A program made the position numbers and the translations under genes. Of a stretch of 64,000 bases of DNA, positions 1-64,000 are shown one piece after another. Below the pieces are notes generated by a model, which searched no databases, was not told where the DNA came from, and was given only the letters and a program-made list of their open reading frames with translations. The DNA lies in contig NZ_OY284433.1 of assembly GCF_958304185.1 (NCBI RefSeq), positions 372,001 to 436,000 on the forward strand, given 5' to 3'. Position 1 is the stretch's first letter. The number at the start of each line of letters is the position of its first letter. This DNA is from an uncultured Erythrobacter sp. (GTDB lineage: Bacteria; Pseudomonadota; Alphaproteobacteria; Sphingomonadales; Sphingomonadaceae).

Positions 1-419
1 ATCTCAATGTTGTGCCTAAGGTTTTTCTGCTTTGCCCGATAATCGAGATCTTCGTAGAGCTGGCTTGCGAATGACTCCAACGTTGCCAAACTTTTTGCTA
101 TTTCGCGTCGTTCTTCCGACGAGATAGCATTGGCATAGCTGTCTGGGTACTCGGCAAACTTCGGATCATCTAACAAGGCTTCACGCAACAGCGAGGAAGG
201 TTTCAAGACACGGCGCGCTAACCATCGGGCACGACGCGACAACGGATTGTTTTTTGGTCCTCGATCAAAGTTGCTCGGCGTGATGTCGATAATTGCCCTT
301 ATGCGTTCTCCTACCGCCAGAAAATCCGCCTTCGCTGATTGCTGGGACTTGATATGCAGAAGACGGCTCAAGGCTTCCATGGCCTCTGCATCGAACATGT
401 CGGGCCAAGGGTCACTCAC
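1..419 (-). CDS. Unknown protein, 3' part beyond window edge
   Basis: An open frame runs leftward off the window edge for about 139 codons. A GTG start at 419 is chosen because GGAGA lies about 8 nt upstream on the minus strand; an in-frame ATG at 398 is the alternative. The visible part begins MSDPWPDMFDAEAMEALSRL, is soluble, charged and predicted helical, and has no signal peptide or membrane segment. It starts 28 bp after the GNAT toxin stop on the same strand, so it may be the third gene of that operon. I do not recognise the family. Both the reading frame and the RBS are seen directly; operon membership is inferred. Confidence 0.6.
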   Translation of the reverse strand, partial: MSDPWPDMFDAEAMEALSRLLHIKSQQSAKADFLAVGERIRAIIDITPSNFDRGPKNNPLSRRARWLARRVLKPSSLLREALLDDPKFAEYPDSYANAISSEERREIAKSLATLESFASQLYEDLDYRAKQKNLRHNIE

Positions 420-447
420 TGGCGTTTTTCTCCGTCAATGCGTCGTC

Positions 448-954
448 TTATTGTGCCGCCGCGAGGGACGCAGCAATGTCTCCGATGGATCTGAAGAGTA
501 CCATCGGATCATCCTTTGAAGGCAGGAAACCTCTTCGCTGCCAAAATCTTGCCGCCTCCGCGTCGACTGCGTTGACGATGAGTGCCCGACCGCCAACGAG
601 CTTTGCTGCTTCAATACAGCGCTCCAGCGCATGCTTTAGCAATCCCGAACCGATCCCACGCCCTGCCCACTCAATATCGGTAGCCAACTGTCCCAGCAGC
701 AAACAGGGTATAGGATCGGGTGGCTGGCCGGTTCTGATCGCACGCGGCATCGCAGTCGGCACAACAGCGGTAGGAGCAAGTCCGTAATAGCCGACTACAC
801 GCCCCGCCTCGTGAACGACCATGACGGCCGTGAAGCCCCGGTTATGGTTGGAAAGCGCCCTGCCCTTCAGCCAGTTGTCGAGTGACGGCTTGCCGCATGT
901 AAACTGCGATAGGTCATGCCCGCCATTCAACGGCTCAGGAGCGGAAATTGCCAA
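448..954 (-). CDS. GNAT-family acetyltransferase toxin (TacT/AtaT-like)
   Basis: A 168-residue GNAT protein of the size of TacT/AtaT/KacT toxins, which acetylate the amino group of charged tRNAs and stop translation. The N-terminal HDLSQFTCGKPSLDNWLKGR segment is typical of this toxin branch. The acetyl-CoA loop is WAGRGIGSGLL near residues 96-106, and the C-terminal motif is ARFWQRRGFLP. In the Salmonella toxin the catalytic tyrosine sits in an FY..GF motif; here that position is Trp (FW), so activity is uncertain. It lies 12 bp downstream of a DUF1778 antitoxin gene, the standard operon order. Type II toxin identity is inferred from family plus neighbour. Confidence 0.85.
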   Translation of the reverse strand: MAISAPEPLNGGHDLSQFTCGKPSLDNWLKGRALSNHNRGFTAVMVVHEAGRVVGYYGLAPTAVVPTAMPRAIRTGQPPDPIPCLLLGQLATDIEWAGRGIGSGLLKHALERCIEAAKLVGGRALIVNAVDAEAARFWQRRGFLPSKDDPMVLFRSIGDIAASLAAAQ

Positions 955-966
955 CGATGAGCCGCC

Positions 967-1260
967 TTATCGCTCAGCGGTCGCTTCCCACGGCGCGGGA
1001 CGCCTCAACAATTCGGTCAGTGCGGGAACAGGCTTGGCTGGCGCATCGAGCATTGCGACGAAGGCGTCGAAAGCCTCAGGGCTGACCCTCAACAAGTTGG
1101 TATCCATGATGGCCTCTTCAGCTGCACGAACCGCTGCGTCGCGCATAAACTCCGTGCGCGAACGCCCACGCATCTGCGCTGCGCGATCAATGATCGCCAG
1201 ATCGGCGTCAGGCAGGCGCATCGAAAGCGGATGATCCTTGCGTTGGGCAGCGCGGGGCAT
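967..1260 (-). CDS. DUF1778 ribbon-helix-helix antitoxin (TacA-like)
   Basis: A 97-residue DUF1778 antitoxin. Residues 10-50 form the ribbon-helix-helix DNA-binding part (KDHPLSMRLPDADLAIIDRA, then RSRTEFMRDAAVRAAEEAI), and the C-terminal tail (SPEAFDAFVAMLDAPAKPVP) is the segment that wraps the GNAT toxin in this family. The ATG at 1260 is preferred over the one at 1266 because AGGAG lies 7 nt before it and only 1-2 nt before the other. The gene precedes the toxin by 12 bp. A perfect palindrome at 1295-1313 just upstream is the likely site for autoregulation by the antitoxin/toxin complex. Confidence 0.88.
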   Translation of the reverse strand: MPRAAQRKDHPLSMRLPDADLAIIDRAAQMRGRSRTEFMRDAAVRAAEEAIMDTNLLRVSPEAFDAFVAMLDAPAKPVPALTELLRRPAPWEATAER

Positions 1261-1294
1261 GTGCATTCTCCTTACGACGATCGAATATCACTTC

Positions 1295-1313
1295 GTATTG
1301 CGTTTTGCAATAC
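1295..1313. promoter_or_regulatory. Palindromic operator of the TA operon
   Basis: GTATTGC-GTTTT-GCAATAC is a perfect 7-bp inverted repeat with a 5-nt centre. It lies 35 bp upstream of the antitoxin start, between that gene and the integrase stop at 1318. RHH antitoxins of this class repress their own operon by binding such repeats. The repeat is seen; its function is inferred. Confidence 0.6.
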
Positions 1314-1317
1314 ACCA

Positions 1318-2466
1318 TCAATCCAACACATTCAGCTCTGCCAATCGAGCACCCCATTTCTCTAGTGCATCGGCCTTCTCATCGTCGTAACCGTAGCGAT
1401 TATAGACCGCCGCCACGCCTGAAATCGTGCCTGAAATGTGGTTGAGCACTCGCTCGATAACATGTGGTGCCACTCGAAGGCGTGCCATGCCAGATGCAGC
1501 AGTGCGCCTCAGATCATGCAGCCGCCAACCCGATGTGTTGGAGCCCTCGGAGAGCCTCCGAACCATCTTGGAGAAGCCGCTGACAGGAGACCGATGGGTC
1601 GTGGTGAAGACAAAATCACAATCGAGAAAGCGCGGCACCTCAGAAAGTACCTCCTGTGCGAATGTGCTCAGCGGGACCACATGCGGCTTTCCGTTCTTCG
1701 CACGTTCGGCGGGTATGACCCATTTGTCGCCCTCAATCTCGCTCCAGCGCATTTCGGCCAATTCCGCTCGGCGGGTAGCTGTGCCCAGAAGAAGCGGGAC
1801 ATATTGGCGGAATGGGTAAGCATCATTGCGGCATGCGCGGAGCAGCGCCCTCAATTCATCGTCGTCTAATACCCGTTCGCGCGAAATCTATTTCGTCGGT
1901 GCCTTCATGCCAACAATCGGGCTGGATTCGACAATTCTGCGTTCTATGCACCAGTTATATAGTTTCCTGATTGTCGCCAAAATCCTGTTCGCTTGGTAAG
2001 TCGATCCCCGCGCCACGGCGGCATCCAATATCTCCAAGACGTCGAACCGCTTTATCTCGCGGATATCGCGTTGCCCGAATGTCTCGATGAACTCGCGTTC
2101 GAGGATGCGCTCCGATTCACGCCAGCTTTTGTTTCGGGTCTGCGCATGCAGCCGCACAAACTCGCGGCAAACAGCCTCCACCTTCATATTTGACGACCGC
2201 TTGCGCTTGGTAGGATCAATGCCCTCGTCGACTTGGCGCAGCCAGTCGTTCGCTTTCTCGCGCGCGGTAGCAAGAGACATGCGCGGATAGACGCCAAGCA
2301 GGGGATGCTTCTGCGCCAAGCCATATCGAAATCTGATATAGAAGGATTTTCGACCGGTCGGCGAAACCCGAAGCGTCAAACCGGGGCAACGGAGATCGTG
2401 AACCTCGTAGCGTCTCGGTTCAGGCTTCAACGCCTCTATCGTCTTATCTGTTAAAGCCTTTTGCAC
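1318..2466 (-). pseudogene. P4-type tyrosine integrase interrupted by an in-frame amber codon
   Basis: One continuous frame of 383 codons is split only by TAG at 1890-1888 (codon 193). The first half (192 aa) carries the DUF4102 arm-binding domain (LTDKTIEALKPEPRRYEVHD, then GLTLRVSPTGRKSFYIRFRY) and the SAM-like core-binding domain. The second half carries the catalytic domain: Arg in TATRRAELAEMRW, HDLRR, and LNHISG followed by Tyr in AAVYNRYGY. The joined text reads APTK-stop-ISRERVLDDDELRALL, where homologues usually have Glu, so one GAG-to-TAG change explains it. Such integrases insert islands at tRNA 3' ends, which fits the tRNA-Lys fragment at 3293-3337. It is probably inactive unless the amber is suppressed or read through, or is a sequencing error. 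Confidence 0.85.
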
Positions 2467-2702
2467 GCGTCATCCTTTCGAATGACACCTCAATAATCAT
2501 GGAAATCAGCCAATCTCAAAGGAATTCCTGACACTGGCAATGCCTGCATCGAGAAGGTGCAGAACGATGCAATATGACCATGCACCCTACGACCGGGGGT
2601 GCTTTGGATCGCGCCCCGGCACCGATAGGCGCACCAGATCGCGCGACACTCATTCTAGCTTTTCGGTCTAACGCAATTTCGTGATCCCTAACCGCTGACC
2701 TT

Positions 2703-2721
2703 TTTATGCATATTGCATAAA
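2703..2721. promoter_or_regulatory. Palindrome upstream of the HTH-like gene
   Basis: TTTATGCA-TAT-TGCATAAA is a perfect 8-bp inverted repeat, 59 bp before the start at 2780 and within an AT-rich stretch that also holds TATTGC and AATTGC half-sites. The 313-bp gap 2467-2779 between the divergent integrase and HTH-like genes otherwise shows no coding capacity. An operator role is inferred. Confidence 0.4.
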
Positions 2722-2779
2722 GCTTATTGCAAATTGCTAGAGCTTCGATTAAGCCTCTCTCGCAGCCAAGGAGACGACC

Positions 2780-3019
2780 ATGAGCAACCCCGGAGTTTTC
2801 GAGCGGATCAAGCGCGCAATCGATAGCGCACCACGCAACGGCTACGTTGCCGAGCTCCACTTGCAGGTGATCAAGTATGCCGATTTGCTTGAAGACGTTT
2901 CAGGCAAAGAATTTTGCGAGAAGCTCGACCTGAAACCTGCATGGGGAACCGAGTTCGCAAAGATGAGGAAGATTGCGGGAAGGCTCCGCGATGCTGGCCT
3001 TCAGCCCGAACGGATCTAA
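2780..3019 (+). CDS. Small HTH-like domain protein
   Basis: A 79-residue protein with AAGGAG 7 nt before its ATG. The C-terminal half (KYADLLEDVSGKEFCEKLDL, then GTEFAKMRKIAGRLRDAGL) resembles a small HTH-like family often found in alphaproteobacterial accessory regions and on the ends of larger proteins; I recall it as an 'HTH-like domain' of unknown role. There is no signal peptide or membrane segment. It lies inside the island, divergent from the integrase, so a regulatory role for island genes is possible but unproven. Confidence 0.7.
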   Translation: MSNPGVFERIKRAIDSAPRNGYVAELHLQVIKYADLLEDVSGKEFCEKLDLKPAWGTEFAKMRKIAGRLRDAGLQPERI

Positions 3020-3206
3020 TTGAGAAACCTGTCAGCACTATTTTCCTGACGTAACGGCACTCACGCGGTACAAGGGAGTGCGCGCTCGACAATGCGCAAC
3101 CTCCCTTCCCCCTGATACCCAGATTTTCGACGATCTTCCGTGTGGGTAACATGGGGGCATCGGATGACCGAAATTGTATGCTTGGACATGACGCGATACG
3201 CCTCGG

Positions 3207-3219
3207 AATCAGCGGGTCC
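3207..3219. repeat. 13-bp copy of part of the att core
   Basis: AATCAGCGGGTCC occurs here and again at 3298-3310 inside the tRNA-Lys fragment, 91 bp apart in direct orientation. It could be an integrase arm or accessory site, a remnant of an earlier attachment event, or chance. Confidence 0.4.
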
Positions 3220-3292
3220 GAGATACGAATTTGTGATACCCAAGACGCGATTTGAAGCGAAATGACGCTATATACCAAGAGCTTAAGTGACG

Positions 3293-3337
3293 CTCTTAAT
3301 CAGCGGGTCCTTGGTTCGAGCCCAAGTGCGTCCACCA
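3293..3337 (+). mobile_element. tRNA-Lys(CTT) 3' fragment: probable island attachment site (attR)
   Basis: The sequence matches a tRNA-Lys from the anticodon loop (CTCTTAA) through the TCAGC anticodon-stem arm, variable loop, T arm (CTTGG-TTCGAGC-CCAAG) and acceptor strand TGCGTCC-A-CCA ending at 3337. The 5' half is absent: the five bases before the loop (TGACG) do not pair with TCAGC, and no GGACGCA acceptor strand lies upstream. This is the fragment left at the far end of an element integrated into a tRNA gene with crossover in the anticodon loop. The island therefore lies to the left, and the intact tRNA should be beyond the left edge. Confidence 0.8.
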
Positions 3338-3476
3338 CCTTCAAAAATTAGGCTTTTCTGGCGCACCCGGTGCACCAAGTTCGGTGTCTGAAAACCGTGC
3401 TAGTCATCACTTAGCTAGCACGCCGCCGCTTTGAGCCGTAACGGGCGCGCCAAGCTGAAAGCCGCCATTTCGCTAA

Positions 3477-3737
3477 CCACCCACTGTCAGGCGTCGCGGC
3501 CGGAGCTTTGCTCCGGACCCCTCTCCCATCGCTCTCCCACAAGGGGAGAGGGCTAAGGCAGCTTTTCACCCATTACCGGTCATCAGCGAGGCTGATGCGC
3601 AATCGCGATACCTGCGAGACAGATTCGGCCGGTATCTCGCCAAATGCCGAGATCCTCAAACCGACCTCGTTGCTGACATAACCGCGGCGGCTTTAATTAC
3701 CCTCGGCGCACTTTGGGAACGCCTGCGCGGCAATTGA
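3477..3737 (+). pseudogene. Possible gene remnant without a start codon
   Basis: An open frame of 86 codons between TAA (3474) and TGA (3735-3737) has no ATG, GTG or TTG start. Its last ~50 residues look protein-like (SEADAQSRYLRDRFGRYLAK, then LVADITAAALITLGALWERL) and its first part runs through palindromic repeat DNA. It may be the 3' end of a gene truncated at the island border. Otherwise the 470-bp stretch 3338-3809 holds only repeats: an inverted repeat GTGCTAG/CTAGCAC near 3400, CCGGAGC-TTT-GCTCCGG at 3500-3516, and a CTCTCCC/GGGGAGAG palindrome at 3532-3550. Confidence 0.3.
3500..3552. repeat. Palindromic GC-rich intergenic repeats
   Basis: Two adjacent palindromes: CCGGAGC-TTT-GCTCCGG (3500-3516) and CTCTCCC-ACAA-GGGGAGAG (3532-3550), with a second CCCCTCTCCC at 3518-3527. 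The purine/pyrimidine-block palindromes recall those flanking the DUF559 gene near 23.2-23.7 kb. They are probably REP-like elements. Confidence 0.5.
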
Positions 3738-3768
3738 TCGTGTTCCGATTTGAGAGCCAAACATACGG

Positions 3769-3799
3769 GCACGGGAGCAAGATGCAGATGCTCCCGTGC
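3769..3799 (-). terminator. Hairpin downstream of the outer-membrane protein gene
   Basis: A 10-bp inverted repeat GCACGGGAGC / GCTCCCGTGC with an 11-nt loop, starting 11 bp past the stop of the minus-strand gene at 3810. The following U tract on the minus strand is poor (CCGTATGTTTGG), so it may be a weak terminator or an mRNA-stabilising hairpin. Confidence 0.5.
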
Positions 3800-3809
3800 A
3801 CGATGATCA

Positions 3810-4622
3810 TCAGAAGCGGTAGCTTACCACCGCTTTGACTGTTTGGAGATTGAAGTCGTCGTTGGCCCGAAGGAAATCGACGCCGCCTGCCAGCACGAAC
3901 GGGTTCGTTGCTGGTGCCGAGCCCTGACCGACGCGGATCAGCGTGTCATCGTCGTTATAGCCGGTGTAAAGATACTCAACGCCGACCGAAAATTTCTTGC
4001 CGATCTTCTGCTCAATGCCAGCGCCAACCTGGTAGCCCCAGGCCTTGTCATCGGCAATCACGGTGAAGGAGTTGGCGGTGTTGCTCGTCTCGAACTCCTG
4101 GTCGAGTTTGGCATAGGCAAGGCCGCCTGTGAGATACAACAGGGTCGACGTCGCCGGGGTGAACCCGGCGCGTAGGCGCAGCGCGGCGGTGTAATCGATC
4201 TCGCGCTCCATGTAATAGAACGCCGGCGTGGTGCTGAAGGCCGATACGGCATCGCGCACGTCGGCAGTGCCGACTTCGCCCACCAGACCCACGACCAGCT
4301 TCCCCATCTGGCTGTCATAGCCGAAGCGGCCATTGAAAGAGACGCCGTCGGAATCGGACTCGCAGTTCGCGTTCTGCGGCGAGGTCGCGGCACCGCCGCA
4401 GAACCCTGGCGAGAAGGCATTGGCGCCCGCAGCGGTGGTCACGGTTTCGCCGAAGCTCCCGTTCGATCCGCGGTCGAAGGAGATGAACTCATCCCCGTCG
4501 CTCGCCTGGAAGTCGTAGCCGACCGAGGCGCCGGCATAGAAGCCCTCGAACTCGTCTTCAGCATTGACGGGCACGGCGACCAGAATGGTCGAAGCGGTGG
4601 CGGCGAGGAAAATTGCTTTCAT
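3810..4622 (-). CDS. Outer-membrane beta-barrel protein (porin/OmpA-like surface antigen family)
   Basis: A 270-residue exported protein. The start at 4622 is chosen because it gives a signal peptide (MKAIFLAATASTILVAVPVNA, cleaved before EDEFEG) with AGGAG 7 nt upstream; the longer frame to 4742 adds a non-signal N-terminus. The mature part has the alternating pattern of an 8-stranded barrel (FYAGASVGYDF, LRLRAGFTPA, WGYQVGAGIEQKIGKKFSVG, EYLYTGY) and ends VKAVVSYRF, with a terminal Phe for BAM recognition. The cargo or role is unknown. It lies downstream of, and in the same orientation as, the ECF/anti-sigma pair with a 180-bp gap, so it could be a target of that sigma factor; I see no diagnostic promoter. 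Confidence 0.82.
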   Translation of the reverse strand: MKAIFLAATASTILVAVPVNAEDEFEGFYAGASVGYDFQASDGDEFISFDRGSNGSFGETVTTAAGANAFSPGFCGGAATSPQNANCESDSDGVSFNGRFGYDSQMGKLVVGLVGEVGTADVRDAVSAFSTTPAFYYMEREIDYTAALRLRAGFTPATSTLLYLTGGLAYAKLDQEFETSNTANSFTVIADDKAWGYQVGAGIEQKIGKKFSVGVEYLYTGYNDDDTLIRVGQGSAPATNPFVLAGGVDFLRANDDFNLQTVKAVVSYRF

Positions 4623-4801
4623 GAGATGCTCCTGGAAATCGCGATTCTTGTGAACTTCACGTGCGCGAGAAAGCGGGGCGACTGCCGAGACAATCGTCCT
4701 GTCGGCACCGATGGCGCCAATAGCCGGCTGCAAATATGACATCGCAGCCCGCTCTCTCTGGTGAAGATACGAGGATCTGAAGACGATCAGATGCGGCAGG
4801 C

Positions 4802-5509
4802 TCAGATCGCTGAAATTTTTCCTGTCGCGATCGGCGTGGCGCTTGGTGCCGTGTGAGGCGCACCTTCCGGGGACTCCAGCGAAACCGCAAGAATAGCGCC
4901 GTCGACCACCAGCGGTCTCAGGCGTTCAGGCAGCATCACCTGCGTCGTGCCAATGGATGCAATCAGGCCCAGCGAGCGGGGCACGCCATCGCCGGGAATG
5001 ACCCAGAGTTCAGGCGTCAGGTCGGTATCGGGCAGAGCGACTGCTCGAATGTCGAGATACTGGCTTTGGGGTCCGATGCTGGCAGCGAGCAAGGTTCCGT
5101 CTCCCCCTGCAAGCTGGGCGATGACCACGGGCGCAGGGCTGGAGGCGGGGGGCAAGGCGCCGTCCTCGCGCAAGGAAATCGGACCGAACAGCATGATCGC
5201 TGCGAGGCTTGCCGCAATCGCTCCTGAAAGCGCGGCGGCGCTTTGCCAAAGACGGAGCTTGCCGACCTCGCCGGTGTTCCGGTTGTCATCCAGCCGCGCA
5301 TCAATCGCCGCCCACAAGTCGGGAGGCGGAGCTTCCTCAAACGCTTCGCTTAGGGGATCGAGGCGTTGCTGCCACTCCATGACCTGCGCAGCGAAGGTTG
5401 GGTTGGCCAATGAAAGCCGCAAGGCTTCGGCCCGCTCCTCTCCTTCGAGCACCCCGAGAGCAAGCTCGGCTGCCAAGGCGGCCTGTTCAGGTGTGAGTTC
5501 GTCAGTCAC
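4802..5509 (-). CDS. RskA-type anti-sigma factor
   Basis: A 235-residue anti-sigma factor of the RskA/anti-sigma-K type. The N-terminal cytoplasmic domain (about 1-85) should hold the ECF sigma factor. One membrane segment follows (about 88-107, AAALSGAIAASLAAIMLFGP), then a periplasmic C-terminal domain with the family's ELWVIPGDGVPRSLGLI motif and PEGAPHTAPSATP near the end. It overlaps the upstream sigma gene by 8 bp, indicating translational coupling. In this family regulated proteolysis of the anti-sigma releases the sigma factor; the inducing signal cannot be read from sequence. Confidence 0.88.
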   Translation of the reverse strand: MTDELTPEQAALAAELALGVLEGEERAEALRLSLANPTFAAQVMEWQQRLDPLSEAFEEAPPPDLWAAIDARLDDNRNTGEVGKLRLWQSAAALSGAIAASLAAIMLFGPISLREDGALPPASSPAPVVIAQLAGGDGTLLAASIGPQSQYLDIRAVALPDTDLTPELWVIPGDGVPRSLGLIASIGTTQVMLPERLRPLVVDGAILAVSLESPEGAPHTAPSATPIATGKISAI

Positions 5510-6071
5510 CTTGGAGGCACCCCCGCAACTCTAGCAAGCCTCTGCGAATCCAGCTTTTGGTTGTCCCGAGCGGCGTTCGCATTGTGGTTGCGAGCTCCGA
5601 ATGGCTCAATCCGTCGAAAAAGGCGAGCGTGATGGCACGCTGCTGTTGGGGCGCAAGGGCCTCAAGACAGTCAAAAATCTGCGCACGATCCTCGTCCGCT
5701 GCCATCACGGCCAGCGCTTCATCCAACCCGGCGTCGCCTGCTTCGGCTGTGCCGGGCACGCTCAGTGCGGGGCAGCCATGCTTGCGCACCCAATCAATGG
5801 CGGTATTCCGGGCGATGGCGCATAGCCACGTTATGGGGCTGGCAAAATCAGGATTGAAGCGTCCAGCGCGGCTCCAGACCTTAAGATATACGTTCTGGAG
5901 GATGTCATCTGCGGCATCGCGATCGCGTGCGATCCGAAGACACACGCCGTAGAGTTTTGCCGAGGTACGATCGTAGACGGCGTTCAGCGCTCTTCGGTCT
6001 CCGCGCGCGACTAGCGCTATCAGGCCGGACAGCTCTGCACGTCTGGCGTCGGCATTGTTGGCTGTCGGCAT
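5502..6071 (-). CDS. ECF RNA polymerase sigma factor (SigK/RpoE-like)
   Basis: A 189-residue group-IV sigma factor. Region 2 spans about residues 25-95 (YGVCLRIARDRDAADDILQN, ITWLCAIARNTAIDWVRK) and region 4 about 135-185 (LAPQQQRAITLAFFDGLSHS, then a recognition helix near TPLGTTKSWIRRGL). There is no region 1 or 3. It is co-transcribed with the RskA-type anti-sigma. The nearby bufferin locus carries two SigF-type promoter motifs that this factor might read, but I find no copy of that motif upstream of the sigma gene itself (6072-6290), so autoregulation by that motif is not supported. Confidence 0.92.
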   Translation of the reverse strand: MPTANNADARRAELSGLIALVARGDRRALNAVYDRTSAKLYGVCLRIARDRDAADDILQNVYLKVWSRAGRFNPDFASPITWLCAIARNTAIDWVRKHGCPALSVPGTAEAGDAGLDEALAVMAADEDRAQIFDCLEALAPQQQRAITLAFFDGLSHSELATTMRTPLGTTKSWIRRGLLELRGCLQGD

Positions 6072-6290
6072 GGCTGTGGAGTATTGAGAGCTTTCCGACC
6101 TTGCAAGTCATATTCTTGTGCGGGCCAAGGCAGGATTCTCGCGCATCCGCGAAACCCACCCGACGAGCTCGCCATTGCGACAGAAACTGGGCCGCTTGCT
6201 GAATGGAACGTCTTTGTCACAAAAGGTTCGAAGCCGCGTATCGGCTCTGGGGCTGCCTTCACAGCGCGTATGTTGGGGTAAGCGTGCCTC

Positions 6291-7679
6291 TCAATGCTTT
6301 CTCAGAAATTCCTGTGCCAATCGTTTAAACTCGCTTGGTGCCGTCATCAGAATGAAGTGAGGCGCACGATCAATCGGGACCAAAACGATGTCTCCCGAGG
6401 CCTTTAGTTTGGCAACGTGCTCGTCGGCACCATGATACGGCGTCTTAGGGTCGAGCGTTCCTTGAAGCACGATTGACGGCGGAATTGAGGCGGGCAGAAC
6501 ACCAAAACTTGCGTCGCGTTCATATGTGGGAATGCCGCCTGCCAACAACAACGCGGGCAATGGGCTGGCAAATAGGTAGTCCTTGGCTTCGTGATCGATT
6601 ACATCGACTGTCAGGTTAGGACGCGCGTTGTTTTCCGAGCGACTGATCAAACTTACCAGCGGAACTGAAGATTCGCTTTGCGGATAGTGCATAAGCGCGG
6701 AGGCCTTCGCGCTTAGCCGATTGGTCGCGTACCTGAGCCAGGCAGGATCGTTGGCCTGCAAGCCAGCGATGACATTGGGAAGCATCGCCCGGGTCTCGGT
6801 AAAGTCGAGCAGCGCCGACAGCTTATATTTCAGATTTCCATCGGCCAATTCCGCAATGTTCTCCTTTTCTAGGAGCCGACGGACCGCTTGTTCTGCGGCC
6901 TCGGGAAAGTACCGACGGCATTCGGGGCGTGTGTCGCAATCGCGCAGCACCTCTCGGCCGACCCTATCGGTCACGGCTGATCTGTGACTGAGGTCCAAGT
7001 GGGTATCGGTTTCGAGCGGAACGAGAGAATCGAGAATGACACCGTCAATATCTGTTTGAGCGCCAAAGGAGAGCAGCCGCAATACCAGCTGTGTTCCGTA
7101 AGATACGCCGTAGATGTACCTTCGCTCACCGCTGCCAAGGCGGGATAACAACTCATCGAGATCGCGCGCAGCGTTTGAGATCGTGAAGGACTTTGTCCGG
7201 CCGGGCTGTTCGTTCAGCGAGCCAAAGCAGGTGCCCCATTCCTCGTCAGCCAGCGCCCTGCCTGCTTTGCTCGCTGGTCCCTCCTCATCTGGGCAAAGCC
7301 TAGACGAAAACCCGGTCCCGCGATGATCGGGAACGAGCAAGTCGAACCCCGGCGCTGCTTCTCGCAATGTATCGATGAAGGGGTAGAACGATGCGCCAGA
7401 TTCACCAGGGCCGCCTGCAATCAACCACAATTGGCCTTCCGCAACGCCTTCTGCTGGAAACTTCCTGACGAAGAGATCAACTGTGCCGGCGTCCGGTGCC
7501 GCATGATCGAGCGGCACTGCGACTAATGTACATTCTGTCGCCATTAGCGATGCGTGCGACACCCCGTCCTCACATGGCGAAAATGCACTAGGCACAACTT
7601 CACCGTGCGCATTGGCTGACGTCGCCAGTGCGCATGCGGCGAGGGAAAACGTGATCAGGCGAAGCATAGAGGGCGTCAT
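6291..7679 (-). CDS. Exported alpha/beta hydrolase, S33/TAP-like peptidase family
   Basis: A 462-residue secreted hydrolase. A signal peptide (MLRLITFSLAACALATSANA, cleaved before HGE) favours the ATG at 7679, 10 bp after the BufC stop; an ATG at 7703 would overlap BufC by 14 bp. Motifs of the prolyl-aminopeptidase/TAP family are visible: oxyanion segment GGPGESG, nucleophile elbow GVSYGTQ, Asp in QGTLDPKTPY and His in RAPHFILM. It is the last gene of the minus-strand bufferin operon, which suggests a periplasmic role linked to the bufferins, such as trimming a precursor. That link is inference; the substrate is unknown. Confidence 0.85.
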   Translation of the reverse strand: MTPSMLRLITFSLAACALATSANAHGEVVPSAFSPCEDGVSHASLMATECTLVAVPLDHAAPDAGTVDLFVRKFPAEGVAEGQLWLIAGGPGESGASFYPFIDTLREAAPGFDLLVPDHRGTGFSSRLCPDEEGPASKAGRALADEEWGTCFGSLNEQPGRTKSFTISNAARDLDELLSRLGSGERRYIYGVSYGTQLVLRLLSFGAQTDIDGVILDSLVPLETDTHLDLSHRSAVTDRVGREVLRDCDTRPECRRYFPEAAEQAVRRLLEKENIAELADGNLKYKLSALLDFTETRAMLPNVIAGLQANDPAWLRYATNRLSAKASALMHYPQSESSVPLVSLISRSENNARPNLTVDVIDHEAKDYLFASPLPALLLAGGIPTYERDASFGVLPASIPPSIVLQGTLDPKTPYHGADEHVAKLKASGDIVLVPIDRAPHFILMTAPSEFKRLAQEFLRKH

Positions 7680-7689
7680 TTTCTCACGC

Positions 7690-8517
7690 TTATTCACGGG
7701 CATTTGAACCAGTGGCTTGGTCTGTCGGCTGCAGCGCGGACCTTAGCCCAGTGATCAGCCCGATTTCGATCCAGTTCCGCAACATCCCACCCGCTGCTGC
7801 CGCGACCTGCGATGCTTCGACATTGTTCGACAAGATGGTGCACACATCGCCGAAGCTGCCCCCTCTCAGAATTTCCGTCGGTGCCAGTCCTTCCGCTGAC
7901 GGGATCAGCCCGAACACGGGCATCTCACCTTCACGCCACAAGAGCACCCACTTCTGTTCTGCAAGCCTAGCGACCTCCACCTCATTCAGTGGGTCGGCCA
8001 GCGTCGCCCACAGCTTGACCAGATCAAACGACACGGCTCGCAAAGCCGTCCCGGGCATGATCTCGAAGCGCAGTCCGTCCCACTGGCCGGTGTCGAACCC
8101 TGTAGTTGCCGCAGCGAAATCGGCCAATGTCATGGGCACAGCGTCAGCGGCAGTGAATGCGCGGTGCATTGACCATTCAAGCCATGCCACTTCGCCCACG
8201 TCAGCATCGTTGGCGAACAGATCGGCGCAGACCTCCCAGAAGCCCTCACCCGCCAGATCGATGGTCCAGCTTGCCGGAGGGTTCGTGATGAGATGGTGCG
8301 CCGCCGCCTGCACGAAGGCGTCCTCGCCAACCAAGCGGGCCGTGCGTTCAAAGGTGCTGCGCAAGACATCGATGAGCCGCTGCCGGTAAGCGTTGCGATA
8401 GACGGCGATGCCTGCTGCCCGCCGTGCATCCCATCCTGGCGGTAAGGGTGCGCTCTCATCAAGGAGACAGGCCATGAAATCGGTCTGGGCGCGCAATAGC
8501 TGGGTCATGCCGGACAT
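7690..8517 (-). CDS. bufC: BufC-type DUF2063 protein, bufferin maturation partner
   Basis: A 275-residue DUF2063 protein. The N-terminal domain (LRAQTDFMACLLDESAPLPP, RAAGIAVYRNAYRQRLIDVL, FERTARLVGEDAFVQAAAHH) is the one found next to DUF692 enzymes, where it serves as precursor recognition/partner protein for the MNIO enzyme. The C-terminal part (LLWREGEMPVFGLI) is typical of the family. Its start overlaps the 3' end of the DUF692 gene by 13 bp, so the two are translationally coupled and probably form a complex. It corresponds to GigB in the gold-induced gig cluster of Cupriavidus, as I recall that nomenclature. Confidence 0.88.
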   Translation of the reverse strand: MSGMTQLLRAQTDFMACLLDESAPLPPGWDARRAAGIAVYRNAYRQRLIDVLRSTFERTARLVGEDAFVQAAAHHLITNPPASWTIDLAGEGFWEVCADLFANDADVGEVAWLEWSMHRAFTAADAVPMTLADFAAATTGFDTGQWDGLRFEIMPGTALRAVSFDLVKLWATLADPLNEVEVARLAEQKWVLLWREGEMPVFGLIPSAEGLAPTEILRGGSFGDVCTILSNNVEASQVAAAAGGMLRNWIEIGLITGLRSALQPTDQATGSNARE

Positions 8518-9341
8518 TCAGCCCGCGCGGCGCCCGCGACCCGCCGTGCCCGGTCAAGTTCAGCCAGCAGATCAGCCAAGGGCGGGAGCGCATCGTCCCA
8601 TTCAACCATCACAGCAACATCGCCAAGCACGCGACTTGCCTGCCCGAAAAGGTGCCATACCTCTTCGCAAACAGGCCGGTCATGCGTGTCGATCATGATG
8701 TCGCCCGGTGTATGTCCGGCCAAGTGGACCTGACGTACCCGGTCTGCTGGTATCCCGCTGAGATAATCAGCGGGATCGAAGCCGTGGTTGCAGGCGCTTA
8801 CGTAGATATTGTTGATATCGAGCAGTAGATAACAGCCCGTTCGCTGGCTCATTTCCGTCAGAAACTCCCATTCGGTCAGCTCGTCTTGCGGAAAGGTGAG
8901 GTAGCTTGACGGGTTTTCGAACAGCATCGCCCGGCCCATTGTGTGCTGGGCGTGGTCGATATTCTCGCACACGGTCTGCATAGACGCGCGCGTGAGCGGT
9001 AGCGGCAGCAGATCGTGGCTATTATGCGCGCCTGTCCGCGTCCAGCATAGGTGATCGGATACCCAGAGAGGCTCGATCCGATCGACTAGTGACTTAAGCC
9101 TGCCGAGATGATCAAGGTCCAACCCATCGGCCGAGCCGATCGACATTGATACGCCGTGCAGGATTACGGGCAGCTTCTGCCTTACCTGTTCGAGCACACG
9201 TAGCGGCCGGCCGCCGTCGACCATGAAGTTTTCGGATATCACCTCGACGAAATCGACATCGACATTGCCTGCGATGAAGTCGCGGTAATGATCGCGGCGC
9301 AGGCCAACACCGAACCCGCCGAATGCCGAGATGTCTGCCAT
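8505..9341 (-). CDS. bufB: BufB-type DUF692 multinuclear non-heme iron oxidase (MNIO)
   Basis: A 278-residue DUF692 enzyme with a TIM-barrel fold. The start at 9341 (MADISAFGGFGVGLRRDHY) is chosen because AGGATA lies about 8 nt upstream; the frame extends to 9404 without an RBS. Metal ligands of the family are all present: HGVSMSIGS, SDHLCW, ENPSSYL, DINNIYVSACNHGFD, HLAGH, DTHDRPV and EWDD. MNIOs modify Cys residues of peptide substrates, giving thiooxazole or oxazolone/thioamide groups that bind copper. The likely substrates are the two Cys-rich precursors encoded at 9420-9710 and 9899-10183. Confidence 0.93.
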   Translation of the reverse strand: MADISAFGGFGVGLRRDHYRDFIAGNVDVDFVEVISENFMVDGGRPLRVLEQVRQKLPVILHGVSMSIGSADGLDLDHLGRLKSLVDRIEPLWVSDHLCWTRTGAHNSHDLLPLPLTRASMQTVCENIDHAQHTMGRAMLFENPSSYLTFPQDELTEWEFLTEMSQRTGCYLLLDINNIYVSACNHGFDPADYLSGIPADRVRQVHLAGHTPGDIMIDTHDRPVCEEVWHLFGQASRVLGDVAVMVEWDDALPPLADLLAELDRARRVAGAARAECPA

Positions 9342-9360
9342 CGCTGATATCCTATGATGC

Positions 9361-9411
9361 AAAAAATGGCCCGGTGGACTTGAAGGGGGGGGAGGTAAAC
9401 CCACCGGGCCA
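9361..9411 (-). terminator. Intrinsic terminator between BufA2 precursor and BufB
   Basis: On the minus strand a perfect 11-bp stem TGGCCCGGTGG / CCACCGGGCCA with a 23-nt loop is followed by six U residues (A6 at 9361-9366 on plus). It begins 9 bp after the BufA2 stop and ends 20 bp before the BufB start. It should stop most transcripts after the precursor and let a minority continue into bufBC, which would give precursor in excess over enzyme. Confidence 0.85.
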
Positions 9412-9419
9412 GAGCGGGA

Positions 9420-9710
9420 TCAGCCAAGGTCGCCGATCGTTCCGCCCTTCGAGAGGCACTCGCCTGCCTTCATCGCCTTGAAGCCGTGGCCCTTGCAGGC
9501 GTTCTGGCCCTTGCATTCATGTTCTGCGGTGGCGCAGTCGGAATTGCCCTTGCAGCTGTGCAGACCATAACAGTGCACGGTTTCATCGGCGCTGAGGGCA
9601 CGGCCCTTGCTGCCGTTCGGCGCATCGGCGGCAAAAGCCGCAAACGAGGTCAGCGCGATGGCTGCCGCGGTTGCAGCAATCGAAGCGGTCGCTCGCGTTG
9701 CTTTGATCAT
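9420..9710 (-). CDS. bufA2: BufA2-type bufferin precursor, exported Cys-rich peptide
   Basis: A 96-residue precursor. The ATG at 9710 gives a clear Sec signal peptide ([21 protein letters not shown], cleaved before ADAPNG) with AAGGAA upstream; the frame to 9749 lacks one. The mature part holds six Cys in repeated motifs HCYG, SCKG, DCAT, ECKG, ACKG and ECLS, the pattern of the BufA2 family. Bufferins are RiPPs whose Cys are modified by DUF692/MNIO enzymes before export and which bind copper in the periplasm. The gene heads the minus-strand operon bufA2-bufB-bufC-hydrolase and has its own SigF-like promoter at 9759-9784. Confidence 0.88.
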
Positions 9711-9758
9711 CTCATCGGTTCCTTCTGCAGGGATGGTGCAGGATCGCACAGCACATCG

Positions 9759-9784
9759 TTCGCCGCAGCACCGCTGCCGGTTAC
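9759..9784 (-). promoter_or_regulatory. SigF-like ECF promoter of the bufA2 operon
   Basis: Reading the minus strand: GTAACC (9784-9779), 16 bp, CGAA (9762-9759). This matches exactly the GTAACC-N16-CGAA motif I recall for the Caulobacter SigF regulon, which includes DUF2282/DUF692 genes. Transcription would begin about 9752, leaving a 5' leader of about 40 nt before the ATG at 9710. Confidence 0.75.
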
Positions 9785-9808
9785 AGCCATCAAAGTTTCA
9801 CAGGATCT

Positions 9809-9834
9809 GTAACGCCGCCCCGCAGTCGGGCGAA
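9809..9834 (+). promoter_or_regulatory. SigF-like ECF promoter of the bufA1 operon
   Basis: GTAACG (9809-9814), 16 bp, CGAA (9831-9834) differs from the minus-strand motif by one base in the -35 element. Transcription would begin about 9841, about 58 nt before the bufA1 ATG. The two promoters are back to back with their -35 elements 24 bp apart, so the two operons are probably induced together. Confidence 0.7.
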
Positions 9835-9898
9835 CAGGCAGCAGGTGATGACCGGGCCAAGCGCCGGCGCTGCCTTTCTCAAACTGGAGACAATCACG

Positions 9899-10183
9899 AT
9901 GAAAACTGAAGCCCTATCTCGCATCGCCTTTCTGGCCGTCACCGCAGCGCTCGTGACCAGCGTCACCTCAGCTCCTGTCGCCGCACAGAAGCCCGCGATG
10001 GAAAAATGCTACGGCATCGCCAAGTCCGGACAGAATGACTGTTCGGCCGGCCCCGGCACCAGCTGCGCCGGAACGTCGACCCGCGATTACCAGGGCAACG
10101 CCTGGAAACTGGTCAAGCAGGGCACCTGCGAAAAGACCAAGACGCCCAAGGGCAATGGTTCGCTGAAGCCGATCAATCGCTGA
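9899..10183 (+). CDS. bufA1: BufA1-type (DUF2282) bufferin precursor
   Basis: A 94-residue DUF2282 protein. The ATG at 9899 has GGAG about 10 nt upstream and gives a signal peptide ([21 protein letters not shown], cleaved before QKPAME). The mature part carries four Cys in the DUF2282 pattern [20 protein letters not shown], then [12 protein letters not shown]. It differs from the six-Cys BufA2 encoded divergently 190 bp away. It is followed after 25 bp by a DoxX gene, with no second DUF692/DUF2063 pair in this window, so bufBC at 7690-9341 probably act on both precursors. Confidence 0.9.
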
Positions 10184-10208
10184 CGCTGACAACAGGCAGG
10201 ACCAGACA

Positions 10209-10673
10209 ATGCATCACATCGCCCAATGGCACGATCGGATCGTGGCCATCCTCGCTTCGCGACTGTCAGAGGGCGTTGTGCTGCTGCTGGCCCGCATCGC
10301 GCTTGCCGGCGTGTTCTGGCGTTCCGGCCGCAGCAAGGTGGCGGAGGGAAGTGTGTTCGAGATCAGCGAGTCGACCCGGTATCTGTTCGAGAATGACTAT
10401 GCCGGAGTCCCGCTGTCTGCTGAAATTGCCGCCCCTTTGGCCACCGCTGGAGAACACCTTTTCCCTCTGCTGTTGGTGATCGGGCTGGCTACCCGGCTGT
10501 CAGCGGGCGCTCTGCTGGTCATCACGCTCGTTATCCAGATTTTCGTGTACCCGGAAGCTTGGTGGACGACACACATTCTGTGGGTCGCACTGGCGGCCGT
10601 CCTGATTGTGCGCGGCGGCGGGGTGCTGTCCTTCGACACGTTGACTGGCTATTGGCGCGCATCTGCTTTGTAG
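10209..10673 (+). CDS. DoxX-family membrane protein of the bufferin locus
   Basis: A 154-residue DoxX-type integral membrane protein with about four hydrophobic segments (about 22-40, 78-95, 97-116, 122-140). It contains the family's ARIALAGVFWRSGRSK opening and LFPLLLVIGLATRLSAGALL core. DoxX proteins recur in bufferin/gig operons (GigT) and are thought to serve membrane redox or quinone chemistry; the biochemical role there is not settled. Co-transcribed with bufA1 (25-bp gap). Confidence 0.88.
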   Translation: MHHIAQWHDRIVAILASRLSEGVVLLLARIALAGVFWRSGRSKVAEGSVFEISESTRYLFENDYAGVPLSAEIAAPLATAGEHLFPLLLVIGLATRLSAGALLVITLVIQIFVYPEAWWTTHILWVALAAVLIVRGGGVLSFDTLTGYWRASAL

Positions 10674-10735
10674 AGCGTGCTGCGATACTGAAGCATTTCG
10701 AAGGTGGCTGGTGGGCCTCAATGCCGCGCGCCTGC

Positions 10736-10763
10736 TTGCAATCACATCATGATGTGATAGATC
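10736..10763 (+). promoter_or_regulatory. Candidate ribBA promoter with an 18-bp palindromic operator in its spacer
   Basis: TTGCAA (10736-10741) and a poor -10, TAGATC (10758-10763), are 16 bp apart, and the spacer is essentially the perfect palindrome ATCACATCATGATGTGAT (10741-10758). Half-sites CACATC and CATCAC recur just inside the gene. A start near 10770 would make the mRNA leaderless, in keeping with the absence of a Shine-Dalgarno before the ATG. The palindrome is certain; promoter and operator roles are inferred. Confidence 0.5.
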
Positions 10764-10769
10764 GCAAGT

Positions 10770-12017
10770 ATGAGCACATCTATCATCACACGCGTTCGCG
10801 ATCTCGTCACATCAAGCACCATGACCCGCGCTGGTCTCGCCCGCGCCGCCGGTCTTCACGCCAACACCTTGCGCGATTGCACTGAGGACACGTGGAACCC
10901 GACCGCCGAGACCCTCGCCAAACTTGATGCCTTTCTTGAGGCCAATGCCGACCGCCCGGTGCTCGCCACGATCGAGGAGATTATCGACGAGGCGCGCAAT
11001 GGGCGGATGTATATCCTGGTCGACGATGAAGACCGCGAGAACGAGGGCGATCTCATCATCCCCGCGCAGATGGCGACCCCGCAAGCGATCAACTTCATGG
11101 CGATGTATGGCCGCGGGCTGATCTGCCTGGCGCTGACCAAGGAGCGCGTCGAGACGCTCGGGTTGCAGCCGATGAGCCGCAACAACAAGGAATCAATGCA
11201 AACCGCCTTCACCATCTCGATTGAGGCGAAGGAAGGCGTCACCACCGGCATTTCGGCGGCAGACCGCGCCCGCACGATCTCGGTCGCGATTGACGCAGCC
11301 AAGGGCGCGGATGATCTTGTCACCCCCGGCCACGTCTTCCCGCTGACGGCGCGCGACGGCGGCACGCTAGTGCGCGCAGGCCATACCGAGGCCGCAGTCG
11401 ATATTTCGCGTCTGGCAGGGCTCAACCCCTCGGGCGTGATCTGCGAGATCATGAACGAGGACGGGACGATGGCCCGGCTCGATGATCTGGTGAAGTTCGC
11501 GCGCAAGCATGATCTCAAGATCGGCACGATCCGCGATCTGATCGCCTATCGGATGCGCAATGACCACTTGGTCGAGCGGCTCAACGAGCGCGCCTTCACC
11601 TCCGATTACGGCGGCCAATGGCGCATGATCACCTATCGTGACCGCGTCGCGGGCAGCGAGGCCTATGTGCTGCAAAAGGGCCACGTCATCCCCGGTGAAC
11701 CCACCCTCGCCCGCGTCCATCCGATCTCGGTGTTCGACGATGTGCTGGGCGCTCCGGGTGCGCGCAAACGCACGCTCCAACGCGCGATGCAGGCGATTGG
11801 CACGCATGGTTCGGGCGTGATCGTGATCCTGACCGGGCGTGTCGGGACGGGCGAATGGCGGCCGGACGAAGAGCTGCGCAATATCGGCATTGGCTCGCAG
11901 ATCCTTGTCGACCTCGGCGTATCCGACATGGTGCTGCTGTCGAACAGCCGGCCCGATTACGTCGCGCTCGAAGGCTATGGCCTGACCATCACCGACTTCC
12001 ACCCCATTCCGGAGTAA
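10770..12017 (+). CDS. ribB: 3,4-dihydroxy-2-butanone-4-phosphate synthase with N-terminal HTH and degenerate GTP cyclohydrolase II domain
   Basis: A 415-residue protein in three parts. Residues 1-60 are an XRE-like HTH ([20 protein letters not shown], then [14 protein letters not shown]). Residues 65-270 are the DHBP synthase, with active-site segments [11 protein letters not shown] and PGHVFPL...[10 protein letters not shown] intact; it makes the four-carbon unit of riboflavin from ribulose 5-phosphate. Residues 285-415 resemble GTP cyclohydrolase II, but the zinc-binding Cys of the ECLTGD/CDCG motifs are absent ([20 protein letters not shown]), so this domain is probably not catalytic. It is followed by ribH (5-bp gap). 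The HTH plus the palindrome upstream suggests autoregulation. No FMN riboswitch is visible. Confidence 0.93.
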
Positions 12018-12022
12018 TTGCC

Positions 12023-12442
12023 ATGGCCGATATCCTTATCGTCGAAGCGCGCTTCTATGCCCACCTTAACGATATGCTCGTCGCTGGCGCGCGGGCTGCG
12101 CTGGAGGCCGAGGGCCACACAGTCGAAGTGCTGACCGTGCCAGGCGCGCTTGAAATCCCCGGCGCCATCGCTCTGGCGGCCGAGGCTGACCGTTATGACG
12201 GCTTCGTCGCCATCGGTGTCGTGATCCGGGGCGAAACCTACCACTTCGAGATCGTGGCGGGCGAAAGTGCGCGTGCAATCATGGCCTTAACGATGGATGG
12301 CATCGCGATCGGCAACGGCATCCTGACCGTCGAGAACGAAGCGCAGGCGCTGGTGCGCGCTGACCCTGCCCAGAAGGACAAGGGCGGCGAAGCGGCCAAG
12401 GCGGCGCTGGCGCTGTTGGCTTTGCAGGCCCGCTTCGGCTGA
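12023..12442 (+). CDS. ribH: 6,7-dimethyl-8-ribityllumazine synthase
   Basis: A 139-residue lumazine synthase, which condenses the RibB product with the ribitylaminopyrimidine in the penultimate step of riboflavin synthesis. Family motifs: [11 protein letters not shown] near residues 40-50 (substrate site), [15 protein letters not shown] (active-site His), and [17 protein letters not shown] near 100-115. It starts 5 bp after the ribBA stop, so the two are one operon. Length and motifs are normal. Confidence 0.95.
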
Positions 12443-12590
12443 GACTAGTTTCGCGGCGGGTTAACGCCCAACTATGTGCCTTTGCCCATATTACGTATTT
12501 TCTCCGTGTAGATCCCTACGGCATTAGCACGAGATTCGATCAGCTTGTACTCTTGGCGCTGCATCGTTGGCGCTAAATGAGCATATCGCA

Positions 12591-12779
12591 ATGAAGTGGG
12601 ATCTGAACTTGGAAAACCTGACCTCGCCAGCGGCGGAACGGATCGATGTGTCTTCCGCAATTGCCACGCTCGAATTGCAGCTGTCCGTACTCGACCGGCT
12701 CGGCGCGCATATCGCAGCCGCTCATCTTGATGCGGCGATCCAGCAATTGCGACTGGATCACCCCCCTCGTAAGGCATAA
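12591..12779 (+). CDS. Small hypothetical protein
   Basis: 62 residues from ATG at 12591 (MKWDLNLENLTSPAAERIDV), with no good RBS; an in-frame TTG at 12567 would add eight residues. The central segment (SSAIATLELQLSVLDRLGAH, AAAHLDAAIQQLRLD) reads as two amphipathic helices with natural codon use, so it is probably real. No signal peptide. No family recognised. Confidence 0.45.
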   Translation: MKWDLNLENLTSPAAERIDVSSAIATLELQLSVLDRLGAHIAAAHLDAAIQQLRLDHPPRKA

Positions 12780-12917
12780 CTGTCCACCGCTTCTGAGATT
12801 ATGACATGAAAAGAAGCCACTAGTATTTCTCCGTAAGGCAGAATACGCAGACATGTCATACATTGAGTGCAGGATATCCCTGACAACTCATTGTCATGAA
12901 GTCTAGGGGGCAGACCT

Positions 12918-13451
12918 ATGATTGAAGTACCGTTTGGGCTTGGAATCGTGGGGACCGACGCGGTTTTGGTGCAAGGCGCTGTCAAGTTCCGCTCGTTCGC
13001 CGATGAGCTGATCGCAATCGCCGCGCGAATACGCAGTGCCGCTGACGATGGCGTGGCTGTACCACTCGCCGCCGATATCGGGAGCCGTAGCGATTCGCGC
13101 TCTCTTCGCCCGTCCCGCAGCCACATAGTGCTCGCCCGCCGAATCTATGCCCTGAGGCGCAAGCGGCAGGCGATTTTCGGCATTCCTGATTTGTTCGGCG
13201 AACCTGCTTGGGATATCCTGCTCGACCTGTTCATCGCGCAGGGCGAAGGAAAGTCGGTTTCGGTTTCGAGCGCGTGCATCGGCTCAGCTGCTCCGCCGAC
13301 CACCGGTCTGCGCTGGCTCGGCGTGCTGGCAAATGAAGGTCTGGTGCTGCGCGAGAATGACGCTGACGATCACCGCCGCGTGCTGGTAAGGCTGACGCCC
13401 GCCGGCATTGCGGCGATGGAACGATTCTTTGACGCGGTCGAGGGGGATTAG
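12918..13451 (+). CDS. MarR-like winged-helix regulator
   Basis: A 177-residue protein with a run of G (GGGGG) as RBS about 6 nt before ATG. The N-terminal ~70 residues are not recognised. The C-terminal part is a MarR-type winged helix: AWDILLDLFIAQGEGKSVSV, recognition region CIGSAAPPTTGLRWLGVLAN, and wing ENDADDHRRVLVRLTPAG. It is convergent with eno (15-bp gap). The upstream gap 12780-12917 holds an inverted pair TATGACATG / CATGTCATA about 45 bp apart. The target genes are unknown. Confidence 0.75.
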   Translation: MIEVPFGLGIVGTDAVLVQGAVKFRSFADELIAIAARIRSAADDGVAVPLAADIGSRSDSRSLRPSRSHIVLARRIYALRRKRQAIFGIPDLFGEPAWDILLDLFIAQGEGKSVSVSSACIGSAAPPTTGLRWLGVLANEGLVLRENDADDHRRVLVRLTPAGIAAMERFFDAVEGD

Positions 13452-13465
13452 GCCCCCTCCCCCTG

Positions 13466-14776
<1,311 letters not shown>

Positions 14777-14954
14777 TTAGGGTGTTAAGACACTTCGACG
14801 CTATGATAATGGGAACGGCATGATTCTGGTTCGATGATTCCAGCATTGGCCGGACGCGTGACGTCCCTATGCGCGGGAATGACCTCGTGCAAGCGGGTGG
14901 CGAGACGCGAACGGCATCGATCCGAAACACGCCCAGACGACAAGGAGCACCGCA

Positions 14955-15572
14955 ATGGCTGACACTACCCCCCCGAAGAAGACCCCGGCGAAATCGACCA
15001 AGGGCGCAACCACCAAGACCGAAGGCCTGACCAAGGCTGCGCCGGTCAAGCTGGCAGCGACGACCAAGGGCGAAGATGCAGCACCGGCCTCTGCTCCGGT
15101 GATCGAAGCCAAGAGCCGTTTCAACGCTGCGCTTGAAGAAGCCAAGGCTGGCGCCGCAGCGCTGCGCACCGAAGCGGAAAACCGCCTCAGCACTGTCAGC
15201 GGTCAGGCCAAGGGCAAGGGCACCGATCTGGTCGCCGAAGCCAAGGTCTATGGCGAACAGGCCAAGGGCAAGGCCAGCGAGCTCGCGGTGGAAGGCAAGC
15301 AAGTGGCGACCGATGCCATCGCCTCGCTCGGCAAGGTCGTTGGCGACACCGCTTTGCAGATCGACGAAAAGTTGGGCGAACAATATGGCGATTACGCCCG
15401 CAAAGCCTCGCGCACCTTGCAGGAAACTTCGGCCAAGCTCGAATCCAAGAGCGTCGATGAACTGAGCGAGGATGCCCGCGCGATGGTCCGCAAGAGCCCC
15501 GGTGTGGCTGTCGGGATCGCGGCGGTGGTCGGCTTTTTCCTCGCGCGGATGCTGGGCGGGAAGAAGCGCTGA
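14955..15572 (+). CDS. DUF883/YqjD-like membrane-anchored protein
   Basis: 205 residues. A Lys/Ala/Thr-rich N-terminus (TPPKKTPAKSTKGATTKTEG) is followed by a long Ala/Lys/Glu helical region and one C-terminal membrane segment (GVAVGIAAVVGFFLARMLGG) ending GKKR. This layout is that of ElaB/YqjD/DUF883 proteins, inner-membrane proteins that in E. coli associate with ribosomes in stationary phase. AAGGAG lies upstream of the ATG. First gene of a four-gene membrane operon running to 16971. Confidence 0.72.
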   Translation: MADTTPPKKTPAKSTKGATTKTEGLTKAAPVKLAATTKGEDAAPASAPVIEAKSRFNAALEEAKAGAAALRTEAENRLSTVSGQAKGKGTDLVAEAKVYGEQAKGKASELAVEGKQVATDAIASLGKVVGDTALQIDEKLGEQYGDYARKASRTLQETSAKLESKSVDELSEDARAMVRKSPGVAVGIAAVVGFFLARMLGGKKR

Positions 15573-15593
15573 TCCTGCTGAAAAGGCACGCTC

Positions 15594-16031
15594 ATGTATG
15601 ATACCGAGCCCGGCCAGTCGCTGCCGCCGGATGGCACCTTTGCCGATCCGGCGGTGACGCCCGAGGACGCTGAGGCGACCGAGGATAGCACCGGCTTTAC
15701 CTCGCTGCGTGACGATATCACCGCGCTGGTGGATGATGCGCGCACCTATGCCGAGGCGGAGATCGCTTTCCAGAAGACCCGTGCCAGCCTCGCCGGAAAG
15801 CGGGCGGGCCGGGCGCTGGTACTGCTGGTGCTGGCCTTGGTGCTGCTCCACATCGCGCTGATTGCGCTGGCCGTGGGCGCGGTGATCGCGCTGGCGCCGC
15901 TGGTGACGATCTGGGGCGCGATTGCCATTGTGGTGGGCGTGCTGCTGATCGGCGTTGCGCTGCTGGTGTGGAGCGCCGCGGGTGACGGCAAGGCGGTCTC
16001 GGCAATGTTCGATGCGGGAGAGGACGCATGA
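15594..16031 (+). CDS. Holin-X/YqjE-like phage holin superfamily membrane protein
   Basis: 145 residues. A soluble acidic N-terminus is followed by SLRDDITALVDDARTYAEAE and two adjacent membrane segments (about 68-96 and 98-122, ALVLLVLALVLLHIALIALA and TIWGAIAIVVGVLLIGVALL). This is the 'holin superfamily III/Actinobacterial holin-X' architecture that pairs with DUF883 proteins in many proteobacteria and is not phage-derived there. It overlaps the next gene by 4 bp. Confidence 0.75.
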   Translation: MYDTEPGQSLPPDGTFADPAVTPEDAEATEDSTGFTSLRDDITALVDDARTYAEAEIAFQKTRASLAGKRAGRALVLLVLALVLLHIALIALAVGAVIALAPLVTIWGAIAIVVGVLLIGVALLVWSAAGDGKAVSAMFDAGEDA

Positions 16032-16396
16032 CCCGCCTGCCGCAAAGCTTTATCGAAGACCGCGCGCTGCGCGATGCCGCTCGTGCCGTGCTGGCCGAGG
16101 ATATCGAGCGGCTGCGCGCCAGCCTCAGCGAGGAAGGCATCGCGAGCCGCGTATCGTCCGGCGTCAGCTCGACCATCACGAGCCGCATCCGCACCGGTGC
16201 GCGCGATGTGCTCGCACAGGCCAAGGCGCAGGCGGGCGACCACAAGGGCGTGCTCGCGGTGCTGATCGGCGCGATTGTGCTGTGGTTCGCTCGCGGGCCG
16301 ATCCTCGATTGGCTCGACGAATTCGCCGACATTGACGACGACACTGATACCGACGCCGCCTCCCCCGAAGGCGATGCGCAAGGAGACCTCGCATGA
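16028..16396 (+). CDS. Small membrane protein of the DUF883/holin-like operon
   Basis: 122 residues with one membrane segment near 78-95 (GVLAVLIGAIVLWFARGPIL), preceded by a helical cytoplasmic part (ALRDAARAVLAEDIERLRAS) and followed by an acidic tail. Overlaps both neighbours by 4 bp (ATGA), indicating translational coupling. Position equals that of YqjK-type proteins in enterobacterial yqjDEK operons, but sequence similarity is not evident to me. Confidence 0.65.
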   Translation: MTRLPQSFIEDRALRDAARAVLAEDIERLRASLSEEGIASRVSSGVSSTITSRIRTGARDVLAQAKAQAGDHKGVLAVLIGAIVLWFARGPILDWLDEFADIDDDTDTDAASPEGDAQGDLA

Positions 16397-16971
16397 CCGA
16401 ACCCACCCCCATCTCCCCCACCGACAGCCGCGACGCGCTGCGCGCCCGGATCGAGGCGGCAGAGCGCCGCAATGCCGACCGTACGCTGGCCGATCAGGCC
16501 CGCAACGCTGCGACGGCGGCGGTGGACTACACCCGTGCTAATCCGCTTACCGTGATTGGCGGAGCGCTGGCAGCGGGCCTTGTGATCGGCTTGCTCACCC
16601 GTCCCGGACGCCGGGTGGCTAGCCGGGTCGCGCACAGCACGGCCGGTGCGATTTCCGGCGCGGCCTCGTCCGCCAGTTCGGGGGTGAAGAATGTCGCTTC
16701 GCGCGGCGGTTCGCGCTTTGGTCAGATGATCGGTCAGGCTGCGGTGACCTATGCGATGACGCTGATCGATGAAGTGCTGGAGACCGCCCGCGCCGGTCAG
16801 GAGCGCGCTGAGGAACTCGGCGATGCGGCGGGCGTGCAGGCGAAGAAGATCACCGCCCGGACGTCCAATGCCGCAGGTTCGGCGGCGGACAGCACCCGCG
16901 CACTCGCCCGCAAGACCCGCGCTGCTGCGGCCGACATGGTGCGCGACTTGGGTCGCAAGACCAAGGGCTGA
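16393..16971 (+). CDS. DUF883-like membrane protein, end of operon
   Basis: 192 residues. A helical N-terminus (ALRARIEAAERRNADRTLAD) is followed by the DUF883-like membrane motif ANPLTVIGGALAAGLVIGLL at about 49-68 and RPGRR. A long Ala/Ser/Gly-rich, Lys/Arg-rich C-terminal region (about 75-192) is probably amphipathic helix. Translationally coupled to the preceding gene. Likely an envelope or stress-related protein; function unknown. Confidence 0.68.
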   Translation: MTEPTPISPTDSRDALRARIEAAERRNADRTLADQARNAATAAVDYTRANPLTVIGGALAAGLVIGLLTRPGRRVASRVAHSTAGAISGAASSASSGVKNVASRGGSRFGQMIGQAAVTYAMTLIDEVLETARAGQERAEELGDAAGVQAKKITARTSNAAGSAADSTRALARKTRAAAADMVRDLGRKTKG

Positions 16972-17054
16972 GCCTGACACAGCCCCTGAAGGCTTGCCCT
17001 CGCGCCCCAAGGCGCTAAAGGCGCGCGCATCTTTCCTCCCCAGGGACCCATATC

Positions 17055-17285
17055 ATGGCAGAAACCACCCCCACCCAGCGGCTCCACCTCGTGATGGGTG
17101 GTCGCGTGATCGATCCGCGCGGGATCGAGTTTCAGGATCCCGAGAGCATCCACGTCGTCGGCGTCTACAGCTCCTATGATGCTGCGGTCGACGCGTGGCG
17201 CGCGCAGGCGCAGCGTACGGTTGACGACGCCGAGATGAAGTATGTGGTGGTCCACATCCACAAGCTGCTGACGCCCGAAGACTAA
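17055..17285 (+). CDS. DUF4170 family protein
   Basis: 76 residues matching the conserved small DUF4170 family of alphaproteobacteria: RLHLVMGGRVIDPRGIEFQD, then VYSSYDAAVDAWRAQAQRTV and KYVVVHIHKLL. Soluble, no signal. Function unknown. It lies 84 bp after the membrane operon and before a GNAT gene on the same strand. Confidence 0.85.
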   Translation: MAETTPTQRLHLVMGGRVIDPRGIEFQDPESIHVVGVYSSYDAAVDAWRAQAQRTVDDAEMKYVVVHIHKLLTPED

Positions 17286-17315
17286 TTCGCGGACATCGGC
17301 GCCGTGGCCGGTTAC

Positions 17316-17792
17316 ATGATACGCGCCTTCGTGCCCGCCGATGCGGAAGCCATTGCCGCGCTGACACTGACGGCGATCCGTCAGACGGCGCTGCAGGCCT
17401 ATTCGCCCGAACAGGTTACCGCGTGGTCGGCGCGCTATTCGCCTGCGCGGCTGTTCGAAGGTGCGGCGCGGGGCGATGTGATCCTGGTTGCCGCCGATGA
17501 GGATGACCGGCCCGCCGCCTACGCCGTGCTTGAGGCGGACGGGCATCTCGACATGCTGTTCTGTCACCCTGATCACACCGGGCACGGGCTAGGTCTCGGG
17601 CTGCTGAACGAGGCGGAGGTGGCGGCGCGAGCCGTCGGCGCCGAACGGCTGTATACCGAAGCGAGCGAGCTTGCCCGACCGGTGTTTGCACGGGCCGGAT
17701 ATGCCCTGCTCCACCGCCGCGATTTCACGATTCCGTATGAAGGCGGCGAAGTGGCGATCCACAATTATGCGATGGAAAAGCGCCTCGGCTAA
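17316..17792 (+). CDS. GNAT-family N-acetyltransferase
   Basis: 158 residues from ATG at 17316 (MIRAFVPADAEAIAALTLTA); a GTG at 17304 would add four residues and neither start has a clear RBS. GNAT motif A is CHPDHTGHGLGLGLLNEAEV, with motif B near LYTEASELARPVFARAGYAL. This branch resembles YafP/ElaA-type acetyltransferases of unknown substrate. It is not toxin-like: it lacks a DUF1778 partner. Confidence 0.85.
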   Translation: MIRAFVPADAEAIAALTLTAIRQTALQAYSPEQVTAWSARYSPARLFEGAARGDVILVAADEDDRPAAYAVLEADGHLDMLFCHPDHTGHGLGLGLLNEAEVAARAVGAERLYTEASELARPVFARAGYALLHRRDFTIPYEGGEVAIHNYAMEKRLG

Positions 17793-17823
17793 AAGCGCGA
17801 GGCTAACCCCCGCGCATCCAGAC

Positions 17824-18111
17824 TTAGCGAAGCGCGGCGAATGCTCCGGCAGCAGCAACCGCGAGCATCGTCAGCACCACTCGCGTGCGGCGGTCCGCGC
17901 GCCTTGAGCCCCAGCGCTGTTCGTCGAGATACCAGCGCCCCTGCCCATCGGTCTTGAGGACATCCGCACCTTTCAGCCTCGCAAAGGCACTCTGACGGTC
18001 TGGTGTACCGGGATCATACGCAATCGCGTCCGCCATGCTGATCGCACCAGCATCAACGAAATGCTGCACCACCCGCCGCTCGGCAATCGGCCTGACGGGC
18101 GGGACAGCCAC
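17824..18111 (-). CDS. Small protein with C-terminal membrane anchor
   Basis: 95 residues. The N-terminal ~65 residues (ERRVVQHFVDAGAISMADAI, FARLKGADVLKTDGQGRWYL) look like a winged-helix-type fold, followed by a basic stretch RRADRRTR and one terminal membrane helix (VVLTMLAVAAAGAFAAL). It starts 3 bp after the greA stop on the same strand, so it is probably co-transcribed. Function unknown. Confidence 0.72.
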   Translation of the reverse strand: MAVPPVRPIAERRVVQHFVDAGAISMADAIAYDPGTPDRQSAFARLKGADVLKTDGQGRWYLDEQRWGSRRADRRTRVVLTMLAVAAAGAFAALR

Positions 18112-18114
18112 GCT

Positions 18115-18591
18115 CTAGATGAACTCGATCTTGTTGACGTGGTAGAACTTCTCGCCCGACGGCACGGTGACTTCGATATCGTCACCCACCTGCTTGCCGA
18201 TCAGCGCGCGGGCGAGCGGCGAGGTGTAGGAGATGCGCCCCTTGGCCGCATCCGCTTCGGTCTGGCCGACGATCTGGTACCGGATCGGCTTGTCGTTCTC
18301 GTCGAGCAAGGTCACGGTCGCGCCGAACACGATCTTGTTGCCCGACAGCGTGGTCGGATCGATGATCTGCGCGCGGCTGACCATGCCTTCGATGTCGCCG
18401 ATCATGGCTTCGACCTGGCCCTGCCGCTCCTTGGCGGCGTGGTATTCGGCGTTTTCCGAAAGGTCGCCGTGCGCGCGTGCTTCTTCGATAGCCTCGACGA
18501 TTTTCGGGCGTTCCTCGCGCAGCACCTTGAGGTCGGCTGTCAGCCGCTCATACCCCTCGGCCAGCATCGGCACCTTGTCCATCGTCGCCAT
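18115..18591 (-). CDS. greA: Transcription elongation factor GreA
   Basis: 158 residues, the standard GreA length, from ATG at 18591; the frame extends further but homologues begin [14 protein letters not shown]. The N-terminal coiled coil (about 10-75, [34 protein letters not shown]) carries the acidic tip that stimulates RNA polymerase transcript cleavage. The C-terminal FKBP-like domain ends [15 protein letters not shown]. It lies downstream of carB with a 114-bp gap. Confidence 0.97.
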
Positions 18592-18705
18592 TTCTGTTGT
18601 CTTTCTGTCTGTTATGCTTGGCACTTCATCCCGCTTGGGAAGAAAGCGATCCCGGCCGTTCGATCCATACGGCGCGGGGACTTTCAATCTGTGGGGAAGC
18701 GTCAG

Positions 18706-21700
18706 TCAGATGCCATAATAGTCCTGCATCGACCGGACTTCAAGCTGATCAGGCCGGATCACCGAAATCGCTGCGGCCGCGGCCGCCGATCCGGCCGCCG
18801 TCGTGTAGTACGGAACCTGATTCGCTAGCGCTGCCATGCGGATGGATTTGCTGTCGAGCAGCGATTGCCAGCCTTCGGTTGTGTTGAAGATCAGCGCGAT
18901 CTCACCATCGATGATCTTGTCGACGATATGCGGCTGCCCCTCAGCCACCTTGTTGACACGCTCGACCGCAAGACCCTGTTCGGCAAGGTAAGTCTGCGTG
19001 CCCCCAGTCGCGATAACCCTGAACCCGTGCTCGATCAGCTGACGCACGCCCGCGACAATCACCGGCTTGTCGGTGTTCTTCACGGAGACGAACACCGTGC
19101 CCGATTGCGGGGGGACCATGCCGGCCCCGATCTGCGATTTGAGGAAGGCGGCCTCGAAGGTCGCATCGATCCCCATGACCTCCCCGGTCGACTTCATTTC
19201 GGGGCTGAGCACCGGGTCGGCGCCGGGGAACCGCGCGAACGGGAACACCGCTTCCTTGACCGCCATATAGGGCAGATCACGCTTGAACGGCGGGAAGGTG
19301 CTGAGCTTTTCACCTGCCATCACCCGCGCGGCGATCTTGGCCACAGGCTGCCCGATAGCCTTCGCCACGAAGGGCACGGTGCGGCTGGCGCGTGGGTTCA
19401 CCTCGATCAGATAAACCTCGCCATTCTTGACCGCGAACTGGATGTTCATGAGGCCCACCACGCTCAGCGCATGGGCGAGTAGCACGGCCTGACGCTCCAT
19501 TTCGGCGATGATTTCAGGCGCGAGCGAATAGGGCGGCAGAGTGCAAGCGCTGTCGCCTGAGTGGACGCCGGCTTCCTCGATATGCTGCATAACGCCCGCG
19601 ATGCGGACTTCCTCGCCATCGCACAGCGCATCGACATCGCATTCAATCGCATCGCGCAGATATTGGTCGATCAGCACGGGGCTGTCGCCCGACACATTCA
19701 CGGCGGTTGCGATGTAATTGTCGAGCTGCGCTTCGCTGTCGACGATCTCCATTGCACGGCCGCCCAGCACGTAGGACGGGCGCAGCAGCACCGGATAGCC
19801 GATGCGGGCAGCCACAGCGGCGGCTTCATCGCGGCTGCGGGCGATGCCGTTTTCGGGCTGCTTCAGCTTCAGCTTGCTCACCAGCTTGGCGAAGCGTTCA
19901 CGGTCTTCGGCAAGGTCAATCGCGTCGGGCGAGGTGCCAAGGATCGGGATGCCCGCATCCTCCAGCGCCTGCGCCAGCTTGAGCGGAGTTTGCCCGCCGA
20001 ACTGGACGATCACGCCAACCAGCTCGCCGTTCTGCTGTTCGACCCGCAGGATTTCGAGCACGTCTTCGTCGGTCAGGGGCTCGAAATAGAGCCGGTCGGA
20101 GGTGTCGTAATCGGTCGAGACGGTCTCGGGGTTGCAGTTGACCATGATCGTCTCGTAGCCCTGCTCCGCAAGCGCAAAACAGGCGTGAACGCAGCAGTAA
20201 TCGAATTCGATCCCCTGCCCGATCCGGTTCGGCCCGCCGCCGAGGATGACGATCTTTTTGCGATCCGACGGCGCGGCCTCGCACTCGGGCTCGCCGAAGG
20301 TCGGGGCCTCATAGGTCGAGTACATATAGGGCGTGATCGCCTCGAACTCGGCGGCGCAGCTGTCGATGCGCTTGAACACGGGGAAAACGCCGAGCTTATG
20401 TCGCAGCGCGCGCACTTCATCCGCGCTGGTCGCGCCAGCCATCGCAACGAGCGCATCGTGGAGTAGGCCGGAACGCTTGGCCTGGGTCTCGCCCATGCCA
20501 CCCGCCACGCCGACCGACCGCACCGCCAGCGTCGCCAAACGGCGATCGGAAAAGCCCATCGCTTTCAGGCGCCGCAGCCCTGCCGCATCGCGCGGCAAGC
20601 CATCGGTCTGCACCTCGCGTTCGGCGGCGATGATCTGTTCGATCTGACGCAGGAACCACGGGTCGTAGAACGTGACGGCGGCGATCTCCTCGACACTCAT
20701 GCCTTCGCGGAAGGCTTGGCCGACCTTGAGCAGCCGGTCAGGCGTCCGACGCGACAGAGCGGCGGTGATAACGTCGCGGGACTGGCCTTCCAGCTCCGGT
20801 ACGCGATTGAACCCGTCGAGCCCGGTTTCGAGCCCGCGCAGGGCCTTCTGCATCGACTCCTGAAAATTGCGGCCGATCGCCATGACCTCGCCGACCGACT
20901 TCATCGCGGTCGAAAGGTCAGTCGCTGCGCCCTTGAACTTTTCAAAGGCAAAGCGCGGGATCTTGGTCACGACATAGTCGATGGTCGGCTCAAAGCTGGC
21001 CGGGGTCGCACCGGTGATCTCGTTGGTGAGCTCATCGAGCGTGTAACCAACCGCCAACTTCGCCGCGACACGGGCGATGGGGAAGCCCGTCGCCTTGGAT
21101 GCCAGCGCCGAGGAGCGGCTGACACGCGGGTTCATCTCGATCACGATCAACCGGCCATCCTTGGGATTGACCGCGAACTGGACGTTGGAACCGCCCGTCT
21201 CCACCCCGATCTCGCGCAGGCAAGCAATGCTGGCCGAGCGCATGATCTGGTATTCCTTGTCGGTCAGAGTCAGCGCCGGGGCGACGGTAATCGAATCCCC
21301 AGTGTGGACGCCCATCGGATCGACGTTTTCGATGGCGCAGATGATGATCGCGTTGTCCTTGCGGTCGCGCACCACCTCCATCTCGAACTCTTTCCATCCG
21401 AGCAGCGATTCCTCGATCAACACTTCGGTGGTGGGCGAGGCATCGAGGCCTTCGCGCACGATCTGGTCGAATTCGGCCTTGTTATAGGCAATCCCGCCGC
21501 CGGTGCCGCCGAGGGTGAAGCTGGGGCGGATGATCGAAGGCAGGCCAGTGCGCTCAAGGATTACGCGTGCTTCCTCAAGCGTGTTCGCCACGCCAGAACG
21601 CGCGCTTTCCAGCCCGATGGAGGTCATCGCATCACGGAACCGCTGGCGGTTTTCGGCCTTGTCGATCGCGTCGGCCTTGGCCCCGATCATTTCCACGCCG

Positions 21701-22032
21701 TATTTCGCGAGCGTGCCATCAGCGTCGAGCGCCAGCGCGCAATTCAGCGCGGTCTGCCCGCCCATCGTCGGCAGCAGCGCGTCGGGCCGTTCCTTGGCGA
21801 TAATCTTGGCGACGATATCGGGCGTGATCGGCTCGATATAGGTGGCGTCGGCGAACTCGGGATCGGTCATGATCGTCGCCGGGTTCGAATTGACGAGGAT
21901 GACGCGGTAGCCCTCCTCCTTCAACGCCTTGATCGCTTGCGTGCCGGAATAGTCGAACTCGCACGCCTGCCCGATGATGATCGGACCAGCGCCAATGACG
22001 AGGATGGAGGAAATGTCGGTGCGTTTGGGCAT
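18706..22032 (-). CDS. carB: Carbamoyl-phosphate synthase large subunit
   Basis: 1108 residues, full length. It makes carbamoyl phosphate for pyrimidine and arginine synthesis with CarA. Two homologous ATP-grasp halves are visible (N half opening [21 protein letters not shown] half opening [20 protein letters not shown]), each with ATP-grasp motifs ([20 protein letters not shown] and [20 protein letters not shown]). The C-terminal MGS-like allosteric domain (about 960-1108) ends in [17 protein letters not shown]. carA lies 1.7 kb upstream on the same strand, separated by two genes and a DUF559 cassette. Confidence 0.98.
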
Positions 22033-22592
22033 TAGGGGATCAGGTCCTTGATCTTAGGTCTATCTAGTTCTTGCACTGCGCGTATTTCGGCAGCGGTGGG
22101 GCCGGATGGAAATTTATCGTCCACCATGAGATCGGCTCGGGCGGCCGACCAGTTGATGAGCCGCATTCCGGCACGCTGGCCATCGCATCCCTGCCTGATA
22201 AGTTCGCGGTACAGCCCAGGCCTGCCGCGCACCTTGTACAGAGCGGGGTCGTCGGCAATCAGCAGGAGACCTTCCTTGGTCGCGGGTCTGTCGTGGAAGT
22301 CGTCGCGCGCTTTCTGCGATGAACTGCCCTCAAGCACAGTTATGCCTTCTGTCTGGCCCTTCGTCTGGGAGACCTTGATGAGGGAGCGCAGCGCCTCGGG
22401 CGCCAGCTTCGTCACGTCGTAAGTGTAGGACGGGACCCACTGGTGCGGTGAATTGTGCAGCGGATCAACTACATCCTTCTTCGGAGCAAGGCGTTTGAGG
22501 CAAGCCTCGACCGTCTCCGATCCCTCACGCCAGTCTGTGCAACCTGTCAGCATTCCCATAGCAATCAAAGCGGCGATCATGGTGCGACCCAT
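22032..22592 (-). CDS. Predicted lipoprotein of unknown function
   Basis: 186 residues with a lipoprotein signal ([14 protein letters not shown]; lipobox LTGC, Cys at about 18). The mature part has Cys in VEACLKRL and LIRQGCDGQ and no domain I recognise. Its stop overlaps the carB start by one base and its start touches the stop of the next gene upstream, so it is in tight tandem between the 22592 gene and carB. Confidence 0.75.
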
Positions 22593-23194
22593 CAGCCTTC
22601 TCCTCCAGTTGGTGCCTGCGCGCTTATTTCGGGCGTGAAGGCAAAGGTGATCTTGGTGTAGCGGTTCACCAGCGGCAGGACGTCGGGCTTGGACGCGGCG
22701 CTGCCGAAGATGAAGGTGCAGTTGCGGCGGATGTCGACCAAGCGGTCGCCGTCGCGGGCCATGATGTAGCTCAGGACATAATAACTGCGCGGCGCGTTGC
22801 GGCGGCCGATGATGTCGAGCTGCTTGATGGTGTCGGTGCCCGAGGCGAGTTGCTCGGCATCGGTGTAGCCCTGCTCCTTGCGCGCATTGGCGGCGGCGGC
22901 GTGGCGAGCGGCGGGGTCGAAGTCCGCTGCGTCGAATGGGCTTTCAGCGGCGGCAACACGGCAGTCCATCCGGCCCGCGACGGGGTAGCGGCTGCCCTCG
23001 TCATGCAACACGGGGCGCCAGAAGGTGAGCACCGGGAGGCCGGTTTCGGGTGAGGTGTCGAGAGTGACGGAACCATCGCCTTGGAAGGCCACGCCCTCGG
23101 CGATCTCCGCGCCGGGCCATTGGTCGACGGGCGCGGGATTCTGGGCGAGCGAAGCGGTTGAAATGGTTGTCAAAGCAGCGGCGAATGCCGTAAT
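22592..23194 (-). CDS. Secreted protein of unknown function with damaged or atypical 5' end
   Basis: The credible protein is about 200 residues: a signal-like hydrophobic stretch (ITAFAAALTTISTASLAQ) then a soluble domain with two Cys (MDCRVAAAE, RRNCTFIFG). No ATG or GTG lies at its natural 5' end; the frame runs straight from ATT at 23194 into a GC-rich palindromic repeat (23195-23236) and then antisense to the DUF559 gene. I infer that the repeat or cassette insertion removed the original start. It may use ATT or TTG, or be a pseudogene. Its stop abuts the lipoprotein start. Confidence 0.55.
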   Translation of the reverse strand: MTAFAAALTTISTASLAQNPAPVDQWPGAEIAEGVAFQGDGSVTLDTSPETGLPVLTFWRPVLHDEGSRYPVAGRMDCRVAAAESPFDAADFDPAARHAAAANARKEQGYTDAEQLASGTDTIKQLDIIGRRNAPRSYYVLSYIMARDGDRLVDIRRNCTFIFGSAASKPDVLPLVNRYTKITFAFTPEISAQAPTGGEG

Positions 23195-23236
23195 CCCCTG
23201 CCCCTTGGGGAAGGGGTAAGGGATGGGGGTACGACC
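23195..23236. repeat. REP-like repeat, left flank of DUF559 cassette
   Basis: A GC-rich repeat with core CCCCTTGGGGAAGGGG followed by GGGATGGGGGTACGAC (ending 23235). A similar unit in the same orientation ends at 23629 and an inverted one lies at 23657-23699. Confidence 0.7.
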
Positions 23237-23239
23237 GCA

Positions 23240-23599
23240 GTGGAAAAGCACCTGACCAGCCTCGCGCGCAAGCTTCGCAACCAACCAACGGAAGCGGAAC
23301 ACCGCCCCTGGCGACACCTGCGCGCCAGCCAACTGGAAGGCGCGAAATTCACCCGCCAACACCCTATCGGCAACTTCATCGCCGACTTTGTCTGCCGCTC
23401 CCTGCGCGTCGCCATCGAACTCGACGGTGGTCAGCATGCGGACAGCACCACGGACGCCAACCGCACCCGCATTTTCGAAGCTCACGGCTATCGCGTGATC
23501 CGCTTCTGGAACAACGAGGTGCTGGGGAACATGGACGGGGTGCTGACGGTGATTGCGCAAGAGATTGCAATTGCGCGCAACCAAACCCCCCTTCCCTAG
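23240..23599 (+). CDS. DUF559 (Vsr-like endonuclease fold) protein
   Basis: 119 residues from GTG at 23240. It is a typical DUF559 protein: KLRNQPTEAEHRPWRHLRAS, KFTRQHPIGNFIADFVC, VAIELDGGQHAD, YRVIRFWNNEVLGNMDGVL. The family has the very-short-patch-repair/restriction-endonuclease-like fold with a Glu/Asp catalytic core (ELDGGQH); its role is unsettled. The stop codon falls in the loop of the right-flank repeat palindrome (CCCCTTCCCT-AG-AGGGAAGGGG), so gene and repeat are tightly joined. It lies antisense to, and inside, the space between carA and the secreted-protein gene. Confidence 0.85.
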   Translation: MEKHLTSLARKLRNQPTEAEHRPWRHLRASQLEGAKFTRQHPIGNFIADFVCRSLRVAIELDGGQHADSTTDANRTRIFEAHGYRVIRFWNNEVLGNMDGVLTVIAQEIAIARNQTPLP

Positions 23600-23629
23600 A
23601 GGGAAGGGGCTGGGGGATGGGTGTACGAC
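23588..23629. repeat. REP-like repeat, right flank of DUF559 cassette
   Basis: A perfect 10-bp palindrome CCCCTTCCCT-AG-AGGGAAGGGG (23588-23609) followed by GGGGGATGGGTGTACGAC (to 23629), in the same orientation as the left-flank copy. Confidence 0.75.
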
Positions 23630-23656
23630 GCCCGAAATGACGCCCTGCCCCCTCAC

Positions 23657-23699
23657 CGTCGAACCCCCATCCCCAACCCTTCCCCAAGGGGAAGGGAGA
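23657..23699. repeat. Third REP-like repeat, inverted
   Basis: GTCGAACCCCCATCCCCAAC followed by the palindrome CCCTTCCCC-AA-GGGGAAGGG (23677-23696): the same unit in opposite orientation, between the cassette and the carA stop. Confidence 0.7.
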
Positions 23700-23729
23700 T
23701 GAAGGGCCAAAAGATTGCTGCGGCGGCCC

Positions 23730-24911
23730 TCACCCCAGCCCCCCGACAAACTTATCGAACAGATAGAAGCTATCCTGCGGTCCCGGACTTGCTTCTGGGT
23801 GATACTGTACCGCGAAGGCCCGCTTGCCCTTGATCGCGATCCCGCAATTCGTCCCGTCGAACAGCGAGACATGGGTCTGCTCGACATTCTCCGGCAGGCT
23901 CGCCGCATCTACCGCGAAGCCGTGATTCATCGAGGTGATCTCGACTAGCCCCGTGGTCTCCCCCCAGCCCTCGCCCACGCGCTGGACGGGGTGGTTGGCG
24001 CCGCGATGCCCCTGGTGCATCTTGAGAGTCGTCGCCCCCGCCGCCAAAGCGAGCATCTGGTGGCCGAGGCAAATACCGAACAGCGGAACATCGGCGTCCA
24101 ACAAAGCCTTGATCACCGGCACCGCATATTCGCCGGTCGCCGCCGGGTCGCCGGGGCCGTTGCTCAGGAACACGCCGTCAGGGGCGAGCGCCATCACCTC
24201 GTCGAACGAGGTCTTGGCCGGCACCACCGTCACCCGCGCCCCGGCCTTCACCAGATTGCGGAAGATGTTGTCCTTCGCGCCGTAATCGATCGCCACGACG
24301 TGCGGCTTCGCATCGCGCGCCGCGCGGCCATAGCCCTTGCCGAGCGTCCAGTAGCCGCCCTCCCAGCCTTCCTGCGCCTCGCGGGTCACGCGGATGGCGA
24401 GGTCCATGCCCTCCAGCCCCGGCCATGCCCTAGCGCGTTCCAGCAGGGCGGGGATATCGAACTTTCCGTCGGGCGCATGGGCGATCACCGCATTGGGCGC
24501 GCCGCTCTGGCGGATGCGGCGGGTGAGCGCGCGGGTGTCGACGCCAGCCAGCCCGATTTTGCCGTTGCGCACCATCCAGTCGGCGAATTTCTCGATCGAG
24601 CGGAAGCTCGATGGCTCGGTCACATCCTCGCGGACGATGCAGCCGACCGCGCCTTCGACCTTGCTTTCTATATCCTCACCATTCGCGCCGACATTGCCGA
24701 TATGCGGGAAAGTGAAGGTGACGATCTGCGCGGCATAGGAGGGATCGGTCAGCACCTCCTGATAGCCGGTCATGGCGGTGTTGAAGCACACCTCGCCCAC
24801 GGATGCGCCCACCGCCCCGAATCCCCGGCCCCAGATCACTGTGCCATCGGCCAGAACGAGGACTCCCGTCGCGCCAGAAGGTTGCGCGCGGAAAGATGCG
24901 GGGTCGGCCAT
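23730..24911 (-). CDS. carA: Carbamoyl-phosphate synthase small subunit
   Basis: 393 residues from ATG at 24911, with GGAG about 6 nt upstream; the frame runs to 24986 but homologues start near here. The glutaminase domain has the Cys nucleophile in FGICLGHQMLALAAGA and the catalytic His in VQYHPEASPGPQDS; it supplies ammonia to CarB. The N-terminal CPSase_sm_chain domain includes TGYQEVLTDPSYAAQIVTFT. Divergent from the yqeY-dnaG-rpoD cluster. Confidence 0.97.
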   Translation of the reverse strand: MADPASFRAQPSGATGVLVLADGTVIWGRGFGAVGASVGEVCFNTAMTGYQEVLTDPSYAAQIVTFTFPHIGNVGANGEDIESKVEGAVGCIVREDVTEPSSFRSIEKFADWMVRNGKIGLAGVDTRALTRRIRQSGAPNAVIAHAPDGKFDIPALLERARAWPGLEGMDLAIRVTREAQEGWEGGYWTLGKGYGRAARDAKPHVVAIDYGAKDNIFRNLVKAGARVTVVPAKTSFDEVMALAPDGVFLSNGPGDPAATGEYAVPVIKALLDADVPLFGICLGHQMLALAAGATTLKMHQGHRGANHPVQRVGEGWGETTGLVEITSMNHGFAVDAASLPENVEQTHVSLFDGTNCGIAIKGKRAFAVQYHPEASPGPQDSFYLFDKFVGGLG

Positions 24912-25051
24912 GGGGCGCTCCGTTTGCGGTAAAGCCAGCGATGTTGCTAAGTTTCGTCCGCTAGGCGCGGTGGCGGGCCGCGTCAACCTAGGCGTGCCGC
25001 GCTAATTGCGTTAGAGGCGCGCGTCTGAGTTCAATCCACAGGAAACACGTA

Positions 25052-25504
25052 ATGATCCGTGACGATATCAAGGCCGCCACCATCACCGCGATGAAAGCGG
25101 GCGAAAAGGACCGCACCGCCGCGCTCCGCCAGATCAGCGCCAAGATCAAGGACCGCGACATCGAGGAGCGCACCAGCGGCAAGTCGATCCCCGACGATGA
25201 ACTGGTGGTCAGCGTGCTCCAGAAGATGGCGAAGCAGCGCCGCGAATCGATTGAGATGTATGACGCCGGCGGCCGCGAGGAGCTCGCCGCAGTGGAACGC
25301 GCCGAGCTTACGGTGATCGAGGAATTCCTGCCGCAGATGATGAGCGATGCCGATACCGCCGCCGCGATCGAAACGATCAAGGCCGAGACCGGCGCGTCCA
25401 CCATGAAGGACATGGGCACCGTCATGGCCGAGCTGAAGGCCCGCCACGGCGCGGTGCTCGATGGCAAGCTGGCAAGCTCGCTGGTGAAGGCTGCGCTTTC
25501 GTAA
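25052..25504 (+). CDS. GatB/YqeY domain protein
   Basis: 150 residues, a stand-alone YqeY domain: MIRDDIKAATITAMKAGEKD, LQKMAKQRRESIEMYDAGGR, TVIEEFLPQMMSDAD, then GTVMAELKARHGAVLDG. YqeY domains resemble the tRNA-binding tail of GatB. In alphaproteobacteria the gene commonly precedes dnaG and rpoD, where rpsU sits in gammaproteobacteria. Function not established. Confidence 0.92.
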   Translation: MIRDDIKAATITAMKAGEKDRTAALRQISAKIKDRDIEERTSGKSIPDDELVVSVLQKMAKQRRESIEMYDAGGREELAAVERAELTVIEEFLPQMMSDADTAAAIETIKAETGASTMKDMGTVMAELKARHGAVLDGKLASSLVKAALS

Positions 25505-25512
25505 AATCCTCC

Positions 25513-25603
25513 CGTCGCCCCGTGCTTGACACGGGGCTTGGCTTCTTTCGAACGCAATAGCCGAAGAAGAATATCCGAACCCCGTGTCAAGCACGGGGCG
25601 ACG
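25513..25603. repeat. 91-bp element with perfect 24-bp inverted terminal repeats
   Basis: The left arm 25513-25536 (beginning CGTCGCCCCGTGCTTGACAC) and right arm 25580-25603 are exact reverse complements over 24 bp, separated by 43 bp. It lies between yqeY and dnaG. It resembles a REP doublet or MITE; as RNA it would form a very stable hairpin and may act as a terminator or processing site. No target-site duplication is obvious. Confidence 0.8.
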
Positions 25604-25693
25604 AGGTCTTGGGCTTGCGGTAATCCACACGGGGTGCACAGCCACCTTCGCCCTTCCCTCGACACGAACGGGGATGAGAGGCACTAGAGTCCT

Positions 25694-27553
25694 ATGGCCA
25701 TCACCCCGCAATGGAAGGACGAGCTGCGTGCGCGGATCACGCTCTCGACGCTTGTCCAGCGGTCAGTCAAGCTGACCCGCGCGGGGCGTGAATGGAAGGG
25801 GTGTTGCCCGTTTCACGAGGAAAAGACGCCGAGCTTCTATGTGAACGACCAGAAGCAGTTCTATCACTGCTTCGGCTGCGGCGCGCATGGTGATGCGATC
25901 AGCTGGATGGTGGACCAGCAAGGTCTGCAATTCATGGACGCAGTCAAGGAGCTGGCGGGCATGGCCGGGATGGAGGTCCCCGCCCCCGATCCGGTCATGG
26001 CAAAGAAGGCCGAAGCCCGCGCCAGCCTGATCGACGTGACCGAGGCGGCGCAGCGGTTCTTTGTCGAGAGCCTGTCCGGCCCCTCCGGCGGCGCAGCTCG
26101 CGAGTATTTGCAGCGGCGGGGGTTCTCGGCGCAGGTCATGGCAGAGTTCGGCTTTGGCTGGGCACCCGATGACCGGCAGGCCCTACCCCGCGCACTGATG
26201 CAGTTCGCCGAGGATATGCTCGAAGGCGCCGGGATGCGCGCCGCCAATGAGCAGGGCGAGCGATACGACCGCTTCCGTGGCCGCGTCATGCTCCCCATCC
26301 AGGACGCGCGCGGGCGGGTGATCGCCTTTGGGGGCCGCATCCTCGACAAGCGGGACGGCGTCGCCAAATATCTCAACTCCCCCGACACCGATCTGTTCGA
26401 CAAGGGTCGCACGCTCTATAACCTGCATCGCGCCGCACCTGCCGCGCGCCAGAGCGGGCGGGTGGTGGTGGTCGAAGGTTACATGGATGTCATCGCGCTT
26501 GCCAATGCCGGGATCACCGATGCGGTCGCCCCGCTCGGCACCGCGCTGACCGAGATGCAGCTCGAGTTGCTGTGGCGCATGGTCGATGCCCCGGTGCTGT
26601 GCTTCGACGGCGATGCGGCGGGTCAACGCGCTGCAATGCGAGCGATCACCCGCGCCCTGCCCCTGCTCGCGCCGATGCGCTCGCTCAGCATCGGGCGTCT
26701 GCCTGCCGGGCTCGATCCCGATGATCTGATCAAAGCGCAAGGTAAGGCGGCGATGGAACGGCTGCTGGAGAACCCCACCAGCCTGATCGAAACGCTGTGG
26801 GAATTTGAACGCGACGCCCAGCCCCTCACCACGCCTGAGGCCAAGGCCGGATTGAAGGCGCGGCTGATGGCGCATGTTGAAACCATCGCCGACTCCGAGA
26901 TCAAAGGGCTGTATCGTCGGGAATTGTCCGACCGCTTCTCAGCCTTCGCTTATCCGCCCCGTCCGCCGAAGCCCGCGTTTCAGCCCGGTCAGCGCGGGCC
27001 GTGGAAGGGCGGCCCGCCGCAGCCGCAAGGCCTGTCCGACGGCGCGCGCGCACAGCTTTCGGGGATGATGGCAGGCGGCCAGCAGCAGGGTCTGCTCAGC
27101 GCGGTTCTGGCAGGCTTCGTGCGCCATCCCAACCAGATTGCGCGCCATGCCGAAGCGCTTTCGGTTCTGGCGCGGGCCAACCCCAAAGCTGCCGCATTGA
27201 TCGAATCGCTGTTCGAACTTGCAGAAACGCTTGATTCGCGAGCCGCAACCGCCATATGCAACGCGCAAGGCCAACCTGCCCCGCCGGCAGATATCCGCTA
27301 CGCCTTTCTTGATGAAGGCAACGATCCCGGCGCTGCGTGTGAGGAACTGGCTGAAGCTGTGTCGCTGCTGGTCGAAAGGCCGGCGCTGGAGGCTGCGCTT
27401 GCGGCCACCATTGCTCGTTTCGAAAGCGACCCGGAAGGGTCGTTTGCGGAACAGACCCGCCTGCGCGCGCAGCTCATGGCAGTCGAAGAACGCCTCAAGG
27501 CCTTCGGGCGCCGCAAAGCGGGCGCTACGGCCACGGGTGACGATACCGCTTAA
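25694..27553 (+). CDS. dnaG: DNA primase
   Basis: 619 residues. CHC2 zinc finger at about 36-67 (CCPFHEEKTPSF, then QFYHCFGCGAHGDAISW). Toprim domain with VVVVEGYMDVIALANAG near 258 and CFDGDAAGQRAAMRA near 298. The C-terminal DnaB-binding domain follows a Pro/Gly-rich linker (about 420-445). It primes Okazaki fragments at the fork. It lies upstream of rpoD (73 bp), as in the macromolecular-synthesis operon. Confidence 0.97.
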   Translation: MAITPQWKDELRARITLSTLVQRSVKLTRAGREWKGCCPFHEEKTPSFYVNDQKQFYHCFGCGAHGDAISWMVDQQGLQFMDAVKELAGMAGMEVPAPDPVMAKKAEARASLIDVTEAAQRFFVESLSGPSGGAAREYLQRRGFSAQVMAEFGFGWAPDDRQALPRALMQFAEDMLEGAGMRAANEQGERYDRFRGRVMLPIQDARGRVIAFGGRILDKRDGVAKYLNSPDTDLFDKGRTLYNLHRAAPAARQSGRVVVVEGYMDVIALANAGITDAVAPLGTALTEMQLELLWRMVDAPVLCFDGDAAGQRAAMRAITRALPLLAPMRSLSIGRLPAGLDPDDLIKAQGKAAMERLLENPTSLIETLWEFERDAQPLTTPEAKAGLKARLMAHVETIADSEIKGLYRRELSDRFSAFAYPPRPPKPAFQPGQRGPWKGGPPQPQGLSDGARAQLSGMMAGGQQQGLLSAVLAGFVRHPNQIARHAEALSVLARANPKAAALIESLFELAETLDSRAATAICNAQGQPAPPADIRYAFLDEGNDPGAACEELAEAVSLLVERPALEAALAATIARFESDPEGSFAEQTRLRAQLMAVEERLKAFGRRKAGATATGDDTA

Positions 27554-27626
27554 GCGGCGGATATGGGATTAATTGGCGGCCCCGCGCATCTCGCGGACCG
27601 CCCGGCAACGGATAGACACGAAAAAT

Positions 27627-29654
<2,028 letters not shown>

Positions 29655-29665
29655 AAGGAAAGCAC

Positions 29666-30274
29666 ATGCGGGTCGCACGCTGTATTCTCGCCCTCGCCTC
29701 TGCGGCCTTGCTGGTCGCGCCTCCCGCGCTTGCCGCTCAGGAGGCCGACTACGTTCCTCCAGCGGACGAATTGGCGGAGGCAAAGGTGATCATCGAGGCG
29801 ATGCTGCCTAGTGACAAGCGTGAGCAGATCATCCTAGATATGGCCGTTGCCGTAGGTAACCAGGCAGCTGCCGGGTTCATGACAGGGCCGATCTTTGCGG
29901 AACCAGGGATCAAGGCGATAACTGATGCGTACCTCATAGAGCTTCCGGAAATGATGCGACCGCTTTTTGCCGAGCACATGCCGCGGATTTTAGAGGCGAC
30001 AGCCCTTGCCTATACGCGCGAGTTCACTCTGGATGAACTGCGGGACATCAGCGCCTTCGCACGAACTCCCAGCGGACAGCGCTATTTTCTGAATCTTCAA
30101 AAGTTCCAGTCTGACCCTGCCGTAGCCCAAGCCAATCAGGCCATGTTCGCTGACCTTGCTCCCATTCAGCGGGCAACAGCTGAGAAACTCAAGACGCAGA
30201 TTCAGGAATACCTGATCGCGAACCCCGATGTCCTCCGCCGCCTTGAGACGGCAGGGGGCGACGGCAAGAATTGA
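29666..30274 (+). CDS. DUF2059 exported protein
   Basis: 202 residues with signal peptide (ILALASAALLVAPPALA, cleaved before AQEADY). The DUF2059 domain covers about 95-175 (RILEATALAYTREFTLDELR, ISAFARTPSGQRYFLNLQKF). It starts 11 bp after rpoD with AAAGGAAAG upstream. Periplasmic, function unknown. Confidence 0.85.
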   Translation: MRVARCILALASAALLVAPPALAAQEADYVPPADELAEAKVIIEAMLPSDKREQIILDMAVAVGNQAAAGFMTGPIFAEPGIKAITDAYLIELPEMMRPLFAEHMPRILEATALAYTREFTLDELRDISAFARTPSGQRYFLNLQKFQSDPAVAQANQAMFADLAPIQRATAEKLKTQIQEYLIANPDVLRRLETAGGDGKN

Positions 30275-30344
30275 TCTTCGGTGCCGGTACGACGGCGACG
30301 GGCGGATCTTATTTTGTCGGCGGCGCAGCTTACGCTTTGACCTC

Positions 30345-30527
30345 TTAGCCCTTCTTCTCCGGCAGCGACTTGCGCTTGGTTTCGGCCAAATCCTCCAGCT
30401 CTTCTTCACTCATCGAATCGGCCATGCTCTTCGATGCGCCTTTGAGATCCATCTTCGGGGTCTCTCCACGCTTGGCCGACAGTGCGGCTCCTGCGGCTTT
30501 CTGCTGTGCTTTCGATTTGGCTGGCAT
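30345..30527 (-). CDS. DUF3008 small basic protein
   Basis: 60 residues from ATG at 30527, with AAGGAG 7 nt upstream; the longer frame to 30554 is less likely. The sequence MPAKSKAQQKAAGAALSAKR, then GASKSMADSMSEEELEDLAE and ending PEKKG, is the DUF3008 family of small, Lys/Ala-rich proteins. The role is unknown; the composition suggests a nucleic-acid-binding or stress protein. Confidence 0.88.
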   Translation of the reverse strand: MPAKSKAQQKAAGAALSAKRGETPKMDLKGASKSMADSMSEEELEDLAETKRKSLPEKKG

Positions 30528-30670
30528 CGCACTCTCCTTTGTGTGCCATCGCACTGCAATCTAGGAGCACGGGCCTGCCTGGCCCTAACCTGTGTCACCG
30601 GTGAAACCCCCCGTCGAAAAGCCTCTCTCAAGGGGTGGAGAATCCTCGCCTATGCGACTATGTGGACGCC

Positions 30671-31150
30671 ATGCGCATCGCCATTGCCTCTGATCATGCC
30701 GCCGTCGAGCTGAAGGCGGAACTCGCCGAATGGCTCATTGAGGAAGGCCACGACGTCGCCGACCTCGGCCCTGAGCCGGGAGTGAGCGTCGATTACCCCG
30801 ATTACGGCTATCGCCTCGCGGAAATCATCGCAGAGGGCACGGTCGAATTCGGCGTTGCCCTGTGCGGCAGCGGGATCGGCATTTCGATCAGCGTCAATCG
30901 CCACCCGCAGGTGCGCTGCGCCTTGGTGAGTGAGCCCCTGTCTGCCGCCCTCGCCCGCGAACATAATGACGCCAATTGCATCGCAATGGGCGCGCGTCTC
31001 GTAGGGATTGAAATGGCCAAATCCTGCATCGCCACCTTCCTAGATACCGAATTCGCCGATGCCGGCGATCCGGCCGGGCGCCACCAGCGCCGCGTCGGTA
31101 AGCTCGGCCAGCCCCCGTTCCAGCCTGATCATATCGAGACCCACCAATGA
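30671..31150 (+). CDS. rpiB: Ribose 5-phosphate isomerase B
   Basis: 159 residues of the RpiB/LacAB family from ATG at 30671 ([20 protein letters not shown]). The active-site Cys is in [15 protein letters not shown], with [20 protein letters not shown] containing the catalytic region. It interconverts ribose and ribulose 5-phosphates. Its stop overlaps the glyA start by 4 bp, the usual alphaproteobacterial rpiB-glyA pairing. Confidence 0.95.
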
Positions 31151-32472
31151 GCACTGCCCCGATTGATTTCGCCGCCCGTTCCGCTGTCCAGTCGATGGAC
31201 GGCTTCTGGAATGACGATCTGGCCCATGCCGATCCGGAGATCGCCGCCGCGATTGGCAAGGAACTCGCCCGCCAGCGCGACAAGATCGAACTGATCGCGT
31301 CCGAGAACATCGCAAGCCGCGCCGTGCTCGAAGCCGCGGGCAGCGTTTTCACCAACAAGTACGCCGAGGGCTATCCGGGCAAGCGTTACTACGGTGGCTG
31401 CGACTATGCCGACGTGGTTGAAACCTTGGCCATCGATCGCGCCAAGCAATTGTTCGGCTGCAACTTCGCCAATGTGCAGCCCAACTCTGGGTCGCAGATG
31501 AACCAGGCGGTGTTCCTCGCCCTGCTCAATCCCGGCGACACCTTCATGGGCCTCGACCTCAATTCGGGCGGGCACCTTACCCACGGCTCGCCCGTCAATA
31601 TGAGCGGCAAGTGGTTCAACCCGGTCTCCTATGGTGTGACCCAGGGCGCCGAAACCATCGACATGGATGAAGTCGCCGCCAAGGCGCGCGAGCACAAGCC
31701 CAAGCTGATCATCTGCGGCGGCACCGCCTATTCGCGGCTGTGGGACTTCCCCGCCTTCCGCGCTATCGCAGACGAAGTGGGCGCAATTTTGCTGTGCGAC
31801 ATGAGCCACATCTCCGGCCTCGTCGCAGGCGGCGCGCATCCCTCGCCCTTCCCGCATTGCGACATCGTCACCTCGACCACCCACAAGTCGCTGCGCGGCC
31901 CGCGTTCGGGCATCATCCTGTGGAATGACGAGAAGTACACCAAGCCGCTCAACATGGCGGTCTTCCCCGGCCTTCAGGGTGGCCCGCTGATGCACATCGT
32001 CGCGGCCAAGGCGGTCGCCTTCAAGGAAGCGCTGGCGCCTGAGTTCAAGACCTACGCCCACCGCATCGTCGCAAACGCCCGCGCGCTGGCGGCGAGCCTC
32101 GAAGAAAACGGGCTGCGCATCGTTTCCGGTGGGACCGACAACCACTCGATGCTGGTTGACCTCACCGCCAAGGATGTGACCGGCAAGGATGCCGAAAAGG
32201 GCCTCGACCGCGCTTGGCTCACTTGCAACAAGAACGGTATCCCATTCGACACCCGCTCGCCCTTCGTCACCAGCGGCATCCGCTTGGGCACGCCCGCCGG
32301 CACCACCCGCGGTTTCGGCCCCGAAGAGTTCCGCACGATCGGCAAGCTTATCGCCGAAGTAGTCGAAGGCCTGTCCAAAAACGGTCCCGAAGGCGATGCC
32401 CAAATCGAAGAGAGCGTCCGTCAGCGGGTCAGCATGCTGTGCGCTGCCTTCCCTGTCTATCCCGGAATGTGA
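31147..32472 (+). CDS. glyA: Serine hydroxymethyltransferase
   Basis: 441 residues. The PLP lysine is in [13 protein letters not shown], with [33 protein letters not shown] and [15 protein letters not shown]. It converts serine and tetrahydrofolate to glycine and methylene-THF. It is translationally coupled to rpiB and followed by a small membrane protein, nrdR and trmJ on the same strand. Confidence 0.98.
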
Positions 32473-32485
32473 GGAGGCCTCAGCC

Positions 32486-32707
32486 ATGAATGATCAGGAT
32501 CCGCGCCAAGGCCCCGATTGGGTCGAAGAGGTGAAGACCGAAGTAACCGGCATGGCCAAGGAGGGGATCAACCACCCCTCAACCGGCCCTGTCCTGACCG
32601 GAGCGGCCATTGGCGCCGTGGCAGGTCTGGTCCTGCCGGTCGTGTCATGGCCGGTGGGCTTGCTGGCCGGCGCCGGCTTCGCACTCTATCAGAGAATCAA
32701 GAAATAA
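32486..32707 (+). CDS. Small membrane protein
   Basis: 73 residues from ATG at 32486, with GAGGAG about 10 nt upstream. A soluble N-terminus (DPRQGPDWVEEVKTEVTGMA) is followed by one or two short membrane spans (VLTGAAIGAVAGLVLPVVSW, PVGLLAGAGFALYQ) with Gly-zipper spacing, ending QRIKK. It sits 13 bp after glyA and 8 bp before nrdR. Function unknown. Confidence 0.78.
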   Translation: MNDQDPRQGPDWVEEVKTEVTGMAKEGINHPSTGPVLTGAAIGAVAGLVLPVVSWPVGLLAGAGFALYQRIKK

Positions 32708-32715
32708 CTCTCTGA

Positions 32716-33192
32716 ATGCGTTGTCCTTTTTGCGCCCATGATGATACCCAGGTAAAAGACAGCCGCCCGACCGAGGACAATGCCTCGATCCGGCGGCGTC
32801 GCCAGTGTTCGTCCTGTGGGGCGCGCTTCACCACCTTTGAACGCGTGCAATTGCGCGAGGTGGTGGTGGTCAAGTCAGGGGGCAATGGCGAGGCGTCGCG
32901 GCGTGAACCGTTCGACCGGTCCAAGCTGGAACACTCGGTCGCGCTCGCCTGCCGTAAGCGCGGGATTGATCAGGAGCGGCTCGACCAGCTGATCTCGGGC
33001 ATCCAGCGGCAGGTCGAAACCTCGGGTGAGGCGGAAGTGCCGTCCTCGCATATTGGCGAGTTGGTGATGGAAGGGCTGCGGCAGATCGATTCGGTCGCCT
33101 ATATCCGCTTCGCCAGCGTCTACCGCGATTTCTCCGAAGCACGCGATTTCGAGGAATTTGCCAGCACCGTCCAGCAAGCCGCGAAAGAATAG
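32716..33192 (+). CDS. nrdR: Transcriptional repressor NrdR
   Basis: 158 residues. The N-terminal zinc ribbon has Cys3/Cys6 (MRCPFC) and Cys31/Cys34 ([17 protein letters not shown]), followed by an ATP-cone (about 46-140). NrdR senses (d)ATP and represses ribonucleotide reductase genes at NrdR boxes. None of those targets lies in this window. Confidence 0.97.
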
Positions 33193-33199
33193 GCAGAAC

Positions 33200-33946
33200 A
33201 TGGCCGAACTCAACAAGCCGGTGATCGTGCTCGTGCGTCCGCAGCTGGGTGAGAACATCGGCAAGGCGGCGCGTGCGATGCTCAATTTCGGGCTGACGGA
33301 GCTGCGGCTGGTCTCCCCCCGCGATGGCTGGCCCAACCCCACGGCAGGGCCTGCTGCGTCGGGCGCGGATATCGTGCTCGAACAGGCGAAGGTTTACGCC
33401 ACAACCGCCGAAGCGGTCGCTGACTGTGCGCACGTCCACGCCACCACCGTGCGCAAGCGCGGCGTGACCAAGCCGGTGATCGGTGCAGATGAAGCTGGGC
33501 GGTTGGTCCACACCGAGCCTGGCCGCCACGCGATCATCTTCGGCCCCGAACGCTCCGGCCTCGAGACCGAAGATGTGGCGCTGGCCCGCAATATCCTCAC
33601 GATCCCGATCAACCCCGAGTTCGGTTCGCTCAATCTGGCGCAGGCGGTGATTCTGGTCGCCTATGAATGGTCACGCGCCGGGCGCGAGATGGCGGGCGTT
33701 GATCCGGTGCTGGTGCAGCCGACGATCGAAGAGATTCTCCCCCCCGCGCCGCAGGAAGAGCTTGAGGGGCTGATCGCCCACTTTGAAGCGCTACTCGGCC
33801 CGCGCGGCTATTTCCGCCCTGAAGGCCGCGCCGAAGCGAACCGTCGCAACTTGCGCGGAGTGCTGACGAAGCCGGGCTGGAATCATCTCGAAGTGCGCAC
33901 TCTGAGGGGCGTTCTGACCACAATCGAGCGCGGGCGGATCGAGTAA
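33200..33946 (+). CDS. trmJ: TrmJ-like tRNA/rRNA (2'-O) methyltransferase, SPOUT family
   Basis: 248 residues from ATG at 33200. SPOUT knot motifs: VIVLVRPQLGENIGKAARAM, HAIIFGPERSGLETEDVALA and IPINPEFGSLNLAQAVILVA. The C-terminal tail (about 160-248) has the TrmJ helical extension (LIAHFEALLGPRGYFRPEGR, NLRGVLTKPGWNHLEVRTLR). Expected to methylate position 32 of tRNAs; other SpoU-type RNA targets are possible. Confidence 0.9.
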   Translation: MAELNKPVIVLVRPQLGENIGKAARAMLNFGLTELRLVSPRDGWPNPTAGPAASGADIVLEQAKVYATTAEAVADCAHVHATTVRKRGVTKPVIGADEAGRLVHTEPGRHAIIFGPERSGLETEDVALARNILTIPINPEFGSLNLAQAVILVAYEWSRAGREMAGVDPVLVQPTIEEILPPAPQEELEGLIAHFEALLGPRGYFRPEGRAEANRRNLRGVLTKPGWNHLEVRTLRGVLTTIERGRIE

Positions 33947-34028
33947 CGTCGTTCGTCGAACGGGGTTGGACACTGGCCCGTCAGTCGCTAGCTTTAAATC
34001 CCCCCGCCCCAACCAAGTGAGATTGCTG

Positions 34029-34301
34029 ATGATTTCCCCGCGCCGCTTCCTGCTGGCCTGTGCTGGCAGCCTGCTGCTTTTGCCCTTCGCCGCAGCCGCC
34101 CAGTCCGACGATCAAGCCGGCGAAGCCCCGCCTGCGGCTGAAACCCCCGCGCCCAAGCCTGACGAGGAAACGGCCAAGGAAGACACCGCCGAGGAAAGCA
34201 AGCGCGTGTGCAAGTCTGTCCGGGCCGATCCGTCGAGCCGCCGCAAGACGCGCGTGTGCCGCACGGTCGAGGAATGGCGCGAATTGAACGTGCCGCTCTG
34301 A
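34029..34301 (+). CDS. Small exported Pro/Glu-rich protein
   Basis: 90 residues from ATG at 34029. Signal peptide FLLACAGSLLLLPFAAAAQ, a Pro/Ala/Glu/Lys linker (about 25-58), then a short conserved-looking tail with two Cys (RVCKSVRADPSSRRKTRVCR, TVEEWREL). This tail recurs in small sphingomonad periplasmic proteins. Function unknown. Confidence 0.75.
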   Translation: MISPRRFLLACAGSLLLLPFAAAAQSDDQAGEAPPAAETPAPKPDEETAKEDTAEESKRVCKSVRADPSSRRKTRVCRTVEEWRELNVPL

Positions 34302-34487
34302 TCGGACTCAAGGCAATCGGGCGCACAACGCTTGACCTTCGCGGTCATCCTGCTATGCGCGCGCCTTCGCAAATGGGCCCTGCACCCCGGTGAAGCAGTG
34401 GCCGCATCCCGCTTGATGGCGTGATGGAGCGATACCGGGTTCAATGGCTGCCCAATGGGGGCGGCCCAGCAATTTGAAGGAAGACGT

Positions 34488-35102
34488 ATGTCGAAGCGCA
34501 AAAGCGCCAAGTACAAGCTTGACCGCCGGATGGGCGAAAACATCTGGGGTCGTCCCAATTCCCCGGTGAACAAGCGTTCCTACGGCCCCGGCCAGCACGG
34601 TCAGCGTCGCAAGGGCAAGATGAGCGATTATGGCCTCCAGCTGCGCGCCAAGCAGAAGCTGAAGGGCTATTACGGCGACGTCACCGAAAAGCAGTTCAAG
34701 CGCACCTATGCCGAAGCATCGCGCATGAAGGGCGATACCAGCCAGAACCTGATCGGCCTGCTCGAACAGCGTCTCGACATGGTGGTGTACCGCGCCAAGT
34801 TCGCTCCGACCATCTTCTCGGCCCGTCAGGTCGTCAGCCACGGTCACATCTATGTGAACGGTGTGAAGTGCAACATCGCCTCGCGCCGCGTGGAAATTGG
34901 CGATGTCGTCAGCCTCGGCAGCAAGGCCAAGGAAATGGCCCTCGTGATCGAAGCCCAGGGCCTCGCCGAGCGTGACATTCCCGATTACGTCCAGCCCGAT
35001 GGCAACGACAAGATCACCTTCACCCGCGTGCCGAAGCTCGACGAAGTGCCCTACCCGGTCACGATGGAGCCGAACCTGGTGGTGGAATTCTACTCGCGCT
35101 GA
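34488..35102 (+). CDS. rpsD: Ribosomal protein uS4
   Basis: 204 residues from ATG at 34488, with AAGGAAG upstream. The N-terminal domain starts [20 protein letters not shown] (no zinc Cys, the Zn-free C- form) and the S4 RNA-binding domain is near 95-155 ([33 protein letters not shown]). A primary 16S rRNA binder in 30S assembly. Followed by a strong terminator. Confidence 0.98.
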
Positions 35103-35125
35103 TCCTTCGGACAGCGATGGATACG

Positions 35126-35157
35126 AAAAGGGCGGCCTTGCGGGGCCGCCCTTTTTC
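35126..35157 (+). terminator. Intrinsic terminator after rpsD
   Basis: The stem GGGCGGCC / GGCCGCCC (35130-35137 and 35144-35151) with a 6-nt loop is preceded by AAAA and followed by TTTTT. It starts about 25 bp after the rpsD stop. The A tract makes it potentially bidirectional, also serving the convergent chorismate mutase gene. Confidence 0.92.
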
Positions 35158-35180
35158 GTTGCAGGCTTGGGAAACCGGGG

Positions 35181-35492
35181 TCAGTCCCTGATCCGGTCCC
35201 ATTCGCCAAATTCATAGGCGATCGAGCCTTCGACGAGGCGCTCCCAGATGTCGCCAACCACGTCTGCCGGAATGCCGTAGGCCTCGGCTTCGGCCACAGC
35301 GGCGGCGATCACGCTCGCCTTGCGCGCTTCGTCACGCACGGCGTCGCGGGTCGGCTTGATCCGGGCGGCAGCGCGCATATACCCGAAGCGTTTGGCGAGC
35401 AGCGCGACCAGCTCGGCATCGAGTGCATCGACCCCGGCACGGACTTCGGGCATGGTTGTGCAGTCTTCAGGGTTCAGGGGACAATCGGTCAT
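35181..35492 (-). CDS. Chorismate mutase (AroQ class)
   Basis: 103 residues, an all-helical AroQ domain: EVRAGVDALDAELVALLAKR, FGYMRAAARIKPTRDAVRDE, then GDIWERLVEGSIAYEF. It converts chorismate to prephenate on the way to Phe and Tyr. As a stand-alone short enzyme it could also be the isochorismate-pyruvate-lyase type (PchB-like), which shares the fold; chorismate mutase is the more likely role. Convergent with rpsD. Confidence 0.85.
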   Translation of the reverse strand: MTDCPLNPEDCTTMPEVRAGVDALDAELVALLAKRFGYMRAAARIKPTRDAVRDEARKASVIAAAVAEAEAYGIPADVVGDIWERLVEGSIAYEFGEWDRIRD

Positions 35493-35545
35493 GGCCAGCG
35501 CCCTAGGCGGTCAAACCGCCTCTTGTCGAGGGGCTTCCCCACCCT

Positions 35546-37570
35546 TCATCCGCCATCCAAAGCCGCCTCGAGAAAGCGCCCGATATCGGCCAGCATTTCC
35601 GCGCGAACCGCACTGTCATCGAGCCCATGCTGGAGATCGGCGTATTCGCGGTAGGTCACGGATTTGCCCGCTGCCTTGAGCGCCCGCTCCATCGCCTGCG
35701 CGTGTCGCACGTCGACATTGAGATCGCGCGTACCGTGGAACAGCGCGACCGGCGCAGCGAACCTCTCGGCATGGCGGCGCGGACTGCCCGAGGCAACATG
35801 CGGCCCCTCGCCCACATATTCGCGCACCATCCGCGCATTGGTATAATCCCGCGCATCGTCGATCAAAAAGCCGAGGTCCGTGACCGGCGCAATCGCTACC
35901 ACCGCCTTGAACAGCGCAGGGTCAAGCACCTGCGATTGCAGCGCCGCATAACCGCCGTAAGACCATCCAGCGATCGCGAGCTTGTCCGGCACGGCAATGC
36001 CTTCGCTCACCAACCAGCGGCCGGCGTCATTGACGTCGCCAATCGCAACTTCCCATGCCTTGAAGCCGTTGCGCCCGTACCATGCCTCGCCATAGCCGGA
36101 TGACCCGCGGTAATTGGGCTGGAGCACGGCATGGCCTTTGGCAGTGAGGTACTGCACCAGCCAGTCAAACCCCCATTCGTCGCGCGCCGCCGGGCCGCCG
36201 TGGGGCAGGACGATGGCGGGCAGACCCTTGCCGTCCGATCCGGGCGGGAGGGTGAGGTAGGCGGGGATCATTGTCCCGTCGCGCGCGGGGTAGCTGACGG
36301 GCTTCATTTGCCCCATCGCCTGCCCTTCAAGCCGCGAGCGCAGCGGCAGCAGCGGCTCCAGAGCGCGGGCCTTGCGGTCGAACAGGTAGACCATGCCGGG
36401 CTGTGTGTCGCTTGAGGCGATCAGCAGCAGCTTCTGCTCGTCCGCACTGGCACCAACGATATTGACGAGCGGTTGATCGGGCAGCGCCTTGCCGAGATCA
36501 GCGGCGAGCTTGGCCAGCGCCGGGTCAAAGTAAGCGATCTCACGCTTTTCCGTGGCATAGCTTGCGCCAACTACGCGGTTCTTGCGGCCGATCCGTATCA
36601 ACCCGTCCACGTCGACATCGCCGCGCGCCATTAGCAGCTTGCCCGCCCCCGTGCCGTCAAGCGCAACTTCGGCAACCGCATCATAGCCGCTCTTGGTGAC
36701 AGAGCCGAAAGCGACATTGCGCGCGCTATCGACCGCCAGCGGTACCATCCGCTCGACCGGCTGCCCATCAATCGTGAGGGATTCAAGCGGCACCCAGCTG
36801 CTGCTATCGGGCTTGCGGAGGAAATAGCGGAATATGCCGGTGAGGATTCCACTCGAATCCCGCTGGGCCTGCATCTTGATGCGCACCTGTCCCTGTTCAT
36901 CGGCAATATAGCGGAGCGTCGCATCATCAGGCTGTTCGCGTATCCGCGAGCGCCCATTTGCGATATCGACAAGCTCCGCCCCCAAGCCGCTCTTTTCGTT
37001 GCCGAGCCGCGTTCCGACCGTAGTTTCGGGGATGAAGTTGCGGGTCATGAGGATCATGCCCTCCTCACCTGCCACATCCAAGGCAAGGACATCGCCGCCG
37101 AACTGGTTGAAGCCCAAGGCGCGTGCCGAATCGCGCTGACTGATCATGCGAATGTTGGTGCTGTCAGCATTAAGCGCAATCAGGCGGTCGAACGGGATCA
37201 GGATACCCCCGTCCGCGCCGCCCATACCGGAAAGCTGGCACAGCAGCCGTACCTCGCTCGCCCAATCGCACGAATCGATGTCGACCAACTTCTCGCCATT
37301 GGTCAGCACCGCCTTGACCGCCGCATCAGCCGTGAAGTCGATCACGTTGACGACCTCGGTGTGCCCCGGCCCGGCGGAAATAAAGACGATTTTGTTGCCC
37401 GAAGGTGAGAGGCTGATGTCGAGCACATCGCCGCGCGCACCGAACCTGATCGCTGCCGCGTCAGCACTCGCTTGAGCCAAAGCGGCGGAGGAGACTGCGC
37501 CCGCGGCCAGCACGCTGCCTACCAGCAACAGATCACGCGCCGCCAATGCGGCCTTGTGTGCCAAGATCAT
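35546..37570 (-). CDS. Exported S9 family prolyl oligopeptidase-like peptidase
   Basis: 674 residues from ATG at 37570, with GAGGAG 6 nt upstream, giving a signal peptide (LLLVGSVLAAGAVSSAALAQ). A beta-propeller-like N-terminal part (about 40-410) is followed by an alpha/beta-hydrolase catalytic domain: oxyanion HGGPAARDEWGFD, nucleophile GWSYGGYAAL, Asp in GTRDLNVDV and His in LQHGLDD. Likely a periplasmic dipeptidyl- or oligopeptidase. It lies downstream of tgt on the same strand. Confidence 0.92.
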   Translation of the reverse strand: MILAHKAALAARDLLLVGSVLAAGAVSSAALAQASADAAAIRFGARGDVLDISLSPSGNKIVFISAGPGHTEVVNVIDFTADAAVKAVLTNGEKLVDIDSCDWASEVRLLCQLSGMGGADGGILIPFDRLIALNADSTNIRMISQRDSARALGFNQFGGDVLALDVAGEEGMILMTRNFIPETTVGTRLGNEKSGLGAELVDIANGRSRIREQPDDATLRYIADEQGQVRIKMQAQRDSSGILTGIFRYFLRKPDSSSWVPLESLTIDGQPVERMVPLAVDSARNVAFGSVTKSGYDAVAEVALDGTGAGKLLMARGDVDVDGLIRIGRKNRVVGASYATEKREIAYFDPALAKLAADLGKALPDQPLVNIVGASADEQKLLLIASSDTQPGMVYLFDRKARALEPLLPLRSRLEGQAMGQMKPVSYPARDGTMIPAYLTLPPGSDGKGLPAIVLPHGGPAARDEWGFDWLVQYLTAKGHAVLQPNYRGSSGYGEAWYGRNGFKAWEVAIGDVNDAGRWLVSEGIAVPDKLAIAGWSYGGYAALQSQVLDPALFKAVVAIAPVTDLGFLIDDARDYTNARMVREYVGEGPHVASGSPRRHAERFAAPVALFHGTRDLNVDVRHAQAMERALKAAGKSVTYREYADLQHGLDDSAVRAEMLADIGRFLEAALDGG

Positions 37571-37623
37571 GATCGCTCCTCGGTTCTGCAAAGGGTTGCA
37601 GACTAACGGGGAGAAGTCAGGGT

Positions 37624-38772
<1,149 letters not shown>

Positions 38773-38817
38773 CTAGCGAGGCGGCGCGCGCCTGTCACCC
38801 CTAAAGCGAGCAGGCCA

Positions 38818-38858
38818 AAAGCAAACGGGCCGCCCGCCAAGATGGCGAGCGACCCGTT
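38818..38858 (-). terminator. Intrinsic terminator after the porin-like gene
   Basis: On the minus strand a 15-bp stem (two G-U pairs) AACGGGTCGCTCGCC / GGCGGGCGGCCCGTT (plus coordinates 38844-38858 and 38824-38838) with a 5-nt loop, followed by TGCTTTT. It begins 25 bp after the stop at 38884. Confidence 0.82.
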
Positions 38859-38883
38859 GTTCGTCTCAGTCCAGATCAGAAGA

Positions 38884-39444
38884 TCAGAACTTGAAGCCGA
38901 CGCCGACCGTGCCGCGCAGGGTGTCGAACGCGATGGTATCGACGTTGGCGCGCAGGACAACCGAGCTCACCGGAACCTCAACGCCGACGCCGACGAGGTA
39001 GTCACCTGCGGTGGTGTCGAGATTGGGGAAGTCGCTCTCGTCGAAATCGGGCACGCCGATCAGGTTACCAGCGTCGAGGTCGACCCACTGATAGCCGCCA
39101 CGCGCATAGATCTTCGCGCCGCCATCGGTGCGGAAGCCGAGACGGCCGGAAACGCCGTATTCCGCGTCAATCGGGCCGCTGCCGAAGTGGGCGTTGCCTT
39201 CCACACCGGCGAATAGGTTGGTGCCGAGCGGGAAGTCGACCGCAGCAAAACCACCGTAGATTTCGCCGCTTTCGTCGACGTCAAAGCCGTCGAGGTCGGC
39301 ATCTTCAACATCCACGGCGAGGTCATGCAGACCGACCGAAGCACCAATGGTCACTTCCGGCTGGTTCGAATCTTGGGCCTGCGCTGCGGCCGGCAGCGCA
39401 ATCGCGCCCATCGCTGCGAGCGAAGCGAATGCGATCTTTTTCAT
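38884..39444 (-). CDS. Small outer-membrane beta-barrel protein (porin-like)
   Basis: 186 residues from ATG at 39444, with AAGGA 9 nt upstream. Signal peptide IAFASLAAMGAIALPAAAQA, cleaved before QDSNQP. An eight-stranded barrel pattern follows (VTIGASVGLHDL, IYGGFAAVDFPLGTNLFAGV, GRLGFRTDGGAKIYARGGYQ, YLVGVGVEVPVSSVVLRANV) ending RGTVGVGFKF with terminal Phe. Ligand or role unknown. Confidence 0.85.
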   Translation of the reverse strand: MKKIAFASLAAMGAIALPAAAQAQDSNQPEVTIGASVGLHDLAVDVEDADLDGFDVDESGEIYGGFAAVDFPLGTNLFAGVEGNAHFGSGPIDAEYGVSGRLGFRTDGGAKIYARGGYQWVDLDAGNLIGVPDFDESDFPNLDTTAGDYLVGVGVEVPVSSVVLRANVDTIAFDTLRGTVGVGFKF

Positions 39445-39605
39445 TCTTGTTATCCTTCGTTTGACCGGCCGCAGGGGGTGCAGCAGGTGGCCAAGCATTT
39501 AGGAATCGGCGACTTTCTGCGCAATGAACGAAGGTTAGACTTGCCGTTAATGTCAGCCAGACAGTGCATATGCTCCGACCAAGAGCCTTGGCCGATCCAC
39601 GAACG

Positions 39606-40376
39606 TCACTCGCGCAGCCGCCATCCGGTGCGAAAAATCACTGCAATCACAAGGGTGCACAGCGCCAGGAAGCCGATTGTGAGGCCGAGCGACACGCCAA
39701 TCGGCACATCGGACACACCATAGAAGCTATAACGCAGCCCGCTCACCAGAAAGGCAATCGGATTGGCGAGCGCAACGGCGTCCCACGGTGTCGGCAATTC
39801 GCGGATCGAGTAGAATGTGCCGCCCAGAAAGGTCAGCGGCGTAAGGATCAGCATCGGGATGATCCCGAGCTTTTCGAAGCTGTCCGCCCAGATACCGAGG
39901 ATGAAGCCAAACAGCGCAAAGCTGGCCGCTACCAGCATGATGTAGAATGCGGCCAGCAGCGGATATTTGATATCGTAATCGACAAACAGCGTCGCTGTGG
40001 CGAGAATGATCGCGGCCAGGATCAGCCCCTTGGTCATGGCCGCGCCAACAAATCCGGCCAGCGTCTCGGCCACGCCGACGGGCGCGGAGAGCAGTTCGTA
40101 GATCGTGCCGGTGAAGCGCGGCATGTAGATGCCGAAGCTCGCATTGCTGGTGGTCTCCCCCAGTAGCGTCAGCATCAGCAGGCCGGGGATGATGAAGGCA
40201 CCGTAAGGCACTCCGCCGACCGGCTCCATCCGCGCCCCGATGACCGATCCGAACACCACGAAGTAAAGCGAGGTGGTTAGCACTGGCGAAAGGATCGACT
40301 GGAACGCGGTGCGGAAGGCGCGGGCCATTTCACGGCGGTAGATGGCGAGCGCGCTGCGAGCGTTGAAATACATCAC
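39606..40376 (-). CDS. ABC-2 type transporter permease
   Basis: 256 residues with six predicted membrane segments. The ABC-2 family signature is seen as a whole: FRTAFQSILSPVLTTSLYFV, FIIPGLLMLTLLGETTSNAS, ILTPLTFLGGTFYSIRELPT, FLVSGLRYSFYGVSDVPIG. Its start overlaps the ATPase stop by 4 bp. Together they form an exporter of the YadG/YadH or NodJ-like class; substrate unknown. Confidence 0.93.
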   Translation of the reverse strand: MMYFNARSALAIYRREMARAFRTAFQSILSPVLTTSLYFVVFGSVIGARMEPVGGVPYGAFIIPGLLMLTLLGETTSNASFGIYMPRFTGTIYELLSAPVGVAETLAGFVGAAMTKGLILAAIILATATLFVDYDIKYPLLAAFYIMLVAASFALFGFILGIWADSFEKLGIIPMLILTPLTFLGGTFYSIRELPTPWDAVALANPIAFLVSGLRYSFYGVSDVPIGVSLGLTIGFLALCTLVIAVIFRTGWRLRE

Positions 40377-41314
40377 GCGGCCTCCTTCTCGCCCAGCAGG
40401 CCGACGAAGATGTCTTCCAGCGACGAATCGTGAATGTCGAGGCTGGTATAGGCAATGTCCGCGCGGGTCAGCGCTTGGGTCAGCTGCGCCACTTGTGCGC
40501 GCCCCCCGCCCTGCCCATTCCCGCCGCGATAGATCAGCTGCATCCCTTCCGCACCAATCTCCACCGGGAACCCCGCAAGCGAAGGCGGGATTGCCGTCAG
40601 CGGCGCAGCCAAGGTGATCACTGCCTCGGTGGTGCCGAGCCGCTCCATCATCGCGCGCTTTTCATCCACCATCTGGATGCGCCCGCCGCGAATAATGCCG
40701 ACGCGGTCAGCCATTTCCTCGGCTTCCTCGATGTAGTGGGTGGTGAGGATGATGGTGACGCCGCGTTCTTTCAGCGCCGCGATCTGCTGCCACATGTCCT
40801 TGCGCAGTTCGACATCGACACCGGCAGTGGGCTCGTCGAGGAACAGCAATTCCGGCTCATGCGCCAGCGCCTTGGCGATCAGCACCCGGCGCTTCATCCC
40901 ACCAGACAAGGCGCGGATCTGCGCGTCCTTCTTCTCCCACAGCGACAGGCTGCGCAGGATTTCCTCGAGCCGCGCGGGGTCATAGGGGCGGCCGAACAGG
41001 CCTTGCGAATAGGCGATGGCGCGCCACACGGTCTCGAACATATCGGTCGCGAGTTCCTGCGGCACCAGCCCGATCCGCGCACGTGCCTTACGCCAATCGC
41101 GCGACAGGTCTTGCCCAAAAGCGGTGATCGTCCCACCCGTGGGCCGCACCAGCCCGCACACCGCGCCGATCAGCGTGGTCTTGCCTGCCCCGTTCGGCCC
41201 CAGAAGCGCGAAAATCTCACCCGGGCGGATATCGAGATCGACCGAATCAAGCGCCCGTGGGCCGTTCTTGTAGGTCTTGGTCAGGCCGCGGATCGAAAGG
41301 ATAGGTTCATGCAT
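40373..41314 (-). CDS. ABC transporter ATP-binding protein
   Basis: 313 residues from ATG at 41314 ([20 protein letters not shown]). Walker [17 protein letters not shown], signature [20 protein letters not shown], Walker [17 protein letters not shown] and the H-loop [16 protein letters not shown]-terminal extension of about 80 residues follows, as in ABC-2 exporters of the YadG type. Coupled to the permease gene downstream. Confidence 0.95.
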
Positions 41315-41361
41315 ACCAGTGCTTGTGGGGACGCAGGCGCCCCTGTGCAACTCTCCAAACG

Positions 41362-41823
41362 CTACTTCGCCAACTCGGCGACCGCTTCGAGATCGGCATA
41401 TTGAACGAAGGAGGTGAGGCTTTGCTCGACCTGGGGATCACCGATCAGCTCGTTCATCGCGATCCGGCCGAGCTCCCCGAAAGCGGCCTCTACACCCGCA
41501 TTGTCATTCCCCTTAAGCAGCGGCATTGCTTCATTCCGGCAATCAACCGTGAACAGGCGGGTGAACAGCACCCCCATATTTCGGTCTGCGTCCTCCTTCG
41601 CGCCGGGCTTGACGGTGATTGCATCCTGCATCGATTTGGCAGCTCCGATACTCACCGCGATCCAGCGGATCAGCAATAGACGGTCGCGTCCGGTGGTGGA
41701 GAGGACCACACATTCGCTTAACGCCTTGGACTCGTCGTTCGGAAAGGTCACTCCTTGGGCTCCGGCGCTGGCCGGCACGAGCAGGGCCAATGCGCCTAGG
41801 GCGAACATGGTCTTGCGGATCAT
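41362..41823 (-). CDS. Secreted protein of unknown function
   Basis: 153 residues with a signal peptide (TMFALGALALLVPASAGAQ, cleaved before GVTFPN). The mature part has two Cys (ALSECVVLSTTGRDRLLLIR, LFTVDCRNEAMPLL) and resembles small periplasmic proteins of sphingomonads. Its start lies 5 bp after the queA stop, so it is probably co-transcribed with queA. Confidence 0.75.
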   Translation of the reverse strand: MIRKTMFALGALALLVPASAGAQGVTFPNDESKALSECVVLSTTGRDRLLLIRWIAVSIGAAKSMQDAITVKPGAKEDADRNMGVLFTRLFTVDCRNEAMPLLKGNDNAGVEAAFGELGRIAMNELIGDPQVEQSLTSFVQYADLEAVAELAK

Positions 41824-41828
41824 TGGTC

Positions 41829-42869
41829 TTACTCCTTCAGCAGCAGGCTCGAATCGCCATAGGAATAGAAGCGATATTCCCTTTGTATAGCATGGAGATA
41901 GGCCGCCATCATCCGATCCCGCCCCATCAGCGCACTGACGAGCATCATCAGCGTCGATTTGGGCAGGTGGAAATTGGTCACCAACCCATCGACCGCGCGC
42001 AGCTTGTAACCCGGCGTGATGAAGATCGCGGTGTCTCCGGCAAAGGGCTGGATAATGCCGTGCTCGTCCACCGCGCTTTCGAGCAGCCGCAGCGAGGTGG
42101 TGCCGACTGCGATGATCCGGCCACCTTTGGCGCGGGCTTCGTTGAGCTGGTTGGCGGTCTCGGCAGAGATACGGCCGAACTCGGCGTGCATCTGGTGATC
42201 GTCGGTATCGTCGGCCTTAACGGGCAGGAATGTGCCCGCCCCGACGTGCAGCGTCAGCATCGCCCGCCCAATCCCGGCGGCGTCGATCGCATCGACCAGT
42301 CTCGTGGTGAAATGCAGCGAGGCGGTGGGAGCGGCAACCGCGCCTTCTTCGCGCGCGAACATCGTCTGGTAGTCTTCGAGATCCTGCGCATCGACCCCGC
42401 GCTTGCTGGCGATATACGGCGGCAGAGGCATGGTGCCAGCACGGTCGAGCAGGACTTCAACGGGTTCCTCGCCTTCGAAGAACAGGGTGATCGAGCCATC
42501 AGCAAGCCGCACTTCGGCAATCGCGGTGACGCCGCCGCCGAAGACGATCTGATCGCCCTCCTTCACGCGCTTGGCGTTGCGGACAAAAGCCTGCCAGCGG
42601 CGCAGGTCGAGCCGTTTGTGGAGTGTGGCACCGATCTTTGCCTCGCCATCAGCGCGGCGCCCGTCGAGCTGGGCGGGGATCACGCGGGTATCGTTGAACA
42701 CCAGCACATCGCCCGCGTTCAGCAGGCTCGGCAGGTCGCGCACGCCGCGATCCTCGAACGGGGCATCAGCCCCGCGCACCACCAGCATCCGCGCCGCATC
42801 GCGCGGGCGCACGGGGCGCAGCGCTATGCGTTCATGGGGCAATTCGAAATCGAACAGGTCAACCTTCAT
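41829..42869 (-). CDS. queA: S-adenosylmethionine:tRNA ribosyltransferase-isomerase
   Basis: 346 residues. Family motifs: [93 protein letters not shown] and [20 protein letters not shown] in near form. It builds the cyclopentene ring of queuosine from SAM. Upstream neighbour is a cyclophilin gene with a 42-bp gap. Confidence 0.98.
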
Positions 42870-42911
42870 GGCGCGCGCCCCTAGCCCGGTGGCGCGGCCG
42901 CGGGAAGCCCT

Positions 42912-43640
42912 TTAGGGGATCGGTGCGCTCAACATATCAGCCGAAATCGGCGCATCCTGAGCCGGAGCGGGCGGCGGAGGGGGCGGCAGGTTGTCGCTGG
43001 CGAGCGAGGCCTGGAGGATATAGGTGGGCGTCGCGGGCGGCTCGCCACGGTTGATCGCATCAACCGCTTCCATATTCTCGATCACCCGGCCGAAATTGGT
43101 GTATTTCTTGTCGAGGCTGAAGCGCGGATAGAACACGATGAAGAACTGGCTGTTGGCGCTGTCATCTTCCGAAGCGCGCGCCATCGACAACGTCCCGCGC
43201 ACGTGCGGCATCGGGTTGAACTCGGCCTTCAGATCGGGAAGCTCGCTGCCGCCCTGCCCGGTTCCGGTCGGATCGCCGCCTTGCGCCATGAAGCCTTCGA
43301 TCACGCGGTGAAACACCACGCCATTGTAGAAGCCCGCGCGAGTGAGTGTCTTGATCCGTTCGGCATGGGCGGGCGCCCATTCGGCAGCCAAGCGGATCTT
43401 GACCCTCTCACCGTTTGACAGATCGAGCACCCAGACATTCTCGGGATCGACCGTGGGATCAAAATTGATCGGCGGATAGGTGCGCGCGACCGTGGGGACG
43501 GCTTCCTCATCGGCCTTTTCGACATTGTCGCCGAAAGCCTCGGGCGGGGTATCGTCCTTCTGCTTCTGGGCGAACGCCGCCTGCGGGGCGGTCAACAGCA
43601 ACAGGGCGGCAAGAGCAGGCGCAAGCTTGGTGATGATCAT
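42912..43640 (-). CDS. Periplasmic cyclophilin-type peptidyl-prolyl isomerase
   Basis: 242 residues with a signal peptide (LAPALAALLLLTAPQAAFAQ). The cyclophilin domain is at about 65-205 (FYNGVVFHRVIEGFMAQGGD, GTGQGGSELPDLKAEF, SMARASEDDSANSQFFI). A Pro-rich C-terminal tail (NLPPPPPPAPAQ) follows. It accelerates proline isomerisation in envelope protein folding. In line with queA on the minus strand. Confidence 0.95.
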   Translation of the reverse strand: MIITKLAPALAALLLLTAPQAAFAQKQKDDTPPEAFGDNVEKADEEAVPTVARTYPPINFDPTVDPENVWVLDLSNGERVKIRLAAEWAPAHAERIKTLTRAGFYNGVVFHRVIEGFMAQGGDPTGTGQGGSELPDLKAEFNPMPHVRGTLSMARASEDDSANSQFFIVFYPRFSLDKKYTNFGRVIENMEAVDAINRGEPPATPTYILQASLASDNLPPPPPPAPAQDAPISADMLSAPIP

Positions 43641-43727
43641 GGTTCCATCCGGATTTATGCGGGCGCTTTAGCCCTGCCCGGCTGACACTGCAATGAATGA
43701 GAAACGCTTTGCCGCGATGGCTGCGCC

Positions 43728-44240
43728 TCAATAATCGCCCTTCATCCCCTGCTCGCGCACGCGGGCGTTAACTTCCTCGCACACCGGGTGGCTGACGAAG
43801 CGGGCGATATCGCCGCCATAGACCGCGATTTCCTTGACCAGCTTGGACGCGATCGGCTGGAGCGAGACATCCGCCATCAGGAACACGGTTTCGATATCGT
43901 CGTTGAGCTGCTGGTTCATGCCGGCCATCTGATATTCGTACTCGAAATCGGCCACGGCGCGCAGACCCCGGATGATGACATTGGCGCCCTGCTTCTGCGC
44001 GAACTTCACCAGCAGTGCATTGAAGCCCACCACCTCGACATTGGTGAGGCCCATATTCGCCACTTCGCGTTCCACCATGCGGAAGCGTTCATCGGTGGAG
44101 AACATCGGGTTCTTGGACGGATTGGTGGTCACGCCAATGATCAGGTGATCGACCAGCTTTGACCCGCGCCGGATGATGTCGGCGTGGCCCAGCGTGATGG
44201 GATCGAATGTCCCCGGGTAAATCCCGATGCGGCGGCTCAT
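43728..44240 (-). CDS. coaD: Phosphopantetheine adenylyltransferase
   Basis: 170 residues from ATG at 44240; the longer frame to 44390 is not supported. The nucleotidyltransferase motif is GIYPGTFDPITLGHADIIRR (T/HxGH), with GVTTNPSKNPMFSTDERFRM and IIRGLRAVADFEYEYQMAGM. It performs the penultimate step of coenzyme A synthesis. Single gene between the cyclophilin and AIM24 genes. Confidence 0.97.
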   Translation of the reverse strand: MSRRIGIYPGTFDPITLGHADIIRRGSKLVDHLIIGVTTNPSKNPMFSTDERFRMVEREVANMGLTNVEVVGFNALLVKFAQKQGANVIIRGLRAVADFEYEYQMAGMNQQLNDDIETVFLMADVSLQPIASKLVKEIAVYGGDIARFVSHPVCEEVNARVREQGMKGDY

Positions 44241-44277
44241 GACAATGTCCTCTCCCTTGGTCTGGCGCGTGTTCGGC

Positions 44278-45042
44278 TCAGGCGATCCGGGCTGACGGCG
44301 TGACCCAGACGCTGCCTGAACCGCGCATCTTGTAGACAAAGCCCTCACCCGACCGCATCGCGCTGCGCAGGCCCTGCACCAGCGGGCCAATCGTCACTTC
44401 GAGCGAGGCGGAATACATCAGCATGAAATCGCCATCGACCACCACTTCCTCACCGGGCCGCACCGAAACCTCGTCGATTTCGTGAACCGGAACCGGACTT
44501 TCGACCGCAAACACGCCTGAGCCCGTGATCTTGGGTTGCGCCAGACCATTGCCCGAGAACATCCCTGAAATCGATTTGTGCATATGGGTGGTCAGCGAAA
44601 TCTCTGCCGCGCAGGCATAGAACGCCCGGTCATCCAGCAGCAGCGCGTCCTGCGGGCCGTCCATCGTCGCCAGCACGAAATGGCGGCGCACCGGTTCGCA
44701 CCAGATCGTGCCCGATCCGGAATAGCGCGTCGCATGGGCGGATTCGCCGGTTGCGGCGGAGGCGGCAGCGCGGGCGAAGAAGCCCTTGTTCGCCTCGTGG
44801 CGGACCACTTCAGCGCTGAGGTTGCCATAGGAATATTGCAGCGCGCCCGGCTCGATCAGGACAGCGGCATTGCTGATCTCGATTTCGAGCTGATGCACAT
44901 CCGTCGGTTCGGCGATGTAGTGCATTTGGCCTTCGACCCCGGTGGGCAGCCCGCGCGCGACCATCTTCTTTTCGACGTAGCGATGCACCCGCATGGTGAC
45001 GCCGCCACGGCTTTCTTCCTGAATCATCTGCCGGAATGCCAT
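44278..45042 (-). CDS. AIM24 family protein (TIGR00266-like)
   Basis: 254 residues of the AIM24 beta-sandwich family: LEIEISNAAVLIEPGALQYS, GSGTIWCEPVRRHFVLATMD, SGMFSGNGLAQPKITGSGVF, GEEVVVDGDFMLMYSASLEV, ending GSGSVWVTPSARIA. Cytosolic, with no known biochemical role in bacteria; the yeast homologue is mitochondrial. It lies between coaD and ispA on the same strand with 36-bp gaps. Confidence 0.9.
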   Translation of the reverse strand: MAFRQMIQEESRGGVTMRVHRYVEKKMVARGLPTGVEGQMHYIAEPTDVHQLEIEISNAAVLIEPGALQYSYGNLSAEVVRHEANKGFFARAAASAATGESAHATRYSGSGTIWCEPVRRHFVLATMDGPQDALLLDDRAFYACAAEISLTTHMHKSISGMFSGNGLAQPKITGSGVFAVESPVPVHEIDEVSVRPGEEVVVDGDFMLMYSASLEVTIGPLVQGLRSAMRSGEGFVYKMRGSGSVWVTPSARIA

Positions 45043-45077
45043 CAGCTTTCCCCTCTCGTTTGCCTAACGACCTGCGC

Positions 45078-45989
45078 TCAGGACTCGCGTTCGACGATAA
45101 AACGGGCGAGCGCGCGCAAGATGTCCGCCTCGCTGCCATAGGAGGCGAGCCGCAGCACGGCCTGATCGACCAGCGCACGGGCCTGTTCGCGGGCCTTTTC
45201 CGCGCCCATCAGCGTCACGAAGGTCTGCTTGCCCTGGCTTTCGTCCTTGCGCAGCGCCTTGCCCGCCTTCTCGATATCGCCTTCGACATCGAGCAGATCG
45301 TCAGCGATCTGGAAGGCGAGGCCGATATCGCGGGCATAGGCCCGCAGATGCGCCCTGCCCTGCGGCGCGACCTTGCCGAGGATCGCCCCCATCTCGACAC
45401 TGGCGGCTAACAGTGCGCCGGTCTTCAGCTGTTGCAACCGGGTGATGGTGTGGAGGTCATATTGAACCCCTTCCTCATCCGCGACCATGTCCATCATCTG
45501 CCCGCCGGCCATGCCGTGCATCCCGGACGCCTTACCCAGCGTCAGGATCAATTCGCTGCGGGTGAAGGGGTCTTCGCTGGTGGCATCGTCCGCGAGAATT
45601 TCGAAGGCCAGCGCGTGGAGCGCATCGCCTGCCAGCACGGCGGTTGCCTCGTCATAAACCTTGTGCAGGGTCGGCTTGCCGTGGCGCAGATCGTCATTGT
45701 CCATGCAGGGTAGATCATCGTGGATCAGCGAATAGACGTGGATCGCCTCAATCGCTGCGCCCACCCGCAGCGCCGCATCGCGCGAAACGCCGAACAGGCT
45801 TGCAGTGCTACACACCAGCAGTGGCCGAACCCGCTTGCCCCCGCCGATCGCAGCATAGCGCATCGCCTCGATCAACCGCGCGCTGGTGTCATCGGGCACC
45901 GGCAACAGCGCATCGAACAGCGAATCGATTTCGGACTGCACGTTGCGGATTGCGTCGCTCAGCACATTGCCTTGAGTCTCTGCCAGCAT
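45078..45989 (-). CDS. ispA: Polyprenyl (farnesyl) diphosphate synthase
   Basis: 303 residues from ATG at 45989 (MLAETQGNVLSDAIRNVQSE). First Asp-rich motif LIHDDLPCMDNDDLRHG, second FQIADDLLDVEGD, with GGGKRVRPLLV and GKQTFVTLMGAEKAREQARA. It makes C15 prenyl diphosphate for quinones, carotenoids and undecaprenol. xseB is immediately upstream (4-bp gap), as in many bacteria. Confidence 0.96.
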   Translation of the reverse strand: MLAETQGNVLSDAIRNVQSEIDSLFDALLPVPDDTSARLIEAMRYAAIGGGKRVRPLLVCSTASLFGVSRDAALRVGAAIEAIHVYSLIHDDLPCMDNDDLRHGKPTLHKVYDEATAVLAGDALHALAFEILADDATSEDPFTRSELILTLGKASGMHGMAGGQMMDMVADEEGVQYDLHTITRLQQLKTGALLAASVEMGAILGKVAPQGRAHLRAYARDIGLAFQIADDLLDVEGDIEKAGKALRKDESQGKQTFVTLMGAEKAREQARALVDQAVLRLASYGSEADILRALARFIVERES

Positions 45990-45993
45990 CGCT

Positions 45994-46266
45994 TCAGCCT
46001 TCCGCGTCAAAGGCCTGCGTGCCGGTCGCCCGGCCATCGGCTGCTGTCACAATCCGTTCGATCCGGGCCTGCGCCGCATCGAGCCGCTGCTGGCAGGCAA
46101 GCCGCAACGCCTCTCCGCGTTCATAGAGGCTGATCGACTGATCGAGCGGAACATCCCCGCGCTCAAGCGCCTGCACAATCTGTTCGAGCGCGGCCAGCGC
46201 CTGCTCAAAGCTCATGCCTGCAATGTCTTGTCCGGCAGTTGCCGGTGATGCTGTGCCCTCGTCCAT
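45994..46266 (-). CDS. xseB: Exodeoxyribonuclease VII small subunit
   Basis: 90 residues from ATG at 46266; an ATG at 46278 adds four residues and neither has a clear RBS. The XseB helical hairpin is MSFEQALAALEQIVQALERG, DVPLDQSISLYERGEALRLA, CQQRLDAAQARIERIV. It partners XseA (not in this window). Immediately precedes ispA. Confidence 0.94.
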   Translation of the reverse strand: MDEGTASPATAGQDIAGMSFEQALAALEQIVQALERGDVPLDQSISLYERGEALRLACQQRLDAAQARIERIVTAADGRATGTQAFDAEG

Positions 46267-46350
46267 AGCGCCAAGCATTGACGGGGCGCGCGGGCGCGGT
46301 CAAGGCTGGCCGTGACGGGCGGGATCACCAAAACAGGAAATGCACGCAAT

Positions 46351-46776
46351 ATGCTCAAGTGGATCATCGCCTATGGCGTCGCAGCCGTATCCTTTCTGGC
46401 GTTTGACATCGTCTGGCTGCGCTGGGCGGCGGGCAATCTCTATCGCCCGGTGATCGGCGAGATCATGGCCAAGGACTTCAACGCCGGGGCGGCGATTGCC
46501 TTCTATCTGATCTACATCGCCGGTATCACCTGGTTCGCCATCCGTCCGGGGATCGAGAGCGGGACGGTGCAAGCTGCCGTGCTCAACGGGATTTTGCTTG
46601 GCGCCCTGTGCTACGCCACCTTCGATCTCACCTCGCAAGCGGTGATGAAGGTGTGGGCTACGCATATCAGCGTGCTCGATATCTTGTGGGGCGCATTCGT
46701 GACCGGCGCGGCGAGCGGGATTGCCACTTTCGTGGTGCTCCGCTTCGTCCCGGCCACCGCCGCAACGCCCAGCTGA
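46351..46776 (+). CDS. DUF2177 membrane protein
   Basis: 141 residues from ATG at 46351. It has four membrane segments with the DUF2177 pattern: LKWIIAYGVAAVSFLAFDIV, WLRWAAGNLYRPVIGEIM, GILLGALCYATFDLTSQAV, VLDILWGAFVTGAASGIATF. Function unknown. It is divergent from xseB-ispA and 16 bp before the next membrane-protein gene. Confidence 0.9.
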   Translation: MLKWIIAYGVAAVSFLAFDIVWLRWAAGNLYRPVIGEIMAKDFNAGAAIAFYLIYIAGITWFAIRPGIESGTVQAAVLNGILLGALCYATFDLTSQAVMKVWATHISVLDILWGAFVTGAASGIATFVVLRFVPATAATPS

Positions 46777-46792
46777 GGCGCACGCTGCTTCC

Positions 46793-47470
46793 ATGTTCAT
46801 CGGCCACTTCGCCCCTGCCTTCCTCGCCGCCGCGGTCAGCCCAGAGCGGCCGCGGCTGGGACTGATGTTTGTGGCGGCGCAGCTGGTCGACTGGGCGTTC
46901 TTCATCTTCAGCATCGTCGGCATCGAGCATATGCGCATCGTGGACCCGCCAGCCAGCGTGATGTCGCCGATCGACTTTTATCATATGCCCTATACCCACA
47001 GCCTGATCGGGACGACGATCTTTGCCGCCGCGCTTCTGGGCGTGGTGGCGGTGCTGCGGCGCGATGTGAAGCTGGGCGCGCTGGCCGGACTAGTGGTGCT
47101 GTCGCACTGGCTGCTCGACTGGCTGGTGCACGTGCCCGATCTGACGCTGGACGGCACGCCGCCCAAACTCGGGCTGGGCCTGTGGGATTTGCCGTGGGTC
47201 GCGATCCCGCTGGAGCTGGGGCTTACGCTCGGTGCTTTCGCTTTCTATCTGCGCCGGACGCGCGGACCGGCGGGGCCGCCAGCGATTCTCATTGGCGTCA
47301 TGCTGCTATTGCAGGCGATCAGCTGGTTCGGCCCGCACCCTGAGAGCGCCGGGGTCTTCTTCGCAATGCAGGCGCTGCTCGCGTTCGGCATCATGACCGC
47401 GCTGGCGGCATGGGTGGGGGAGAATCGCTGGTTCCGCAAACGCGGCAACTTGGCCTTCGCGCTCCAGTAA
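46793..47470 (+). CDS. DUF457/YdjM-like membrane-bound metal-dependent hydrolase family protein
   Basis: 225 residues from ATG at 46793 (MFIGHFAPAFLAAAVSPERP). Polytopic, with His/Asp-bearing motifs VDWAFFIF, MPYTHSLIGTTIF and LSHWLLDWLVHVPDLTLDG typical of the DUF457/YdjM family. Metal-dependent hydrolase activity is assumed from the family, not demonstrated. Shortly upstream of purL. Confidence 0.8.
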   Translation: MFIGHFAPAFLAAAVSPERPRLGLMFVAAQLVDWAFFIFSIVGIEHMRIVDPPASVMSPIDFYHMPYTHSLIGTTIFAAALLGVVAVLRRDVKLGALAGLVVLSHWLLDWLVHVPDLTLDGTPPKLGLGLWDLPWVAIPLELGLTLGAFAFYLRRTRGPAGPPAILIGVMLLLQAISWFGPHPESAGVFFAMQALLAFGIMTALAAWVGENRWFRKRGNLAFALQ

Positions 47471-47500
47471 TCTAGGGGGCTGCGCAAGGAGTCCTCGCCT

Positions 47501-49750
47501 ATGTCCCAGTCGACCACCATCACCCCCGAAATCGTCGAACAGCACGGCCTTTCGCCCGAGGAATACGAGCGTGTCCTGCACGCGCTGGGCCGCGAGCCGA
47601 ACCTTGTTGAGCTCGGCATCTTTTCGGTGATGTGGTCGGAGCATTGCAGCTACAAGAGCTCGCGCCTGCATCTCAAGAAGCTGCCGACCGAAGCCCCTTG
47701 GGTCATCTGCGGTCCGGGTGAGAACGCGGGCGTAATCGACATCGGCGACGGGCAAGCGGCGATCTTCAAGATGGAGAGCCACAACCACCCGAGTTACATC
47801 GAGCCCTATCAGGGTGCGGCGACGGGCGTTGGCGGCATTTTGCGCGACGTGTTCACCATGGGCGCGCGGCCTATCGCCAATGCCAACGCGCTGCGCTTCG
47901 GGCGGCCTGAACACCCCAAGATGAAGCATCTGGTGCAGGGCGTGGTTGCAGGCATCGGCGGCTACGGCAACTGTGTCGGTGTGCCGACTGTGGCGGGGGA
48001 GACCAATTTCCACACCGCCTATGATGGCAATATCCTCGTCAACGCGATGACCGTGGGCGTCGCGGATCAGGACAAGATCTTCTATTCCGCCGCCACCGGC
48101 CTCGGGAACCCGATCGTCTATGTCGGCAGCAAGACCGGGCGCGACGGGATCCACGGCGCGACGATGGCGAGCGCGGACTTCGGCGAGGATGCCGAGGCCA
48201 AGCGCCCGACGGTACAGGTCGGCGATCCCTTCACGGAAAAGCTGCTGATCGAAGCCTGCCTTGAACTCATGGCGACCGATGCGATCGTCGCCATTCAGGA
48301 CATGGGTGCAGCGGGCCTGACCTCCTCCTCAGTGGAGATGGCGTCCAAGGGCGGCGCGGGCATCCGGCTCGACATGAACAAGGTGCCGTGCCGCGAAACG
48401 GGCATGACGCCCTATGAAATGATGCTGAGCGAAAGCCAGGAGCGGATGCTCATGGTGCTGAAGCCCGGCAAGGAGCCGATGGCTGAGGCGATCTTCACAA
48501 AGTGGGAGCTCGATTTCGCAGTGATCGGCGAAGTCACCGACACCGGCCACATGGTGCTCGAATTCAACGGCGAAGTGGTGTGCGACATTCCGCTCGATCC
48601 GCTCGCCGACGACGCCCCGCTCTACGACCGGCCTTATCTTTCCAAGGAGGAATACGCGGTGTGGGCGGGCGTGAAGCCGCTCGGCGAAGTGCCCGCGAGC
48701 GATGACATCGCGGCGGACCTGCTGACGATGATGGGCTCGCCCGACCTCGCCTCACGCCGCTGGATCGCCGAGCAGTACGATTCGCAGGTCGGCGCCGATA
48801 CGCTCCAGACCGGCGGCGATGCTGGCGTGGTGCGCATGCATGGGACGGGCAAGGCGCTCGCCATCACCACCGATTGCACGCCGCGCTATGTCTTCGCCGA
48901 CCCGTATGAAGGCGGCAAGCAGGCCATTGCCGAGGCCTATCGCAACCTTTGCGCAGTAGGTGCACGTCCGTTGGCAGTGACCAACTGCCTCAATTTCGCC
49001 AACCCGCAGCGCCCCGAGATTATGGCGCAGATCGTCCACGCGCTTGAAGGCATGGGCGATGCCTGCCGCGCATTGGACTTCCCGATCGTGAGCGGGAACG
49101 TCAGCCTCTACAATGAGAGCAAGGCGACCGGCGGCGGTTCCGCGATCCTGCCCACCCCGGCCATCGGCGGCGTCGGCATCATCACCGACTTGTCGAAGAT
49201 GATGACAATGCACTTCAAGCAGGCAGGCGATGCGATCTACCTCGTCGGCCCCGAATTCTGGGCCAAGCCTGATCCGACCCGCTCGCATCTCGGCCAGTCG
49301 CTGTGGCTGCGCGTGGTCAAGGGCATGGAAGCCGGCCGCACCCCGCCGACCGACCTCGTGGTCGAGCGTACGGCGGGCGAGATCATCCATGAGCTAATCG
49401 CCGATGGCCTCGTCAACGCGGTGCATGACCTCAGCGATGGCGGCCTTGCCGTGGCGCTGGCGGAAATGGCACTGGCGGGCGGTATCGGTGCCGAGGCCGA
49501 TCTGGCGGGCAACCCAGATTACACGCCTGCGCAGTGGTGGTTCGGTGAGGATCAGGGCCGCTATCTGGTGACCGTCCCCGATGTCGCAGCGCTCAATGCC
49601 GCCCTCGCCAAGGGCACGCGCGATGCGGACACGGCGCAAATTGGTTTCCAGCGGATCGGCACCGTGGGCGGCGGCGACGTGCTGGGCATCCCGCTCAGCG
49701 AATTGCGCGCCGCAAACCAGCGGTTCTTCGACGCGTGGATGGAAGCCTGA
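47501..49750 (+). CDS. purL: Phosphoribosylformylglycinamidine synthase subunit PurL
   Basis: 749 residues, the small PurL form that needs separate PurQ and PurS (not in this window). Motifs: [79 protein letters not shown] and [23 protein letters not shown]-dependent amidation in step 4 of purine synthesis. Followed after 3 bp by a DUF3052 gene. Confidence 0.98.
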
Positions 49751-49753
49751 GCG

Positions 49754-50161
49754 ATGACCTCCGGCTATTCCGGCACGCCGCTCGTCAAGAAGCTGAACTT
49801 GCGTGACGGGATGCGGGTGTGGTTCGATGCCATGCCCGAAGATGTCATCGACGAGATCGACGAATATGCGCTGGAACTGTTCTTCGTCGCTGACTCGGCC
49901 GAGGGAATCGACGCCGCGCATATCTTCGTGACGACCCGCGCTGCACTGGAGGCGCACCTCACCGCGCTGCGCCACCAGATTGCGCCCGAAGGTCAGATCT
50001 GGGTCAGCTGGCCGAAGAAAGCCGCCAAGGTCGAAACCGACATCACCGAAGACACAATCCGCGAAATCGCCCTGCCCCTCGGTCTGGTCGACACCAAAGT
50101 CTGCGCGATTGACGAGGTCTGGTCAGGCCTCAAACTGGTGATCCGCAAAGAACTGCGCTGA
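49754..50161 (+). CDS. DUF3052-like protein
   Basis: 135 residues: GTPLVKKLNLRDGMRVWFDA, then DEYALELFFVADSAEGIDAA, QIWVSWPKKAAKVETDITED and CAIDEVWSGLKLVIRKELR. This is the DUF3052 family; the WPK..SK..TD..E..+R motif is conserved across Gram-negatives and actinobacteria. Soluble, function unknown. Starts 3 bp after purL, so probably co-transcribed. Confidence 0.82.
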   Translation: MTSGYSGTPLVKKLNLRDGMRVWFDAMPEDVIDEIDEYALELFFVADSAEGIDAAHIFVTTRAALEAHLTALRHQIAPEGQIWVSWPKKAAKVETDITEDTIREIALPLGLVDTKVCAIDEVWSGLKLVIRKELR

Positions 50162-50165
50162 AGCC

Positions 50166-50963
50166 TCAGGCCGCCTGCGCGCCAGCTCCGCCGAGGGTCA
50201 GATCCTCGCGCATCATCCCCTCACCTTCGAGGATCGCAAGACACTGGCGGTAAACCTCGGGCTTGCCGATATTCAGCCGCGCCCGCGCTTCGCCGATATC
50301 TTCGCGCATCAGCGCAGCAATGTCCTGATGCGAAATCTTGGCGGCAGCACGGCCCAGCCTGCGCCCTTCCTTGACCGCGGCGAATAACGGCGCCTTGGTG
50401 CCGCTCACCTTCTTGATCTGACGCGCGCCGGCATAGGCGATGAACAGGATCCCGGTGTTGTGGTTCTGCTCGTAGGAGAAGCCCAGCAAGCTCACCTCGC
50501 CCAGCGCATCGCGGCCATAACCAGTGAGCACATGGAACAGGTCATGCGTGTCGCGTTGGCGATCAAAATACCACTGCGTCTGATCGCGCGGCAGGCTTTC
50601 GGGCGGCGCCCAGCGGTGGCTTTCGGCCACGAGGCCCGCTGCCGAAAGGCCTTCGCGCTTCATGAAGGTGATGTAATGCGCAGCAACGCTGTTCGGCGCG
50701 CAATCGGCCCAGCGCGCGTGATCATCGAGCATGGCGGGGATATCCACGCCCTCGGCAAGGAAGCGCTGGCCTTCGGGCGAGCGGACGAAATCGCGCGCTT
50801 GCGCAAGGCTGCGCCTGCCTTTGGTCGCTTCGATGATGTGGAACACCTGTTCGGTGTCCTCCTTGTCATCGACCAGCTTGCCGAAATGGTGCAGCACCTT
50901 GAGCGGCCGGAAGCCTGACACCTTGCGTTCGGGGGCAAGCAGCGGAAGATCGGTGAAGGCCAT
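50166..50963 (-). CDS. Coq4 family protein, paralogue 1
   Basis: 265 residues with the Coq4 signature RDTHDLFHVLTGYGRDALGE (HDxxHxxxG...GE), preceded by LAAGLVAES in near form (AAGLVAESHRW). Coq4 proteins bind zinc and support ubiquinone biosynthesis in eukaryotes and alphaproteobacteria; a recent view gives yeast/human Coq4 a role in ring C1 decarboxylation-hydroxylation. The TTACATCAATGTCA site lies 49 bp upstream of its start. A second paralogue lies 0.8 kb away. Two copies suggest one may serve another lipid or quinone pathway. Confidence 0.85.
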   Translation of the reverse strand: MAFTDLPLLAPERKVSGFRPLKVLHHFGKLVDDKEDTEQVFHIIEATKGRRSLAQARDFVRSPEGQRFLAEGVDIPAMLDDHARWADCAPNSVAAHYITFMKREGLSAAGLVAESHRWAPPESLPRDQTQWYFDRQRDTHDLFHVLTGYGRDALGEVSLLGFSYEQNHNTGILFIAYAGARQIKKVSGTKAPLFAAVKEGRRLGRAAAKISHQDIAALMREDIGEARARLNIGKPEVYRQCLAILEGEGMMREDLTLGGAGAQAA

Positions 50964-51012
50964 TGTGTAACGTCCTTTGCGCGAGTCGCGAATTAGGTTC
51001 AGGAAGTGCCAC

Positions 51013-51026
51013 TTACATCAATGTCA
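51013..51026. promoter_or_regulatory. Shared operator-like site 1 (TTACATCAATGTCA)
   Basis: An imperfect palindrome, TTACAT/ATGTCA. It differs at only two of 14 bases from TTACATGAATGTTA at 52653-52666. It lies 49 bp upstream of coq4 paralogue 1 (minus) and just upstream of the nitroreductase (plus). The form and spacing are those of TetR-type operators; the regulator is not in the window. Confidence 0.55.
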
Positions 51027-51070
51027 GTTAAATGTCTATTGCCCGCTCGATCGAGGTTCCACGCCCACCG

Positions 51071-51757
51071 ATGAACAGCCATGACGCCCAGCCCTATACC
51101 CTGCCGCATCTCTCCGATGACGAGGCTGTCGCGCGCGCGCAGGACTTCGCCAATCGCCTGAAACAGCGCCGCACTTGCCGTTGGTTCTCTGACTCGCCCG
51201 TCCCGCGCGGCGTGATCGAAGCCGCCCTTGCCGCTGCCGGAAGCGCGCCTTCGGGTGCCAATCATCAACCGTGGCACTTCGCCGTCATCACCGCGCCTGA
51301 CCATAAGCGCGCGATCCGCGAAGCGGCGGAGGCTGAGGAACGGCGCTTCTATGGCGCGGATGGCGATAATCCCAAGGCAGGCGCAGAATGGCTGGCGGCG
51401 CTTAAGAATTTGGGGACCGATGCCGACAAACCCTTCCTCGAAACCGCGCCCTATCTGATTGTCGTCTTCGCTCAGAGGAAGGGCGGAATCGCCGAGGACA
51501 GGGAGACACAGAACTACTACGTCAACGAAAGCGTCGGCATTGCCTGCGGGCTGCTGCTGGCCACGTTGCACGAGGCCGGTGTCGCGACACTCACCCACAC
51601 GCCGTCCCCAATGGGGTTCCTGCGCCGGATTTGCGGACGGCCCGAATGGGAAAAGCCCGTGATGATCATCGTCGCAGGCCGCCCTGCCTCGGACGCAACC
51701 GTCCCGGCCCATGCCTTGATCAAGAAGCCGCTGGAGCAAATTGCCAGCTGGCTGTGA
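51071..51757 (+). CDS. Nitroreductase family FMN protein
   Basis: 228 residues from ATG at 51071 (MNSHDAQPYTLPHLSDDEAV); an ATG at 51032 adds 13 residues and lies 5 bp from the operator-like site. Family motifs: RRTCRWFSDSPVPRGVIEAA, AAGSAPSGANHQPWHFAVIT, ESVGIACGLLLATLHEAGVA, MIIVAGRPASDATVPAHAL. It resembles the iodotyrosine-deiodinase/BluB-like branch, FMN-dependent oxidoreductases. It lies between two Coq4 genes, so a role on a quinone or aromatic substrate is plausible but inferred. Confidence 0.88.
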   Translation: MNSHDAQPYTLPHLSDDEAVARAQDFANRLKQRRTCRWFSDSPVPRGVIEAALAAAGSAPSGANHQPWHFAVITAPDHKRAIREAAEAEERRFYGADGDNPKAGAEWLAALKNLGTDADKPFLETAPYLIVVFAQRKGGIAEDRETQNYYVNESVGIACGLLLATLHEAGVATLTHTPSPMGFLRRICGRPEWEKPVMIIVAGRPASDATVPAHALIKKPLEQIASWL

Positions 51758-51764
51758 CGTGGGA

Positions 51765-52607
51765 TTACGCGGCGAGCAGTTCCGGCTCGGACATTGTCTT
51801 GCTGGCGAGCAAGTTATAGGGGTCAATCCCCTCGGCCTGCCAGATCCGGTGACATTCGCGATATTGCGAGGGCTGCGGGATGCGCATCTCGGCGCGCACG
51901 TCTTCGAGCGGCCGTGCTAGCAGCTCGCGGATTGGCTGCGCGATCAGCGGCGGCGCGCCCTTGCCGGTGCGATGGGCTTCGCGCACTGCGCCGAAGATTG
52001 GTGCCGCGCTGCCCTTGGCCATCTTTTTGATGTTGGCCGCACCGGCGTAACCGATCAGCAGGTGGCCCTGGCTCGGCGACTGGCCGTGCGTGAACAGCAG
52101 CACGCAGGTCTCGCCCAGCGCATCGCGGCCATAGCCGGTAAGGATGTGGAACAGGTCATGCGTATCGCGCGAGCGGTTGATGAACCATTCGACCAGATCA
52201 GGATAACGCGGCCGACCGCTGCGGTCGGATTCCGCGACCAAACCGGCAGCGGACAGGCCTTCTGCTTCCATGAAGTCGCAATAGGCGTGGGCGAGACTGC
52301 CCTTGGGCGTGCGGCGCAGGGCAGCGTGATCATCGAGAATTTCGGGGAGGAAAGGCTCGGTCGACCGCAGGAACTCACCGTGATCCGACAGCACAAGCGC
52401 ACTGACGCGCGGCAGGAAATCCTTCGAAGGTAGCGATTCGAAAATCTTGAAGACGAGGCTGGTGTCTTCCTTGTCCTTCATCAGCCCCTGAAAGCTGCGC
52501 ACCGCGCGCAGCGGACGATAGCGGGCGGGCGCGCGCTCGGGGTGCAGCAACACCGTCCCATCGGGGGCGAACATTTGGGTATAGGTGTCTCGATCAGTGC
52601 GGCTCAT
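51765..52607 (-). CDS. Coq4 family protein, paralogue 2
   Basis: 280 residues with the Coq4 signature RDTHDLFHILTGYGRDALGE and AAGLVAESDRSG. It is roughly collinear with the paralogue at 50166-50963 (both contain RYRPLRAVRSFQGLMKDKED-type N-terminal regions and FIAYAGA/LIGYAGAANIKK), but has clearly diverged. TTACATGAATGTTA lies 45 bp upstream of the start. It converges on the nitroreductase with an 8-bp gap. Confidence 0.85.
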   Translation of the reverse strand: MSRTDRDTYTQMFAPDGTVLLHPERAPARYRPLRAVRSFQGLMKDKEDTSLVFKIFESLPSKDFLPRVSALVLSDHGEFLRSTEPFLPEILDDHAALRRTPKGSLAHAYCDFMEAEGLSAAGLVAESDRSGRPRYPDLVEWFINRSRDTHDLFHILTGYGRDALGETCVLLFTHGQSPSQGHLLIGYAGAANIKKMAKGSAAPIFGAVREAHRTGKGAPPLIAQPIRELLARPLEDVRAEMRIPQPSQYRECHRIWQAEGIDPYNLLASKTMSEPELLAA

Positions 52608-52652
52608 GCGGAACGGTCCTTACAAGGTGGGCAGGGTCTAGCCCGGACTTGC

Positions 52653-52666
52653 TTACATGAATGTTA
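52653..52666. promoter_or_regulatory. Shared operator-like site 2 (TTACATGAATGTTA)
   Basis: Near-identical to the site at 51013-51026, and almost the same distance (45 against 49 bp) upstream of the second Coq4 gene. Two such sites next to paralogous genes support a common regulator. Confidence 0.55.
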
Positions 52667-52726
52667 ATAGCCGATTCGGTTCTCTAAATGAAACCCTTTT
52701 TTCGGTCGCCCGTTCCCATCCGGCGT

Positions 52727-53611
52727 TCAACCCTCGCGCCACGAATCGCGGGGTATCCCCAGCAACGTCAGGACCGCCGAAAGATCAGCGGCATCGACAC
52801 GGCCATTGGCCGCCGCGCGTGCCTTGGGCTTGGCGCGGTAGGCAAAGCCATAGGTCGCCGCTTCAATCATCGGGACGTCATTCGCGCCGTCTCCGGTGGC
52901 GAGGCTATGTGCGCCCTCGCCCAACCCGGACAGTTCATCCCGCAACACAGCAGCCTTGACCGCGCTGTCGGTGATCGGGCCGATCAGCCCCCCGGTGAGC
53001 TTGCCGCCTTCGACGCCGAGCCGGTTGCCGACCACCCGGTGAAAGCCGAGCATCTCTGCCACGGGATCAGCAAAGTGATGGAAACCGCCCGTCACCAGCA
53101 CCGTCCGCGTGCCGAGCGCCGCCAGTGTCGCCACCAGCACCTTGGCCCCCGGGGTCGCCGTGATCCGGTCAGCGAGACAGGCGTGGATCGCGCTTTCCGC
53201 CAGCCCTTCGAGCAGCGCCACCCGCTCGCGCAAGGCGGCTTCGAAATCGAGTTCGCCCTGCATCGCGCGTTCCGTGATCGCAGCGATTTGCGGCTTCAAG
53301 CCAGCGTAGTCAGCCAGTTCGTCGATGCATTCCTGCCCGATCATGGTCGAATCCATGTCCGAGACGAACAACCGGGGCACCTCGATCGCGCCGCGCGCAA
53401 CCAGCATCGCGGCAGGCTCGAACACCGCGTCGATCGCATTCAACACGGCGGCGGGGTCGCCCTCACCCATGTGCAGTTCCAGCACGCCGTCATCACCCTC
53501 GGGCATGGCGGCTGCTTCCAGTGGCACGCCGCTTTGCGCCAAAGCACCCGATAGCGCATCGAGACGCGTTTCACATTCTGTCGTCTCTGCTATCAGCCGC
53601 GCAATGAGCAT
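52727..53611 (-). CDS. serB: Phosphoserine phosphatase
   Basis: 294 residues from ATG at 53611. N-terminal ACT-like part (about 1-75), then the HAD domain: FVSDMDSTMIGQECIDELAD (Asp nucleophile), LVTGGFHHFADPVAEMLGFH, GPITDSAVKAAVL (Lys) and ATGDGANDVPMIEAA (metal Asp). Final step of serine synthesis. Its start codon overlaps the divergent miaA start: ATGAGCAT at 53604-53611 reads ATG on both strands. Confidence 0.96.
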   Translation of the reverse strand: MLIARLIAETTECETRLDALSGALAQSGVPLEAAAMPEGDDGVLELHMGEGDPAAVLNAIDAVFEPAAMLVARGAIEVPRLFVSDMDSTMIGQECIDELADYAGLKPQIAAITERAMQGELDFEAALRERVALLEGLAESAIHACLADRITATPGAKVLVATLAALGTRTVLVTGGFHHFADPVAEMLGFHRVVGNRLGVEGGKLTGGLIGPITDSAVKAAVLRDELSGLGEGAHSLATGDGANDVPMIEAATYGFAYRAKPKARAAANGRVDAADLSAVLTLLGIPRDSWREG

Positions 53612-54560
53612 TCCTGTATCTCCACCAGCACCGCTCGCGCTCATTGCAGGGCCGACCGCGAGCGGCAAGAGCGCGATTGCGCTCGCACTGGCCCATGCCC
53701 TCGCCGAGACCGGCCAGCGGCCTGTCATCATCAATGCCGATAGCGCGCAGGTCTATGCCGATTTGCAGGTGCTCTCCGCACGCCCGTCCGAGGACGAGAT
53801 GGCGGGCATCGAGCATCGCCTGTTCGGGGAATGGGACGGGGCCGAGGCGTGCTCGGTCGCTGCATGGGCGACAGCGGCCAAGGCCGAAATTGCCAAGTGC
53901 CATGCGGCGGGCGATGTGCCGATCCTGGTCGGGGGCACCGGGATGTATGTGAAGGTGCTGATAGAAGGCATCGCCCCGATCCCCGAAATCGACCCCGCCG
54001 TGCGTGCCGCCGTTCGCGCACTGCCCGAGGATGCGGCTTACAAGCTGCTCCAGCTGGAAGACCCCCTGCGCGCCGCCGAGCTTGATCCGGGAGATCGCCA
54101 GCGGATCGCCCGCGCGCTTGAGGTGAAACGCTCGACCGGCGTAACGCTGGGCGATTGGCAGCTCGCCAAGGCAGGTGGGATCGGCGACGAGGTGACGCTC
54201 TACCCGCTGCTGCTCGAACCCAACCGGCCGTGGCTTTATGAGCGCTGCGACCTGCGTTTCGAAGCGATGCTGGAAGCGGGCGCGATTGCCGAGGTCGAAG
54301 CCCTGCTCGCCCGCCAGCTTGACCCCGATTTGCCGGTCATGCGCGCCATTGGCGTGCCTGAGATTGCCGCGTTTCTTTACGAGGAAATCACCTACGAAGC
54401 GATGATCGCCGCCGGCGCGCAAGCGACCCGCAACTTTGCCAAGCGCCAGTTCACGTGGTTCCGCCGCCAACCCCCGGCGGAATGGCCTCGGGTGGCACTC
54501 GGGTATGAATCCGAAAGTATCGAACTGGATACCTATTTCGCATCATTATTGCGCAATTAG
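53604..54560 (+). CDS. miaA: tRNA dimethylallyltransferase
   Basis: 318 residues from ATG at 53604 (MSIPVSPPAPLALIAGPTAS). P-loop GPTASGKSAIALALA, INADSAQVYADLQVLSARPS, VGGTGMYVKVLIEGIA and RNFAKRQFTWFRRQ near the C-terminus. It adds the isopentenyl group to A37 of UNN-decoding tRNAs. Head-to-head with serB with an 8-bp overlap of start regions. Confidence 0.97.
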   Translation: MSIPVSPPAPLALIAGPTASGKSAIALALAHALAETGQRPVIINADSAQVYADLQVLSARPSEDEMAGIEHRLFGEWDGAEACSVAAWATAAKAEIAKCHAAGDVPILVGGTGMYVKVLIEGIAPIPEIDPAVRAAVRALPEDAAYKLLQLEDPLRAAELDPGDRQRIARALEVKRSTGVTLGDWQLAKAGGIGDEVTLYPLLLEPNRPWLYERCDLRFEAMLEAGAIAEVEALLARQLDPDLPVMRAIGVPEIAAFLYEEITYEAMIAAGAQATRNFAKRQFTWFRRQPPAEWPRVALGYESESIELDTYFASLLRN

Positions 54561-54603
54561 GGGTTGACCTATCAGATTATAACCTTTAGCGGCGACATCC
54601 ATC

Positions 54604-54635
54604 GGCCCGATGCGCCCCCTGCGTCGGGCCAGTTT
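54604..54635 (+). terminator. Hairpin between miaA and ilvB, terminator or attenuator
   Basis: Stem GGCCCGATGC / GCGTCGGGCC (54604-54613, 54621-54630; one G-T pair), 7-nt loop, then AGTTTTGTTGTT. It lies 44 bp after miaA and could end that transcript. It overlaps the start of a 25-codon open frame (54610-54687) that ends 13 bp before ilvB and contains several Val/Leu/Ile codons, so an attenuator role is also possible. Confidence 0.55.
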
Positions 54636-54700
54636 TGTTGTTAACGCCCTGTCCGTGCGGCCTTTCTGGCTTCATGCGATCCATTAGATGGAGTTCCCCC

Positions 54701-56503
54701 GTGCCCGGCAAGCCGGACTCTGCCCCGACCAAGCGGCCTTCGGACAATAGCAGCGCCATGAGCGGCGCGGCGATCCTCGTGCAGTGTCTGATCGAACAGG
54801 GCGTCGAATATGTCTTCGGCTATCCGGGCGGCGCGGTGCTGCCGATTTATGACGAATTGTTCGGCGATGAGCGCATCCGCCACATTCTCGTCCGCCATGA
54901 AGCAGGCGCGGCCCACGCGGCAGAGGGCTATGCCCGCTCCACCGGCAAGCCGGGCGTGGTGCTGGTCACCTCCGGCCCCGGCGCAACCAATGCAATCACC
55001 GGCATTGCCGACGCGTGGATGGATTCGATCCCGCTGGTCGTCATCACCGGGCAGGTGCCCACCAGCCTGATCGGCACGGACGCCTTCCAGGAAGCCGACA
55101 CCATCGGCATCACCCGCCACTGCACCAAGCACAATTATCTGGTGAAGGACCCCGCTGATCTGGCCGCTACGATCAAGGAAGCCTTCCTGATCGCGACCAC
55201 GGGTCGGCCCGGCCCTGTCGTGATCGACATCCCCAAGAACGTGCAGATCGCCGTCCCCTCGGAACGCCGCGCGCTGACGCGGGCGGGCGCGCATCGCTAT
55301 GCACCGCAGACGGTTGCTCCGGTCGAACAGATCATCGAAGCGGTCGAGCTGATCGCCAATGCTCAGCGACCGATCTTCTACACTGGCGGCGGCGTGATCA
55401 ATTCCGGCCCGGAGGCAAGCCGCTTGCTGCGCCAGCTTCAGGACATCACCGGCGCTCCGGTCACGTCCACGCTGATGGGCCTCGGCGCCTTCCCTTCGCA
55501 GCACCCCGATTGGCTCGGGATGCTGGGGATGCACGGCACCTACGAAGCCAATATGGCGATGAACAAGTGCGACGTGATGGTCTGCATCGGGGCGCGCTTT
55601 GACGACCGAGTGACCGGGCGGCTCGACGCCTTCTCGCCTGACTCCAAGAAGATCCACATCGATATCGACCGCTCCTCGATCAACAAGACCGTGCCGGTCG
55701 ACATGGGCATTGTCGGTGATTGCGGCACGGTGCTGGCGCAGATGATCGAGGCGTGGGGCACACGGCAAGCGCGCAATCTGGGCGAATGGAAAGCCCGGAT
55801 CGCCGGTTGGCGCGCGCGTGAGTGTCTTGCCTATCCCGAACGCTCGGTGAAGCATCCGGGCATGATCATGCCGCAAAAGGCGGTTGAGCGGCTCCACGCC
55901 CTCACCCACCGCCGCAATCCGATCATCACCACCGAAGTCGGCCAGCACCAGATGTGGGCGGCGCAGTATTTCGGGTTTGAAGACCCCAACAAGTGGCTGA
56001 CCAGCGGCGGGCTCGGCACGATGGGCTACGGTCTGCCCGCCGCCATCGGCGCGCAGCTTGGCCACCCCGACGCGCTGGTGATCGACATCGCGGGCGAAGC
56101 CTCGATCCAGATGAACATCCAGGAACTCGGCACCGCGAGCCAATATCGCCTGCCGGTCAAGATATTCATCCTCAACAACGAATATATGGGCATGGTCCGC
56201 CAGTGGCAGGAACTGACCTATGAAAGCCGCTATTCGAACTCCTATTCGGACAGCCTCCCCGATTTCGTGAAGCTTGCCGAAGCCTATGGCTGGAAGGGCA
56301 TTCGCATCACCGAGGAGCGCGATCTGGATGACGGGATCATGCGGATGCTGGATCATCCCGGCCCCGTGATTGTCGATTGCCTCGTCGCGCAGGATGCCAA
56401 TTGCCTGCCGATGATCCCGTCGGGCGCGGCGCATACCGACATGATGCTGTATGGCGACAAGGTCGACGGCACGATGGACGACGAGGCCAAGGCGCTGGTC
56501 TAA
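54701..56503 (+). CDS. ilvB: Acetolactate synthase large subunit
   Basis: 600 residues from GTG at 54701, with GGAG 7 nt upstream; an in-frame ATG at 54674 lacks an RBS. The TPP domain has the conserved Glu in [20 protein letters not shown] and the cofactor segment [15 protein letters not shown], with [17 protein letters not shown] at the N-terminus. First common step of Ile/Val/Leu synthesis. It forms a complex with IlvH, whose gene follows after 27 bp. Confidence 0.97.
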
Positions 56504-56530
56504 GGCCGCTGCTTTACGGGAAACCATGCA

Positions 56531-57046
56531 ATGAAAATCACCGAAGCGGCCTCTGAACGCCATGTGCTGACCGTGATGGTCGACAACGAGCCGGGCATCC
56601 TCGCCAAGATCACCGGCCTGTTCACCGCGCGCGGCTACAACATCGACAGCCTGACCGTGGCCGACATCACCGAAGATCACGCGGTCAGCCGCATCACCAT
56701 CGTCACTAACGGCCCGCCATCGGTGATCGACCAGATCGAAGCGCAGCTCGAACGGTTGGTGCCGGTGCACAAGGTGCTCGACCTCACCACCGCCGGGCCG
56801 CACGTGGAGCGCGAGCTGGCGCTTATCAAGGTCACTGGCACCGGCGAAAAGCGGGTCGAGGCGCTGCGCCTCGCCGACATTTTTCGCGCGCGGCCTGTGG
56901 ATACGACCACCGAAAGCTTCATCTTCGAAATCACCGGCCCGCCCGAAAAGGTCGACAGCTTTATCGTGTTGATGCGCGAGCTGGGGCTGGTCGAGGTCGG
57001 CCGCACCGGCGTGGTCGGGATGCTGCGCGGGCCGCTGGGGGCCTAA
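56531..57046 (+). CDS. ilvH: Acetolactate synthase regulatory small subunit
   Basis: 171 residues. N-terminal ACT domain (HVLTVMVDNEPGILAKITGL, GYNIDSLTVADI) and C-terminal ALS_ss_C (about 90-171, ELALIKVTGTGEKRVEALRL, FEITGPPEKVDSFIVLMREL). It confers valine feedback on IlvB. A REP pair (57061-57129) separates it from ilvC. Confidence 0.96.
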   Translation: MKITEAASERHVLTVMVDNEPGILAKITGLFTARGYNIDSLTVADITEDHAVSRITIVTNGPPSVIDQIEAQLERLVPVHKVLDLTTAGPHVERELALIKVTGTGEKRVEALRLADIFRARPVDTTTESFIFEITGPPEKVDSFIVLMRELGLVEVGRTGVVGMLRGPLGA

Positions 57047-57060
57047 AGAATTTTCGTCAT

Positions 57061-58170
<1,110 letters not shown>

Positions 58171-58188
58171 ATCCAAAGCAACGGCCTG

Positions 58189-58788
58189 ATGTTTGAGGGC
58201 CGCAACGCAAAGCTGGTATACACGGCGATCGCCATCATCTGGGTGGTGATCGTCGTGCGTGCCGCGTTCAACGTCAAAGGGCCGGAAGATTTCGTCGTCA
58301 CCGTCGCGCAAAGCGAAGTGCAGGCCTTCGCGCGCGAGCAGCTGAACACGATGCAGGCACGCTCCTTCGCCGAGAAGGTCGAACTGTGCGCGATTGTGTT
58401 CGAAGCCAGCACGGGCGAACTCGACGCCACCCAGGTAAAGGTGGGCGATGAAGCGACCTGCGACCTGCGCTATTTCGACGAACCGGGCATGGCCCCGCTC
58501 GCCAGCATCCACACGCATGGCGCCTTTGACGAGAATTACGACGGCGAAGTGCCGTCGCTGATCGATCTGGAAGGTGACATTGAAAGCCAGATCGATGGCT
58601 ATGTCGCGACCCCGGGTGGCCGGCTGTGGCCGGTCGATTGGCAGCAGGAGCGTGCTGTGCTGGTCTGCGCTGAAGGCTGCCTGCGACAAGACCCCGCCTA
58701 TCGCCCTTGCCCCGGCGATCTGATCGCCCCAGCCTATTCGTCATCGCGACTGACCGCGCGAAATCGTCGGCCTGTCGTGCAGTGCTGA
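58189..58788 (+). CDS. DUF4329 protein with N-terminal membrane anchor
   Basis: 199 residues. One N-terminal membrane helix (KLVYTAIAIIWVVIVVRAAF), then a DUF4329 domain that looks JAMM/MPN-like: Glu in CAIVFEA, HTH in ASIHTHGAFDENY, and a Ser-x-x-Asp in PSLIDLEGD, the set of residues that coordinates zinc in JAMM proteases, with a longer spacer (13 instead of about 7) between HxH and Ser. It faces the periplasm and has several Cys near the end (VCAEGCLRQ, RPCPGD). 18 bp after ilvC. Function unknown. Confidence 0.72.
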   Translation: MFEGRNAKLVYTAIAIIWVVIVVRAAFNVKGPEDFVVTVAQSEVQAFAREQLNTMQARSFAEKVELCAIVFEASTGELDATQVKVGDEATCDLRYFDEPGMAPLASIHTHGAFDENYDGEVPSLIDLEGDIESQIDGYVATPGGRLWPVDWQQERAVLVCAEGCLRQDPAYRPCPGDLIAPAYSSSRLTARNRRPVVQC

Positions 58789-58858
58789 AGGGCAGCGCAT
58801 TGGCTGGAACCGCGATGGCTCCCGCGAATTGGGCCTTTTGAAGAAGGAGACCTATTCA

Positions 58859-59521
58859 ATGAACCGTTATGCTTTCGCAGCCGCCACTGCCGCCGCTCTT
58901 GCCGCCGTTACCGGCGGAATTGCCGCCGCGCCCACGATCTTTGCGCAAGGTGCGCCGCAGGTGCCCGGCGCGCAGGATCCCGCACGCGTCACCGCCGGGA
59001 CCTATGCGCTGGATGCAGGTCACACGCTGGTGGGATGGGAAGTCAGCCACTTCGGCTTCAACGACTATCTCGGCCTGTTCGGTAACATCACCGGCACGAT
59101 GACGATGGACCCGGCCAATATCGAGGCCGCCAAGGTCGAGGTCATGGTGCCGATCGCCGAAGTCAGCGTTGCCAGCGCAGGCCTTAAGGATCACCTCCTG
59201 CGCCCCGGCAAGGACGGCGGCGCGCCTGATTTCTTTGGCCCGACCCCGGGGATGGCAACTTTCACTTCGACCAAAGTGGTCAAGACAGGGGACATGACGG
59301 CGGACGTAACCGGCACGCTGACCATGAACGGCAAAAGCGCGCCTGTGACCCTCACCACGGAATTCATCGGCGCGGGTGCCAATCCCTTCAACAAGAAGGA
59401 CACCGTCGGCTTCCACGCCCGCACGACCATCGACCGCACCCAGTGGGGCGTGAACTACGGCGCGCCCTTCGTCGGCAAGGACGTGACGCTGACCATCAGC
59501 GCAGCCTTCGAAAAGCAGTAA
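58859..59521 (+). CDS. YceI family periplasmic protein
   Basis: 220 residues from ATG at 58859, with AAGGAG 9 nt upstream. Signal peptide about 1-27 (FAAATAAALAAVTGGIAAAP). The YceI lipocalin-like domain begins AGTYALDAGHTLVGWEVSHF and contains TSTKVVKTGDMTADVTGTLT and GFHARTTIDRTQWGVNYGAP. YceI proteins bind long polyprenoids in a hydrophobic cavity. Exported; physiological role unclear. Confidence 0.93.
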   Translation: MNRYAFAAATAAALAAVTGGIAAAPTIFAQGAPQVPGAQDPARVTAGTYALDAGHTLVGWEVSHFGFNDYLGLFGNITGTMTMDPANIEAAKVEVMVPIAEVSVASAGLKDHLLRPGKDGGAPDFFGPTPGMATFTSTKVVKTGDMTADVTGTLTMNGKSAPVTLTTEFIGAGANPFNKKDTVGFHARTTIDRTQWGVNYGAPFVGKDVTLTISAAFEKQ

Positions 59522-59567
59522 AGCCCTCTCGACTCGTTTTCGGCAATCGGGCAGGCGTGTCACCACG

Positions 59568-60719
59568 ATGCGCCTCTCCGATTGCCACAATATCGACGAT
59601 TTCCGGGTGCTGGCGAAGGCGCGCCTGCCCTTCCCCGTGTTCGACTATATCGACGGCGCGGCCGATGACGAATTGACCAAGGCACGCAACACCGCTTCCT
59701 TTGCCGAGGTCGATCTGGTGCCCGATGTTCTTGCCGGGGTGGCCGAGATCGACACGTCCTGCACCATTCTCGGCCGCAAGTCGGCGCTGCCGCTGATGCT
59801 CTCACCCACCGCGGTCCAGCGCGCCTTTCACTGGCAGGGCGAGCGGGCTGTTGCCAAGGCGGCGGAGAAATACGGGCTGTGGTTCGGCATTTCGAGCCTC
59901 GCCACCCGCTCGATCGAGGAAATCGCCGCGCTGACCAGCGGGCCCAAGCTGTTCCAGCTCTATGTTCACAAGGACAAGGGGTTGAACACCCACATGATCG
60001 AGCGGTGTCAGGCAGCGAAGTTCGATGCGCTGGCGCTGACGGTCGACACGATTGTTTCGGGCAAGCGGGAGCGGTGCTTGCGGAGCGGCTTTACCACCCC
60101 GCCGCGATTCACGCCTGCGAGCATCTGGAGCTATGCCACAAGGCCGCGCTGGACGCTCGATTATGTGCTGCGCGAGAAGTTCCGCCTGCCCAATCTCGAT
60201 ACCCATGTGACCGAAGGCAGTGGGCAGGCGGTGAGCATTGCGCACTATTTCAACACGATGCTCGACACGTCGATGAACTGGGACACCGCCGCCCGCATCC
60301 GCGAGCAGTGGGGCGGCACCTTTGTGCTGAAGGGCGTGATGAGCGCCGCTGATGCCCGCAGAGCCGTCGCAATCGGTGCGGATGCCATCATGATTTCCAA
60401 TCACGGCGGCCGCCAACTGGACGGCAGCCGCGCGCCCTTCGATCAACTGCCTGAAATCGTCGATGCCGTCGGCGGGCAGATCGAGATCATCTGTGATGGC
60501 GGTGTCCGGCGCGGCACTCATGTGATGAAAGCGCTATGCTCTGGCGCAACGGCGGCTTCGGGCGGGCGGCTGTATCTGTATGCCTTGGCGGCGGCAGGGC
60601 AAGAGGGGGTCGAGCGGGCGCTGGGCATCCTCAAGGACGAGCTGGAGCGTGGGATGCGGCTAATGGGCGTGACCCGGATCGACCAGCTGACGCCGGACCG
60701 GCTTAGGCATCGCGGTTAG
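59568..60719 (+). CDS. FMN-dependent alpha-hydroxy-acid dehydrogenase (LldD-like)
   Basis: 383 residues. FMN/substrate motifs: FPVFDYIDGAADDELTKARN, ISSLATRSIEEIAALTSGPK, FQLYVHKDKGL, LKGVMSAADARRAVAIGADA, the catalytic His in ISNHGGRQLDGSRAPFDQLP, and CDGGVRRGTHVMKALCSGAT. It oxidises L-lactate or a related 2-hydroxy acid, usually feeding electrons to quinone. Substrate cannot be fixed by sequence. Start ATG at 59568. Confidence 0.93.
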   Translation: MRLSDCHNIDDFRVLAKARLPFPVFDYIDGAADDELTKARNTASFAEVDLVPDVLAGVAEIDTSCTILGRKSALPLMLSPTAVQRAFHWQGERAVAKAAEKYGLWFGISSLATRSIEEIAALTSGPKLFQLYVHKDKGLNTHMIERCQAAKFDALALTVDTIVSGKRERCLRSGFTTPPRFTPASIWSYATRPRWTLDYVLREKFRLPNLDTHVTEGSGQAVSIAHYFNTMLDTSMNWDTAARIREQWGGTFVLKGVMSAADARRAVAIGADAIMISNHGGRQLDGSRAPFDQLPEIVDAVGGQIEIICDGGVRRGTHVMKALCSGATAASGGRLYLYALAAAGQEGVERALGILKDELERGMRLMGVTRIDQLTPDRLRHRG

Positions 60720-60792
60720 AGCAGCGCGTGTCATAATCCGGTAACGCAAAAGGCGTTTTGGCGAGCAAACCATACGGAATGGACCGATACCC

Positions 60793-61254
60793 ATGATCAC
60801 CGCAGCCCGCACCCTGCCGCTAGCCCTCGCCGCCCTCGCCCTCACCGCTTGCGGGAGTGAGCCCGCGCAGCCGGGCAATGACGCCGAAAGCTTCGCGGCC
60901 CGGATCGCTGCTGGTGAGGCGACACCTGCGCCCGGTGCGACGCCCGCGCCTGCGGCCACCGCCACGCCGCAGATCGCGGCTCCGCTGCCCGGCGCGGCGC
61001 CCGGCCCCTTTGCCAAGGGCACGCTCACCGATCCCGCCTCGCGCACCTGCGGCGCGCCGCTGATGGGGCCGTTCATCGGCAAGCTCGCCGATCAAGCCAC
61101 CCGCGCCGAAATCGCCAAGATGCTCGGCCGCACCGACAACTTGCGCTTCGTCGCCTTTGGCAGCGCCGGGACCGTCAACCCCGACGCGACCAATCCGCGC
61201 CTGTCGATCATGCTCGATGCGCAGAACATCATCCGCGATGCGCGCTGCGGTTGA
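60793..61254 (+). CDS. Lipoprotein with peptidase-inhibitor I78-like domain
   Basis: 153 residues. Lipoprotein signal LPLALAALALTAC (Cys at about 20). An Ala/Pro/Thr-rich linker (about 40-75) follows, then a C-terminal domain with CGAPLMGPFIGKLAD, LRFVAFGSAGTVNPDATNPR, LSIMLDAQNIIRDARCG, matching the I78 inhibitor family pattern (paired Cys, RLNxxLD...I..+RCG). It probably inhibits a serine peptidase in the periplasm; the target is unknown. Confidence 0.78.
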   Translation: MITAARTLPLALAALALTACGSEPAQPGNDAESFAARIAAGEATPAPGATPAPAATATPQIAAPLPGAAPGPFAKGTLTDPASRTCGAPLMGPFIGKLADQATRAEIAKMLGRTDNLRFVAFGSAGTVNPDATNPRLSIMLDAQNIIRDARCG

Positions 61255-61285
61255 ACGCAACGCTGAAACAAGCGCCATTCCCGGC

Positions 61286-61313
61286 TTGCACCCCGCGCAA
61301 TAATCGGCATAGA
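61286..61313 (+). promoter_or_regulatory. Candidate leu leader promoter
   Basis: TTGCAC (61286-61291) and CATAGA (61308-61313) are 16 bp apart. The predicted start of transcription (about 61320-61322) coincides with the ATG of the leader peptide, so the mRNA would be leaderless, as known for rhizobial trpL. Inferred. Confidence 0.45.
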
Positions 61314-61321
61314 CAGCTCGC

Positions 61322-61372
61322 ATGACGCGGAACGGACTTACGCTGCTTCGACTTATGCGCCCTTGGGCGTAG
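61322..61372 (+). CDS. Leu-rich leader peptide upstream of leuA
   Basis: A 16-codon open frame, MTRNGLTLLRLMRPWA, has four Leu codons in six positions (L6, L8, L9, L11) and ends 87 bp before leuA. It has no Shine-Dalgarno, in line with leaderless translation. Its position, length and Leu content are those of an attenuation leader that senses leucyl-tRNA supply. Too short to be found by ORF length; identified from context. Confidence 0.7.
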   Translation: MTRNGLTLLRLMRPWA

Positions 61373-61413
61373 GCGGCCGCGCGCGAGGATCAGCGCGGCA
61401 CCGCTCCCAAGGG
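61360..61413 (+). promoter_or_regulatory. Attenuator-like RNA structures of the leuA leader
   Basis: The end of the leader frame contains CCCTTGGG (61360-61367), which can fold locally (CGCCC-TT-GGGCG) or pair with CCCAAGGG at 61406-61413. Between them is a 7-bp hairpin GCCGCGC / GCGCGGC (61376-61382, 61393-61399). Ribosome position on the Leu codons would decide between pairings. There is no long U tract after the last stem, so control may be Rho-dependent or translational. Confidence 0.55.
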
Positions 61414-61459
61414 TAACCTGCCGCAGCTTCCCATTCCCTTTCGCGACGAGCCATCCACC

Positions 61460-63148
61460 ATGCCCATGCTCAAGCAGCCTTCCGTCAAATATCGCCCGTT
61501 CGGCCAGATCAACCTGCCCGATCGCCAGTGGCCTTCCCGCATGATCGAAAAGGCCCCGCGCTGGCTTTCAACTGACCTGCGTGACGGCAACCAATCAATC
61601 ATCGACCCAATGGACGCGGTGAAGAAGCGCCGCTTCTTCGATCTCCTGCTGGAAATCGGCGTGAAGGAAATCGAAGTCGGCTTCCCCAGCGCCGGAGCCA
61701 CCGAGTTCGATTTCATCTCCGGCCTCGTGAAGTCCGATGCGATCCCCGAAGACGTGATCGTCCAGGTGCTCACCCAAAGCCGCGAAGACCTGATCCGCAC
61801 CAGCTTCGCCAGCCTCGAAGGCGCGCGCGCCGCCATCGTCCACCTCTACAACGCGGTCAGCCCCGCTTGGCGCGACATCGTGTTCCGCATGAGCAAGGAC
61901 GAGGTGAAAGCCATCGCCGTCGCGGGCGCCAAGGTGATGCGTGATGAAGCGGCGCGCTATCCCGGCACCGACTGGCACTTCCAATACTCGCCGGAAACCT
62001 TCTCCACCGCCGAGCTCGATTTCAGCATCGAGGTGTGCGCGGCGGTGATGGAGGTGCTCCAGCCCACGCCCGAACACCCGATCATCCTCAACCTGCCCGC
62101 CACGGTCGAAGCGGCAACGCCGAACATCTACGCTGACCAGATCGAGTATTTCGGGCGGCATCTGCCGAACCGGGAAAGCGCGGTCCTGTCGCTCCACACC
62201 CACAATGACCGCGGCACCGGCGTCGCGGCGGCGGAGCTGGGGCTGATGGCGGGCGCCGACCGCGTCGAAGGCTGCCTGTTCGGCAATGGCGAGCGCACCG
62301 GCAATTGCTGCCTCGTGACGATGGCGCTCAATCTCTACACGCAGGGCGTTGAACCCGGTCTCGACTTCTCGGACATCGACCGCGTGATCGAGACGGTCGA
62401 ATATTGCAACGACATCCCGGTCCACCAGCGCCACCCCTATGGCGGGGAACTGGTCTACACGGCCTTCTCCGGCAGCCATCAGGATGCGATCAAGAAGGGC
62501 TTCGAGGCCCGCGATACGCAGAATGACGAGCAGTGGCGCGTGCCCTATCTGCCGATTGATCCGGCCGATCTCGGGCGTTCTTATGAAGCAGTGATCCGCG
62601 TCAATTCGCAGTCCGGCAAGGGCGGGTTCGCCTGGGTGCTGGAGAAGGATCAGGGCCTCAAGCTGCCCAAGAAAATGCAGGCCGATTTCAGCCGCCATGT
62701 GCAGCACATGGCCGACGAATTGGGCCGCGAGCTCAACGCCGCTGATATCTGGGACGCCTTCCGCAAGGCTTACCACGTCAAGACCCACCCCAAGCATTTC
62801 CAGCTGGTCCGCTACGAGGAAAGCCGCGCAACCGATGGCACCCGCATCTTTGCCGGAACCATCGCGGTCGAAGGCGCGGAGCAAAGCGTTTCAGGCCGCG
62901 GCAATGGCCTCATCTCCAGCGTGATGGGCACCTTGCGCGAAGCCTTCGGGGTCGAGCTTGAGGTGGTCGACTACACCGAGCACGCGCTGGGCGCTGGCAC
63001 GGATGCGCGCGCGGCGGCCTATCTCGAATGCCGCGCCCCTGACGGTCGCACGATCTGGGGCTGCGGGATCGACGAGGACATTGCCACGGCCAGCGTCCGC
63101 GCGGTGTTGAGCGCCGCCAACGCTGCCGTCGCGTCCCCCGCCGCCTGA
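61460..63148 (+). CDS. leuA: 2-isopropylmalate synthase
   Basis: 562 residues, the longer LeuA type. HMGL-like catalytic barrel with DLRDGNQSIIDPM, the metal HxH in SLHTHNDRGTGVAAAELGLM, and GADRVEGCLFGNGERTGNCC. The C-terminal LeuA dimerisation/regulatory domain (about 430-550) has TDARAAAYLECRAPDGRTIW. First committed step of leucine synthesis, normally leucine-inhibited. Preceded by a Leu-rich leader peptide. Confidence 0.98.
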   Translation: MPMLKQPSVKYRPFGQINLPDRQWPSRMIEKAPRWLSTDLRDGNQSIIDPMDAVKKRRFFDLLLEIGVKEIEVGFPSAGATEFDFISGLVKSDAIPEDVIVQVLTQSREDLIRTSFASLEGARAAIVHLYNAVSPAWRDIVFRMSKDEVKAIAVAGAKVMRDEAARYPGTDWHFQYSPETFSTAELDFSIEVCAAVMEVLQPTPEHPIILNLPATVEAATPNIYADQIEYFGRHLPNRESAVLSLHTHNDRGTGVAAAELGLMAGADRVEGCLFGNGERTGNCCLVTMALNLYTQGVEPGLDFSDIDRVIETVEYCNDIPVHQRHPYGGELVYTAFSGSHQDAIKKGFEARDTQNDEQWRVPYLPIDPADLGRSYEAVIRVNSQSGKGGFAWVLEKDQGLKLPKKMQADFSRHVQHMADELGRELNAADIWDAFRKAYHVKTHPKHFQLVRYEESRATDGTRIFAGTIAVEGAEQSVSGRGNGLISSVMGTLREAFGVELEVVDYTEHALGAGTDARAAAYLECRAPDGRTIWGCGIDEDIATASVRAVLSAANAAVASPAA

Positions 63149-63213
63149 CCACCCACGCTTGCGCCCTGCCCGATTTCGGCGCAACTTGGGCGGCGAGGGA
63201 GGAGAGGCAGGCA

Positions 63214-63999
63214 ATGACAAGTTGGGAGCAGAATCCCCCCGTGCCGACCGCGCCCGTGGGGCCGCAGATTGCGGATGACCTGAAGTGGAGCGACCTCACC
63301 GCCGCGCTTGGTGCAGGCTGGCGTGATTTTGTCGCCATGCCGCGCTTCGGGATGTTTTTCGGCGGGGTCTATGTGCTGGCTGGCCTCGCAATCGGCTGGT
63401 TCACGGTCACTGGCGGTGAGCTGACCTGGTTGATCCCGGCGATTGCGGGCTTCCCGCTGGTCGCGCCGTTCGTCGCTGTGGGCATGTATGAAGCAAGCCG
63501 CCGACGCGCTGCCGGAGAGGCCCTGTCATGGCGCGCGGTGCTGGGCGCGCTCAAAGGCCACGGTGACGATCAGATCCTGTCGATGGGCGTGATCGTGTTC
63601 GTCGCTTTCTCGTTCTGGATGATCGTGGCCCATGCGATTTTCGCGGTGTACATGGCCGAAAGCGGCATGGGGCACGATCCGATCGCCGCCTTCCTCACGC
63701 CGCCGGGGCTCGCCATGCTGGCGGTGGGAAGCGCGGTCGGTGGGCTGATGGCCTTTGCCTTCTACGCGATGACTGTGATCAGCCTGCCGCTGCTGGTGGA
63801 ACGCAAGGTCGATTTCCTCACCGCCATTTTCACCAGCCTAAGCGTGGTGCGCCGCAATTTCGCGGTGATGCTCGGCTGGGCGGCGGTGATTGCCGCGCTG
63901 CTGTTCTTGGCGATGCTACCTGGGTTCCTCGGGCTGATCGTGGCATTGCCGGTGCTGGGCCACGCGACATGGCATCTCTATGTGCGGGCGGTGGGCTGA
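63214..63999 (+). CDS. DUF2189 membrane protein
   Basis: 261 residues, complete to the stop at the window edge. About six membrane segments (for example GMFFGGVYVLAGLAIGWFTV, IPAIAGFPLVAPFVAVGMYE, MGVIVFVAFSFWMIVAHAIF, AVGSAVGGLMAFAFYAMTVI, VMLGWAAVIAALLFLAMLPG) and the family pattern of DUF2189 (W.DL..GW.DF......G, LVER..D...AI..S). Function unknown. Confidence 0.88.
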   Translation: MTSWEQNPPVPTAPVGPQIADDLKWSDLTAALGAGWRDFVAMPRFGMFFGGVYVLAGLAIGWFTVTGGELTWLIPAIAGFPLVAPFVAVGMYEASRRRAAGEALSWRAVLGALKGHGDDQILSMGVIVFVAFSFWMIVAHAIFAVYMAESGMGHDPIAAFLTPPGLAMLAVGSAVGGLMAFAFYAMTVISLPLLVERKVDFLTAIFTSLSVVRRNFAVMLGWAAVIAALLFLAMLPGFLGLIVALPVLGHATWHLYVRAVG

Positions 64000-64000
64000 C

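Follow-up and report, generated by a model that had tools for sequence, protein, structure and literature searches.

The question of how an MNIO complex selects among precursors arises at a locus in which two bufferin-type precursors face away from a common promoter region beside one bufB-bufC pair. We analyzed this locus in the window, a 64,000-nucleotide stretch of an uncultured Erythrobacter sp. genome. The possibility of a single BufBC acting on more than one precursor was raised in 2025 (PMC12452194), and that paper calls for further studies of whether several precursors are modified by one MNIO pair. From the sequences, we consider it likely that the locus yields two bufferin-class peptides that buffer copper in the periplasm and that a single complex modifies both.

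Organization of the locus

The initial annotation described a six-Cys bufA2 with bufBC on the minus strand and a four-Cys bufA1 with doxX on the plus strand, and all five genes lie where it placed them (Table 1). The shared region, given as 190 bp, measured 188 bp between our chosen start codons; for bufB, the ATG at 9341 was chosen as start. The bufA2 product has six Cys (HCYG, SCKG, SDC, ECKG, ACKG, and GEC), and the bufA1 product has four in its mature part (KCYG, NDC, SCAG, and GTC) plus a TPKGxGSL tail. Both have a signal-peptide-like start, as judged by eye. The BufA2 model match identifies a Buf2 precursor, PF10048 together with four Cys a Buf1 precursor, and NF050167 a BufB maturase. 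A Buf1 operon would have its own bufB-bufC directly after bufA1; doxX stands there instead. Against the HvfC NCBIfam model, bufC scored 15.3 bits (cut-off 142), and against the HvfX-family NCBIfam model, doxX scored 45.6 bits (cut-off 80), both under the cut-off. A chance layout is ruled out by curated-model scores well above cut-off and by recurrence in related genomes.

A terminator scan with loops of 3-8 found no terminator between bufA2 and bufB. The inverted repeat in this interval folds only mildly better than shuffled sequence (z -1.42; 22/200 shuffles equally stable) and is a possible partial terminator.

Table 1. Features of the bufferin locus, in window coordinates
Feature	Position	Strand	Description
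bufC	7690-8517	minus	DUF2063 partner protein; PF09836 62 bits (cut-off 27), residues 10-95
bufB	8505-9341	minus	MNIO enzyme; PF05114 354 bits; NF050167 MNIO_BufB 372 bits (cut-off 310)
Inverted repeat	9361-9411	minus	11-bp perfect arms, 23-nt loop, then six T; between bufA2 and bufB
bufA2	9420-9710	minus	NF050166 Cu_RiPP_BufA2 (NCBIfam) 103 bits (cut-off 60)
Divergent promoter region	9711-9898		Separates bufA2 and bufA1 start codons
sigmaF-type promoter pattern	9759-9784	minus	GTAACC-N16-CGAA; 48 bp upstream of bufA2 start
sigmaF-type promoter pattern	9809-9834	plus	GTAACG-N16-CGAA; 64 bp upstream of bufA1 start; one base off published form
bufA1	9899-10183	plus	PF10048/DUF2282 85 bits (cut-off 22.4)
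doxX	10209-10673	plus	PF07681 60 bits; starts 25 bp past bufA1

A single BufBC pair in the genome

The initial annotation reported a single DUF692/DUF2063 pair and named a second bufBC elsewhere, dedicated to BufA1, as a finding that would overturn a shared enzyme. We ran profile searches on the organism's own genome (99.99% complete, 3,288,895 bases) and found one MNIO (PF05114) and one DUF2063 match, with no second PF05114 match at E<=0.1 and no second DUF2063 match at E<=1; a second bufBC was thus not found. DUF2282 gave one match above cut-off, and two more (E 0.64 and 0.84) contain stop codons and fall below it. Given that one BufBC was found in the genome, one MNIO probably modifies both precursors, if both are modified. 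If BufA1 were instead modified by an unrelated enzyme from another locus, it would be an exception to the DUF2282 pathways described in the cited parts of PMC12452194 and PMC13097082, which pair an MNIO with a DUF2063 protein; searches with PF05114 and PF09836 gave no further candidate in the genome, and we regard this reading as very improbable.

Relationship of the two precursors

The two Cys patterns had been called unlike, which overstates their difference. Aligning BufA1 with BufA2 in hhalign, with loci picked by Cys pattern, gave a probability of 95% (E 7e-8); an earlier profile comparison on other loci picked in the same way gave 52% (E 1.5e-4), and 0/20 column shuffles scored as high. 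A direct HMM cross-search between BufA1 and BufA2 returned zero matches. The NCBIfam BufA2 model, which is free of the Cys-pattern choice, gave sub-cut-off matches to DUF2282 genes with E values from 1e-5 to 5e-9. By these comparisons, BufA1 and BufA2 look like distant homologues. We discarded the count of four Cys in 52/52 BufA1 as circular, since the search pattern requires four Cys. Three divergent BufA1 proteins missed by the pattern (L096, L211, and L228) have four Cys each.

Recurrence of the layout in the family and genus

The arrangement recurs within the family and is not a local oddity. Among 91 sorted BufB loci (family and genus), 24 have the window's layout, 8 add an ECF gene between its two halves, and 21 lack bufA2 (A2-less) but otherwise match it. 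Classes were assigned by hand from search results, and a family-model match settled the class of loci whose precursor escaped the Cys pattern (L096, L156, L195, L202, and L211, among others); G202 was excluded from the layout counts because its bufBC stretch reads N.

BufA2 was above cut-off in 30 of the 149 genomes of the same-family sample, and 20 of the 30 have exactly one MNIO match. The initial annotation had suggested comparing bufA1/bufA2 co-occurrence, and 18/20 of these single-MNIO genomes also hold DUF2282; in the other two, bufA2 lies on contigs of about 5 kb. At least two MNIO matches were found in 9/30, so sharing is not universal; in a tenth genome (G018), two partial matches lie on separate contigs. 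Two full operons stand back to back in Caulobacter sp. S45 (L270) and in G020 (L097), and this pair is likely the ancestral form.

Two further candidates were rejected. A colinear two-precursor layout in Duganella did not hold, as bufC does not follow bufB in L278 and no bufA1 was seen in L310. The TPKG tail is not a mark of enzyme sharing, because L298 and L270 (as TSKG) have the tail plus their own bufBC.

A clade that lacks bufA2

In the same-genus sample (n=61 genomes), 22 genomes have bufB opposite a DUF2282 gene and doxX, without BufA2. Among these 22, the BufA2 model gave two matches at E<=0.01, both weak: one in G206 lies over its BufA1, and one in G188 is a 43-aa frame with stops. The BufA2 motif was found in none of the 22 loci and none of the 20 gaps checked frame by frame. 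Erythrobacter longus (L256) is one A2-less species. In 21 A2-less loci, nested within the bufA2-bearing clade, bufB-bufC remains opposite bufA1. In the concatenated BufB+BufC tree, built without L097, L121, L228, or any rows of the A2-only, canonical, and other classes, the A2-less rows group as a single clade (93/84) that lies within the two-precursor rows. The BufB tree alone needs two bufA2 losses; the BufC and concatenated trees need one each. We therefore dropped two independent losses and keep at least one, and the clade may represent a single loss, that is, one natural experiment.

That A2-less relatives keep bufBC beside bufA1 suggests that one pair serves both precursors, in agreement with the initial proposal of one MNIO for both, if both are modified. 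These loci are natural evidence that a Buf2-type BufBC probably serves BufA1. BufA1 is under purifying selection in A2-less loci (median dN/dS 0.087, 119 pairs) and in dual loci of the same genus (0.124, 24 pairs).

Could BufA2 be the only modified precursor, with BufA1 an unmodified Cys peptide or in a DoxX-related role, beside bufBC by history? This alternative is named in the cited part of PMC12452194, and it fits both the Buf2-type Asp of BufB (see below) and the presence of doxX, not bufBC, after bufA1. It sits poorly with the 21-locus clade, which keeps bufB-bufC with bufA1 as the only precursor recognized beside it, with the four Cys of the three pattern-missed BufA1 proteins, and with the rarity of DUF2282 genes in genomes without an MNIO (21/4,072 genomes in Table 3 of PMC12452194). 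We consider it unlikely.

A second DUF2282 gene is present in 19/22 A2-less and 3/8 A2-bearing genomes (Fisher p 0.016, uncorrected for kinship), and BufBC may also serve this gene in A2-less genomes. The excess would also fit a reading in which both precursors are modified in the window while the BufBC of A2-less genomes acts on a different, unseen precursor or on the product of the second BufA1 gene alone. The second genes examined (L126 and L127) stand alone, carry a lipobox-like signal, and have a sigmaF-type pattern upstream of them. They are BufA1-type, so the case for a Buf2-type BufBC handling a four-Cys precursor would still stand. The strong purifying selection on the divergent BufA1 also argues against this reading, to which we assign little probability.

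Active-site variation in BufB

The initial annotation asked how BufC chooses its substrate. The choice is perhaps not BufC's alone, because a BufB active-site residue tracks precursor type. The window's BufB has the motif VEWDD, with an Asp directly after the catalytic Asp, at a site that published work links to the Lys of Cys-Lys substrates. After BufB pieces of <200 aa (L119, L121, L122, and L228) were dropped from the residue table and the BufB tree, Asp occupied this site in 36/38 A2-linked, 0/27 canonical BufA1, and 12/21 A2-less enzymes. In a wider named set, 54/63 A2-linked BufB have Asp and the other 9/63 have Ala or Gly.

Six changes at the site fall on A2-less branches (length 5.06) versus two on all others (17.46), an excess greater than at any of 162 other columns with at least 5 changes. 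A branch-length test gave p 0.0024 (0.0052 against the column background), which reflects one clade's history; a phylogenetically independent test of the residue has 2 pairs only, too few for statistical power.

Promoter patterns

Three matches to the sigmaF-type pattern GTAACS-N16-CGAA (source, the cited part of PMC3511200) occur in the 64 kb versus 0.11 expected. Genome-wide there are 10, versus 19 for the reversed pattern, which is no enrichment. Within 420 bp upstream, the pattern is present in window-layout loci for 20/25 A1 and 18/22 A2 genes, and in A2-less loci for 20/20 A1 and 18/22 bufB genes; it is rarer where an ECF gene separates the halves (A1 4/7, A2 3/8). The reversed-pattern control gave 0 in every locus class.

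The genome has both sequence signs of a sigmaF regulon, the promoter patterns and an ECF-NrsF pair. Its one NrsF match (153 bits) adjoins an ECF gene about 857 kb from the locus. Across the divergent layouts, whether bufA2 is present or not, doxX is followed by an ECF gene in 43/47 loci. The neighboring ECF/RskA pair (4802-6071) is an unlikely regulator, as its ECF scored 167 bits versus 240-412 for others against a profile of the relatives' ECF genes, and as the only NrsF adjoins another ECF gene elsewhere.

Proposed mechanism and significance

We propose that a sigmaF-type ECF, probably the gene adjoining NrsF, would read the two back-to-back promoters, such that bufA2-bufB-bufC and bufA1-doxX are expressed together. 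BufC would present each precursor to BufB for oxidation of its central Cys residues, with 5-thiooxazoles as the probable products; both peptides would then be exported by Sec and bind copper. The Buf2-type BufB, whose Asp suits Cys-Lys sites, may also accept the Cys-Ser/Ala sites of BufA1, whose Cys scaffold appears homologous. As to origin, a Buf1 operon standing divergently beside a Buf2 operon probably lost its own bufB1-bufC1. We give even chances to a more specific account, in which a naturally bispecific Buf2-type BufBC took over a precursor of the Buf1 type. Within one clade of Erythrobacter, on this account, it became a BufA1 enzyme outright after bufA2 loss, with the Cys-Lys pocket Asp drifting. 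If true, the clade would preserve successive intermediates in the shift of a RiPP enzyme from one substrate to another.

Taken with its two-operon relatives and the A2-less clade, the locus offers sets of enzymes matched within one family (A1-only, A2-only, both, and formerly both), along with one candidate residue to swap, the one after the catalytic Asp. If our main reading is true, counts of bufABC operons underestimate bufferin use, because bufA1-doxX units rely on a neighbor's enzymes.

Comparison with known systems

The BufA1-type precursor, DoxX, and sigmaF-type pattern are shared with the Buf1 operon as described in the cited parts of PMC3511200 and PMC12452194, for example Caulobacter CC3254-3257 by sigF-nrsF. 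Unlike that operon, our locus has no bufB-bufC between bufA1 and doxX, its BufB is Buf2-type, and its ECF-NrsF pair is about 857 kb away. With the Buf2 operon (six-Cys, Cys-Lys), it shares the bufA2-bufB-bufC order, the Cys-Lys motifs, and the Asp after the BufB catalytic Asp; it differs in having its promoter region in common with a Buf1-type precursor that lacks modifying genes of its own. The fontiphorin/oxazolin captophorins (EGKCG, Lys-Cys) likewise combine an MNIO with a DUF2063 partner, and Cys-to-thiooxazole conversion is reported for them in the cited part of PMC13097082, but their EGKCG repeats and active-site Phe differ from our locus. In the tandem-precursor bufferin clusters and multi-precursor genomes in the cited part of PMC12452194, several precursors also accompany one MNIO/PME-type 1 pair. 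The precursors here come from two different families and are divergent, and the A2-less clade adds evidence beyond co-occurrence.

Two precursor genes and a single bufBC pair

The two-precursor bufferin locus with one BufBC is real and recurrent. In the window, a six-Cys precursor gene (bufA2) and a four-Cys DUF2282 precursor gene (bufA1) head two divergent runs; modification, chemistry and copper binding of both peptides are putative. The five genes lie where the initial annotation placed them, and each product scores over the curated cut-off of its family: BufA2 103 bits, BufB 372 bits (MNIO_BufB), BufC 62 bits (DUF2063), BufA1 85 bits (DUF2282) and the DoxX protein 60 bits. Profile searches of the whole assembly (3,288,895 bases, 5 contigs, 99.99% complete) gave one above-cut-off match each for PF05114 (the MNIO, BufB), PF09836 (BufC) and PF10048, so no second bufBC was found there.

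We note three neighbors. The longest frame of a secreted-looking alpha/beta hydrolase starts within the 3' end of bufC, as would be expected if the two shared an operon; of the loci with contexts compared, only that of a close relative carries its homologue (G179, locus L198; 570 bits), likewise after bufC. A row of ECF, RskA-type and beta-barrel genes is apparently unrelated to the sigmaF-type system. A RibB/GTP cyclohydrolase II-like protein shows a weak N-terminal resemblance to a helix-turn-helix (E 0.014, under the cut-off).

Features of the locus and of related loci (window positions unless a locus or contig is named)
Feature	Position	Strand	Remark
ECF sigma factor, RskA-type anti-sigma factor, outer-membrane beta-barrel protein	3810-6071	minus	in a row
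Secreted-looking alpha/beta hydrolase	6291-7703	minus	
bufA2-bufB-bufC	9710 down to 7690	minus	leftward run
Inverted repeat with T6	9361-9411	minus	between bufA2 and bufB
Gap between the two chosen start codons		divergent	188 bp
bufA1-doxX	9899-10673	plus	rightward run
RibB/GTP cyclohydrolase II-like protein	10770-12017	plus	
Third sigmaF-type pattern	50967-50992	plus	some 40 kb from the bufferin locus
ECF-NrsF pair, own genome	L240 2937-4108 = C1 1237436-1238607		about 857 kb from the bufferin locus
Stand-alone second BufA1 gene	L126 3887-4204		A2-less genome
Stand-alone second BufA1 gene	L127 3557-3940		A2-less genome
Stand-alone DUF2282 gene	L130 (G123, C22 880-1026)		

The layout recurs across Sphingomonadales

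Among 149 sampled genomes of the same family, above-cut-off matches to the MNIO gene, DUF2282 and BufA2 occur in 48, 46 and 30, respectively. Exactly one MNIO match is present in 20 of the 30 BufA2-bearing genomes and two or more in 9; in G018 two matches were found, both partial and each on its own contig. The proposed check of co-occurrence found DUF2282 in 18 of the 20 single-MNIO genomes, and in the two without it (G025, G135) the contig that carries bufA2 is about 5 kb long. We sorted 91 BufB loci from the family and genus samples by reading their contexts, mostly 8-10 kb: 27 are canonical (bufA1-bufB-bufC colinear), 24 have the window's layout (window counted in), 8 have the same parts with the halves separated by an ECF gene, 21 have the window's layout without bufA2 (A2-less), 6 have bufA2 without visible bufA1 (some at contig ends), and 5 are arranged otherwise. 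In G073 (L114 and L166), no BufA1 motif was found beside a canonical BufB-BufC-DoxX-ECF cluster; the sole DUF2282 match of G073, of the TPKG-tail type, is on a different contig from the cluster.

Named GTDB records, from which 80 loci were kept, place the layout also in Qipengyuania, Pontixanthobacter, Sphingomonas, Sphingobium, Novosphingobium, Croceicoccus and others. MNIO genes were counted for 47 of these loci. The layout, counting also its form with an interposed ECF gene, is present in 25 of the 47: 24 from Sphingomonadales genera and one from an 'Alphaproteobacteria bacterium', some of them from genomes already in the family sample. Of these 25, 21 have one MNIO and 4 have two. Outside the order, bufA1-doxX is followed at a distance by same-strand bufA2-bufB-bufC in two Dyella, one Luteibacter and seven Pseudomonas loci and in Cupriavidus necator; of 19 genomes counted in this wider group, the number of MNIO matches ranges from two to four in 17 and is one in the two Cupriavidus genomes.

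The two precursors appear to share a frame

The initial annotation proposed that one BufBC may serve precursors with unlike Cys patterns. The unlikeness appears overstated: profiles of 33 BufA1 and 31 BufA2 sequences (including those of the window, rows chosen by Cys patterns) match with a probability of 95% and E 7e-8, aligning CYG with CYG, NDC with SDC, SCAG with the following C-K-G, and last Cys with last Cys. Passages of PMC12452194 describe related structural models for the Buf1 and Buf2 families and, in Buf1, modified central Cys residues with the outer two in a disulphide. Given the profile match and these models, BufA2 looks like the BufA1 frame plus two more Cys. The window's BufA1 has no Lys after Cys at its sites NDCS and SCAG. 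Because a DC-Ala site occurs in the window's BufA2 as well, an enzyme handling BufA2 would already meet a non-Lys site like those of BufA1, provided that this Cys is modified.

A clade lacking bufA2 retains BufBC

An MNIO was found in 37 of 61 same-genus genomes: bufA2 faces bufA1 in 8, 7 have only the canonical arrangement, and in 22 bufB faces bufA1-doxX and bufA2 is absent (one of these, G152, is cut off within bufB). The BufA2 motif was absent from all A2-less loci in a motif search and from all 20 A2-less gaps inspected frame by frame, and a whole-genome model search of the 22 genomes returned two weak matches only (G206, G188), neither BufA2 by context. The tree built from BufB and BufC together groups the 21 A2-less rows in one clade (93/84) nested within the two-precursor rows; the BufB tree alone needs two losses of bufA2 and the BufC tree one.

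BufB and BufC are kept throughout this clade, and the sole precursor recognized beside them, BufA1, is under purifying selection (median dN/dS 0.087). The simplest account is that the Buf2-type BufBC modifies BufA1, with the caveat of a second DUF2282 gene in 19 of the 22 genomes. In two A2-less genomes (L126, L127), the second BufA1 has a lipobox-like signal (AAAC-SGG), which suggests a membrane-anchored protein. The stand-alone DUF2282 gene of L130 (G123) has its final conserved Cys replaced (GTR instead of GTC) and is perhaps decaying.

Asp at the proposed BufB specificity site usually accompanies BufA2

Parts of PMC13097082 report that MNIOs with Cys-Lys substrates have an Asp directly after the catalytic Asp, modelled as touching the substrate Lys, and that this site is variable in DUF2282 enzymes. 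The window's BufB has Asp there. So do 36 of 38 A2-linked enzymes (BufB beside bufA2) of the family and genus set and 12 of 21 A2-less enzymes (the rest 6 Glu, 2 Gly, 1 Ala), versus none of 27 canonical enzymes (20 Thr, 3 Ser, 3 Asn, 1 Ala). Among the 80 named loci, which partly overlap this set, 54 of 63 A2-linked enzymes have it. The nine exceptions, mostly from Massilia, Duganella, Dyella and Luteimonas, have Ala or Gly, so Asp is common with BufA2 and not required. In the family set, just two A2-linked enzymes lack Asp, those at L140 (G116) and L265 (G146, Qipengyuania flava), and they adjoin BufA2 variants (one CKG to CNG; CYG to CYD); Asp is also missing elsewhere beside ordinary-looking BufA2 (e.g., L250, L277, L304).

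By parsimony, the site changed six times on A2-less branches (length 5.06) and twice on the rest (17.46), an excess with binomial p 0.0024 by length and 0.0052 against the column background, in one clade's history, for which an independent-pairs test is without power. No stronger excess was seen in any of the 162 other columns that changed at least five times.

A putative shared promoter region

According to passages of PMC3511200, the sequence recognized by Caulobacter sigmaF, GTAACC-N16-CGAA, lies upstream of CC2907 and CC3254, which head the two DUF692/DUF2063 operons of Caulobacter. We found GTAACS-N16-CGAA three times in the window (0.11 expected), twice inside the divergent gap, once on each strand, at 48 and 64 bp ahead of the respective start codons. 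Within 420 bp upstream, with precursors located by Cys pattern only, the pattern precedes bufA1 in 20 of 25 and bufA2 in 18 of 22 loci with the window's layout, A2-less bufA1 in 20/20 and bufB in 18/22, canonical bufA1 in 22/26, and bufA1 in 4/7 and bufA2 in 3/8 loci with an ECF gene between the halves; a reversed-pattern control gave 0 in every class.

Downstream of doxX lies an ECF gene in 21 of 25 loci that share the window's layout and in all 22 A2-less loci, with an NrsF-like gene after it in three inspected loci (L198, L194, L138). The window's own genome has its sole NrsF match (153 bits) elsewhere, beside an ECF gene with a sigmaF-type pattern just upstream. A close relative, G171 (L203), likewise has no ECF gene beside doxX. 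Over the whole genome the pattern shows no enrichment (10 matches versus 19 for the reversed pattern), and therefore only the local pair and the site upstream of ECF-NrsF carry weight. The inverted repeat between bufA2 and bufB could lower the enzyme relative to the precursor; similar perfect stems with T-rich tails follow bufA2 in 7 of 22 loci with the window's layout (0.027 per shuffled sequence).

Relation to known systems

One BufBC for several precursors was printed as a possibility in 2025, in passages of PMC12452194 on tandem precursors and on several-precursor genomes with a single MNIO pair. Our search of literature listings and of passages from PMC12452194, PMC13097082, PMC12538549 and PMC3511200 found no account of the divergent arrangement or the A2-less clade. 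In Caulobacter sp. S45 (L270) and in G020 (L097), complete A1-B-C-DoxX and A2-B-C operons lie side by side in divergent orientation. Loss of bufB1-bufC1 from such a pair would yield the window's layout: the Buf1 side keeps its own bufB-bufC in those two loci, whereas it has none here.
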